37,221 nucleotides of DNA, taken from positions 1 to 37,221 of the forward strand of contig JAJRPE010000280.1 in the NCBI GenBank assembly GCA_024280935.1. The letters run 5' to 3'. The notes below the pieces were generated by a model. The model worked only from the letters and a program-made list of their open reading frames with translations, was not told the origin of the DNA and ran no database searches. Within the stretch, counting starts at the first letter, position 1. Each line of letters opens with the position of its first letter. The position numbers and the translations under genes were made by a program. The stretch is from Candidatus Hydrogenedentota bacterium. GTDB lineage: Bacteria; Hydrogenedentota; Hydrogenedentia; Hydrogenedentales; JAEUWI01. Below, piece by piece: positions 1 through 37,221 of this stretch.

Positions 1-536
1 ATATTGAGGGCCGTAACCACGATAGCCACAAACATAGGCACCACCGAATGGTTCGCCGCCTGAAAAAAAGTGGCCAGGGCCGTCACAAAGGCCAGGGGGA
101 GATAACTGAAGAGACGAATCTGAAAATAAACCAGCTCCAGCCGGGTTACTTCGGGTTCGTGGCCCATGAGCCCAAAAAGATAGGGCGCAATGGGATAGAA
201 GGCAACGGCGGTAAGTCCGGCAATAAGGGACAGATAAAGCCCCTGCCAGGCATAGGCACCGCAAAGGCGGTTTTCGTTACGCCCGAGACGCTGGGCCACA
301 AAGGTGCCCACACACCCCACGACACCCAGAACGAGGGTGCTCATGGTGTAGGACCAAATGCTGGCGGACCCGATGGCCGCCAAAGCTTCCGTCCCCAGCT
401 TATTGACCATGACCCGGTCAATAAACTCCATGATGGCAAAGGATAGAGAGCCCAGGATGATGGGGCCAGACATGACCATAATCTCGCGGACACCGGTCCA
501 GCGGGATTCATCCGGTTGATGGGCGAGAGACGTCAC
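1..536 (-). CDS. MATE family multidrug/organic cation exporter, N-terminal part
   Basis: Reading the minus strand from a GTG at 536 gives an open frame of 178 codons that runs off the left edge of the window. The translation contains SGPIILGSLSFAIMEFIDRV in the first membrane segment, followed by TEALAAIGSASIWSYT and a series of hydrophobic helices (roughly residues 20-50, 57-80, 95-115, 135-175). This is the usual N-terminal layout of NorM/DinF-type MATE transporters, which expel drugs or metabolites across the inner membrane in exchange for Na+ or H+. The start is uncertain: AAGAAGG lies about a dozen bases upstream of the GTG, and an internal ATG near residue 20 would cut into the first helix, so GTG is preferred. 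The substrate cannot be inferred. The upstream gap holds an R1 palindromic element. Confidence 0.85.
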   Translation of the reverse strand, partial: MTSLAHQPDESRWTGVREIMVMSGPIILGSLSFAIMEFIDRVMVNKLGTEALAAIGSASIWSYTMSTLVLGVVGCVGTFVAQRLGRNENRLCGAYAWQGLYLSLIAGLTAVAFYPIAPYLFGLMGHEPEVTRLELVYFQIRLFSYLPLAFVTALATFFQAANHSVVPMFVAIVVTALN

Positions 537-636
537 TACGTTAGCATACCTTCTTTTCCCCGAATCCCGATACCGGGGCGAAGGATAGCATACCTCGGTC
601 GGGTTGGCGAGAATTTCGACTCCATCACAAAGTCCG

Positions 637-878
637 GGGACTGACACGCCCCGAACAACGTAGATTATTCCCATTTACACGGAATTACAGGGCATTCTTT
701 TGATTCAACGGGATACACCTTGACGGGCGTGGCTGTCCCGTCGTTGGCGAAAGATTCACAGATTTCTTCACCAACAACGGGACAGCCACGGACCTTTGAG
801 CAACCTTGCTCCCATGAGATTCTGTGTAAAAAGCATGCTCTTTCTACCTGCCTGAGATGCTTGGTCCGTGTCAGTCCC
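637..878. mobile_element. R1 palindromic element, copy A (MITE-like)
   Basis: A 242-bp non-coding unit fills most of the 537-956 gap. It is bounded by GGGACTGACACG (637-648) and its exact inverse CGTGTCAGTCCC (867-878). In the middle, CGTGGCTGTCCCG (728-740) pairs perfectly with CGGGACAGCCACG (778-790), and the stem extends with one mismatch to 20 bp. A weaker internal pair, TTTACACGGAAT (674-685) against ATTCTGTGTAAA (819-830), lies in the arms. Copies B and C occur at 5449-5686 and from 37097 to the window edge. There is no transposase gene in it. The architecture suggests a non-autonomous element mobilised in trans, possibly by a REP-associated or HUH-type transposase; that is inference. 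I see no clear target duplication. Confidence 0.75.
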
Positions 879-956
879 TAAGCGTTCCCCATCGCAATGT
901 CCAGAGATGCCCACTGGTCTTGGGCTGTGGGCGAAGCTCATCTTGGGTGCGAATTC

Positions 957-2195
957 TCAGGCCTTGCCACGGTCGGGAAAGGCGACTTGAAGGGGGCCGT
1001 CCGCCGGTAGATTCAACTTCAGATCATAGCGGTGATTTCCCGCTATCATTTCATCCCAAGTCACGGTGCGTCCTTCGTAGGCTGCCATACGGCCCAAGAT
1101 GGAAGTGAGCGTGCTGCTCACCCCGTCATCGACGACGTACACGGGTTTTTGCTCTGTGATACTTCGGTGAAAATCCACGATGTTGTTCACCGCGCCATCC
1201 AGATAGATCCGACCAGTTTTTTCACCAATCCAGTGCTTGGATTTGCTTTCGATTTCGACGTTGCCACCATAGTGCGAATCCACCGTGCCCAAACTCCCAT
1301 AGACCCGTGCGCAGAGATCGTTATAGCCCGGCGCGAACTGGTTGGAGCTGAAGTCGATGAGGCCTTCGCCGGGATAGGTGTAAGTCACAATAAAATGATC
1401 CCAGCAATCACCGATGTCGGTGCGGACACGCCGCCCGCCAACGCCATGGGCTTTAACGGGGTGTTCATTCATGAACCAGTTGGCCACATCGATGACGTGG
1501 ATGTTCTGCTCCACAATAATATCGCCGGAGAGTGCCTGATCGAAAACCCAGTTGCGGAGCCGTCCGACTTCGCCATCGGGCTTGCCCTTCAAGCCAAGGC
1601 GACCCGTGTGGTAATAGGCCTGGCCACAGATGGGCGTGCCTATCATGCCCTCATGCACATGTTTCGCGGCCTGCCGGAAGGATGGGTTGTTCCGTGTCTG
1701 GAAATCAATGAGTACGCTCAGTTTCCCCTTCACTTTCGCAGCAGCCCGCTCGATATCCAAACATCCGGCCACGTCCACCGCGATGGGCTTGGCAAGGTAG
1801 ACGTGTTTTCCCGCCGCCAAGGCAGCGACCGTTTGCTCTGGGTGGAAGCAAGGGGGGCTGATAATGGCCACGGCATCCAGATCGCACGCCAGCAACTTCT
1901 GGTGGCCGGTCAGCCCACTGAAACACTGGTCCGCCGGGACATCCAGTTTCTTGGCGGCGGCATCCAGCCTGTCCTGGAAATAGTCCGCCAAGGCCACAAC
2001 TTTGGTAGTGGTATGCTGCTGGAACAGATCGCCGATCCAGGCACCCCGCTGGCCGCACCCGATGAGACCAATGCGCAACGGCGCTTCGGATTCCGCCGCG
2101 CTATTGGCGGCCATGAGGCCCATACTGGCCGCACCGGTGGCTGCGGTCTTTAGAAACTGGCGTCTGTCCTGGTCTTCGCGTTTGCTTTCTTGCAT
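957..2195 (-). CDS. Tat-exported Gfo/Idh/MocA family oxidoreductase
   Basis: This 412-residue protein starts with a twin-arginine signal (DRRQFLKTAATGAASMG, residues 10-26), so it is probably folded in the cytoplasm and exported to the periplasm with its cofactor. The Rossmann motif LRIGLIGCGQRGAW follows at about residue 40, and the C-terminal alpha/beta domain typical of glucose-fructose oxidoreductase/inositol dehydrogenase relatives follows after about 160. In the usual E-K-P motif the Glu is replaced (HVYLAKPIAVDV), while the catalytic-type Lys is kept. The ATG at 2195 has GGGAG about seven bases upstream. Such exported family members are abundant in PVC-type bacteria and generally oxidise or rearrange sugars NAD(P)-dependently; the substrate here is unknown. 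The gene stands alone between repeat-filled gaps. Confidence 0.9.
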   Translation of the reverse strand: MQESKREDQDRRQFLKTAATGAASMGLMAANSAAESEAPLRIGLIGCGQRGAWIGDLFQQHTTTKVVALADYFQDRLDAAAKKLDVPADQCFSGLTGHQKLLACDLDAVAIISPPCFHPEQTVAALAAGKHVYLAKPIAVDVAGCLDIERAAAKVKGKLSVLIDFQTRNNPSFRQAAKHVHEGMIGTPICGQAYYHTGRLGLKGKPDGEVGRLRNWVFDQALSGDIIVEQNIHVIDVANWFMNEHPVKAHGVGGRRVRTDIGDCWDHFIVTYTYPGEGLIDFSSNQFAPGYNDLCARVYGSLGTVDSHYGGNVEIESKSKHWIGEKTGRIYLDGAVNNIVDFHRSITEQKPVYVVDDGVSSTLTSILGRMAAYEGRTVTWDEMIAGNHRYDLKLNLPADGPLQVAFPDRGKA

Positions 2196-2295
2196 GATGA
2201 ACTCCCGTTTGCAGCAGATAGTTTTTCCACAGGGACATGGTAACAGAAAGCGGCAGCCAGGAGGCTGGAATGTCCAACCCCCTGGTCGTCAAATC

Positions 2296-2565
2296 GTAAG
2301 CGTTCACAGCACACTTCGGGCGCCACCCTTACACGGAGGAGCGAAGCGGGGGAGTTTAAGGGTGCAAGCCATCTGGAAAAAATTACGCCGACAAAAAAGA
2401 CCGCGTGGGGTTGTCTGCGCAGGTGATGATATATATAAGCCAGAGGATTTTGGTGAACCCGCACCCACAAGGCCACTCGTACCTCGTGTCCGTGTAGGTG
2501 GCACCCCGAGCCGCTTTGGATAAGAATCAAGATTAACGTCGGGAACAGTGGCTGTGAACGCTTAC
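2296..2565. mobile_element. IS66-like miniature inverted-repeat element
   Basis: GTAAGCGTTCACAGC (2296-2310) is repeated in exact inverse as GCTGTGAACGCTTAC (2551-2565), bounding a 270-bp segment without a gene. The flanks are GTCAAATC (2288-2295) and ATCAAATC (2566-2573), an 8-bp direct repeat with one mismatch. From family knowledge, IS66-group ends commonly begin with GTAA and generate 8-bp target duplications, so this looks like a MITE derived from such an element. An R2 palindromic pair (2318-2506) is nested inside. Confidence 0.65.
2318..2506. repeat. R2 paired palindromic repeat, copy 1
   Basis: Two inverted units face each other across 189 bp: GGGCGCCACCC from 2318 and GGTGGCACCC ending at 2506. 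Each unit continues inward through a small hairpin-like stretch and then a G-rich tail (AAGGGTGC on the left; on the right GCACCCACAAGG read from the other strand). The right unit is nearly identical to the left unit of copy 2 at 13427. The left unit matches the left unit of copy 3 at 30244. It lies inside the miniature element at 2296-2565. Confidence 0.7.
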
Positions 2566-2694
2566 ATCAAATCTCCACGATCACGAATAAAACAGGCTTC
2601 CCCATGGTACTACTTTTATATGGTATGGTAGCCTCGCACCATGAGGGAGATCGCCCCATCACGCCGCAATCGACCAGGTATCCGGGAGATCGGA

Positions 2695-4113
2695 ATGCAA
2701 CAAGACTCGCCTAGACCCCGCAAATGGGATCGCAAGACGATTCTATGCAATGCCCTGTGTCTCCTTCTGCCCTTCCCATTGCCTGTCGCCCATGAAGTCT
2801 TCGGCATAGGGACCTTTTCCCAAGTCGCTTATGGGGAGATGGGCATCGTGGCAGTATTCTTGTGTTATCTCATGGTCGGGGTGAAGCCGGGCTGGGGTAA
2901 ACTCCTGGCGGTCCAAGCTTTCCTTGCGCTGGGCTTTCTGCCCCGCCTCATCATACTGCTCCTGTCGGGCGTATTGGATTTTACCCTGGCCCAAGCCCTG
3001 TTCCTCCTCCTCATTCCGGGTGTGTTCGTTGCCGTCTTCCTGCTTGGGCACTGGATTCTCTCTGGATTGACCGGGCCGCAAGCCCAACGATTCACGGCCT
3101 TCATGTACATTCTCGCGGCGGGCATGCACGCCATCTTGCTGCCTGTTCTCCTGGGGGAACCGCTGCTTTCCCACACCATACACACGACCGAGGTGGAAGA
3201 AGCCATGATCGCGGTCAGCCCGGACGGCACCCGTGTCCTGACCCATAGTGCGTTAACACCCCTCATCGTCACCCTCTATGCCGCCAACGATGGCCTCGAC
3301 GTACTCCGACACGAGTCGTTGCCCGGCTATCCGGTGGGTATCCGCGTTCGCAAGAATCACGCCCTTATCGCCCTCCGCATTATAGACAAGGAAAAGGAAA
3401 CTATACGGATAGATTTTGTTCGTTTCTCCGAAAATGGGGTGGAGACCATCAGCAGCTACGCCTGTCCATCGGAGCAAAACCCCTCCCATCTGGTCAACAA
3501 TCTGTCCCCCGACGGTACCCTGCTGGCCCTGGCGGACGGATCCTTCGTGGACGTTGAAACGGGCCATCGGATCGACCGGCATCTGGTAGATACCGACACC
3601 AACCTGACATTTGTGACGTGGATGGAACGGGATGGACGGGCGGTTTACTATGACAAAAAGAAGCAACGTCTTGAGTTCGTTGAGCCGCTATCGAATGCGA
3701 TAGAAAGCTATACGTTGCGGGGCCATCCCTGGCCCCTGTCAACATTGGCCGTTTTTCCTGACGGAAAACAGGTATGGTACGAAGAGCGGGCCCCCTTCTT
3801 GTGGCTCCAGGGCTATGTAGAAAATCTCAATGATCGTGTTCGAAACAGGCTTCTCCGCAACCGGGGCAGGGCACTGGAAGGGAGTTCGCATGTGTGGACC
3901 GGAGACCATTCCCTCACCTATACCACCGAAACGGGCACCCTGGAAACACACACATTCGATAACGAGCACTTGAAACACACCATGAAACGCCATACCCAAC
4001 TCTATGAGATGTCCTTTGGCGCGGCCTTCGCAAGCGAGACGGGCTGGCTTTTCTGGACGACCCAGCCGCAATATGGCGAGGGCATTGCCATTCACCGGAA
4101 GCGAATTCCATAG
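2695..4113 (+). CDS. Membrane protein with C-terminal beta-propeller-like domain, unknown function
   Basis: I do not recognise this protein as a named family. The ATG at 2695 is preferred over one at 2641 because GGGAGA precedes it at proper spacing; this gives 472 residues. The first ~150 residues hold about five hydrophobic segments (for example TILCNALCLLLPFPLPV, GIVAVFLCYLMVGV, FLPRLIILLLSGVLDF and FTAFMYILAAGMHAILLPV). The rest is soluble, with recurring SPDGTRVL, SPDGTLLALADG and FPDGKQVWYEE strands like those of WD40/TolB-type propeller blades. A membrane anchor with an extracytoplasmic or cytoplasmic sensing or scaffold propeller is a reasonable guess. It is monocistronic; both flanks are repeat-rich. 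Confidence 0.75.
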   Translation: MQQDSPRPRKWDRKTILCNALCLLLPFPLPVAHEVFGIGTFSQVAYGEMGIVAVFLCYLMVGVKPGWGKLLAVQAFLALGFLPRLIILLLSGVLDFTLAQALFLLLIPGVFVAVFLLGHWILSGLTGPQAQRFTAFMYILAAGMHAILLPVLLGEPLLSHTIHTTEVEEAMIAVSPDGTRVLTHSALTPLIVTLYAANDGLDVLRHESLPGYPVGIRVRKNHALIALRIIDKEKETIRIDFVRFSENGVETISSYACPSEQNPSHLVNNLSPDGTLLALADGSFVDVETGHRIDRHLVDTDTNLTFVTWMERDGRAVYYDKKKQRLEFVEPLSNAIESYTLRGHPWPLSTLAVFPDGKQVWYEERAPFLWLQGYVENLNDRVRNRLLRNRGRALEGSSHVWTGDHSLTYTTETGTLETHTFDNEHLKHTMKRHTQLYEMSFGAAFASETGWLFWTTQPQYGEGIAIHRKRIP

Positions 4114-4189
4114 CGCCCCGTTCTCAAATAGAGTCCATAGGAAACAAGAAAGCGCCATGTCATTCCCACGCACGGGCCTGTCGATTTAG

Positions 4190-4580
4190 TAACCACCGGC
4201 AGAGCCGGGGGTATGAGGAGGGCCCCTAAAAGGGGCCGATTCGTCAAACTCAGGGTACGAAGCCAAAGCAGTTAGTCCCGTAGGGACGACATATCGTAGC
4301 CCAGCGGTGAAGCGAGGTACGAGCGGAACCCTGGGTAGACCGGTGCACGAAGGGCTGAACTCCGAAGGAGTGGCATAGAAAACTCCTGACACATTCCCAA
4401 CACCTCTATGCCACCCCTTCGGGGTTAAACATCTCTTGCATTCGAGCTATCCCAGGGTTCGCTTCGCTCACGCCTGGGCTACGATATGTCGTCCCTACGG
4501 GACTAGAACAACATGGCGCACACCGCGCAGTGTATGAATGCCAACAACTAACGCCGGAACGGCAGAGCCGGTGGATTAAG
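4190..4580. repeat. R3 palindromic repeat, copy 1
   Basis: This intergenic block of about 390 bp begins with the hairpin CCACCGGCAGAGCCGG (4194-4209) and ends with CGCCGGAACGGCAGAGCCGG (4552-4571). Inside it is a perfect 31-bp inverted repeat: AGTCCCGTAGGGACGACATA... at 4274-4304 pairs with the arm at 4474-4504. A shorter hairpin arm, AAGCGAGGTACGAGCGG, is at 4310-4326. The same ends and a related core are found at 23076-23473. No open frame in it looks protein-like. Confidence 0.7.
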
Positions 4581-4638
4581 TAGGATTTAGTGTATAAGGG
4601 GCGAACAAATCCTACATTCCTGTTCTGTCAGGGCACGG

Positions 4639-4828
4639 TGTCATTCCCGCGAACGCGGGAATCCAGTGAGTTTCGGCGGTTTGTGCGTTCGCGAGGATGA
4701 CGAATACGGGCGTTCCTTCCAAACGGTAGGGGCGAATGCGTAAATCGACAGGCCCGCACGTGGGAATCCAGGACACGGCGGGTTTGCCCCATGTCGCCAC
4801 TGGATCCCCGCGTTCGCGAGGATGACGG
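4639..4828. repeat. R4 palindromic repeat array
   Basis: Two R4 units lie in tandem upstream of the regulator gene. The first is short (4639-4702): TGTCATTCCCGCGAACGCGG at the left and GCGTTCGCGAGGATGACG at the right. The second (about 4740-4828) contains CACGTGGGAATCCAGGACAC and ends CTGGATCCCCGCGTTCGCGA-GGATGACG. Over its right 70 bp it matches the 84-bp copies at 15361 and 18907. A detached left end matching the second unit in inverse lies at 4162-4189, on the other side of R3 copy 1, so the arrays have been rearranged or broken by insertion. Confidence 0.7.
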
Positions 4829-4907
4829 CCCCTCGCCCTGGGTTGGGGGCAACGCCAACGCTCGTTTTGGACTGGACATTTCGGGCGAATGGGTGTAGCC
4901 TCATGGT

Positions 4908-5426
4908 ATGGCGTTAATCGGATTCCAGATTGATGACCCGGCGAACCGCATGACCCTGAAGATCATGTTGGAAGCCGAAGGTCACACCATCGTAGACGGT
5001 GACCGGGGAACGCCGCTGCTCATCTCCGACGATCTGCGTTGGGCCGTCACCCGCGTGTCACCCACCTCCGCCGTCCTGGTGCTCAGCAAAGCGGAGCAGG
5101 TGTCTTCGGCGGTTCAAACCATGCGCCAAGGGGTTTTCGGGTATATTTTCCTTCCCTTCCAGCCTGGCGAGGCCGGCATCATGGTCCAACGCGCTCTGGC
5201 CTCGCAAACAGGCGACGAGATTCCACCGAAAAGCGACGAGGGACCCATTCGCACGCTGGAGGCCGTTGAGTCGGCCCATATTCTGGAAACCTTGCGCCGC
5301 TGCAAGAACAACCAGGCAAAAACGGCGCGCCTACTGGGCATAGGACGCAACACACTCTGGCGAAAGCTCAAGAAAATTGAGACTATGCAGAAGATGGTCC
5401 AACCCGATGATACGCCGGTTTCGTAG
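4908..5426 (+). CDS. Degenerate receiver plus Fis-type HTH regulator
   Basis: This 172-residue protein has the layout of the RegA/ActR class: a receiver-like domain (1-115) joined to a Fis-type DNA-binding helix-turn-helix (about 125-162; HILETLRRCKNNQAKTARLL then GIGRNTLWRKLKK). There is no AAA+ module. The receiver fold is visible (FQIDDPANRMTLKIMLEAEG, AVLVLSKAEQVSSAVQTMRQ, GYIFLPFQPGE), but the conserved switch Lys before the PF motif is Leu, and no clear phosphoacceptor Asp sits in the third strand. It may therefore be a pseudo-receiver that works without phosphorylation. No histidine kinase is adjacent. Its Fis motif resembles that of the sigma-54 activator at 9882. The start has only a weak ribosome site. 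Confidence 0.8.
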   Translation: MALIGFQIDDPANRMTLKIMLEAEGHTIVDGDRGTPLLISDDLRWAVTRVSPTSAVLVLSKAEQVSSAVQTMRQGVFGYIFLPFQPGEAGIMVQRALASQTGDEIPPKSDEGPIRTLEAVESAHILETLRRCKNNQAKTARLLGIGRNTLWRKLKKIETMQKMVQPDDTPVS

Positions 5427-5448
5427 GGGTTGGCAGAGACGGCTCCTG

Positions 5449-5686
5449 GGGACTGACACGATCAAAGGCTCTTCGAGTAGGAAAAATCGCTTTAATCAGA
5501 AAAAAACCTCTTTTGTAGTACCATCACATTGGTCGTGTCTGTCCCGTTGTTGCTGAAGGGAGCGACGTATTTTTCACCAACGACGGGACAGACACGGAGC
5601 TTAGGTTTTCCTTTGTTTCCACACGGTTCAGCGTATGAAGTTCTGTTATTTCAGTGTGACGGTAGTGCGTGGCCCGTGTCAGTCCC
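5449..5686. mobile_element. R1 palindromic element, copy B (MITE-like)
   Basis: This 238-bp unit has the same ends as copy A: GGGACTGACACG at 5449-5460 and CGTGTCAGTCCC at 5675-5686. The central stem is CGTGTCTGTCCCG (5534-5546) with CGGGACAGACACG (5584-5596). Relative to copy A, one base pair in the stem has changed on both sides (G-C to T-A), so pairing is kept. The arms are largely diverged from copy A. It lies between the regulator gene and the terminator of the pseudopilus operon. Confidence 0.75.
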
Positions 5687-5741
5687 TGATGCGGCTCGGA
5701 AGTACGTCTCTGAGACCCCCTTCCCACGCCGATTGAAACAG

Positions 5742-5777
5742 AAACCGGGCGCTTCGATTTCTCGAAGCGCCCGGTTT
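5742..5777 (-). terminator. Strong stem-loop after gspF
   Basis: A perfect 16-bp stem (AAACCGGGCGCTTCGA, 5742-5757, with TCGAAGCGCCCGGTTT, 5762-5777) closes a TTTC loop 33 bp beyond the gspF stop codon. On the minus strand only a short T-rich stretch follows, so it may act as an intrinsic terminator or as a 3' stabilising hairpin for the gspI-J-K-F message. Confidence 0.7.
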
Positions 5778-5809
5778 GTAGTCGTTAATCCAAGGTTTCC
5801 CTGCTGCGG

Positions 5810-7249
5810 CTACGCGCCTGCGGAACCAAGCTGCTCGATGAGCTCAACCAACGGTCCGAAGAGGGCCACGAAAAGAAAAAGGATGCCTACACCAACGATG
5901 ACGGTGAAAATCGGCTGCAACGCCTCGCCCAGACCGCCAGTAAGAATTTCCACATCCTTTTCATAGATGTCCGCCACCTGATCGGCGACCTCATCAACCC
6001 GGCCCGATTCCTCGCCGGTCACCAGCATGTCTGTCACCACGTGGGGTATGGCCGGTGCCGCTTTGCGGAGGGGCGCTTCCATGCCACCACCCCGTTCAAT
6101 GGAGTCACGCACTCCCTGCAGGGCTTGTGCGACACGCAGATTACCCACCGAGGAGCGGGTCAATTCCAACGTCGCCATCATGGGCACACCAGAACGAATC
6201 AGCAGGGCCATCGTGCGCGTCAACTCCACAAGAGCACTACCCTTCACGATAGGACCCATAACCGGAATGCGGAGCTTGATGCCATCCGTCAACAGCCGAA
6301 AGGACTGCGACCGGCCAACCGCGAATTTGTACCCCACAAAAAGGGCAAGCGCAATGATCAGGGGGAGCCACCAATAGCTCGAAACCGTGTCGGATGCATC
6401 GAACAAAAACTTGGCCATCCCCTTAATTTCTATGTCCGCCTTGCTGAACATATCCTTAAACTCTGGGATTACAAAACTGGAAATAAGCCACGTAACCAGC
6501 CCGCACGCGAAAACCAGGATAGCAGGATAAAACATCGCGGCCTTCACGCGTTTTCGCATGAGCTCCAATTCCGTGCGACTGGCAACCACACGCTCCAAAA
6601 CCGTAATCAACGTACCGCTGGCCTCGCTCGCCTTAATGAGGTTGACAAATACGCGGTCAAAGTACCTGCTGTGGCGATCAAAAGCCTGCCAGAGCGGATT
6701 GCCCGCCTCTACATACTGGGTAATATCCGCTACCAATGCGCGGACATTAGCTTTCTCTCCACGCTTGGAAAGAGTTTGCAGGGAACGGAGAATGGGCGTG
6801 CCCGCCTTCAACAACATGATAAGTTGGCGAAGGAAATAGGTAACATCGCTCTTGCGCACGCTACTCAAGGAGGTAACCTTGGCCGCTGGCCCCGTATACT
6901 CTTCCCGAGATGCTGTCTTTTTCCCCTCCTTGGCAACAACGGTCTTCGGCTTGGCAGCCACCGCCCTTACCGCAATGGGTTTTCCGACGAAGGAACCCGC
7001 ATCGGGTGCGTCGCCTTCCGCACTCCCACCCAGCGCCTCAGCCAATCCCTTGACATCAATCTTTTTCGTCCCTATTTTTCTCGCAGCGGGTTTCTTTGCG
7101 GCCACTTTCCGCGCCGTCACCTTCCGCGCAGCCGGCTTCTTTGCGGCACGTTTCTTTGCGACCGACTTCTTCTTCGCCGCCGGTTTCTTTGCGGTAGCGC
7201 CTTCTGCGGCATCATCACTGACTTCTGGGTTCTCGGCTTCGTTAGCCAT
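5810..7249 (-). CDS. gspF: Type II secretion/type IV pilus inner membrane platform protein with Lys/Ala-rich tail
   Basis: The protein has 479 residues. From about residue 125 it shows the two repeated GspF/PilC domains: FLRQLIMLLKAGTPILRSLQ in the first and LTRTMALLIRSGVPMMATLE in the second. Three membrane segments are present (around 235-260, 290-310 and 450-472). GspF is the inner-membrane platform that links the assembly ATPase to pseudopilin polymerisation. The first ~90 residues are unusual. Residues 18-65 are a string of AAKKPAAKK/KKPAARK motifs like histone H1 C-terminal tails, followed by a low-complexity linker. Normal GspF is about 400 residues and starts directly with the first domain. 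The ATG at 7249 has GGAGAGG upstream, so the tail seems genuinely translated. It is the last gene of the gspI-J-K-F operon; the ATPase, secretin and major pseudopilin genes are not in the window. Confidence 0.92.
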   Translation of the reverse strand: MANEAENPEVSDDAAEGATAKKPAAKKKSVAKKRAAKKPAARKVTARKVAAKKPAARKIGTKKIDVKGLAEALGGSAEGDAPDAGSFVGKPIAVRAVAAKPKTVVAKEGKKTASREEYTGPAAKVTSLSSVRKSDVTYFLRQLIMLLKAGTPILRSLQTLSKRGEKANVRALVADITQYVEAGNPLWQAFDRHSRYFDRVFVNLIKASEASGTLITVLERVVASRTELELMRKRVKAAMFYPAILVFACGLVTWLISSFVIPEFKDMFSKADIEIKGMAKFLFDASDTVSSYWWLPLIIALALFVGYKFAVGRSQSFRLLTDGIKLRIPVMGPIVKGSALVELTRTMALLIRSGVPMMATLELTRSSVGNLRVAQALQGVRDSIERGGGMEAPLRKAAPAIPHVVTDMLVTGEESGRVDEVADQVADIYEKDVEILTGGLGEALQPIFTVIVGVGILFLFVALFGPLVELIEQLGSAGA

Positions 7250-7336
7250 CAGACGGCATCCTCTCCAGAGTTACTATTCGATGACCCACGTAGAGGGGCC
7301 AATTTCATTATTCACAAGGTCGCGCCCGGGATCACA

Positions 7337-8431
7337 TCAGGCCGGCGCAACTGTATCTGTATCTGTATCCGTATTTGTATCACTGCCAACATCCACGTTC
7401 CAGTGGATCACCTCGTAGCTCCCGTCCGCCGAAAAAAGCAAAACGGCCTCCACCCGGCTTACGGCTACATTCATAAGAAAGATCCGCTTTTCTTCCGTAC
7501 TGGCCGTAGCGTACATGTTTTCGTCGACACCTGGGCGCAACTTCCCATACTGGCCCTGGCAGACCACGCGAAAGCAACGGGATTGAAAACCCAGAGACGC
7601 ATCGAGCACCACAGTCTCCGCAGGAACACCGCGCGCCTCCGCCACAGCCCGGGCAAGAGCGCCCGCCTCGGAGAATGGCCCCTTGGCCCTTACCTGCGTC
7701 ACTTGTGTTGGCGTAAGTTCAAGAAGTGCGCCCAGCACCGCTGGCGCGAGGACATTCACATTCACAAAGCCTTTGGCATTGGCATGATCGACTACGGAAT
7801 AGGCAGTGAGCAGTTGTGCCGCTGCTTGGGCATTGAAATCCGCCGCTGGTACGAGACCGCGCACAAGTAACTCGTCCAAATCAAGAAACCAGCTCGTACC
7901 AGCGTTCTCGCCACCGTGCGGAACGCTCGCGGCGATAGTTCTCGCAACTTCGCCGGACAGGCCCATCACCTTTTGCAGAACACTTGCCGACGCGTGGTTG
8001 ATGTTAATCTTGCCACTTTCATCGTAGATGGTGAATGTAACTTCCGCGATCCGGGGCGCGGGCATCTCCTCCGTCTCAATCGCCGATTCCGCCATGGCAA
8101 TCGAACGATAAACGGGCAACGAAATAGCGTAAGGCGATGCCATATCCACAGGCCGTGCGCCTGAATTTTGCAGGAACTGCTGCAAATCGGCCGCAGCGAT
8201 CTCGACCCCGGCATTAGCGAGTTGGCGTGCGCGCTTTTGGCGCAGTTCAAAATCCGATTCCGAAATCTCCAATTCCATATAGCGCACGTAAAACATGCCC
8301 ATCGCGGAAAAAATGGCCAACATGGAAATTGCAAACAGCAACGCCGCGCCGCGGCGACCCTTCGACGATCCGTGGCCTGGCGCAAAACCAGTGACGGCAT
8401 CAATTTCGGTAGCATGCATAAGACGGCTCAC
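7337..8431 (-). CDS. gspK: GspK-like minor pseudopilin
   Basis: This 364-residue protein has an N-terminal cytoplasmic stretch and then the prepilin-like helix RRGAALLFAISMLAIFSAMG (residues 26-45). A periplasmic domain follows with GKININHASASVLQKVMGLS, a helix-hairpin-helix-like motif typical of GspK. GspK caps the pseudopilus tip with GspI and GspJ. A GTG start at 8431 overlaps the gspJ stop by four bases (GTGA); an ATG at 8419 is an alternative. The last residues form (Asp-Thr)n encoded by a hexanucleotide repeat. gspF begins 87 bp downstream. Confidence 0.85.
   Translation of the reverse strand: MSRLMHATEIDAVTGFAPGHGSSKGRRGAALLFAISMLAIFSAMGMFYVRYMELEISESDFELRQKRARQLANAGVEIAAADLQQFLQNSGARPVDMASPYAISLPVYRSIAMAESAIETEEMPAPRIAEVTFTIYDESGKININHASASVLQKVMGLSGEVARTIAASVPHGGENAGTSWFLDLDELLVRGLVPAADFNAQAAAQLLTAYSVVDHANAKGFVNVNVLAPAVLGALLELTPTQVTQVRAKGPFSEAGALARAVAEARGVPAETVVLDASLGFQSRCFRVVCQGQYGKLRPGVDENMYATASTEEKRIFLMNVAVSRVEAVLLFSADGSYEVIHWNVDVGSDTNTDTDTDTVAPA
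7352..7381. repeat. Hexanucleotide tandem repeat at the gspK 3' end
   Basis: Five consecutive 6-bp units of TGTATC (the fourth reads CGTATT) lie inside the end of gspK. On the coding strand they encode alternating Asp-Thr. Because the unit is six bases, changes in copy number would lengthen or shorten the tail without a frameshift. Confidence 0.85.
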
Positions 8432-9054
8432 TTTACATGAATTGGGAATAGGGCTTCCCGTGAAATTTGCTCAAAGGGGCGATCTGGAAGACTTACCGTA
8501 AGACTCACCCGAACTGCGGCGGGCAATTCCGACCGCGACCATTCCTTTTCCCAAGTGTTGTCGTGGCTGAGATAGACAATATTCATGGCGACAACCTTTT
8601 CGCCTATTAACTGGGTTGCACCCGCAGGCGTTGTCCCGTCATTGGGACCAATGGTGCGCATTAACCCAAGGGCACCCCCATCGCGATTGATGTGATACCT
8701 CACCGCAAGCTCCTCCCAAGGCCCTGTCCCCAGATTACGCTGGCGAATAGGTAATACGATACTGTCATCTTCGGGCTTGTAGCGATTGACAAGTTGTTCC
8801 GTCTCCAAGCGGTCCACCCCTTGGATGGAGCGCCCCGTGCGTTGGGCGGAAGCGACGCGCTCCAGATCCTGCCGCATCGTGCCGAATATGGAAGCGCAAT
8901 TGGCATCCAGCTCCATGCTTGCGGAGGTATCACCCCACAACGTGACCATGTTTCCGAAGGCACGTACGCCAATGGTCGTCACCACCGAAAGGACCGCCAT
9001 AACAACCAGGAGTTCGAGCAGGGTAAAACCACGGCGTATTCTGGAATTCGTCAT
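8428..9054 (-). CDS. gspJ: GspJ-like minor pseudopilin (prepilin-type)
   Basis: The ATG at 9054 is chosen because GGAGAAG lies eight bases upstream, overlapping the end of gspI; a start at 9072 would lie inside gspI. The 208-residue product has a short basic leader, the prepilin peptidase site RRGFTLLELL (cleavage after Gly, methylated Phe, Glu at +5) and a hydrophobic alpha-helix. The globular domain then contains LELDAN-type and QDLERV stretches. Together with GspI and GspK it should form the tip of the secretion pseudopilus. Assignment to GspJ rests on position between gspI and gspK and on length; the globular domain is weakly conserved. Confidence 0.8.
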   Translation of the reverse strand: MTNSRIRRGFTLLELLVVMAVLSVVTTIGVRAFGNMVTLWGDTSASMELDANCASIFGTMRQDLERVASAQRTGRSIQGVDRLETEQLVNRYKPEDDSIVLPIRQRNLGTGPWEELAVRYHINRDGGALGLMRTIGPNDGTTPAGATQLIGEKVVAMNIVYLSHDNTWEKEWSRSELPAAVRVSLTVSLPDRPFEQISREALFPIHVK

Positions 9055-9056
9055 AG

Positions 9057-9596
9057 TCACTTCTCCGCCCACGTCGGATCCACCTTGGACCGGGGCACGG
9101 CAGCGGTAAGTGCAACATTTTCCGTCTTACCTGCCTGTTTCCAATGCACATTCACGGTAACTTCGAAATAGCTGGCGGTGGTGTCTGGCAGACGACCGAA
9201 AGCCGACCAGCGGTACTTGTCGAACACGTTTTGCTGGTGCGCATAGGATGCGTCCAGCGAAAGGAGAACACCGGGAAGGGGTACCTTCGATCCCGCTCGG
9301 GGATCATCCAAGTCGCCTTTGATTCGGAAAAGATCCTGCTCGTCTGGATTCTTATGATCCCAAACATACCCGCCCGGTTCGGCAACCAAGCGCGTTAGTT
9401 GATCCTCGGCAATAGAGGCGGCCAACGCACGATGCTGGGCCAAGCTGCCGAGGTTCGTGCTGGTCAGGTAAAGCTTAAACATGACCGTTGTCGCGACACC
9501 GATAACGGTCAGCGCGACAAGCATCTCGATAAGGGTAAACCCGCGCCGATCACCGCTACGACCGCAGAACCGGCAAAATTGGTGTGTAGGTAGCAC
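9057..9596 (-). CDS. gspI: GspI-like minor pseudopilin (prepilin-type)
   Basis: This 179-residue protein has the leader and cleavage site DRRGFTLIEMLVALTVIGVA at residues 16-35 (Glu at +5 conserved). It continues KLYLTSTNLGSLAQHRALAA SIAEDQL, which resembles the GspI pattern of a small residue-rich helix running into a polar AxxxAxxQL region. It is the first gene of the operon. The start is GTG at 9596 with an AAGGAG site five bases upstream; a sigma-70 promoter lies about 90 bp further up. Only two bases separate its stop from the gspJ start, which indicates translational coupling. Confidence 0.8.
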   Translation of the reverse strand: MLPTHQFCRFCGRSGDRRGFTLIEMLVALTVIGVATTVMFKLYLTSTNLGSLAQHRALAASIAEDQLTRLVAEPGGYVWDHKNPDEQDLFRIKGDLDDPRAGSKVPLPGVLLSLDASYAHQQNVFDKYRWSAFGRLPDTTASYFEVTVNVHWKQAGKTENVALTAAVPRSKVDPTWAEK

Positions 9597-9693
9597 TTAG
9601 ACTCCTTCCCGCGCCAACGAGCACTGACAAAACAGCCCTCGATCTCCTCGACACCGCTCGGTCAGTAGCGGCATCCCAACAGGCACGGGTTCT

Positions 9694-9723
9694 ATAATAG
9701 GCATAAATTCGCAGTTATGTCAA
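9694..9723 (-). promoter_or_regulatory. Sigma-70 promoter of the gspI-J-K-F operon
   Basis: On the minus strand a perfect -35 TTGACA (9718-9723) and a -10 TATTAT (9694-9699) are separated by 18 bp in an A/T-rich stretch, unlike the GC-rich surroundings. Transcription would start near 9687 and give a leader of about 90 nt before the GTG of gspI. The rest of the 9597-9881 gap holds a small inverted repeat (TGACAACACCTGTCA, 9819-9833) and nothing else I can identify. Confidence 0.7.
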
Positions 9724-9881
9724 CACTAAAAAAAAGCAGAAAAATCTCTGTTAGTATATTGACAAAACATCGAAATACAACAATATGCCGCTCGGATATG
9801 AGCACTATTTGCTCTGCCTGACAACACCTGTCAATAATGACACCGATTCCGCGTCTCAATTTGGTTCGTCGATACGCCGCG

Positions 9882-11711
9882 TCAGTCGCCCGTCAAAGAG
9901 GAATCCGACTCCCCGTAGTCCGCCAGCTTGAGATATAGCGTGCTCCGACTGATCCCCAAAACGCGAGCGCTCTTAGCCCGGTTATCGGCGCAATTGCGCA
10001 ACACCTTCAAGATGTGCTCGCGTTCCATCTCGGCCAATGTACTCAGCGGACCATCGCTTGCCGTGGGCCTTCGTGTGATGTGCCCGTCGCGCCAGATATC
10101 TTCAGCGTTGATAAGGGGCGTGGCGGTACGATGGGCGATACGCTCGATGGTGTTGCGCAGCTGGCGCACATTGCCGGGCCAGTAGTAGCCCGAGAGAACC
10201 CCGATGGCGTCTTCGGAGAGAATGTGGATAAGGCGTTCATCGCCCGATGCCATCAAGTCCATGAAATACTGCGCAAGGATCGGGATATCGCCAACCCGCT
10301 CCCGGAGGGGCACCGCGTGAAGGGCAAACCCGGCCAGCCGATAGTACAAATCGTCGCGAAAAGCCTCGTCTTCCACGGTACGACTCGTTGCGCCGACAAA
10401 GCGTACGTCAACCTGCTCCTCTTTGGTAGCCCCAACAGGCCGAAAAGTTCCTTGCTCAAGCACACGCAGAATTCGAGCCTGGTTCTCTGGACTGAGATCG
10501 CCTACCTCATCCAAAAAGAGGATGCCACCATCGGCCAGGGACAATAAGCCCCGCTTCGCGCCCTGGGCACCGGTGAAGGCCCCCCGCTCATGGCCAAAAA
10601 GCTCGCTTTCAAAAAGATTGGACGGAATAGCGGCGCAGTTCACGACGATATAAGGCTTATCCGCACGTGCGCTGTTCTGATGCACGGCACGGGCAATCAA
10701 CTCTTTTCCTGTTCCTGTCTCTCCCGTAACAAGTACATTCAGGGGTGTTCGTGCGGCTTCGTAAATCAAGCTTCGCAATGCGGCCATGGACGCGCTGCGC
10801 CCGACAAGCGGCATGCTCTCCTTTCCGTTCGACCCAGCGAGACGCTTGTTTAATTCTACAAGGTTTTCGTGCTGGCGAGCCGCATGCACGTGGGAACCAA
10901 CAAGCTCGCAAAGTGCAGAGAACAAGGTAAGCACCGTTTCCCGGTCACCATCCTGCCCTGGAGCGCTCATCATCAACACGGCAACACCGAGGGCCGCGTC
11001 CCCGTGAAACAAGGGTGCCAAGTAAACGAATCGCTCCTCTACGTCATCCCCGGGCACCGTGAAGGAAAAAGCACGCCGCTCATCCAGGGCCCTGTCGATG
11101 GTTTCCGCCGGAAGAATTGGCACGTAGGCAGCCCCCAGGCTTTCCGCCACGGACCACAGGCCATCTTCTTCCCGAAGCAGTTTTACGAAGCACGAACTAA
11201 AGCGGTCCCCGAGCATTGCCCCCATCTGGTTTGCAAGGGAAAGCTCTGTTTTCAAATGACTGCAAACCCGGCAGAAGCGAAACAGGAGCACGTAATCCCC
11301 AGACGTACCTGGCCACGCCCCATGCTGCTCCATGCCGTCCAGGCCCAGGCCATCGAGATCAAAGGAAATGGTATCGGAGTCATGGTGGGCATTTCCCTGC
11401 GCAGCGCCGGGCGTGGTCACGGCCGACACGAGAAATACGGCGCGGCCAACGCTGAATTCGTCGCCCACCTGGAGCACCACGTCTTTCTCGGGGATGCCAT
11501 CGACAAGCGCCGGATTACGGCTGCCCATGTCCTCCAGACGGATCCCGTCCAGCACTTTGATAACGCGGCAGTGCTGGCGAGAAACCGTGCCATCATCGAC
11601 GACGATATCGCATCGATAGGAACGACCGATAATCAATGTCTTCTGATCGACTATCCACGACGAACCGCGGGTATACCCCGCCTTCGCCGTAATCATGAAC
11701 TGCATGCCCAT
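9882..11711 (-). CDS. FHA-domain sigma-54-dependent transcriptional activator
   Basis: The start is taken at the ATG at 11711 because GGAGGAAGGGG precedes it; an upstream frame to 11825 has no such site. The 609-residue protein has four parts. An FHA domain lies near residues 20-100 (LIIGRSYRCDIVV, then SRQHCRV and MGSRNP). A GAF-like sensor spans about 130-285. A complete AAA+ domain covers about 305-530, with Walker A GETGTGKE, the sigma-54 contact GAFTGA, Walker B GGILFLDEVGD and an R-finger region. A Fis-type HTH ends the protein (HILKVLRNCADNRAKSARVL). FHA domains bind phosphothreonine, so control by a Ser/Thr kinase is plausible. Its targets are unknown; it lies upstream of, and in the same orientation as, the pseudopilus operon, which has a sigma-70 promoter. 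Confidence 0.93.
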   Translation of the reverse strand: MGMQFMITAKAGYTRGSSWIVDQKTLIIGRSYRCDIVVDDGTVSRQHCRVIKVLDGIRLEDMGSRNPALVDGIPEKDVVLQVGDEFSVGRAVFLVSAVTTPGAAQGNAHHDSDTISFDLDGLGLDGMEQHGAWPGTSGDYVLLFRFCRVCSHLKTELSLANQMGAMLGDRFSSCFVKLLREEDGLWSVAESLGAAYVPILPAETIDRALDERRAFSFTVPGDDVEERFVYLAPLFHGDAALGVAVLMMSAPGQDGDRETVLTLFSALCELVGSHVHAARQHENLVELNKRLAGSNGKESMPLVGRSASMAALRSLIYEAARTPLNVLVTGETGTGKELIARAVHQNSARADKPYIVVNCAAIPSNLFESELFGHERGAFTGAQGAKRGLLSLADGGILFLDEVGDLSPENQARILRVLEQGTFRPVGATKEEQVDVRFVGATSRTVEDEAFRDDLYYRLAGFALHAVPLRERVGDIPILAQYFMDLMASGDERLIHILSEDAIGVLSGYYWPGNVRQLRNTIERIAHRTATPLINAEDIWRDGHITRRPTASDGPLSTLAEMEREHILKVLRNCADNRAKSARVLGISRSTLYLKLADYGESDSSLTGD

Positions 11712-12075
11712 AAGCCCCTTCCTCCAGTCAGCAACACCGGCCACGGATAAAAACCGCCACCCGTCTGCTTCAAGAGCACGGCCCCGTGCCAATAGGCACA
11801 CACCCTGCTCTCTGCCAATCCACAACGCAATTCCGGCGCGACGTGCTGTCTAATCCAGGAAACATGCCCTGCCGGGACACGAACATCATCTGCTCTATAG
11901 TACGCCAACAATCGAGTAGACGCAAAACATATGGCTATCTTTGGTGATGTCCTAAAATCGGTCAGAACCGAGTGTACGAAAAACATACATCGGACATCTC
12001 CCAACAGGGCTTTGAGTGTCACAGAATCTTCACAACCTGCTGTTATAGCTCATCTTAAACCTACCGGCAGAAAAC

Positions 12076-12289
12076 TGGCACACTTCTTTCTATATACCGG
12101 CAGCTTCAGTATGGATTCCGCTTCAGAGGGTGAAACCACACTAAGCTTCGCAGGGGCGATTGCGCTATCGCCCCTGCGGGATTTTCAACCCGGTGCAAAC
12201 AGTTAAATCTATTTTGTCTCTATGCTCCAAGACGTTCGGAACGGAACCGCCCCTCCCCCAAGCCCGCCCGTGTGTCTTGGAGTTTTTTT
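12076..12289 (+). ncRNA. Candidate small RNA with sigma-54-like promoter and two stem-loops
   Basis: The 11712-12445 gap has no convincing protein gene. It contains TGGCAC-N5-TTTCT (12076-12091), which matches the sigma-54 consensus TGGCAC-N5-TTGCW except for one base in the -12 GC. About 70 bp later comes a 12-bp perfect stem (CGCAGGGGCGAT 12149-12160, ATCGCCCCTGCG 12167-12178). A second structure follows: CTCCAAGAC (12225-12233) pairs with GTCTTGGAG (12274-12282), directly followed by seven T residues, as in an intrinsic terminator with a long loop. No plus-strand gene lies upstream to need a terminator, so a short untranslated transcript is possible. The promoter mismatch and the large loop keep this tentative. 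Confidence 0.3.
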
Positions 12290-12445
12290 GTGTCCTCCGG
12301 GTTGATTGCATCACGAGAATCCCGCATAATTAGCTCCCAAATCACCCAGCGGTGTTCCTTGGCGTCTGGAGCCAGGCCAAACTTCGGTAAAAAATCGCAA
12401 ACCCGCTGGTGACATCTCCCACACCATTACCCGCCGGAAGGTTGT

Positions 12446-13240
12446 ATGCCAATACATCCAACAGCCATCATCCACCCCAGTGCCGAACTTGCGGCGAATG
12501 TGGATGTCCAGGCTTTCAGCATTATCGAAGCGCACGTCCATATTGGATCGAATTCCGTCATCGGCCCCCACAATGTAATTGGGGCGGGCACCGTCATGGG
12601 CGAAAACAATCGTACCTACAGCGGCGCGCAAGTGGGCGTGACGCCCCAGGACTTAAAACACAAACTCGGAAAAGCCGGGCGCACCGTCCTCGGTGATAGC
12701 AATATTATTCGCGAGTTTGTCACCGTCAGCTCCAGCACCGTCTACGATGGCGAGCCGGAAGAAACCCAGAAAGAGACCCGCATTGGCAGTCACTGTTTGC
12801 TTATGTCCACGTGCCACGTAGGCCATGACAGTACGCTGGGCGATCATGTGATTATTGCCAACGGTGTCCCGCTGGCCGGTCACGTAACCATCCATGATCG
12901 GGCCTTTATCGGCGGCCTGACCGGCATTCATCAGTTCTGCGTGATCGGAACCATGGCCTTCATCGGCGGCATGGCGCGTATCAACAAAGATGTGCCGCCC
13001 TATATGCTCTGTGAAGGCCACCCGGCACGCTGCTTCGGCCCCAACACCATCGGCCTGGAGCGGAACGGCCTCTCCCCGGAACAAATCAAGACGATCCGGA
13101 ATATTTACAAAATCCTTTATCGTTCGAAGCTGAACATCAGTCAGGCGGTGTCGCGCATCGAGTCGGAAATCGACGATTGCAACGAAAAGAAGACGCTTCT
13201 CGATTTTATCGCCAACTCCCAACGCGGACTGACAAAGTAA
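12446..13240 (+). CDS. lpxA: Acyl-ACP--UDP-N-acetylglucosamine O-acyltransferase
   Basis: LpxA catalyses the first step of lipid A synthesis, moving a 3-hydroxyacyl chain from ACP to UDP-GlcNAc in the cytoplasm. The 264 residues match the family length. The N-terminal part is a left-handed beta-helix of hexapeptide repeats (IHPTAIIHPSAELAANVDVQ onward), and the C-terminus is helical (GLERNGLSPEQIKTIRNIYK). The catalytic His is present in CHVGHDSTLGD (His127), and the IHQFCVIG and DVPPYMLCEGHPA segments are typical. The usual (H/N)RGT after VTI is SSST here (VTVSSSTV, about residues 92-99). GGAAGG precedes the ATG. A repeat-filled gap of about 600 bp separates it from the dehydrogenase and lpxB, with which it forms a lipid A cluster. 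Confidence 0.96.
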   Translation: MPIHPTAIIHPSAELAANVDVQAFSIIEAHVHIGSNSVIGPHNVIGAGTVMGENNRTYSGAQVGVTPQDLKHKLGKAGRTVLGDSNIIREFVTVSSSTVYDGEPEETQKETRIGSHCLLMSTCHVGHDSTLGDHVIIANGVPLAGHVTIHDRAFIGGLTGIHQFCVIGTMAFIGGMARINKDVPPYMLCEGHPARCFGPNTIGLERNGLSPEQIKTIRNIYKILYRSKLNISQAVSRIESEIDDCNEKKTLLDFIANSQRGLTK

Positions 13241-13426
13241 TTCCGTAAAAAATCACGATGCCCTTCGGGCGCCACAGACGAGGGAGGGTAAAGGACGGTT
13301 GCGAAACTCCGTTGTGCCGCAAATCCAGAGATCCTGATTCCGATAGGGATTATGGGCGATTTTCAGGAAATGGGGTTGGCGCCTTTGGTGCTTGAAAAGA
13401 TATGCCCCCTTGTAAAGAGAAGCGAT

Positions 13427-13621
13427 GGGTGCCACCTACACAGACACGAGGTACGAGTGGCTTTGTGGGTGTGGAGCACCAGGATGTGTCAGGAGTTTCC
13501 AGAAGCAGTTTCGGTGGCGTGCAACGCACGTTTTTGACATCAAAATATGGCGCGAGTGTCCTGACGCGAACCCGCACCCACAAGCTTAGCCGCGAAGCGG
13601 CTGCGCGTGTAGGTGGCACCC
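13427..13621. repeat. R2 paired palindromic repeat, copy 2
   Basis: GGGTGCCACCTACAC starts at 13427 and its inverse GTGTAGGTGGCACCC ends at 13621 (195 bp apart). The inner tails TTGTGGGTG and CACCCACAAG also pair. The left unit contains GACACGAGGTACGAGTGG; the right unit carries the self-complementary AGCCGCGAAGCGGCT. The 13241-13426 stretch before it holds a degraded unit starting TTCGGGCGCCAC (13266), which matches the left end of copy 1, and no gene. The remaining 13622-13854 shows only a T-rich, low-information leader to the next gene. Confidence 0.7.
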
Positions 13622-13854
13622 CAAAACGCAATCTTTGCGTCTTAGCGCCTTTGCGTGCCAAACAAAAAAGATCGCACTCAAAGAGCAATTCTTCTTTGCA
13701 CTCCTTGCGTTCTTTTGTGGCTGAATAATTTAATGGCGGCCAACGGCGGTCCTGCCTTCATTCTCGGTTCAAATCAATTCATCAGGCGATTCATGCTTGG
13801 GTTATGAACATAACTCACCTTGATTCAACGCTTACAATCAGCAAGGACATAAAG

Positions 13855-14808
13855 ATGCCCCCTATTCGTACCGGCGTTGTCGGTGTTGGACACCTCGGCT
13901 ATCACCATGCCCGGAATTACGGGGCCTTGGACGGGGCCGAACTGGTGGGGATCGCCGACCCCGACGAGGCTAACCGGGCAAAAGCGACGGCGGACTTTGG
14001 AGTCCCTGGCTTCTCCGACGTTGCTCCCCTCATCAAGGCGGGCGTTGAGGCCGTTTCCGTTGTAACACCGACCCTGTCGCACGCCAAGGTAGTTAACGAA
14101 TTGCTTGAAGCGGGGATACATGTACTGGTCGAAAAACCCATTGCACCCACCCTGCAAGAAGCCGAAACGATGGTGGCGCTGGCCAAGGCGCACAAACGCA
14201 TTCTCCAAGTCGGCCACATCGAACGATTTAATGGGGCCGTGCTGGCCTTCTCGGAAGCCATCAAAGCGCCACGCTTCATCGAATGCCACCGGCTAAGCCC
14301 CTTTCCTGGGCGCGGCACCGACGTGAGCGTGGTGCTGGATCTCATGATCCACGATCTGGATATCGTCCTCGCCATGGAACACTCGGAGGTCGTTTCCCTC
14401 GACGCTTCGGGCGTTGCCGTATTCTCCGAGAGCGAAGATATTGCAAACGTGCGTCTTCGCTTCGCTTCGGGCTGTGTTGCCAATCTTACCTGTAGCCGGG
14501 TCTCCCTGGATGCCATGCGGAAAATTAGAATCTTCGAGAAAAACGCCTACCTCAGCACGGACTACAGCGCCCAAGAGGTTTTGGTCTATCGCAAGAAACC
14601 GGGCCCCATCCCCAAGGGAGAGAATCCCATGGAACACATCGTCATGGAACCCCTTCCGGTGGAAAAAGACGAGCCCCTCAAATTGGAATTGCGCTCCTTC
14701 ATCGATTGTGTGCGCCGTGGCAAGACACCCGTGGTCAGCGGTGAAGATGGCGTCAAGGCACTTCGACTGGCCCAGGACATTATGGACTTTATTCGGGATC
14801 ATCCGTGA
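13855..14808 (+). CDS. Gfo/Idh/MocA dehydrogenase in the lpx cluster, GnnA candidate
   Basis: The ATG at 13855 is preferred over 13804 because AAGGA lies eight or so bases upstream and the Rossmann motif IRTGVVGVGHLGYHHARNYG then begins at residue 4; the product has 317 residues. The E-K-P motif is intact (HVLVEKPIAPTLQEAE). It overlaps lpxB by four bases (GTGA), so the two are co-translated. In Acidithiobacillus ferrooxidans and Leptospira, the related GnnA oxidises the 3-OH of UDP-GlcNAc so that GnnB can aminate it, giving amide-linked lipid A. A similar role is possible here, but no GnnB-type aminotransferase is adjacent. Its function could instead be another nucleotide-sugar oxidation. 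Confidence 0.9.
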   Translation: MPPIRTGVVGVGHLGYHHARNYGALDGAELVGIADPDEANRAKATADFGVPGFSDVAPLIKAGVEAVSVVTPTLSHAKVVNELLEAGIHVLVEKPIAPTLQEAETMVALAKAHKRILQVGHIERFNGAVLAFSEAIKAPRFIECHRLSPFPGRGTDVSVVLDLMIHDLDIVLAMEHSEVVSLDASGVAVFSESEDIANVRLRFASGCVANLTCSRVSLDAMRKIRIFEKNAYLSTDYSAQEVLVYRKKPGPIPKGENPMEHIVMEPLPVEKDEPLKLELRSFIDCVRRGKTPVVSGEDGVKALRLAQDIMDFIRDHP

Positions 14809-16154
14809 AACGAATCTACCTCGTAGCCGGGGAAGAGTCCGGCGATATACACGGCGCAAACCTCATCCGCGCACTTCAAGCCCAGTCACCCGACATCGAG
14901 TGCGAGGGCCTGGGCGGTCAACGCATGGCCGATGCTGGGATGACGCTTCACTACGATCTCGCTGGCGATGCCATTATGGGATTCACCGAAGTGGTCAAAA
15001 AATTTGCTGGTATTCGCCGCCTCTTCCTGGACGCGGTCGAACGAATAGAGCAAGCACGGCCCGACGCGCTGGTACTCATTGACTACCCTGGCTTTAACAT
15101 CCGCCTCGCAAAACGTATCAGCCAATTGGGCATCCCCATCGTCTTCTACATCAGCCCCCAGGTTTGGGCCTGGAAGAAAAAACGAATCCACACGCTGGCA
15201 AAATACGTGGACAAAATGCTGGTCATCTTCCCCTTTGAAAAAAACCTCTACGATGCCGTGGATCTCGATTGCGCCTATGTGGGCCACCCCCTCCTGGATC
15301 ATATTGGCAACTACAAACATAAACACGACGGCGACGAGCACAGCCAAAGGCTATCCACACCGTCATTCCCACGAACGTGGGAATCCAGAACGCGGCAGGA
15401 CGTTTCCCGAACATCGCTGGATCCCCGCGTTCGCGGGGATGACGAGGTGCCGTCACCCTCATGCCGTGAACGCAAACCCACCCCTAACCCCACCAAGGAG
15501 GGGAACAAGAAGACGTTGGCTCCGCCAACAGCAACGTGTCATGAGCACGCACAAAGCGCTTCCGATGATGCTCCCGTCATCGGTTTACTCCCCGGTAGCC
15601 GGGAACAGGAGATTAAGCGTCTCCTCGGCCCCATGATCGAGATCGCCCTGGGCCTTCACGAAACCCATCCCGAGGCCCGTTTTGTCGTCCCTGTGGTCAA
15701 CGAAGCGCGTGCGGAACAGGCCCGAAAAATCGCCGATAATTTCCCGCTGGACATACAGGTCGGCGGCATGTACGATATCCTCTCTGCCGCACGCTTTTGC
15801 ATGGTCGCATCGGGCACTGCGACGCTGGAAACAGCGCTCTTCGGGGTTCCCATGATTATCATGTACAAGGTCACGACGGTCACGTATTGGCTGGCCCGGT
15901 TGTTGGTAGACATTAAATATATCGGTATCGTAAACATACTGGCAGACCGGGAGATTGTTCCCGAATATATCCAAGGCACCATCCAAACCGAACAAATCCT
16001 TCCCCGAGTCCTTACCCTGATAAACCCATCCCCAGAACGAGCACAAATGCTGAGCGATCTCCAAGAAGTACATGCCATGCTGGGCGATGGCGGCGCATCT
16101 GCCAGCGCAGCCCGTGAAATCCTCACCCTCATCGATGGAGCACCCCATGCGTGA
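14805..16154 (+). CDS. lpxB: Lipid-A-disaccharide synthase with in-frame repeat insertion
   Basis: LpxB (GT19) joins UDP-2,3-diacylglucosamine and lipid X to give the disaccharide core of lipid A at the inner membrane face. Family motifs are complete: VAGEESGDIHGANLI at the N-terminus, IDYPGFNIRLAK, YISPQVWAWKKKRI, YVGHPLLD, GLLPGSREQEIKRLL and VASGTATLETALFGVP. The protein has 449 residues against about 380 usually. The excess lies between GHPLLD (about residue 160) and PVIGLLPGSR (about 257), where about 30 residues are normal. This insert contains a translated 84-bp R4 element and further low-complexity sequence (PTPNPTKEGNKK). The GTG start overlaps the preceding gene by four bases, and the 3' end overlaps polA by eight. 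All motifs on both sides stay in frame, so the enzyme may well be active. Confidence 0.96.
   Translation: MKRIYLVAGEESGDIHGANLIRALQAQSPDIECEGLGGQRMADAGMTLHYDLAGDAIMGFTEVVKKFAGIRRLFLDAVERIEQARPDALVLIDYPGFNIRLAKRISQLGIPIVFYISPQVWAWKKKRIHTLAKYVDKMLVIFPFEKNLYDAVDLDCAYVGHPLLDHIGNYKHKHDGDEHSQRLSTPSFPRTWESRTRQDVSRTSLDPRVRGDDEVPSPSCRERKPTPNPTKEGNKKTLAPPTATCHEHAQSASDDAPVIGLLPGSREQEIKRLLGPMIEIALGLHETHPEARFVVPVVNEARAEQARKIADNFPLDIQVGGMYDILSAARFCMVASGTATLETALFGVPMIIMYKVTTVTYWLARLLVDIKYIGIVNILADREIVPEYIQGTIQTEQILPRVLTLINPSPERAQMLSDLQEVHAMLGDGGASASAAREILTLIDGAPHA
15361..15444. repeat. R4 palindromic element inside the lpxB coding sequence
   Basis: This 84-bp unit runs from CGTCATTCCCACGAACGTGG to CGTTCGCGGGGATGACG, with near-complementary ends and an inner GGAATCCAG/CTGGATCC pair. 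It aligns along its whole length with the inverted copy at 18907-18990, also 84 bp, and with the array at 4639-4828. At 28 codons it leaves the lpxB frame open; it encodes about residues 186-214, ending in SLDPRVRGDD. Confidence 0.9.
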
Positions 16155-18882
16155 CCGCATCTTCCTCGTCGACGGCATGGCCTATGCCTTCCGAGCCTAC
16201 TACGCCATCCGCGCAGCCCTGACGGATACCGACGGCAACCCCACCAATGCGCTTTACGGTTTTACCCGCATACTTCTAAAACTAATTCGCGAACACGAAC
16301 CAAGTCATCTTGCCGTTATCTTTGACGCACCGGGCAAGACCTTCCGCGACGAAATGTATCCCGAATACAAAGGAACACGCAAGGAGACGCCCCCTGATCT
16401 CAAAGTGCAGTTCCCCATGATGCACGACTTGGTCAAGGCATTGAATATTCCCTTGCTCGTCGTGACGGGTGTCGAGGCCGACGATGTCATCGGCACCCTG
16501 GCCGTGCAGGCCGAGGCCGACGGAATGGATGCCGTCATTGTTACGGGCGATAAAGATCTGCAACAGATGATCTCCGATCATATTCGAGTCTTCGACCCCT
16601 CAAAGGGCGATAGTGGAAAATGGTATGACGAGGAGGATGTGCGGGAGCGCTTTGGCGTCGGCCCGAAAAACGTTGTTGACGCCCTCGCCCTCATCGGCGA
16701 CTCCGCCGACAACGTCCCGGGGGTGCGCGGAATCGGCGACAAGACCGCGAAGAGGCTCCTCGAAAAGTATCGCTCCCTCGAAGGACTTTACGAACACACC
16801 GATGAGCTCAAGGGCAAACAGAAAGAGCGCGTTCTCGAAGATCGGGAGCAAGCCTTCTTCAGCCGCAAGCTGGTCACCATCAAGACCGATGTAAAACTGG
16901 ATATCGCGCCAAAGGATTGCCCGCGACGCGATTTTGTAGAAGCCGATATTGTCGAAGCCTTCACGCGCTTCGCTTTCCACACCTTGCTCGAAGAGCTGGC
17001 CCCGGGAAAAAACACACCAACCACAGATGCAGCGCCACCCAAGTGCGAGTATGAACTCGTGCTCGACGAGGACGCGCTCCGCAACATGATCACACGCATG
17101 GAGCAAGCGGGTTCCTTTGCCGTGGACACGGAAACGACATCCGTCAATTCCATGCGGGCGGAACTCGTCGGCATCTCTTGTTGTTGCGATGAGGAGACTG
17201 CCTACTACATCCCCATCGCCCACACCGCCGAATCTCTAACCTACATGACGGACCCGGACGATCTTACAACGTACATCCAGTTGACACCCCTCCCCCCCGA
17301 AGAGACCCTTGGCTTGCTGCGCCCCCTCTTCGCCAATGAAAATATTGGCAAGGTCGGCCACAACATAAAGTATGATATGATTGTGCTGGAGCGGGCCGGG
17401 ATTCCCTTGCGCGGAATCACCATGGATACGATGATTGCATCGTACTTGACAGATCCCTCCCAGTTGAGGCACAATTTAGACGAGGTTAGCCTTCAATACC
17501 TTCGGCGGAAGCTCATTCCCATTTCTGATGTCATAGGAAAAGGGTCCAAAGCCGTCACCTTTAATCACGTTCCCATCCGTGCTGCGTGTACATATGCCGC
17601 TGAAGATGCCGATGTCACGTGGCAACTCCGCACCATTTTCCGGGAACAATTAAAGGATCGTGAACTTGAATCACTTTTTTTTGATGTCGAGTTGCCGCTG
17701 ATTCACGTTTTAGCACGCATGGAGCAGACTGGTATTGCGGTTGATTTGACCGTCTTCGACACCCTCCGAACCGAAATAGAACAACGGTTGGAGGCGTTGT
17801 CCGCAGAAATCTTCGACGTGGCCGGGGAGCCATTCAAAATCAATTCGCCCAAACAGTTGCAGGGCATCCTATTCGACAAACTTGGACTGAAACCGGTCCG
17901 TAAAACAAAAACGGGGTACTCCACCGACGAACGTGTTCTGGAGCAATTGGCCCACGCGCATCCCCTTCCCAAGAAAATCTTGGAATACCGGATGTTGGAA
18001 AAGTTGCGGGGGACCTATGTAGACGCACTGCCCAGGCTGGTCCACCCTGAGACCCATAGAATCCACACCTCCTACAATCAGGCCGTAGCGGCCACAGGAC
18101 GTCTGTCGAGCAGCAATCCCAATCTGCAAAACATCCCGATTCGTAACGCTTATGGCAAGCGGATCCGCGAAGCCTTTCTCCCGAGCCAGCCGGACCGTCG
18201 GCTGATTTCGGCGGATTACTCACAAATTGAATTACGCATTCTGGCGCACCTCTCCGGCGATGCCCACCTTATCGAAGCCTTTGAAAATGATGCCGACATC
18301 CATACAGAAACGGCAGCACGGGTCTTCGGTGAAGCGCGGGACAACGTAACACCGGACATGCGCCGCCGGGCCAAGGCCGTGAATTTTGGCGTGGTCTATG
18401 GAATCAGCGCCTTTGGGCTGGCCCGAAACCTGGGAATCAGCAATGCCGAGGCCGCCCGATTCATTGACGAGTACTTCGCGCAATATCCAGGCATCAAAAT
18501 ATGGCTCGAAGACACCATGGAACAGGCCAAAAAGTTGGGCTATGTGACCACGTTGCTAAATCGGCGACGCTATGTGCCCGATATAAACAGTGGGAATGCC
18601 AATGTGCGGCGGGCTGGGGAGCGCGTCGCAATTAACACGCCGGTGCAAGGCAGTGCCGCCGATATCATCAAATTGGCCATGATCAAGCTGGACGAGGCCC
18701 TCCACAATACGGACGCACAGATCCTCCTCCAAGTACACGATGAACTCGTGGTGGAGACAACGGAAACAACCGTTGAAGACGTGGCCCGTCAGATGCAAGA
18801 CATCATGGAAAACACATTTACGCTCAACGTGCCAATTAAAGTTGACGTGGGTGTTGGGAATAACTGGGCAGAGATACACTAG
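16147..18882 (+). CDS. polA: DNA polymerase I
   Basis: The ATG at 16147 (GGAG six bases upstream) overlaps the lpxB end and gives 911 residues, close to E. coli Pol I. The 5'-3' exonuclease domain covers about 1-290 (FLVDGMAYAFRAYYAIRA, VTGDKDLQQM, IGDSADNVPGVRGIGDKTA). The 3'-5' proofreading domain at about 300-500 appears active: DTET (Exo I, about 325), NIKYD (Exo II) and YAAEDAD (Exo III, about 482). The polymerase domain has motif A DYSQIELR (about 690), motif B RRRAKAVNFGVVYGISAFGL (about 738-757; the Phe that disfavours dideoxynucleotides is present) and motif C QVHDELV (about 861). It removes RNA primers and fills gaps in replication and repair. Cotranscription with lpxB is likely; no terminator is seen between them. 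Confidence 0.98.
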   Translation: MRDRIFLVDGMAYAFRAYYAIRAALTDTDGNPTNALYGFTRILLKLIREHEPSHLAVIFDAPGKTFRDEMYPEYKGTRKETPPDLKVQFPMMHDLVKALNIPLLVVTGVEADDVIGTLAVQAEADGMDAVIVTGDKDLQQMISDHIRVFDPSKGDSGKWYDEEDVRERFGVGPKNVVDALALIGDSADNVPGVRGIGDKTAKRLLEKYRSLEGLYEHTDELKGKQKERVLEDREQAFFSRKLVTIKTDVKLDIAPKDCPRRDFVEADIVEAFTRFAFHTLLEELAPGKNTPTTDAAPPKCEYELVLDEDALRNMITRMEQAGSFAVDTETTSVNSMRAELVGISCCCDEETAYYIPIAHTAESLTYMTDPDDLTTYIQLTPLPPEETLGLLRPLFANENIGKVGHNIKYDMIVLERAGIPLRGITMDTMIASYLTDPSQLRHNLDEVSLQYLRRKLIPISDVIGKGSKAVTFNHVPIRAACTYAAEDADVTWQLRTIFREQLKDRELESLFFDVELPLIHVLARMEQTGIAVDLTVFDTLRTEIEQRLEALSAEIFDVAGEPFKINSPKQLQGILFDKLGLKPVRKTKTGYSTDERVLEQLAHAHPLPKKILEYRMLEKLRGTYVDALPRLVHPETHRIHTSYNQAVAATGRLSSSNPNLQNIPIRNAYGKRIREAFLPSQPDRRLISADYSQIELRILAHLSGDAHLIEAFENDADIHTETAARVFGEARDNVTPDMRRRAKAVNFGVVYGISAFGLARNLGISNAEAARFIDEYFAQYPGIKIWLEDTMEQAKKLGYVTTLLNRRRYVPDINSGNANVRRAGERVAINTPVQGSAADIIKLAMIKLDEALHNTDAQILLQVHDELVVETTETTVEDVARQMQDIMENTFTLNVPIKVDVGVGNNWAEIH

Positions 18883-18906
18883 CGTGGCAAAGCCACAATC
18901 CAAAAA

Positions 18907-18990
18907 CGTCATCCCCGCGAACGCGGGGATCCAGTGGCGACTTGGTGCAAACCTGTCGTGTTCTGAATTTCCACGTGCGTGAAAATGACG
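18907..18990. repeat. R4 palindromic element between polA and rho
   Basis: This 84-bp unit has CGTCATCCCCGCGAACGCGG at its left end and GAAAATGACG at its right. Read on the minus strand it aligns end to end with the copy inside lpxB. It starts 25 bp after the polA stop, preceded by a small GTGGCAAAGCCAC hairpin (18884-18896). It may serve as a 3' structure for the polA message. The rest of the 18883-19164 gap shows no gene and no convincing promoter. Confidence 0.85.
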
Positions 18991-19164
18991 AGACACTTTC
19001 TTTTTATTGGCCTTCTTTTGAGAGTAAGGCATTATTTAAGTAACCATTCTTGCTGAGCAAGATATCAAACAAAACCACTTGTAGTGGAGCATTAGCGTTC
19101 CTGCACTCCCTACCCGCCCCATGTCGGGCATCTCACGGAAACAGGAACAGCGAAAGGAATCAGC

Positions 19165-20673
19165 ATGGCAGAGAAAACCGCCACAGAACGTGGCCAGGGG
19201 CGCCCGAAAAGCAAGGGACGCGGACAAAAGCGCAGCCAGAATGGCAGCAGCAATCGTTCGCAACAGAACAGTCGCGGCCAGCAAAACAACCGCAGCCAGC
19301 AAAACAACCGCCCGCGGCGGGGCGGCGGAGGAGGAGGACGTCCGCAACAGCGGCGAGGCAACCAATCCGCCGTGCTGGATGTGGCCAATGAGGTTATCCC
19401 CGATCACGTGGATGGCCCAGAGCTTAATATAACCGACCTCAAAGCCATGACCATGCCCCAGCTCAACGAGGCGGCGGAAGAACTTGGCATCGAAGAATAC
19501 GGGGGTCTGAAAAAACAAGACCTCATCTTCACCGTCTTGCAGCGCAGCATCGAAAAAGCTGGCTCTATTTTCGGCGAAGGCACGCTGGAAATCCTGCCCG
19601 ACGGCTTCGGATTCCTTCGCTCCGCAGACTATTCCTATCTGCCCGGACCAGACGACATCTACGTCTCTCCGTCCCAGATTCGTAAGTTTTCTCTGCGCAC
19701 CGGGGACGGCATCACCGGGCACGTCCGTTCCCCCAAAGAAGGCGAACGTTACTTCGCCCTGCTCAAGGTGGAATCGGTCAACAACGAGTCCCCGGAAATC
19801 GCCCGCAAGCGCATCATCTTCGACAGCCTGACGCCCATCCACCCGGATGAACGCTTCACCCTCGAAGTGGGGCAAAAAGAAATCGGCATGCGCATCATCG
19901 ATCTCATCTCTCCCGTGGGCAAGGGACAGCGCGGACTCATTGTCGCCGCGCCCTTCACGGGCAAGACGGTCTTGCTGCAAAAAATTGCCAACAGCATCTC
20001 GACCAACCACCCCGAAGTCACCGTAATCGTGCTGCTTATTGACGAGCGCCCCGAAGAAGTAACCGACATGCAGCGCTCCGTGAAGGGCGAGGTAATCGCC
20101 TCCACCTTCGACGAGCCCCCGGAGCGTCACATTCAAGTCGCCGAGATGGTGCTGAACAAAGCCCGCCGTCTTGTGGAACACAAAAAAGACGTGGTCATTC
20201 TCCTCGACTCCATCACCCGCCTGGCACGGGCCTACAACATCCTCGTGCCCAGCAGCGGCAAGGTCCTTTCCGGCGGCATCGACGCGAACGCGCTCCAACG
20301 TCCCAAGCGTTTCTTTGGTGCAGCCCGCAACATCGAGGAAGGCGGCAGCCTCACTATCCTGGCCACGGCCCTGGTGGAAACCGGCAGCCGCATGGACGAC
20401 GTGATCTTTGAAGAGTTCAAAGGCACGGGCAACATGGAACTCCACCTTGACCGCCGCCTGATGGAAAAACGCATCTTCCCGGCCATCGACGTGAATCGCT
20501 CCCGTACCCGGCAGGAAGAACGCCTCGTCGCGCCGGAAGACCTCCAGCGCATCTGGCTTCTTCTCCGCGTCCTCAGCGACCGGGATGTGCAGGAAGCCTC
20601 GGAACTCCTCATTGAGAAACTCAAGAAGACCAAGACCAACGCCGAGTTCCTCAACAAGATGCAGAAAATGTAA
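19165..20673 (+). CDS. rho: Transcription termination factor Rho with long basic Q/N/R/G-rich N-terminus
   Basis: Rho is the hexameric RNA-dependent ATPase that ends transcription. The 502 residues are longer than the ~420 of E. coli. An extra low-complexity region occupies residues 5-65, rich in Gln, Asn, Arg and Gly ([20 protein letters not shown]), encoded partly by an 18-bp tandem duplication at 19277-19311. It is followed by the Rho N-terminal and cold-shock RNA-binding domain ([20 protein letters not shown]) and the RecA-like motor. Motor motifs include Walker A ([10 protein letters not shown], with Phe-Thr where E. coli has Lys-Ala), [20 protein letters not shown], the Q/R-loop region and [19 protein letters not shown] precedes the ATG. 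Similar disordered inserts in other Rho proteins bind RNA or drive condensation. Confidence 0.97.
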
Positions 20674-20691
20674 GACCGCTAAAACGACCCA

Positions 20692-20723
20692 GGCCGCCCG
20701 AGATTGCTCGGGCGGCCCTTTTT
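20692..20723 (+). terminator. Intrinsic terminator of rho
   Basis: GGCCGCCCGAG (20692-20702) pairs perfectly with CTCGGGCGGCC (20707-20717) around an ATTG loop, followed by C and five T residues. It lies 18 bp after the rho stop codon and just before the convergent gene at 20731. The rho message therefore ends without needing Rho. Confidence 0.92.
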
Positions 20724-20730
20724 CATTCTG

Positions 20731-21381
20731 CTAAGCCCTGTTCAACTGAATCCAGCTATAGATACCTGTTATCAGCAAGGTGTAGACAATAAGAACATAA
20801 AACCAATTTCCAGAAAACTTGGGTGTTCGTATACTGGCCAAATTAAACATCAGAAGCACCATCAATAGTGCATAAAGTATTATTGAAAATATTGTGTGGT
20901 CAATAAAGCCTTCAAACAAGAACACAAAAGAAAGAATAACAACATTGTTGTCCAATGCCAGCCCCATGTAGGTTTTATCGTCAATCAGGCCGAAAATATT
21001 GAAATAGCTCAATCGTACAGCGCTTGTCGCGACAATAAGAAATGCTCCCGGAAAGAACCATGGGCTGAACTCGCCGTAGCTCAAGAGAAAGACAGCAGGG
21101 AACACTCCAAAACTTACAATATCTATCAGGGAATCAAGCTGCCCCCCAAAAGCGCGATGGTGATCGGTTCGCCCCCTCATTCGACGAGCCACGATTCCGT
21201 CAGTCCAGTCAAAAAGAACCGCCCACAGAATTCCAATTGTCGCAACAGTGAAATTACCCAGAACAGCTTGCCAAATACCGAACACGGCACATAGCAGACC
21301 TGCAAGTGAACAGATATTGGGAAGATCCCTGGCAAATGAAAGCATTGTGGGCTGATGTGGTTTCGACGAAGTCTCGAACAT
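20731..21381 (-). CDS. CDP-alcohol phosphatidyltransferase family membrane protein
   Basis: The protein has 216 residues with about six membrane segments. The family signature is present: DWTDGIVARRM, then after about 13 residues FGGQLDSLIDIVSFG (the spacing is somewhat longer than the standard DxxDGxxARxxxxxxxxGxxxDxxxD). These enzymes move a phosphoalcohol from a CDP-linked donor to an acceptor within the membrane. It starts six bases after the nucleotidyltransferase stop, so the two genes form a pair: a CDP-activated head group made by the partner would be used here to make a phospholipid or phosphonolipid. Phosphatidylserine synthase-like activity is an alternative. It converges on rho. 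Confidence 0.88.
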   Translation of the reverse strand: MFETSSKPHQPTMLSFARDLPNICSLAGLLCAVFGIWQAVLGNFTVATIGILWAVLFDWTDGIVARRMRGRTDHHRAFGGQLDSLIDIVSFGVFPAVFLLSYGEFSPWFFPGAFLIVATSAVRLSYFNIFGLIDDKTYMGLALDNNVVILSFVFLFEGFIDHTIFSIILYALLMVLLMFNLASIRTPKFSGNWFYVLIVYTLLITGIYSWIQLNRA

Positions 21382-21387
21382 GACGAA

Positions 21388-22323
21388 TTATCCGGCCAAC
21401 CTAGATTTGCTGAGGAGGTGTTGGTGCTGACCGCTGACGTACATTTCGCGATCCTTGTCTAGCGCCGTGACAACGGGATAGACATTATCGCGTGCGTGGG
21501 CGAGTTGCGTTTCATCGTCAATTTCGCACCAGACCAAATCGTCCACCACCGGGCACGCTATGGGCACGCTCCGTGCTGCCGAAACGAGCCAGTCCACTTC
21601 ATAGTTCCGGTGGCGCGTTGTGGCGAAGCGCTGCGCTGCCGTGTCTATCATGTGGGCAAAGAGGGATTGGGAAATCTTGGAAATACCCACCATCTCACCC
21701 GACACTTCAGCGCCGAGGCTTTCCCGATTCGTTGAAATCGCATGTAGCCCGTCGTTTAGCGTCTCCACAAAGTACTCGTCGCTGGTGTTCGAAAAGCCGG
21801 ACAGCAATAGAACGTTATCGCAGGGGTGTTCCAGACATGCGGTAAGCGCACGGCGTTCGTAAACGAGATCCGCCTCAAGCAGCAAGAAGGGCCCGTCAAC
21901 GTACTCGCGCGCACAATACAGGGAGTACAGCGTGCCCGAATCTGAAAAATGAGGGTTGTGTGCCAATTTCACCCTGCCGCTGTAGCGGGCCTTCAAGGGA
22001 ATGAACTGGTCGGCGAGGTGCCCCGTGACGATTATAATCCGCTCAATGCCAACATCGAGCAGACGTAGAATGGACTCCTCGATTATCGATTTTTCACCAA
22101 GGCACAAATAGCTCTTGGGTGTAAATTTAGTGCGCTCTTTCAGGCGAATACCCATGCCGGCGGCGAGGATGACTGCTGTTCGAATTGAAGAACCGGGAGA
22201 TACTCTATTCCCCCGAAGGATATCGACATTCCCATTCGCTGTGCTTTCGTTATACACTCGCTGGGCGTTCGTCGGGTATTCATTGGGCATTCGTTTGGTA
22301 TTCACACGGTAGTCATCGGGCAT
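21388..22323 (-). CDS. Sugar-phosphate/phosphoalcohol nucleotidyltransferase, probably cytidylyltransferase
   Basis: The catalytic core begins near residue 47 with RTAVILAAGMGIRLKERTKF and TPKSYLCLGEKSIIEES, the signature of NTP-transferases. Further motifs are IIIVTGHLADQF and NPHFSDSGTLYSLYCAREYV then LLLEADLVYERRAL, close to the LicC/PntC-type phosphocholine or 2-aminoethylphosphonate cytidylyltransferases. With the CDP-alcohol phosphatidyltransferase downstream, a CTP-dependent reaction is the best guess. The first ~30 residues (MPDDYRVNTKR, MPNEYPTNAQR, VYNESTANG) are a translated 11-bp tandem repeat and unlikely to be structural. The real start may be the ATG at 22323 (AAGGA 11 bases upstream, across a C9 tract) or at 22290. 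Confidence 0.85.
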   Translation of the reverse strand: MPDDYRVNTKRMPNEYPTNAQRVYNESTANGNVDILRGNRVSPGSSIRTAVILAAGMGIRLKERTKFTPKSYLCLGEKSIIEESILRLLDVGIERIIIVTGHLADQFIPLKARYSGRVKLAHNPHFSDSGTLYSLYCAREYVDGPFLLLEADLVYERRALTACLEHPCDNVLLLSGFSNTSDEYFVETLNDGLHAISTNRESLGAEVSGEMVGISKISQSLFAHMIDTAAQRFATTRHRNYEVDWLVSAARSVPIACPVVDDLVWCEIDDETQLAHARDNVYPVVTALDKDREMYVSGQHQHLLSKSRLAG

Positions 22324-22334
22324 TCGGGGGGGGG
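22263..22334. repeat. 11-bp tandem repeat and C9 tract at the nucleotidyltransferase start
   Basis: Six imperfect 11-bp units (consensus GGGYATTCRTY on the plus strand) run from 22263 to 22328 and include the candidate start codons. A run of nine G (22326-22334; C9 on the coding strand) lies between the AAGGA ribosome site and the ATG at 22323. Three units equal 33 bp, giving an 11-residue repeat in the predicted N-terminus; loss or gain of single units shifts the frame. Confidence 0.8.
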
Positions 22335-22410
22335 TCCTTGGTTCTATTCAACTGTATCGGCACACGCTTAGTGTACAGCACCCGAGCATGTGATAGATAG
22401 GAGAAGAGCA

Positions 22411-22479
22411 GTGCGGAATAAGGCGTCGTGCCTCGTCCGGCAAAATACGTCGCCAGAAAGATTCACCAAGGCCACCTGA
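22411..22479 (+). CDS. Possible 22-residue leader peptide with stem-loop
   Basis: A GTG at 22411 with AGGAG about eight bases upstream opens a 22-codon frame (VRNKASCLVRQNTSPERFTK-AT) ending at a TGA. The end of the frame overlaps a stem AAGGCC (22468-22473)/GGCCTT (22492-22497) followed by CTTTGTC. A ribosome site, a short frame and a terminator-like hairpin before the Rid-family gene would fit a leader/attenuator. The stem is short, the T-run is broken and no promoter is obvious, so chance cannot be excluded. The rest of the 22324-22625 gap holds nothing else I can name. Confidence 0.25.
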   Translation: MRNKASCLVRQNTSPERFTKAT

Positions 22480-22625
22480 AAACTATCGGGCGGCCTTCTT
22501 TGTCAGGGCAAAAAGAAGATACCGACTTGTGATACAATTCTACCGTAGCGTGTGGACAAATTGGGTATAGAAAAACGAAACACTATGGGCGAACCCGTTT
22601 TCTCAACTGATAGAGGTGCTAAAAA

Positions 22626-23015
22626 ATGTTGACCAAAGAATTCATCAACCCGTCCCCCATGGGGTTCAGCAATTCGGTGGCGTACACGTCAAACGGCGTG
22701 CGGACAATTCTTATTTCCGGCCAGGTGGGCTACGACGGCACGGAGATTCCCGAGGGCATCGGCGCGCAGGCTGAAATCGCCTTTGCGAATCTAGCCAAGG
22801 AACTGAAGGCTGCGGGTGCCGATGTTGGTGACGTTATCAAGATCAATACCTACATCGTGGGCATGGATCGCGAACGCTCCACCGCCGTTGGCCACGTAAA
22901 AGCAAAATATTTCACGCAGGAAAACCAGCCTGCCGCCACCTGGGTCGGTGTCGCGTCACTGATTTTTCCGTCGCTGCTGGTCGAAATTGAGGCGACGGCG
23001 GTTGTGGAGGCCTGA
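22626..23015 (+). CDS. Rid (YjgF/YER057c/UK114) family protein
   Basis: The 129-residue protein has the Rid fold signature: ILISGQVGYDG in the middle and LLVEIEATAVVEA at the end. RidA proteins are trimeric cytoplasmic imine/enamine deaminases that remove 2-aminoacrylate. The Arg needed for deamination, normally in a PAR(S/T) motif, is Ala here (NQPAATWVGV), so it probably belongs to a Rid subgroup with another or unknown activity. A GAGGTG site precedes the ATG. It is monocistronic between two repeat regions. Confidence 0.88.
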   Translation: MLTKEFINPSPMGFSNSVAYTSNGVRTILISGQVGYDGTEIPEGIGAQAEIAFANLAKELKAAGADVGDVIKINTYIVGMDRERSTAVGHVKAKYFTQENQPAATWVGVASLIFPSLLVEIEATAVVEA

Positions 23016-23075
23016 ACCAGCCATCAGGAAAAACGAGATTCGAGAATTTCCACGGACCAAATGCTTAAAAATCAG

Positions 23076-23473
23076 CAACCACCGGCAAAGCCGGTGGTAT
23101 GAGGAAGGCCCCTGAAAGGAGCCGGTGTCACCGGTAAAACCGAGTGCTCTTTTAATCCACGAAGTGGATGACGGAACTTAGCCTGGGGTGAAGCGAGGTA
23201 CGAGCGAAACCCCAGGCATCTGTGTTCTTCACCTCCCAAACCCGCGTAGCGGGTGACGGAAACATCCCGGCATTCCGTCGACCGCTTCGCGGGCTTTCTC
23301 ATCCATCGTCCTTTATCCCCAGGGTTTCGCTCGTACCTCGCTCCACCGCTAAGTTCCTGTGCCCCTCCGGGGCACCTTCGTAATCCCACACGTTGATGTA
23401 TAGCGGAAGCATGCTGATATACGCCGGAACGGCAGAGCCTGATGAATTATCACCGGCAAAGCCGGTGGATTAA
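23076..23473. repeat. R3 palindromic repeat, copy 2
   Basis: This 398-bp block fills most of the 23016-23521 gap. It begins with CAACCACCGGCAAAGCCGGT and ends with ATCACCGGCAAAGCCGGTGG. Inside, CTGGGGTGAAGCGAGGTACG (from 23183) and CCCCAGGGTTTCGCTCGTAC (from 23317) are the arms of a long interrupted inverted repeat that extends to GGAACTTAG/CTAAGTTCC. CGCCGGAACGGCAGAGCC near 23422 is identical in copy 1 (4552). Several short hairpins (for example CCCGCGTAGCGGG) are in the middle. Confidence 0.7.
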
Positions 23474-23505
23474 CTATGATCAAGATTGTAGTGCTTCACT
23501 GCTCA

Positions 23506-23525
23506 CCTACCCTACCCTACCCTAC
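23506..23525. repeat. Pentanucleotide repeat (CCTAC)4 at the flhG stop
   Basis: Four perfect CCTAC units run across the flhG stop codon (TAG at 23522-23524). On the coding strand the stop is created by the repeat itself, so copy number changes would not alter the protein much but could affect the 3' end. Confidence 0.8.
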
Positions 23526-24379
23526 CCCTTCAGCCCAAAACTTTGGGCCACGCGACGGAAGAAGCCGTCTTTATGCATGGGCTGTCTTGTTTGCTGCTGC
23601 AGGAGCCGAGCGGCGATTTCGTGCATGCACTTGGACACAGGGGCGTGGGGGTAGGCCAGCATGAAGGGCTTGCTTTGCATGACGGCGTGGGACACCTGCA
23701 AGTCGCGCAAGAGATAGCCGAGACAGGATAAATTGCGGTTGAGATAGCGCTGGGACACGCCGGAAAGCTTGGTCGCCACCGCTTGGGCCTGGGCCGCGTT
23801 GGAGACCATATTCACCACAAGCCGCACGACGGTTTCGGAGCGGTTGGCGTAGAGGGTCTTGAGCATGGCATAGGCATCCACGACAGCCGGGTGCTCGGGC
23901 GTGGTAATCAGCAGAACCTCGTCTGCGGCGAGGGCAAAGGCGACGGCGTTGCGACCGATGCCGGCCATGGTGTCCAGGATGATGTAATCGCTCTGGGATT
24001 GAAGTTCCTGCAAACCGCCCAGGAGGTTCTGCCGACCCGCGCCCGTAAGATCGGCGATCTGAGCCAGCCCGGAGGAACCAGGCACGATGGTGATGCCACC
24101 GGGACCCTTGACCAGGATCTCGGAGATCGTTTTTTCGCCTTCAATCACGTGCTCCAGATTGTGCAGCGAGCTAAGGCCCAGGAGCACCTCCACGTTGGCC
24201 AGCCCCAGGTCAGCGTCCATGAGGATCACACGCTTCCCGTGGGCAGCCAGCGCGATAGCGAGATTTACGCTGGTGTTGGTCTTGCCCACGCCCCCCTTCC
24301 CACTGGTTACGGCCAATACCCGAGCCCCCCTGTTTTTGTTCCCCACCATGCCTCGGAGTCGTTGCGCTTGATCATCCAC
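23522..24379 (-). CDS. flhG: MinD/ParA-type ATPase FlhG (FleN/YlxH)
   Basis: This 285-residue P-loop ATPase limits flagellar number and pairs with FlhF. The deviant Walker A is SGKGGVGKTNTSVNL (about 26-40), followed by MDADLGLANVEVLLG and DTMAGIGRNAV. The N-terminal DQAQRLR motif, known in FlhG to stimulate the FlhF GTPase, supports the GTG start at 24379, which overlaps the flhF stop by eight bases. The C-terminal tail with SKCMHEIAARLLQQQ may act as the membrane-targeting helix. It is the last gene of the fliQ operon. Confidence 0.95.
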   Translation of the reverse strand: MDDQAQRLRGMVGNKNRGARVLAVTSGKGGVGKTNTSVNLAIALAAHGKRVILMDADLGLANVEVLLGLSSLHNLEHVIEGEKTISEILVKGPGGITIVPGSSGLAQIADLTGAGRQNLLGGLQELQSQSDYIILDTMAGIGRNAVAFALAADEVLLITTPEHPAVVDAYAMLKTLYANRSETVVRLVVNMVSNAAQAQAVATKLSGVSQRYLNRNLSCLGYLLRDLQVSHAVMQSKPFMLAYPHAPVSKCMHEIAARLLQQQTRQPMHKDGFFRRVAQSFGLKG

Positions 24380-25706
24380 GTTTCAATGTACCTTCCAGAA
24401 TCAGGTTCGCCACCGTTGCGGGCGACGCGATGCATATATCGTCGGGCACATTCTGCCCTGTGCTGAGATAGCTCAGGGGCAGACCCGATTCCGCCATGAC
24501 ACTCAACAGCGCACCGTACTGCCGGGTCTCGTCCACCTTGGTAAACAATACCGCCGTGGGGGTACAACACTTAAAATTAGAAAGAATGTTACGCATGTCA
24601 TCCAAGGGGGTGCCCGCGCTCATGACCAGCAAGGTTTCGTGCGGGCGAGCACTTAGCAGAACCCCTTTGAGTTCATTGATTTGCTCCAGATTAAACTGGC
24701 TCCCCCCCGCCGTATCGACGAGAACCAGGTCATACGACTGAAAGGCCTGCAAAGCCTCCGCCATCTCTTTGGGGTCCTGCACGATCTTCATGGGAAGCCC
24801 AATGATATTGGCGTAGACCTTCAATTGGTCCGTGGCCGCCACGCGGTAGGTGTCCGTCGTAATCAAGGCCACCCGGGCACGCTCGCGCACGGCGTAGTAG
24901 GCGGCCAGCTTGGCAAGGTTGGTCGTCTTCCCCACACCCGTGGGGCCACACAGCGCCACGACGCGGCACGTTCCGCCCTGGAGGGCCAGGCCACCCGTGC
25001 CATGGAGGAGCTTGCGGATCTCCATGTGGAGACGCTCCAGGAAGACCCGTTTTTCACGCATGAGGTGGAGGTCGCTGTTTTTCACGACCCCACCGATCAA
25101 CACGGCCGCCACCTTTCGGGCGACACCCCGCTCTATCAGCGTACGATAGTGGGGTGCGAATTCGGCGGGCAACCCCGCGCCGGGACTCTCCGCGTAAAGC
25201 ACCTCCATCATCTCCCGAATTTCCTGCAATTCCCGATGAACTTCCGGTGTCTGCGCACGGCTTTCCGGGGTGGGAAAGGGAAGCACAGGGGAGGGTGCCG
25301 CTTGGGATGCCACTGGTGCGCGACGCGGACCTGCCGGGGGCCGTGCCGCCGCCGTGCTTTTCTCTGCGGGTTTGGCGTTCATGCGGTGCTGGGCATCGCG
25401 CACGAGTTTCTCGAAATACTCCACCGTCTCTCCAGGCGCTTTGGAGGCCCCCGATGGCGGGGCGGTCTTGGAGGCCGCAACGTAGCGCCGTTCGGCAGCG
25501 CTGGGCCTGCGCACTTGGGAGGCCAGGGTATTGGTGGGCACCGAAGCCGTCACTTCCACCATCTTACGGCCAAAAAAACCGAAGATCCCCCCCTCTTGAA
25601 CTTCGGCGGTATTGATAACGAGGGCCTCAGGTCCAAATTGCTTCTGAACCTGCCGCCACGCTTCTTCCAGGGTCCGCGCCCGTATTTTATGAAACTGTTG
25701 CGCCAT
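24372..25706 (-). CDS. flhF: Flagellar placement GTPase FlhF (SRP-type)
   Basis: FlhF is the SRP-family GTPase that sets flagellar position and recruits early basal-body parts. The 444 residues comprise a basic B domain at the start (HKIRARTLEEAWRQVQKQFG), a Pro/Ala-rich linker (about 90-160), an N domain and the G domain. G motifs are CGPTGVGKTTNLAKLA (G1, about 230), TTDTYRVAATDQL, DTAG (G3) and FTKVDETRQYG (G4). The gene begins one base after the flhA stop and overlaps flhG. The presence of both FlhF and FlhG suggests polar or otherwise numerically controlled flagella. Confidence 0.97.
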   Translation of the reverse strand: MAQQFHKIRARTLEEAWRQVQKQFGPEALVINTAEVQEGGIFGFFGRKMVEVTASVPTNTLASQVRRPSAAERRYVAASKTAPPSGASKAPGETVEYFEKLVRDAQHRMNAKPAEKSTAAARPPAGPRRAPVASQAAPSPVLPFPTPESRAQTPEVHRELQEIREMMEVLYAESPGAGLPAEFAPHYRTLIERGVARKVAAVLIGGVVKNSDLHLMREKRVFLERLHMEIRKLLHGTGGLALQGGTCRVVALCGPTGVGKTTNLAKLAAYYAVRERARVALITTDTYRVAATDQLKVYANIIGLPMKIVQDPKEMAEALQAFQSYDLVLVDTAGGSQFNLEQINELKGVLLSARPHETLLVMSAGTPLDDMRNILSNFKCCTPTAVLFTKVDETRQYGALLSVMAESGLPLSYLSTGQNVPDDICIASPATVANLILEGTLKRG

Positions 25707-25707
25707 G

Positions 25708-27792
25708 TTATGCGCTCACCTGACCAACGCTTTCGAGGGTAATAGCAGGATCGATCTCGTTATAGGAAAGTACGACCACCTTGGGGATACGACGCTCAAC
25801 AATACGTCTAAAATAACGCCGAACCGGGGCTGACGTTAATACTACCGGATCCTGACCACTAACTACGAGGGGTTTCAGGGCTTCGGCGCACCGCTCGCTG
25901 ATGGCATCGGCCTTCTCCGGCGGCACAGGGATGTAGTCGCCCGTCTGGGAGGTGTTGACCGCGTTAAGCACCTCCTCCTCCAATTCGGGGGCCAGCGTTA
26001 CAACATGGAGCACCGCATCTTCATCCCCATAGGCGCTGCAAATTTCTCGGGCGAGGGCGTGGCGCACATACTCCGTAAGCACCTCGGCGTCTTTCGTTCG
26101 GGGCGCGTAATCGCACAAGGTCTCCAACACCGTCTCCAGATTCCGAATGGAAACCCGTTCGCGCAACAGATTGTGGAGGACTTTCTGCACCTCCCCCGCT
26201 GTCAACAACTTGGGTATAAGCTCTTCCACCACCGTGGGCGACACTTCCTTCAGGTGATTCACGAGCACCTGCACGTCTTCCCTGGTCAGCAGTTCCTCGG
26301 CATGCCCCATAATAAGCTCGGTAAGATGGGTCGCCACCACGGCCGAAGGTTCAACGATGGTGTAGCCGAGCCGTTCCGCCTTGTCCCGGTCCCGGGCAGG
26401 CACCCAGACGGCCTGCAAGCCGAAGGCAGGCTCTTGCGTGGGATAGCCTTCAATCTCTTCTTCCACCAAGCCGGGATTCATGGCGAGAAAATGGTCTGGC
26501 ATAAGCTCATAAGAGGCAATAACCGATTCTCGCAGCTTAACCTGGTACTCGTTGGGACGGAGGCGCATGTTATCCACGATACGAACCACGGGAACGATAA
26601 AGCCCATCTTCGTCGCCGTCTGCTGGCGGATGACCTGGATGCGGGTGAGGAGATCGCCACCCTGTCCCGGATCGGCCATCGTGATAAGTCCGTAGCCCAA
26701 CTCAATCTTGAGGGGGTCTACCGTAAGAAGGTCCTCCGTCCGCTCTGCCGGTTTTTCCTCCGCAGCCTCCGCCGCCTCATAGCTTGCCTCCAAGTTCATG
26801 GCCGCCTCCTTCACCTTCATCTGAGAGGCTACATAGGTCAATCCGGCCAGAAACAGGCCAACCGCAAAAAAAGGCAGTGTCGGCATACCGGGCATTATTC
26901 CGAAAACAACCATGACGGCCGCCGTCGCGCCAAGGGCACGCGGCTGCTGTGTCAACTGCCCGCTGAGGTCTTTCCCCAAATTATCGTCCGACACGGTCCG
27001 TGTCACAACGAGGCCAGCGGACAGGGAAATGATAAGAGACGGCACCTGGGAAACCAATCCATCGCCGATGGTCAGGCGCGTATAAAGCTGGAGCGCCTCC
27101 GAGAAGCCCAAGTCAAGCATCCACACGCCCACGACAAGGCCCACGACGATATTGATGATGGTAATAATGAGGCCCGCAATAGCGTCCCCGCGGACGAACT
27201 TCGTGGCACCATCCATGGCACCGTAAAAATCCGCTTCCTTCTCGATGGCCCGCCGCCGCTCCCGGGCCTCCTGCTCCGTGAGCAGACCGGCGTTCAGATC
27301 GGAGTCCACCCCCATTTGCTTGCCCGGCATGGCATCAAGTGTGAATCGGGCGGCCACTTCGGAAATACGTGTCGCGCCCTTGGTGATTACGACAAACTGA
27401 ATAATCACCAAGATGGCAAAGATAACGATGCCCACGGGTAGGCTACCCGCCGTGACAAAACCACCGAAGGCATCAATAACGTTTCCGCCGTCCGCCTGGG
27501 AAAGAATCAGGCGCGTGGTTGCCACGTTGAGGCTCAGCCGAAAAAAGGTCAGCATGAGCAGCAAGGCGGGAAACACAGAAAACTCCGTCGGGCGTTGAAG
27601 GTAGATGGTGCTCAACAAAACCACCACGGAAATGGAGATATTGACGGTCAGCAATATATCGACCAACGCCGTCGGAATGGGCACAAAAAGGATAAGCAAT
27701 ACCGCGATTACAGCTGCGGAAAGGGCGAGATCCTGATTCTTTCCCAGGAAATCGCTGGCGCGGTTTTGTATCGAATTGACTGGAGCGGCCAT
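25708..27792 (-). CDS. flhA: Flagellar type III export gate protein FlhA
   Basis: FlhA is the nonameric ion-driven gate of the flagellar export apparatus. The 694 residues match the family. About eight membrane helices fill the first ~320 residues (LALSAAVIAVLLILFVPIPT; VVVLLSTIYLQRPTEFSVFP), with the FHIPEP-region motif TRLILSQADGGNVIDAFGGF and the cytoplasmic loop KEADFYGAMDGATKFVRGDA. The C-terminal cytoplasmic substrate-docking domain follows (FVPVVRIVDNMRL-type start, ending SYNEIDPAI). The ATG at 27792 lies five bases after the flhB stop, with AAGG/GGGGAG upstream. No truncation or odd substitution was noticed. Confidence 0.98.
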   Translation of the reverse strand: MAAPVNSIQNRASDFLGKNQDLALSAAVIAVLLILFVPIPTALVDILLTVNISISVVVLLSTIYLQRPTEFSVFPALLLMLTFFRLSLNVATTRLILSQADGGNVIDAFGGFVTAGSLPVGIVIFAILVIIQFVVITKGATRISEVAARFTLDAMPGKQMGVDSDLNAGLLTEQEARERRRAIEKEADFYGAMDGATKFVRGDAIAGLIITIINIVVGLVVGVWMLDLGFSEALQLYTRLTIGDGLVSQVPSLIISLSAGLVVTRTVSDDNLGKDLSGQLTQQPRALGATAAVMVVFGIMPGMPTLPFFAVGLFLAGLTYVASQMKVKEAAMNLEASYEAAEAAEEKPAERTEDLLTVDPLKIELGYGLITMADPGQGGDLLTRIQVIRQQTATKMGFIVPVVRIVDNMRLRPNEYQVKLRESVIASYELMPDHFLAMNPGLVEEEIEGYPTQEPAFGLQAVWVPARDRDKAERLGYTIVEPSAVVATHLTELIMGHAEELLTREDVQVLVNHLKEVSPTVVEELIPKLLTAGEVQKVLHNLLRERVSIRNLETVLETLCDYAPRTKDAEVLTEYVRHALAREICSAYGDEDAVLHVVTLAPELEEEVLNAVNTSQTGDYIPVPPEKADAISERCAEALKPLVVSGQDPVVLTSAPVRRYFRRIVERRIPKVVVLSYNEIDPAITLESVGQVSA

Positions 27793-27797
27793 CTACC

Positions 27798-28907
27798 TTA
27801 GCTCCCCGTCGCTTTCCAGGCCGATTCGCGCTCCTGGATTTTTGCCTGCCGCTGGTCAATGCTGTACACGAAGGAGAGGACTTCCGCCACCGCGCGAAAG
27901 AGACTCTCTGGAATTCCCTGGCCCACGTCGATACTCCGGTAAAGGGCTCGGGCCAATTCAGGCTTTTGCACGATGGGCACATCGTGTTCCGTGGCAATGG
28001 CACGAATTTTCTCGGCCATCTTGCGGGCGCCCTTCGCCACGACAACAGGACTCCTCATCTCGCCCATTTCATAGCGGATAGCCACAGCGAAGCGCACCGG
28101 GTTGGTAATGATCACGTCGGCTTCGGGCACATCCTGCATCATCTTCTGCGTCGCCATTTGCCGTTGTAACTGGCGGACCTTGCGCTTTATCTGGGGGTCG
28201 CCTTCCAGCTCGCGCGACTCCATTTTGACTTCCTGGTGGGTCATGCGCAAGTCCTGCAAATGCTGCCAACGCTGGTAGGCAAAGTCGAAAAGGCCGAGAA
28301 TGATCATGACCAGCGCAATGCGCCACCACACCGAATACACAAGCCCTGTCACCCCGCTTAGAATACCGAGGGGTGTCATGGCCATGAGAACCACAAACTC
28401 GCCGACGCGGTCCCGCATCGCAAACCAAACCACGGCAACCACAAGGGTGAGCTTTGCGAGCGATTTTACGAGTTCCACCAGCGAACGAATAGAAACAAAT
28501 CGTTGCGCCCCGGTAATGGGATTCAGCCGGGAAAACTTGGGCACCAACGGCTTGCCCGTAAGAAGTATGCCAACCTGGGCCAAATTCACCAGCAAGCCAA
28601 CCGACATGATCATCAGCGCCAGTGGAAGAACACAATACGCAAGATAGCGAATCACGCCCATTGCCAGGGGCTGCAGCCCCACCTGCTCCACCGTCAATTC
28701 ATGGGCATGGCCGATATAGTAGCGCCCCGCATCCAGGAGATACTCCATGCTCATGGGACCGAAAAACACGAGCGCCACCAGTGCCGTAGCCAAGGCAATG
28801 CCACTGCCGAGATCCTGGCTCTTGGCAATATTCCCCTCCATCCGAGACTTCTGGATCTTCTGCTGACTCGCAGGTAATGACTTGTCGCCGCCGGTATCTT
28901 CCGCCAT
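27798..28907 (-). CDS. flhB: Flagellar export switch protein FlhB with altered cleavage motif
   Basis: FlhB controls the switch from rod/hook to filament export. The 369 residues include the N-terminal ASQQKIQKSRMEGNIAKSQD, four membrane helices (about 30-210) and the cytoplasmic domain with EVKMESRELEGDPQIKRKVR. The autocleavage motif, normally NPTH, reads NPVR here (VIITNPVRFAVAIRYE, near residue 268). The Asn-Pro pair at which cleavage occurs is kept, but Thr and His are replaced. Downstream, GIPESLFRAVAEVLSFVY is typical. The gene starts nine bases after the fliR stop. Whether the variant cleaves is unknown. Confidence 0.96.
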   Translation of the reverse strand: MAEDTGGDKSLPASQQKIQKSRMEGNIAKSQDLGSGIALATALVALVFFGPMSMEYLLDAGRYYIGHAHELTVEQVGLQPLAMGVIRYLAYCVLPLALMIMSVGLLVNLAQVGILLTGKPLVPKFSRLNPITGAQRFVSIRSLVELVKSLAKLTLVVAVVWFAMRDRVGEFVVLMAMTPLGILSGVTGLVYSVWWRIALVMIILGLFDFAYQRWQHLQDLRMTHQEVKMESRELEGDPQIKRKVRQLQRQMATQKMMQDVPEADVIITNPVRFAVAIRYEMGEMRSPVVVAKGARKMAEKIRAIATEHDVPIVQKPELARALYRSIDVGQGIPESLFRAVAEVLSFVYSIDQRQAKIQERESAWKATGS

Positions 28908-28916
28908 GCCGCTACC

Positions 28917-29684
28917 CTATCCCATACCCTGGATCAACGTGTCGAGCCGAATAAACGTCCGCTCAAAAACACCATTAAGAACCTGGAGGTAGATACTGAT
29001 ACTGAGGGCGGTAACGATCAAGCCCGTCGCAATCGTCACGGGAAAGCCCACAACGAACAACTGAATCTGGGGAACGACGCGGCCAAGAAGCCCCATGGTG
29101 ACGTAGGCCAACATCATGGCGGCGGCCACGGGCGCGGCGATGATAAGCCCATCCACGAACATGGCCTGGCCCCACCGTGTCATCTCCCAAAGCAAATCGG
29201 GCTTCGCTGCGAATCCACCGATGGGAATCACTTCGAATGTATGAACAAAACCTCGAATCATCACATGGTGCAGATTCATCACGAGCATGTAGAGCACGGC
29301 CAGAATAAACAGAAAAAAACCGAAGATGGACGACTGGGTTTCCAAAGCCGGATTAAAGACGTTCATCATACCGAAGCCCGACTGCATATCCATGATTTGT
29401 CCGCCCACCTGGACAGCGGAAAAAACCATCCCCACGACAAAGCCCACCAACAATCCAATCAGGAACTCGCCTATCGCCAACAGGGCAAAGGCAACGTTGG
29501 CATCCGGAATCCCGACTTCCAGCATGGGCAGGGTTGGCGTAATCAGCATGGCGCCAAAAACTGCAAAGCCAACTTTTGCGGCGAGCGGCACGTTGCTCGA
29601 TCCGAGCACAGGGGCCGCCACCATGAGCCCGGAAAAACGAATCAGCACCAGGAGAAAGAGCTTCAAGATCTCCAATTCGGCCAT
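28917..29684 (-). CDS. fliR: Flagellar export apparatus protein FliR
   Basis: FliR is a core membrane component of the FliPQR export gate. The 255-residue protein has about six hydrophobic helices (LILKLFLLVLIRFSGLMVAA near the start; LLAIGEFLIGLLVGFVVGMV in the middle) and the family stretch GGQIMDMQSGFGMMNVFNPA. AGGA precedes the ATG at 29684, 49 bp after the fliQ stop. Length and motifs are normal. Confidence 0.97.
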   Translation of the reverse strand: MAELEILKLFLLVLIRFSGLMVAAPVLGSSNVPLAAKVGFAVFGAMLITPTLPMLEVGIPDANVAFALLAIGEFLIGLLVGFVVGMVFSAVQVGGQIMDMQSGFGMMNVFNPALETQSSIFGFFLFILAVLYMLVMNLHHVMIRGFVHTFEVIPIGGFAAKPDLLWEMTRWGQAMFVDGLIIAAPVAAAMMLAYVTMGLLGRVVPQIQLFVVGFPVTIATGLIVTALSISIYLQVLNGVFERTFIRLDTLIQGMG

Positions 29685-29733
29685 GATTCGTTTTTCCTAT
29701 TCCAAGTACTTCCCGTCACCCCCCGTCACACCG

Positions 29734-30009
29734 CTAACGGGGCAATACGAGGGTATCAATATTCCCGTACAAGTCCCGCACAAAAAAAAGAACCGTGTCG
29801 GACATCCAAGGCAAGAACAGCACGAACATCACCATGACCACCACAATCTTTGGAACGAAGGTCAGGGTGATTTCCTGGATCTGGGTGACCGATTGAAAAA
29901 TACTGATGGTCAGTCCCACCACCATCCCGGAGAGCAACATGGGTGCGGAAGCCAGCAGGGTAACCCACATGGCCCGTTGTCCAATATCCACAATATCATC
30001 GAGTGTCAT
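29734..30009 (-). CDS. fliQ: Flagellar export apparatus protein FliQ
   Basis: The ATG at 30009 gives 91 residues, the family's usual size, beginning MTLDDIVDIGQRAMWVTLLA. Two membrane helices are present: LLASAPMLLSGMVVGLTISI and IVVVMVMFVLFLPW, the latter after the loop QSVTQIQEITLTFVPK, which is diagnostic of FliQ. A frame continuing to 30126 would add residues encoded by the promoter region and is rejected. It is the first gene of the operon; fliP and fliO, often just upstream in other genomes, are absent here. Confidence 0.95.
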   Translation of the reverse strand: MTLDDIVDIGQRAMWVTLLASAPMLLSGMVVGLTISIFQSVTQIQEITLTFVPKIVVVMVMFVLFLPWMSDTVLFFVRDLYGNIDTLVLPR

Positions 30010-30079
30010 GGTGCCTGTCCATCCGCAACCACCCGAACCGCACGGATCTACTCGGGCAGGGAGGAAGCTCATCACGGAT

Positions 30080-30108
30080 ACCATACCACAATATGTGGCA
30101 CCTGTCAA
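30080..30108 (-). promoter_or_regulatory. Sigma-70 promoter of the fliQ-flhG operon with internal palindrome
   Basis: On the minus strand the -35 is a perfect TTGACA (30103-30108) and the -10 is TATGGT (30080-30085), 17 bp apart. The predicted start near 30073 gives a leader of about 65 nt. The spacer holds a palindrome (CCACA-N3-TGTGG, 30086-30098), placed as a repressor operator would be. No sigma-28 or sigma-54 motif was found for this operon. Confidence 0.65.
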
Positions 30109-30177
30109 CAAAGATAAAATCCGCAACTAGCTATTTTGCAAGGACTTACGAAACACCCCTTATTGTAAATACACCCA

Positions 30178-30198
30178 AAACACCCATATATGGTGTTT
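30178..30198. promoter_or_regulatory. Palindrome AAACACC-N7-GGTGTTT, possible operator
   Basis: A 7-bp inverted repeat with an A/T-only centre lies in the fliQ-ubiE divergent gap, preceded by further ACACCC direct repeats (30153-30176). It may bind a regulator of either neighbour; no promoter for ubiE could be identified with confidence. Confidence 0.3.
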
Positions 30199-30243
30199 GG
30201 TCCGTTTGTGCCGCCAAACAATGGAGCCAAAGTACGCGATAGG

Positions 30244-30438
30244 GGGTGCCACCCTCACGCGGAGGAGCGAAGCGGGGGAGCTTGCGGGTGCAAAGCATCA
30301 AAACCAGAGTTACTATCAAAAAATGGACCCTATAGGTTGTCGTCACGCACTCCCTGACCACATGATACCGCAGATAATTTCCGCGAACCCGCACCCGCAA
30401 ACTTGGCCGGGAACCGGCTGCGTGTGAGGGTGGCACCC
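30244..30438. repeat. R2 paired palindromic repeat, copy 3
   Basis: GGGTGCCACCCTCACGCGGA starts at 30244 and the inverse unit ends TGTGAGGGTGGCACCC at 30438, 195 bp as in copy 2. The tails GCTTGCGGGTGC and GCACCCGCAAAC also pair. The left unit shares GGAGGAGCGAAGCGGGGGAG with copy 1; the right unit has the self-complementary GGCCGGGAACCGGC. It lies between the flagellar promoter and ubiE. Confidence 0.7.
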
Positions 30439-30568
30439 TTTATGCCCCCCTTTACGGCACTGCATTGCTACGTTGAATTCACGCTCCCAATCACATAGGA
30501 TCAGGACCACCCATCGCCCCACACCGGGCCTCGGCCCCCTGTCTCTACCCCTATCAAGGTTATACCCC

Positions 30569-31294
30569 GTGCCCGAAACTTCCCCCCAAAGCCCGTCGCG
30601 AATGCAGGCCTTCAAGATGTTTGACCGCATCGCACACCGCTACGACCTCCTCAATCGCCTCCTCTCCTTCGGAACCGATGTCCGCTGGCGCAAGACAATG
30701 AACCGGCGCATCCCGGCGGGCAAGAATCTCTGTGTACTCGATCTCGCCACGGGCACCGCCGATGTGCTCATCGCTATGGAACGGGCCTGCCCCAACGTCA
30801 CATCCGGGGTCGGGCTCGACATGTCCGGCGGCATGCTGAAATATGGTCAGCAGAAACTGATCGCCATGGGCCTGGACCAGAAATACCGCCTCGTCCGGGG
30901 TGATGCCACCGCCCTCGGACTGGCCGACGCACAGTTTGATGCCGTCACTATTTCCTTTGGGATTCGGAATGTGCTGGATGTCTCCGAGGGACTTCGGGAA
31001 ATGCGCCGCATTCTTAAACCCGGTGGTCGCGCCCTCATCCTCGAATTCTCCCTGCCCGCGAATCGCCCCTTTCGCGCCTGCTACCTCTTTTACTTCCGCA
31101 ACATCCTCCCTCGACTCGGTGCCCTGATCTCCGGCGATTCCCATGCCTACAAATACCTGAACGAGACGGTGGAAACCTTCCCCTATGGCGAAGACTTCTG
31201 CAAACTCATGCGGGACGCAGGTTTCGAGGACGTGACCGCCACACCGCTAACCTTTGGTATTGCGAGTTTGTATCAGGGGGAGGTTGAAGTTTGA
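30569..31294 (+). CDS. ubiE: Ubiquinone/menaquinone biosynthesis C-methyltransferase
   Basis: UbiE/MenG methylates the quinone ring using S-adenosylmethionine. A GTG at 30569 with AAGG ten bases upstream gives 241 residues. That start places FDRIAHRYDLLNRLLSFGTD near residue 20, as in the family; an upstream ATG at 30473 would add a Pro/Ser-rich stretch and is less likely. SAM motif I is VLDLATGTADVLIA and the signature FDAVTISFGIRNVLDVSEGL is present, followed by LKPGGRALILEFS. Whether the organism makes menaquinone or ubiquinone cannot be told here. No terminator was seen downstream. Confidence 0.92.
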   Translation: MPETSPQSPSRMQAFKMFDRIAHRYDLLNRLLSFGTDVRWRKTMNRRIPAGKNLCVLDLATGTADVLIAMERACPNVTSGVGLDMSGGMLKYGQQKLIAMGLDQKYRLVRGDATALGLADAQFDAVTISFGIRNVLDVSEGLREMRRILKPGGRALILEFSLPANRPFRACYLFYFRNILPRLGALISGDSHAYKYLNETVETFPYGEDFCKLMRDAGFEDVTATPLTFGIASLYQGEVEV

Positions 31295-31403
31295 GGGGGG
31301 CGGGGGCAGGAGTGCGGACTTTCCAGTTCGCAACAAAGGCGACGTGATGCCAACAATAGCGGCTGGGCCTTTTCTGTGACCACCATGCACCGACTTACGC
31401 ATC

Positions 31404-32783
31404 GTGTTTTTGCTTCGGGCAAGAAAAGTCGCCCTCCTGCACTTCGCTTGTTTATTCGTATCAAGGAAATATCGGAGAATTACTATCCCCGCTAATCGAA
31501 AAATAGCGCTGCTGCTTTCGCTTATTTTGCTAACAGCAAACAGCACCACGTTCGCGAATGAACCCGCTCTCTCCGATGCTGAAGCGCGTATCGATGCCGC
31601 GTTCACAAAGCATTTCCAGTATTTCGAATCCGAGATGTACCGGCGGCTCCGCAAAGACGAGGACGGCAACAACGACACCTACGTGTTGTACGACGTTCAG
31701 ATGCATATGCAAAACGCGGCCATCTATGCCGATGAGCAGGGCGATCAAAAAATGCTGGGGAGGCTTCTGGCGTTGTGTTTGATCCCCTTTGAGCCACCGC
31801 ATATGACCGACGGGAAATGGCTCAACAACACCCACAACCTTATCGGTGTCGAAGTCGAGCTGTGCATTGCGCAATATTTCAGCCTGCTCACGCGTGTCCT
31901 CTCTGCCTGTGAGCGCCATGGTATCGAAAGCAATTTTTCGGATAAAAACATTCAAATCGTCGTAAGCCATATCGATCAATGGCTTGCGAAACCGGTCAAT
32001 CGAAACCGGGTCGGTGATCGGCATTTATTCTTTGTGCAATCGGCGTTGCAATTCTATGACTACATGAAAAACGCAGGAAAATCGATTGCGACTATCGGTG
32101 CCTGGAAACGGTACGTACAAGCGTACATGGCGGAAAGCATCGCACCCAAATGGGAAGTCGCCACACACCGCCATGAGGGCAGGGACTATGCCTGCTGGAT
32201 GCTGGACAGGACCGGCTGGGCAAGCTATCGCGACTACGGTTACGCAGGCTACGGCAGCGAAATAACGAAGACAAGCTCCGACACGGATCCCAACGCCATG
32301 TTTCGGGCAGACGGCACCATCAAACAGCCTAAAAAGAGGGTGTCCAAGGTGGGCACCGACATTTCTCATGCAAGGCGCTTCAACTGGTTCTTTGAAACGG
32401 TCAAACGATTTGGCACGGCCTTTGATGTTTCCATCCCCGAGGAAGCCCTGGAGGGTTGGGCGAACAACCTCGCCTTCCGCGTGGCACGAGGAACGCTGGA
32501 CGCCCCGCACTTCACGGTTTTCTCCGACGGCGTAGACGGCTGGTATCGGGTCGGCTACGGAGGCCGAAAAAGCTATGGCTATACCCTGGGCGGCATGGAC
32601 ATACATTTCGTGGCGAGTTCCTATGGACTCTTTGGTGTCTATAACCCAAGGATTTACGAATGGATGAAGGCGTGGGCAAACAAGAATAAAAAGGCGCTTG
32701 CGGGGTACCATGGCGGCTATGCGCTGGATTATAACGTGTCACAGGCGATCAATATTAAAAAGCCGCTGAAGGGTGTTGATTGA
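31404..32783 (+). CDS. Secreted protein of unknown function
   Basis: I do not recognise this protein. The open frame (459 codons from a GTG at 31404) contains a signal peptide-like segment (NRKIALLLSLILLTANSTTF, then ANE) at about residues 31-53. The first 30 residues are therefore probably not translated. No ATG or GTG lies between; a GGAG at 31476 followed by ATT/ATC codons is the best alternative, so the start is unsettled. The mature part is rich in aromatic residues and helices with recurring short-loop patterns (TDGKWLNNTHNLIGVEVELC, DGVDGWYRVGYGGRKSYGYT), reminiscent of alpha-toroid carbohydrate-active enzymes, but no catalytic motif is certain. Convergent with the next gene. Confidence 0.7.
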   Translation: MFLLRARKVALLHFACLFVSRKYRRITIPANRKIALLLSLILLTANSTTFANEPALSDAEARIDAAFTKHFQYFESEMYRRLRKDEDGNNDTYVLYDVQMHMQNAAIYADEQGDQKMLGRLLALCLIPFEPPHMTDGKWLNNTHNLIGVEVELCIAQYFSLLTRVLSACERHGIESNFSDKNIQIVVSHIDQWLAKPVNRNRVGDRHLFFVQSALQFYDYMKNAGKSIATIGAWKRYVQAYMAESIAPKWEVATHRHEGRDYACWMLDRTGWASYRDYGYAGYGSEITKTSSDTDPNAMFRADGTIKQPKKRVSKVGTDISHARRFNWFFETVKRFGTAFDVSIPEEALEGWANNLAFRVARGTLDAPHFTVFSDGVDGWYRVGYGGRKSYGYTLGGMDIHFVASSYGLFGVYNPRIYEWMKAWANKNKKALAGYHGGYALDYNVSQAINIKKPLKGVD

Positions 32784-32851
32784 ATTCCATGGGACAAGCT
32801 ACCCGCGTGTGGACACAACGTTGCCGTCCCCTGTGGAGCAGCGTTTCCTGG

Positions 32852-33769
32852 CTATAGCTTTCTGTCGCCCACTTCCTCAATCCACTGACGGGTCCAGTTC
32901 ACCGATTCGAATCCAAGATCCATAGTGGTGTTCCCCAGAAAGATCATGCCCTCGATCTTGCCTTCCTGAAGCCAGCGCAATCCCGTCTCACACTGATGCT
33001 TCATCCAGGAAACAGGAACTCCCTGCTTCTTCCCGTAATCGACGAAATAACAGCCCAGCAACTTCTTCGCGTGCGGGGCCACCGCATCAACCTTTTTCAG
33101 GTTCGACTCCAGATTCGCCAAATCCTCCGAATTACTTGTCCAAAGCGTAACGACATCAATCATGGCCAGGTAGTCCAAAATCGGAAGATCAAGCTGGCGC
33201 CCATAGACCGTTGCGAAGATGTCGAAATTCTCATTGACTCGCTTGAGTCGGCTGCGGATTCCGCCCAGTTCTTCAATCGTCAACTTCGCACGGTGCCCCT
33301 CTTTTTCGCCAGTGAAGAAATCATCCAGCATGATGCCCGTGAAATTAGGTGCCGTCTCGGCAATCTTGAGGACTTCCTCAGTCTCTTTGGGCGAGTAAAA
33401 TCCGCCGGAACCGACAACCGACCAGACAACACGCTTCAGCGGGCGCAGGGCCACCATGTACTGGGCCAGTGGTGGCTCCAGCCGCCCGTAGGGCGCTTCG
33501 CTCTCACTGGACTGCACCATGAAAATATTTGGCACCCCAAGGCAAAAAGCACCTTCAGCCGGTGTCATCACCGAACGACGACCCATGTGGGGATAGTCAC
33601 TATTGGCAGCGCACGTGAAAATCCAGAGCCGATCCCGCACGGTTTCGCTTTCTTTTGATGGTGTCTCAGCGAGTGTCCCCCGTGCCAGACCAACGCCCGC
33701 CAGCCCGGCCAAGCCCGATTGCATCCATCCCCGACGGGTTATTCTCGGAAGTGCCAATCGTGTTGCCAT
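32852..33769 (-). CDS. Tat-exported protein of unknown function, possibly TIM-barrel
   Basis: The ATG at 33769 has AGGAGG seven bases upstream and gives 305 residues. The N-terminus is a twin-arginine signal (ITRRGWMQSGLAGLAGVGLA). The mature part shows alternating strands and helices with GIMLDDFFTGEKEG near residue 150 and DVVTLWTSNSEDL later, compatible with a TIM barrel whose acidic pair lies at a strand end. I cannot name the family. It is the last gene of the divIVA-lolA-sialidase-maf run, 73 bp after maf, and may share its transcript. Confidence 0.8.
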   Translation of the reverse strand: MATRLALPRITRRGWMQSGLAGLAGVGLARGTLAETPSKESETVRDRLWIFTCAANSDYPHMGRRSVMTPAEGAFCLGVPNIFMVQSSESEAPYGRLEPPLAQYMVALRPLKRVVWSVVGSGGFYSPKETEEVLKIAETAPNFTGIMLDDFFTGEKEGHRAKLTIEELGGIRSRLKRVNENFDIFATVYGRQLDLPILDYLAMIDVVTLWTSNSEDLANLESNLKKVDAVAPHAKKLLGCYFVDYGKKQGVPVSWMKHQCETGLRWLQEGKIEGMIFLGNTTMDLGFESVNWTRQWIEEVGDRKL

Positions 33770-33842
33770 AACAATCCTCCTATGCCCCACTGGGCTAAAC
33801 AATACACAGGCGGGACGCCTATGCCACCCTCCCCGTCAAACT

Positions 33843-34451
33843 TCAAAGAAATACGGCCCCTTCTTTGTCCATGAGGTCGAAAAGCTGCACATCCAGCGTA
33901 CGCAGCAGGGCATCAAGTCGCACCATGGGAAGGCCCAGCACGTTCTGGTAGCAACCGCGATAGCTTGCCACAATCAGGCTTCCCGGACCATCCACCGTGT
34001 AGGCCCCGGCACGATCCAGCGGATGAACGATTGCCACGAAACGCTCAATCTCATCGTCTGACAGGTCCTTGAAGGTCACATCCGTCGTTTCGCTGGCTTC
34101 GGCGCACTGGCCGGTCCCGGTGTGGCAGGCGGCGATTCCCGTGAGTACCTGATGGGTATTGCCCGAGAGCAGACGGAGCATACGGCGGGCATCATCGAGA
34201 TCCTTCGGCTTCGGCAAGACGTGCTCTTCGTAAAATACGAGGGTGTCGGCGGCAATTATTATTGCGGGATCGGTTTGTCGATCCGCCACGTCGTCCCGCT
34301 TGATGACCGCGTTGCCCACCACCACCTCGGCGGGGGTATCACCCTCGTTGGGCTCGTCGGCATCGCTGGTCTGCACGCTAAAGGGCACCCCCAGCGCAGC
34401 GAGCAGGCTCTTGCGGCGTGGCGAGCCAGAGGCGAGAATAATAGGAGTCAT
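33843..34451 (-). CDS. maf: Maf-family nucleoside triphosphate pyrophosphatase
   Basis: The protein has 202 residues from the ATG at 34451, which overlaps the preceding stop as ATGA. The Maf signature ILASGSPRRKSLLAALG begins at residue 4, with AADTLVFYEEHVLPKPKDLD, LSGNTHQVLTG and DRAGAYTVDGPGSLIV then NVLGLPMVRL. Maf proteins hydrolyse dTTP/UTP or modified nucleotides and are tied to septum control. Upstream in-frame codons (to 34646) lie wholly within the sialidase gene and are not counted. In the ancestral order it probably followed lolA directly. Confidence 0.93.
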   Translation of the reverse strand: MTPIILASGSPRRKSLLAALGVPFSVQTSDADEPNEGDTPAEVVVGNAVIKRDDVADRQTDPAIIIAADTLVFYEEHVLPKPKDLDDARRMLRLLSGNTHQVLTGIAACHTGTGQCAEASETTDVTFKDLSDDEIERFVAIVHPLDRAGAYTVDGPGSLIVASYRGCYQNVLGLPMVRLDALLRTLDVQLFDLMDKEGAVFL

Positions 34452-34468
34452 GGCGCGGGGAGAACCTC
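34447..34468. repeat. Duplicated lolA-maf junction, copy at maf
   Basis: GAGGTTCTCCCCGCGCCATG plus AC (minus strand) matches 35696-35717 at 21 of 22 positions. Each copy encodes the C-terminal EVLPAP-stop of the gene before it and the overlapping ATGA of the next. The two copies flank the sialidase gene as direct repeats. Confidence 0.7.
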
Positions 34469-35626
34469 CAACAGGCCACCGTCCACATAGGTTTTGTGAT
34501 AACCCGGAAGGGCTGGATCGTGGGCGTAGAAAACAATATAGAGCGAATTTTCGCCCATGGGAAGCATCGCTTGCGAACCACCCGTCGCGGAATTGGCGGG
34601 CATCCCCTTCGTGCGCGAATAATAGGGATGGCCCCGGTATGTCCAATTGATACCGTCGCTGCTCGTAAACAGGGAGGTGGTTCGGCGCATGACGTTGGAA
34701 TCTCTAAGCCCACACGCCATAACAAATTGGCCCGAGGGCAGCATGTTTATCACGGGGTAAATGCCCGCGATGGATGTTTCCACCGGCTTCGTCCACGTCA
34801 CGCCCTGATCCTCGGACTGGCACATCCACATGTTGTTCTGCTTGTAGTCCGCCCCGGTGTGGACATCCACGCGTGCATAGGCGATTATCACCCCATCTTC
34901 CCGAACCGCAAAAGCTTCTTCATTGAAGCCCTGCCTCACTTCTTCGGTCGAGGGGGGATCGTCGAAGACGACTTCGAGGGGACCCCAATTCGCGCCGCCG
35001 TCCAAACTGCGAAAGAAGCCGGCACCATATTGATAGCCGGGATGTTCCCGTGGTCGGCTCGTGTAGCAATACGCGGGTATAATCAGGTCACCATTCTTCA
35101 GCGAATAGATGGCCCCCGACACGGACGTCAGGCTTTCGGGTGCCGTATCCAAAAAACCGACCGATGCAAAGGACGCGCCGTTATCCTGGCTGACCTTCAA
35201 TTCGATGGTGGTTTCACGATATCCGAAAACACTTTCCCGGCTTGAATTACTATGGGCAATACGAAGGAGCAGCATCAATAACTCCCCATTGGGCAGGGAG
35301 ACAAGTCCAGCCGCTATCCCTTCCTTAGGGTTCTGCGGCGCTATCACCATATAGGGTGGTGCCCACGTCTTTCCCTGGTCTTTTGAGCGGACGAAATAAC
35401 ATTTCGAACCCGCAGCGGAATCACCTTTGTCGCCAAAGGTCGTGATCAGATCGCCGGCGTTGCATTGAACCAATCCCCCCGGTGACAAGGCATCAACGAT
35501 TTGATCATTGACCGGCCCGTAGCGCAGCACCTTTAAGGGCGCGCCAGCGGAACCCGCCCAGGAAGCGGAGCAGACACCCAATAGCGATAGCACTACGATA
35601 AAAAATGTTTTCATAAGGACTTTCAT
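34448..35626 (-). CDS. Secreted sialidase/BNR-repeat family protein
   Basis: The 392-residue protein has a signal peptide (MKTFFIVVLSLLGVCSASWA after a short leader) and a six-bladed propeller-like body. Asp-box motifs are seen at SKDQGKTW, SLDGGANW, SEDQGVTW and SSDGINW. From family knowledge, exo-alpha-sialidases and relatives in this fold cleave terminal sialic acids or other sugars; many PVC-type homologues are uncharacterised. The Arg triad was not identified with certainty, so the activity is open. No good ribosome site precedes either ATG (35626 or 35614). The gene ends EVLPAP and overlaps maf (ATGA). It appears to be inserted in a lolA-maf unit. Confidence 0.85.
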   Translation of the reverse strand: MKVLMKTFFIVVLSLLGVCSASWAGSAGAPLKVLRYGPVNDQIVDALSPGGLVQCNAGDLITTFGDKGDSAAGSKCYFVRSKDQGKTWAPPYMVIAPQNPKEGIAAGLVSLPNGELLMLLLRIAHSNSSRESVFGYRETTIELKVSQDNGASFASVGFLDTAPESLTSVSGAIYSLKNGDLIIPAYCYTSRPREHPGYQYGAGFFRSLDGGANWGPLEVVFDDPPSTEEVRQGFNEEAFAVREDGVIIAYARVDVHTGADYKQNNMWMCQSEDQGVTWTKPVETSIAGIYPVINMLPSGQFVMACGLRDSNVMRRTTSLFTSSDGINWTYRGHPYYSRTKGMPANSATGGSQAMLPMGENSLYIVFYAHDPALPGYHKTYVDGGLLEVLPAP

Positions 35627-35631
35627 TGCAG

Positions 35632-35700
35632 TCAGCTGTGTGTGGAATTACTATCCACAAACAGACCATTGCCGTGTGGCGAATCGACGGCGAGGGTCAT
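35632..35700 (-). pseudogene. Vestigial 5' fragment of maf
   Basis: Directly at the lolA stop an overlapping ATGA opens a 22-codon frame (MTLAVDSPHGNGLFVDSNST-HS). Its DNA resembles the start of maf: after ATGAC and a 9-base gap, about 23 of 33 positions agree (CTCGCC, TCGCCAC and GCAA blocks). It is best read as a decayed duplicate of the maf 5' end left when the sialidase gene was inserted; translation through coupling is possible but a function is not expected. Confidence 0.5.
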
Positions 35701-35717
35701 GGCGCGGGAAGAACCTC
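35696..35717. repeat. Duplicated lolA-maf junction, copy at lolA
   Basis: This is the partner of 34447-34468. The minus strand reads GAGGTTCTTCCCGCGCCATG plus AC, with one difference from the other copy. It carries the lolA stop and the start of the vestigial maf fragment. Confidence 0.7.
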
Positions 35718-36488
35718 GACGGTCACGGACTCCTCGGGCGCTACTTCGCCATTGTCTGACCCGTCCGATTCGACTGAACTGCCCAAACTCTCGGGCACGG
35801 TCAACGCCGCAGGTGGCACAAGCAAGCCACCGGCGGGCACGGAACGAACCGTCACGTCGCCATTTTCGATAATCCGTGTCTCTGCGGGAATACGCAACTG
35901 GGTGAACGACGGGGCCACGGGCTGGTTTATTTTGTAGTTGGAAAATTCGGTAACCATATTGGCATCGTCGTCCAACTTGATTTGTATGCGGAAGGGCAAA
36001 TAGTCGGCATCTCGAAGATAAATCATCACCTCCTGAAAAGGCGCGTTGTCCCTGTCCTTCTTGGGCCGTATGATGATTCCATCCTTCCCCTGATCGTTAT
36101 CAACCGAAAAAAGACGCACATCATAGGCCTCACGCAAGGCCGTCGTATCACTGTCGAATCCCAGAAAAAAGATGCTGGCCTCGGGACTGTCGTCAATATC
36201 ATAGATTTGAAGTTGCTCCTCCAGGGGATCAAATTCGTAAACCCGTCGATCATCGACCATGAGTGTGGGCTCGTCGCCTTCGTAGCGAAAAATAATGCGG
36301 CGCGGCTTCCCAAAGAGCACCCGCCCCCGGCGCAGATTTACTTCGCCAAACTCAAAGGTACGCTCTTCGATGTCGGCTTCAAGCAGTTGAATGCCCGTCC
36401 GCTTTTCGGAGAATTCTTTGAAGAAGGTATCAAAGTCGTCCGGTGGCGCTAAGGAACCGGCCACCCACAGCAATATCACGGCACTCAT
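35697..36488 (-). CDS. LolA-like outer membrane lipoprotein carrier
   Basis: The protein has 263 residues, with a short signal peptide (MSAVILLWVAGSLA). The half-barrel pattern of LolA is visible: KEFSEKRTGIQLLEADIEER, then GRVLFGKPRRIIFRYEGDEP, LMVDDRRVYEFDPLEEQLQI and EVMIYLRDADYLPFRIQI. LolA ferries lipoproteins across the periplasm to the outer membrane; LolA-like proteins may carry other lipids. The C-terminal 50 residues are an acidic, Pro/Ser-rich extension not normal for LolA. The start overlaps the divIVA stop by four bases (ATGA). No lolB, lolC or lolD lies in the window. Confidence 0.82.
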   Translation of the reverse strand: MSAVILLWVAGSLAPPDDFDTFFKEFSEKRTGIQLLEADIEERTFEFGEVNLRRGRVLFGKPRRIIFRYEGDEPTLMVDDRRVYEFDPLEEQLQIYDIDDSPEASIFFLGFDSDTTALREAYDVRLFSVDNDQGKDGIIIRPKKDRDNAPFQEVMIYLRDADYLPFRIQIKLDDDANMVTEFSNYKINQPVAPSFTQLRIPAETRIIENGDVTVRSVPAGGLLVPPAALTVPESLGSSVESDGSDNGEVAPEESVTVEVLPAP

Positions 36489-37078
36489 GATTTCTCATCC
36501 TCATTGCTTTGCTCGTCAGGCACTACCGTTGCCTCCTCCGGTGCCACGGAACCCTGGGCATCCGGCATAAACTCCACAGACGCGCCGTCGTCCCCCCCAT
36601 CGTCACGGAGCAGCGCCAGGTGAATGTCCAACACGGCCCGAAGATCCGCCTTGAGCCGTGTACGCTCAGCACGCAGCACCGCTATTTCTTCCCGAAGCTC
36701 ATCCGGTATAACCGCACTCTTGGCCTTGGCCGCGTCCCGATGTACACGAGCCTCCTCCACGATTACATCGGCTTCCCGCTTCGCCTGGGCCAGGGTAGTT
36801 TCGCTGAGCTTCTGGGCACCCGCCAGCGCCGCAGTGAGGGACTTCTCCATCTCGCGGTAGTCATCAACCTGGAAACGAAGTTCGTCTTCGCTTTTCCGAA
36901 GCGCTGTTACTTCGCGCTGAAGCACCTCAAAGGCATCGGCTACCCGCGCCAAAAAACCGTTCACACGCTGCTTGTCATAGCCGCGAAATACGGTCTTGAA
37001 GTCCGCGCTGTACAAGTCGCTGACGGTAAGGTCCGGCGTATCGCCAAGCACCTCTTCCATTACCTTGTTCTTTTCCAT
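36485..37078 (-). CDS. DivIVA-domain coiled-coil protein
   Basis: The 197-residue protein begins with the DivIVA-type membrane-binding pattern (SADFKTVFRGYDKQRVNGFL at about 24-43), followed by a long coiled coil (about 44-160) and an acidic tail. DivIVA proteins mark curved membrane at poles and septa and recruit partners; DivIVA-like proteins also occur in several Gram-negative phyla. GGAAG precedes the ATG at 37078. It is the first gene of the run with lolA, the sialidase and maf (itself a septum-linked family), which suggests an envelope or division role. Its upstream region is taken up by an R1 element, and no promoter could be chosen. Confidence 0.88.
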   Translation of the reverse strand: MEKNKVMEEVLGDTPDLTVSDLYSADFKTVFRGYDKQRVNGFLARVADAFEVLQREVTALRKSEDELRFQVDDYREMEKSLTAALAGAQKLSETTLAQAKREADVIVEEARVHRDAAKAKSAVIPDELREEIAVLRAERTRLKADLRAVLDIHLALLRDDGGDDGASVEFMPDAQGSVAPEEATVVPDEQSNEDEKS

Positions 37079-37096
37079 ATTACTTCCAATGAGTCA

Positions 37097-37221
37097 GGGA
37101 CTGACGCGCCCCGAACAATGCGGTGTATCTTTGTTTGCTCGGACCCTCAAGAGTCCTATCAACCCAACGAAAAACACCTTAAACGGGCGTGGCTGTCCCG
37201 TAGTTGGGGGCAGCACCGCCG
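37097..37221. mobile_element. R1 palindromic element, copy C, cut by the window end
   Basis: The left end GGGACTGACGCG (37097-37108) and the following CCCCGAACAA match copy A, as does ACGGGCGTGGCTGTCCCGTA before the window ends. The distance from the end to the central stem is 91 bp, identical to copy A. The right half is outside the window. It begins 19 bp upstream of the divIVA start codon. Confidence 0.7.

Follow-up and report, generated by a model that had tools for sequence, protein, structure and literature searches.

The window analysed here, 37,221 nt long, is contig C398 of a draft metagenome assembly (6.76 Mb, 661 contigs, 94.8% complete), and it carries a gene for lipid-A-disaccharide synthase, lpxB, with polA as its next neighbour (Table 1). 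PF02684 (Pfam) and TIGR00215 each hit the LpxB protein as two stretches, matching both halves of one frame, as had been noted for the LpxB motifs on either side of the insert. The solved LpxB chains 5w8s and 5w8n likewise align as two blocks (query residues 4-166 and 253-441) with the insert between them, and in an AlphaFold model with a mean pLDDT of 82.8 the inserted residues 179-252 fall below 50. The insert, which thus sits between the LpxB domains, is predicted to be a disordered loop in the linker that joins them. The original prediction had also reckoned with a frameshifted lpxB or with another copy of the gene; the frame is intact, and no second lpxB was found in the draft genome, in which the LpxB body sequence matches this place only. 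The other 27 own-genome matches to the protein hit the insert region, one of them, on contig C57, beginning at residue 149.

Among named records, the top LpxB match was to Candidatus Hydrogenedentota MAG isolate Co_bin.7. LpxB was matched in 56 of 59 relatives (57 of 60 genomes when our own is included), whose first block ends at residues ~165-183 (203 in the split gene of relative G051) and whose second block restarts at residues ~247-259 (271 in relative G058). The GHP..PGSR linker, readable by pattern in 26 of 31 relative loci with the other five excluded, spans 29-31 residues in 25 of these and 43 in one, against 107 here. Compared with three relatives of the same genus (G003, G001 and G002), LpxB has a net excess of 77 codons in every case, all of it in the interdomain linker; the originally stated size of about 70 residues was too small. 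Net excesses were also present in FtsX (55 codons against each of the three), in MenE (55 against G003, 59 against G002) and in a GspL-like protein (52, 50 and 50), and the insert was absent from the genus relatives in all four genes compared. A separate situation was observed in G051, a relative from another family, whose lpxB breaks at this linker, its two parts lying on different contigs; an unrelated repeat, GSAAAGDVSGTQGQTRLTPVGRSL, stands in frame at the end of each contig (L100/L399 on C417 and L398 on C8). Another repeat appears to have invaded this tolerant site independently, and the LpxB interdomain linker seems to accept such insertions.

The repeat first noticed within lpxB consists of two inverted arms (15361-15388 and 15417-15444) around a spacer (15389-15416), 28 nt each as read from the sequence, and it occupies exactly 28 codons of the intact open frame. 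The full-length inverted match and the array copies reported with it were recovered as well: 64 of 84 positions are identical to the reverse complement of the copy downstream of polA, with no more than 46 reached anywhere in the window over 200 mononucleotide shuffles, and the top plus-strand match (57 of 84) lies in the 4.7-kb array. The second repeat-like stretch noted near 15479-15511 is real too, being a separate repeat that starts at 15475, reads AACCCACCCCTAACCCC..AAGGAGGGG, contains a CCCCTCC/GGAGGGG palindrome and has 36 matches in the own-genome stretches examined (type C); a relative with the same ends, in locus L301, measures 154 bp. What did not stand was the element's length of 84 bp, which is just the core of a larger element (as we read it, ~15330-15477) followed by a partial second one to ~15552. 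The 148 bp given for this larger, type B element is the length implied at the coding copies L193, L265 and L185, and its right flank in lpxB includes GTGAACGC at 15466-15473. The additional sequence in lpxB resembles a MITE of 148 bp with the dimer inside it, joined by a portion of another MITE. Its outer ends (15330 and 15552) were set by similarity only, the left resembling the type B end at 20 of 32 positions (chance 5e-5) and the right the type C end at 20 of 42 without gaps (chance 0.003). Since the ends were chosen in this way, the sums 223+8 and 148+8+75, both equal to 231 nt, are consistent with the excess and not independent proof. No target duplication was found at lpxB, the best 8-mer repeat agreeing at 5/8 for a spacing of 231 and at 2/8 for 156; these degenerate ends lacking a duplication count against a transposition reading at lpxB itself. 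Other repeats were also observed in the window. An Rfam match to Acido-Lenti-1 RNA at 4451-4504 (score 41.6, gathering threshold 37) overlaps the right arm of a 38-bp inverted repeat (4273-4310/4468-4505) and may be a repeat element, and another dispersed, GC-rich family occurs in direct and inverted orientation at 2318-2373, 13565-13621, 30244-30299 and 30382-30438.

Table 1. Features of the window around lpxB, followed by the genes in which coding copies of the repeat are read.
Feature	Position	Strand	Remarks
lpxB, lipid-A-disaccharide synthase	14805..16154	+	GTG start, 449 aa, single uninterrupted open frame; coding copy in frame +1
Putative whole inserted stretch	15330..15552	+	223 bp, or 231 nt (77 codons) when an 8-bp target duplication is counted
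Putative type B element	15330..15477	+	148 bp, comprising a degenerate left end, the REP dimer as core and a right flank
CGTC REP dimer core	15361..15444	+	84 bp = 28 codons, in frame
Type C repeat, putative 3' part of a second element	15475..15552	+	translated as PTPNPTKEGNKKTLAPPTATCHEH
Intergenic dimer copy	18907..18990	-	downstream of polA
Degenerate intergenic copies of the same repeat (4.7-kb array)	4639..4828	+	
L182			membrane protein, two copies, no Pfam match
L185			multiheme cytochrome, truncated by contig end
L193			family 2 glycosyltransferase
L195	996-3395	+	ABC exporter ATPase
L248			FtsX-type permease
L265			GspL/PilM-like protein, match below family cut-offs only
L266			MenE, TIGR01923 match split in two stretches
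L270			HEAT-repeat and F5/8 type C protein
L271			O-antigen-ligase-like protein
L288			frame without Pfam match
L244	1247-3952	-	YfhO-like protein, two copies, both in the orientation opposite to that in the other genes

Genome-wide, two patterns retrieved 96 + 23 = 119 strict dimers (control 0), a count that leaves out single REP arms and of which 118 were kept after removal of duplicates. The arms read CGTC ATTCCCAC GAAC GTGGGAAT CCAG, each with an inverted partner, and show the traits of CGTC REP dimers, namely the CGTC tag, a stem of 8-9 bp from AT, a loop of 4-5 nt and a CCA tail. Most strict copies lie outside genes, 12 of the 118 being accepted as coding. The core was matched at E 1e-5 in 15 of 59 relatives (16 of 60 with our own genome), its full-length matches being 72-80% identical, and had no match at this threshold in same-genus G003. 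Because matches in relatives are so sparse, the dense family is probably a recent expansion in this genome.

By a simple similarity rule that leaves many assignments weak, the flanks divide the copies into type A (78 of 118) and type B (40 of 118). Clear type B copies start with GTAAGCGTTCAC, which has 172 matches in the genome (reversed control 0), and finish with GTGAACGCTTAC. In the stretches examined, 39 end pairs lie 71-390 bp apart, some of them sharing one end; perfect 8-bp flanking repeats accompany 11 of these pairs (shuffle mean 0.28), and repeats of at least 7/8 accompany 15 (shuffle mean 0.6). The same ends bound different interiors, including the type C element, and type B together with its end family is thus characterised by inverted ends and 8-bp duplications. 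For type A a consensus was obtained, but clean inverted ends or a duplication were not found; its copies in FtsX and MenE have flanking repeats of 5/8 and 7/8 at 165 nt, with ends that are not clean.

A genome-wide search for further copies in coding frames, as the original prediction had proposed, yielded 14 copies (12 strict and 2 looser) in 12 genes, the calls resting on open frames, codon scores and domain matches, and in four genes also on the comparison with relatives. The strict filter on frame and codon score gave 14 copies, from which we removed L192, whose frame by eye resembles the antisense of another gene, and L179, with weak scores. The loose filter returned 16 rows from 167 loose matches, lpxB appearing twice, and added L270 and the second L182 copy; L192 was removed here too and L243 was rejected as a short frame, while L193, which failed the score filter of this set, was retained for its glycosyltransferase match and 8/8 duplication. 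Three type B coding copies bear perfect or near-perfect flanking repeats (8/8 in L193 and L265, 7/8 in L185) spaced exactly 156 nt apart, that is, a 148-bp element plus an 8-bp target duplication, or 52 codons; the other four of the seven tested (L182, L195, L271 and L288) show just 4-5/8. Among the intergenic type B copies, those whose duplications agree at 8/8 or 7/8 measure 134, 146 or 147 bp; these lengths are not in-frame, which counts against the reading proposed below. Two of the host genes hold further repeats: in the YfhO-like frame of L244, both the two REP dimers and fragments of the CCCCTCC/GGAGGGG repeat are read in frame, and in L195 the type C repeat (NPPLTPPRRGTRKTAPPAATC) follows the REP dimer by ~430 nt in frame, by eye the one used in lpxB.

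We consider it probable that a CGTC REP dimer, forming the interior of a MITE with IS66-like ends, moved into the interdomain linker of lpxB, where it is carried as a tolerated passenger. In the right orientation and phase, such an insertion would leave the gene unbroken and give its product a disordered loop, because 148+8 makes 156 nt (52 codons) and because one frame is usually free of stops and very hydrophilic. The rest of the 77 codons would come from an incomplete second MITE on the 3' side, which shares this end family, and the same process would have acted in ~11 other genes. We infer this route for lpxB from the anatomy of its relatives in the genome; the host proteins are presumably made and functional with their inserts, and harmlessness would be why the inserts persist.

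Regarding the mover, IS66 elements have ends beginning GTAAGC.. and generate an 8-bp duplication. A single, internally deleted IS66 transposase was found in L358 (contig C606), lying between GTAACCGTTCAC and GTGAACGCTTAC in a stretch that measures 657 bp with both ends; its 8-base flanks match at only 3/8 and its left end is one base off, which counts against it, and no complete IS66 was found in this genome. Given these ends around the remnant, an IS66-type transposase may have been the mover. We also inspected the more distant end pairs L354 and L355 for an autonomous element, but their frames look by eye like ordinary genes and no transposase was recognised. Alternatively, the repeat could be an ordinary REPIN, its dimer mobilised, as in Pseudomonas, by a RAYT (Y1_Tnp), and the larger ends could be coincidental flanking repeats. 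The core is indeed a REP dimer, and the genome contains 18 Y1_Tnp matches, 17 of which exceed the cut-off; however, a scan allowing up to 5 substitutions showed no core arm at any of the 8 loci read out of these 18 (up to 1.5 kb per side was scanned, in some cases ended by the contig), type B copies bear inverted ends and 8-bp duplications, and CGTC REPs are reported to have no RAYT association or dedicated transposase (PMC3733652). We therefore regard this alternative as unlikely. The contig of L358 itself also bears a Y1_Tnp match.

A second alternative is that the peptide was selected, as a loop useful to LpxB and other proteins in binding, localisation or regulation. In its favour, it is near-identical across unrelated proteins and strongly prefers one frame: 11 of the 12 genes use frame +1, with the peptide SFPRTWESRTRQ..LDPRVRGDD, against an expected share of 0.32 (binomial p 3e-5), a rough expectation since the +1 share of open frames in whole elements ranges from 0.28 to 0.32, coding copies are included and copies are not fully independent. 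Among translations of the consensus, however, none is more hydrophilic or more highly charged than that of frame +1 (GRAVY -1.66, with 11 of 27 residues charged; the next reaches -1.37), which would explain its tolerance. In whole elements this frame is open more often than any other frame (14 of 25 type B and 19 of 45 type A copies); in the core alone, frame -1 is open in 89 of 107 copies and +1 in 81, which counts against the argument from openness. Against selection, changes from the consensus are distributed over the three codon positions as 34/28/34 in 9 coding copies and as 175/182/196 in 63 others, so that the third position takes 35.4% of them in both sets (permutation 0.53), and stops in +1 occur in none of the coding cores and in 11 of the 63 others, a small difference. 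This test leaves out the 85-nt L182 copy and both L244 copies, and its consensus was drawn from the non-coding set, mostly type A, so that its power is low. Within that power, no codon-level sign of selection was seen beyond the frame staying open, and the equal spread implies that peptide similarity follows DNA similarity. The host proteins are moreover unrelated and the LpxB insert is predicted to be disordered; selection for a useful loop thus appears improbable, slightly more so than a REPIN, and the peptide is best read as a tolerated passenger. The suggestion that the repeat creates new protein segments consequently holds in the literal sense, provided that the genes are expressed, but not in the sense of segments shown to be selected.

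It is also conceivable that the mRNA hairpin, and not the peptide, matters by tuning lpxB-polA expression: the stretch 15355-15452 folds with -55.1 kcal/mol (z -6.35 against dinucleotide shuffles), but since the palindrome is part of the repeat inside and outside genes alike, and nothing here ties it to regulation, we hold this to be very unlikely. A fusion of two contig pieces at a repeat is hardly credible, even in a 661-contig draft and with the break of lpxB in G051, as both halves are lpxB in one frame with polA next, and ~11 more genes are read through similarly, three of them with duplicated target sites.

Much of what underlies the MITE reading is reminiscent of known systems. The described CGTC REP super-family shares the CGTC tag, 8-bp stem, 4-nt loop, CCA tail, dimers and intragenic location with our repeat; in several species, dimers or groups occur inside genes and encode 20-30 residues, and RPE-4 and RPE-6 are assigned to the same super-family (PMC3733652). 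Here, in contrast, the genome is of Hydrogenedentota type, and the dimer lies inside inverted ends with 8-bp duplications. As with the Rickettsia palindromic elements, each of which encodes a conserved peptide (PMC10969869), copies here are read in frame across numerous unrelated genes, and the peptide is conserved. The comparison drawn by the original prediction is therefore apt, since a mobile repeat stands in frame in a conserved lipid A gene, is absent from the relatives read and recurs in ~11 other genes; differences are the phylum, a much larger genome, the IS66-like ends and the duplicated target sites. Nor is this family unrelated to the Rickettsia case, as tag, stem, loop and tail fit the CGTC REPs including RPE-4 and RPE-6, a link taken from the description in PMC3733652. 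A second parallel is QMITE2 of Coxiella, a REP nested in a MITE of 150-190 bp with direct repeats of 7-11 nt and some in-frame insertions, which has a GTAG instead of a CGTC REP and is mainly intergenic and 3' untranslated (PMC5896051). IS66-family MITEs, as generally characterised, resemble our elements in their GTAAGC.. ends and 8-bp duplication, and an IS66 remnant lies between similar ends here; a complete IS66, as stated, was not found in this genome. In-frame REPs, CGTC dimers in genes, the Rickettsia elements and a REP inside a MITE are already known; what appears new is the lineage, together with transposon ends that enclose a CGTC REP. Neither CGTC REPs inside IS66-type MITEs nor coding repeats in Hydrogenedentota were found in the literature, a weak negative, as subscription literature lay largely outside the scope of the search.

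Our findings widen the range of protein-coding palindromic elements to a phylum that has been little studied, in a genome of 6.8 Mb, and the arithmetic of the filled sites can be tested on relatives. They also point to a way in which CGTC REPs may spread, one that is open to test: tentatively, and with rather more reserve than for lpxB itself, we propose that in this lineage they do so captured inside IS66-type MITEs, whose 148-bp form, taken with its 8-bp duplication, would happen to fit whole codons in a single hydrophilic frame and may act as a recurrent source of disordered loops in core proteins outside Rickettsia. Finally, they carry a warning, as automatic annotation will put such transposon peptides inside core enzymes.
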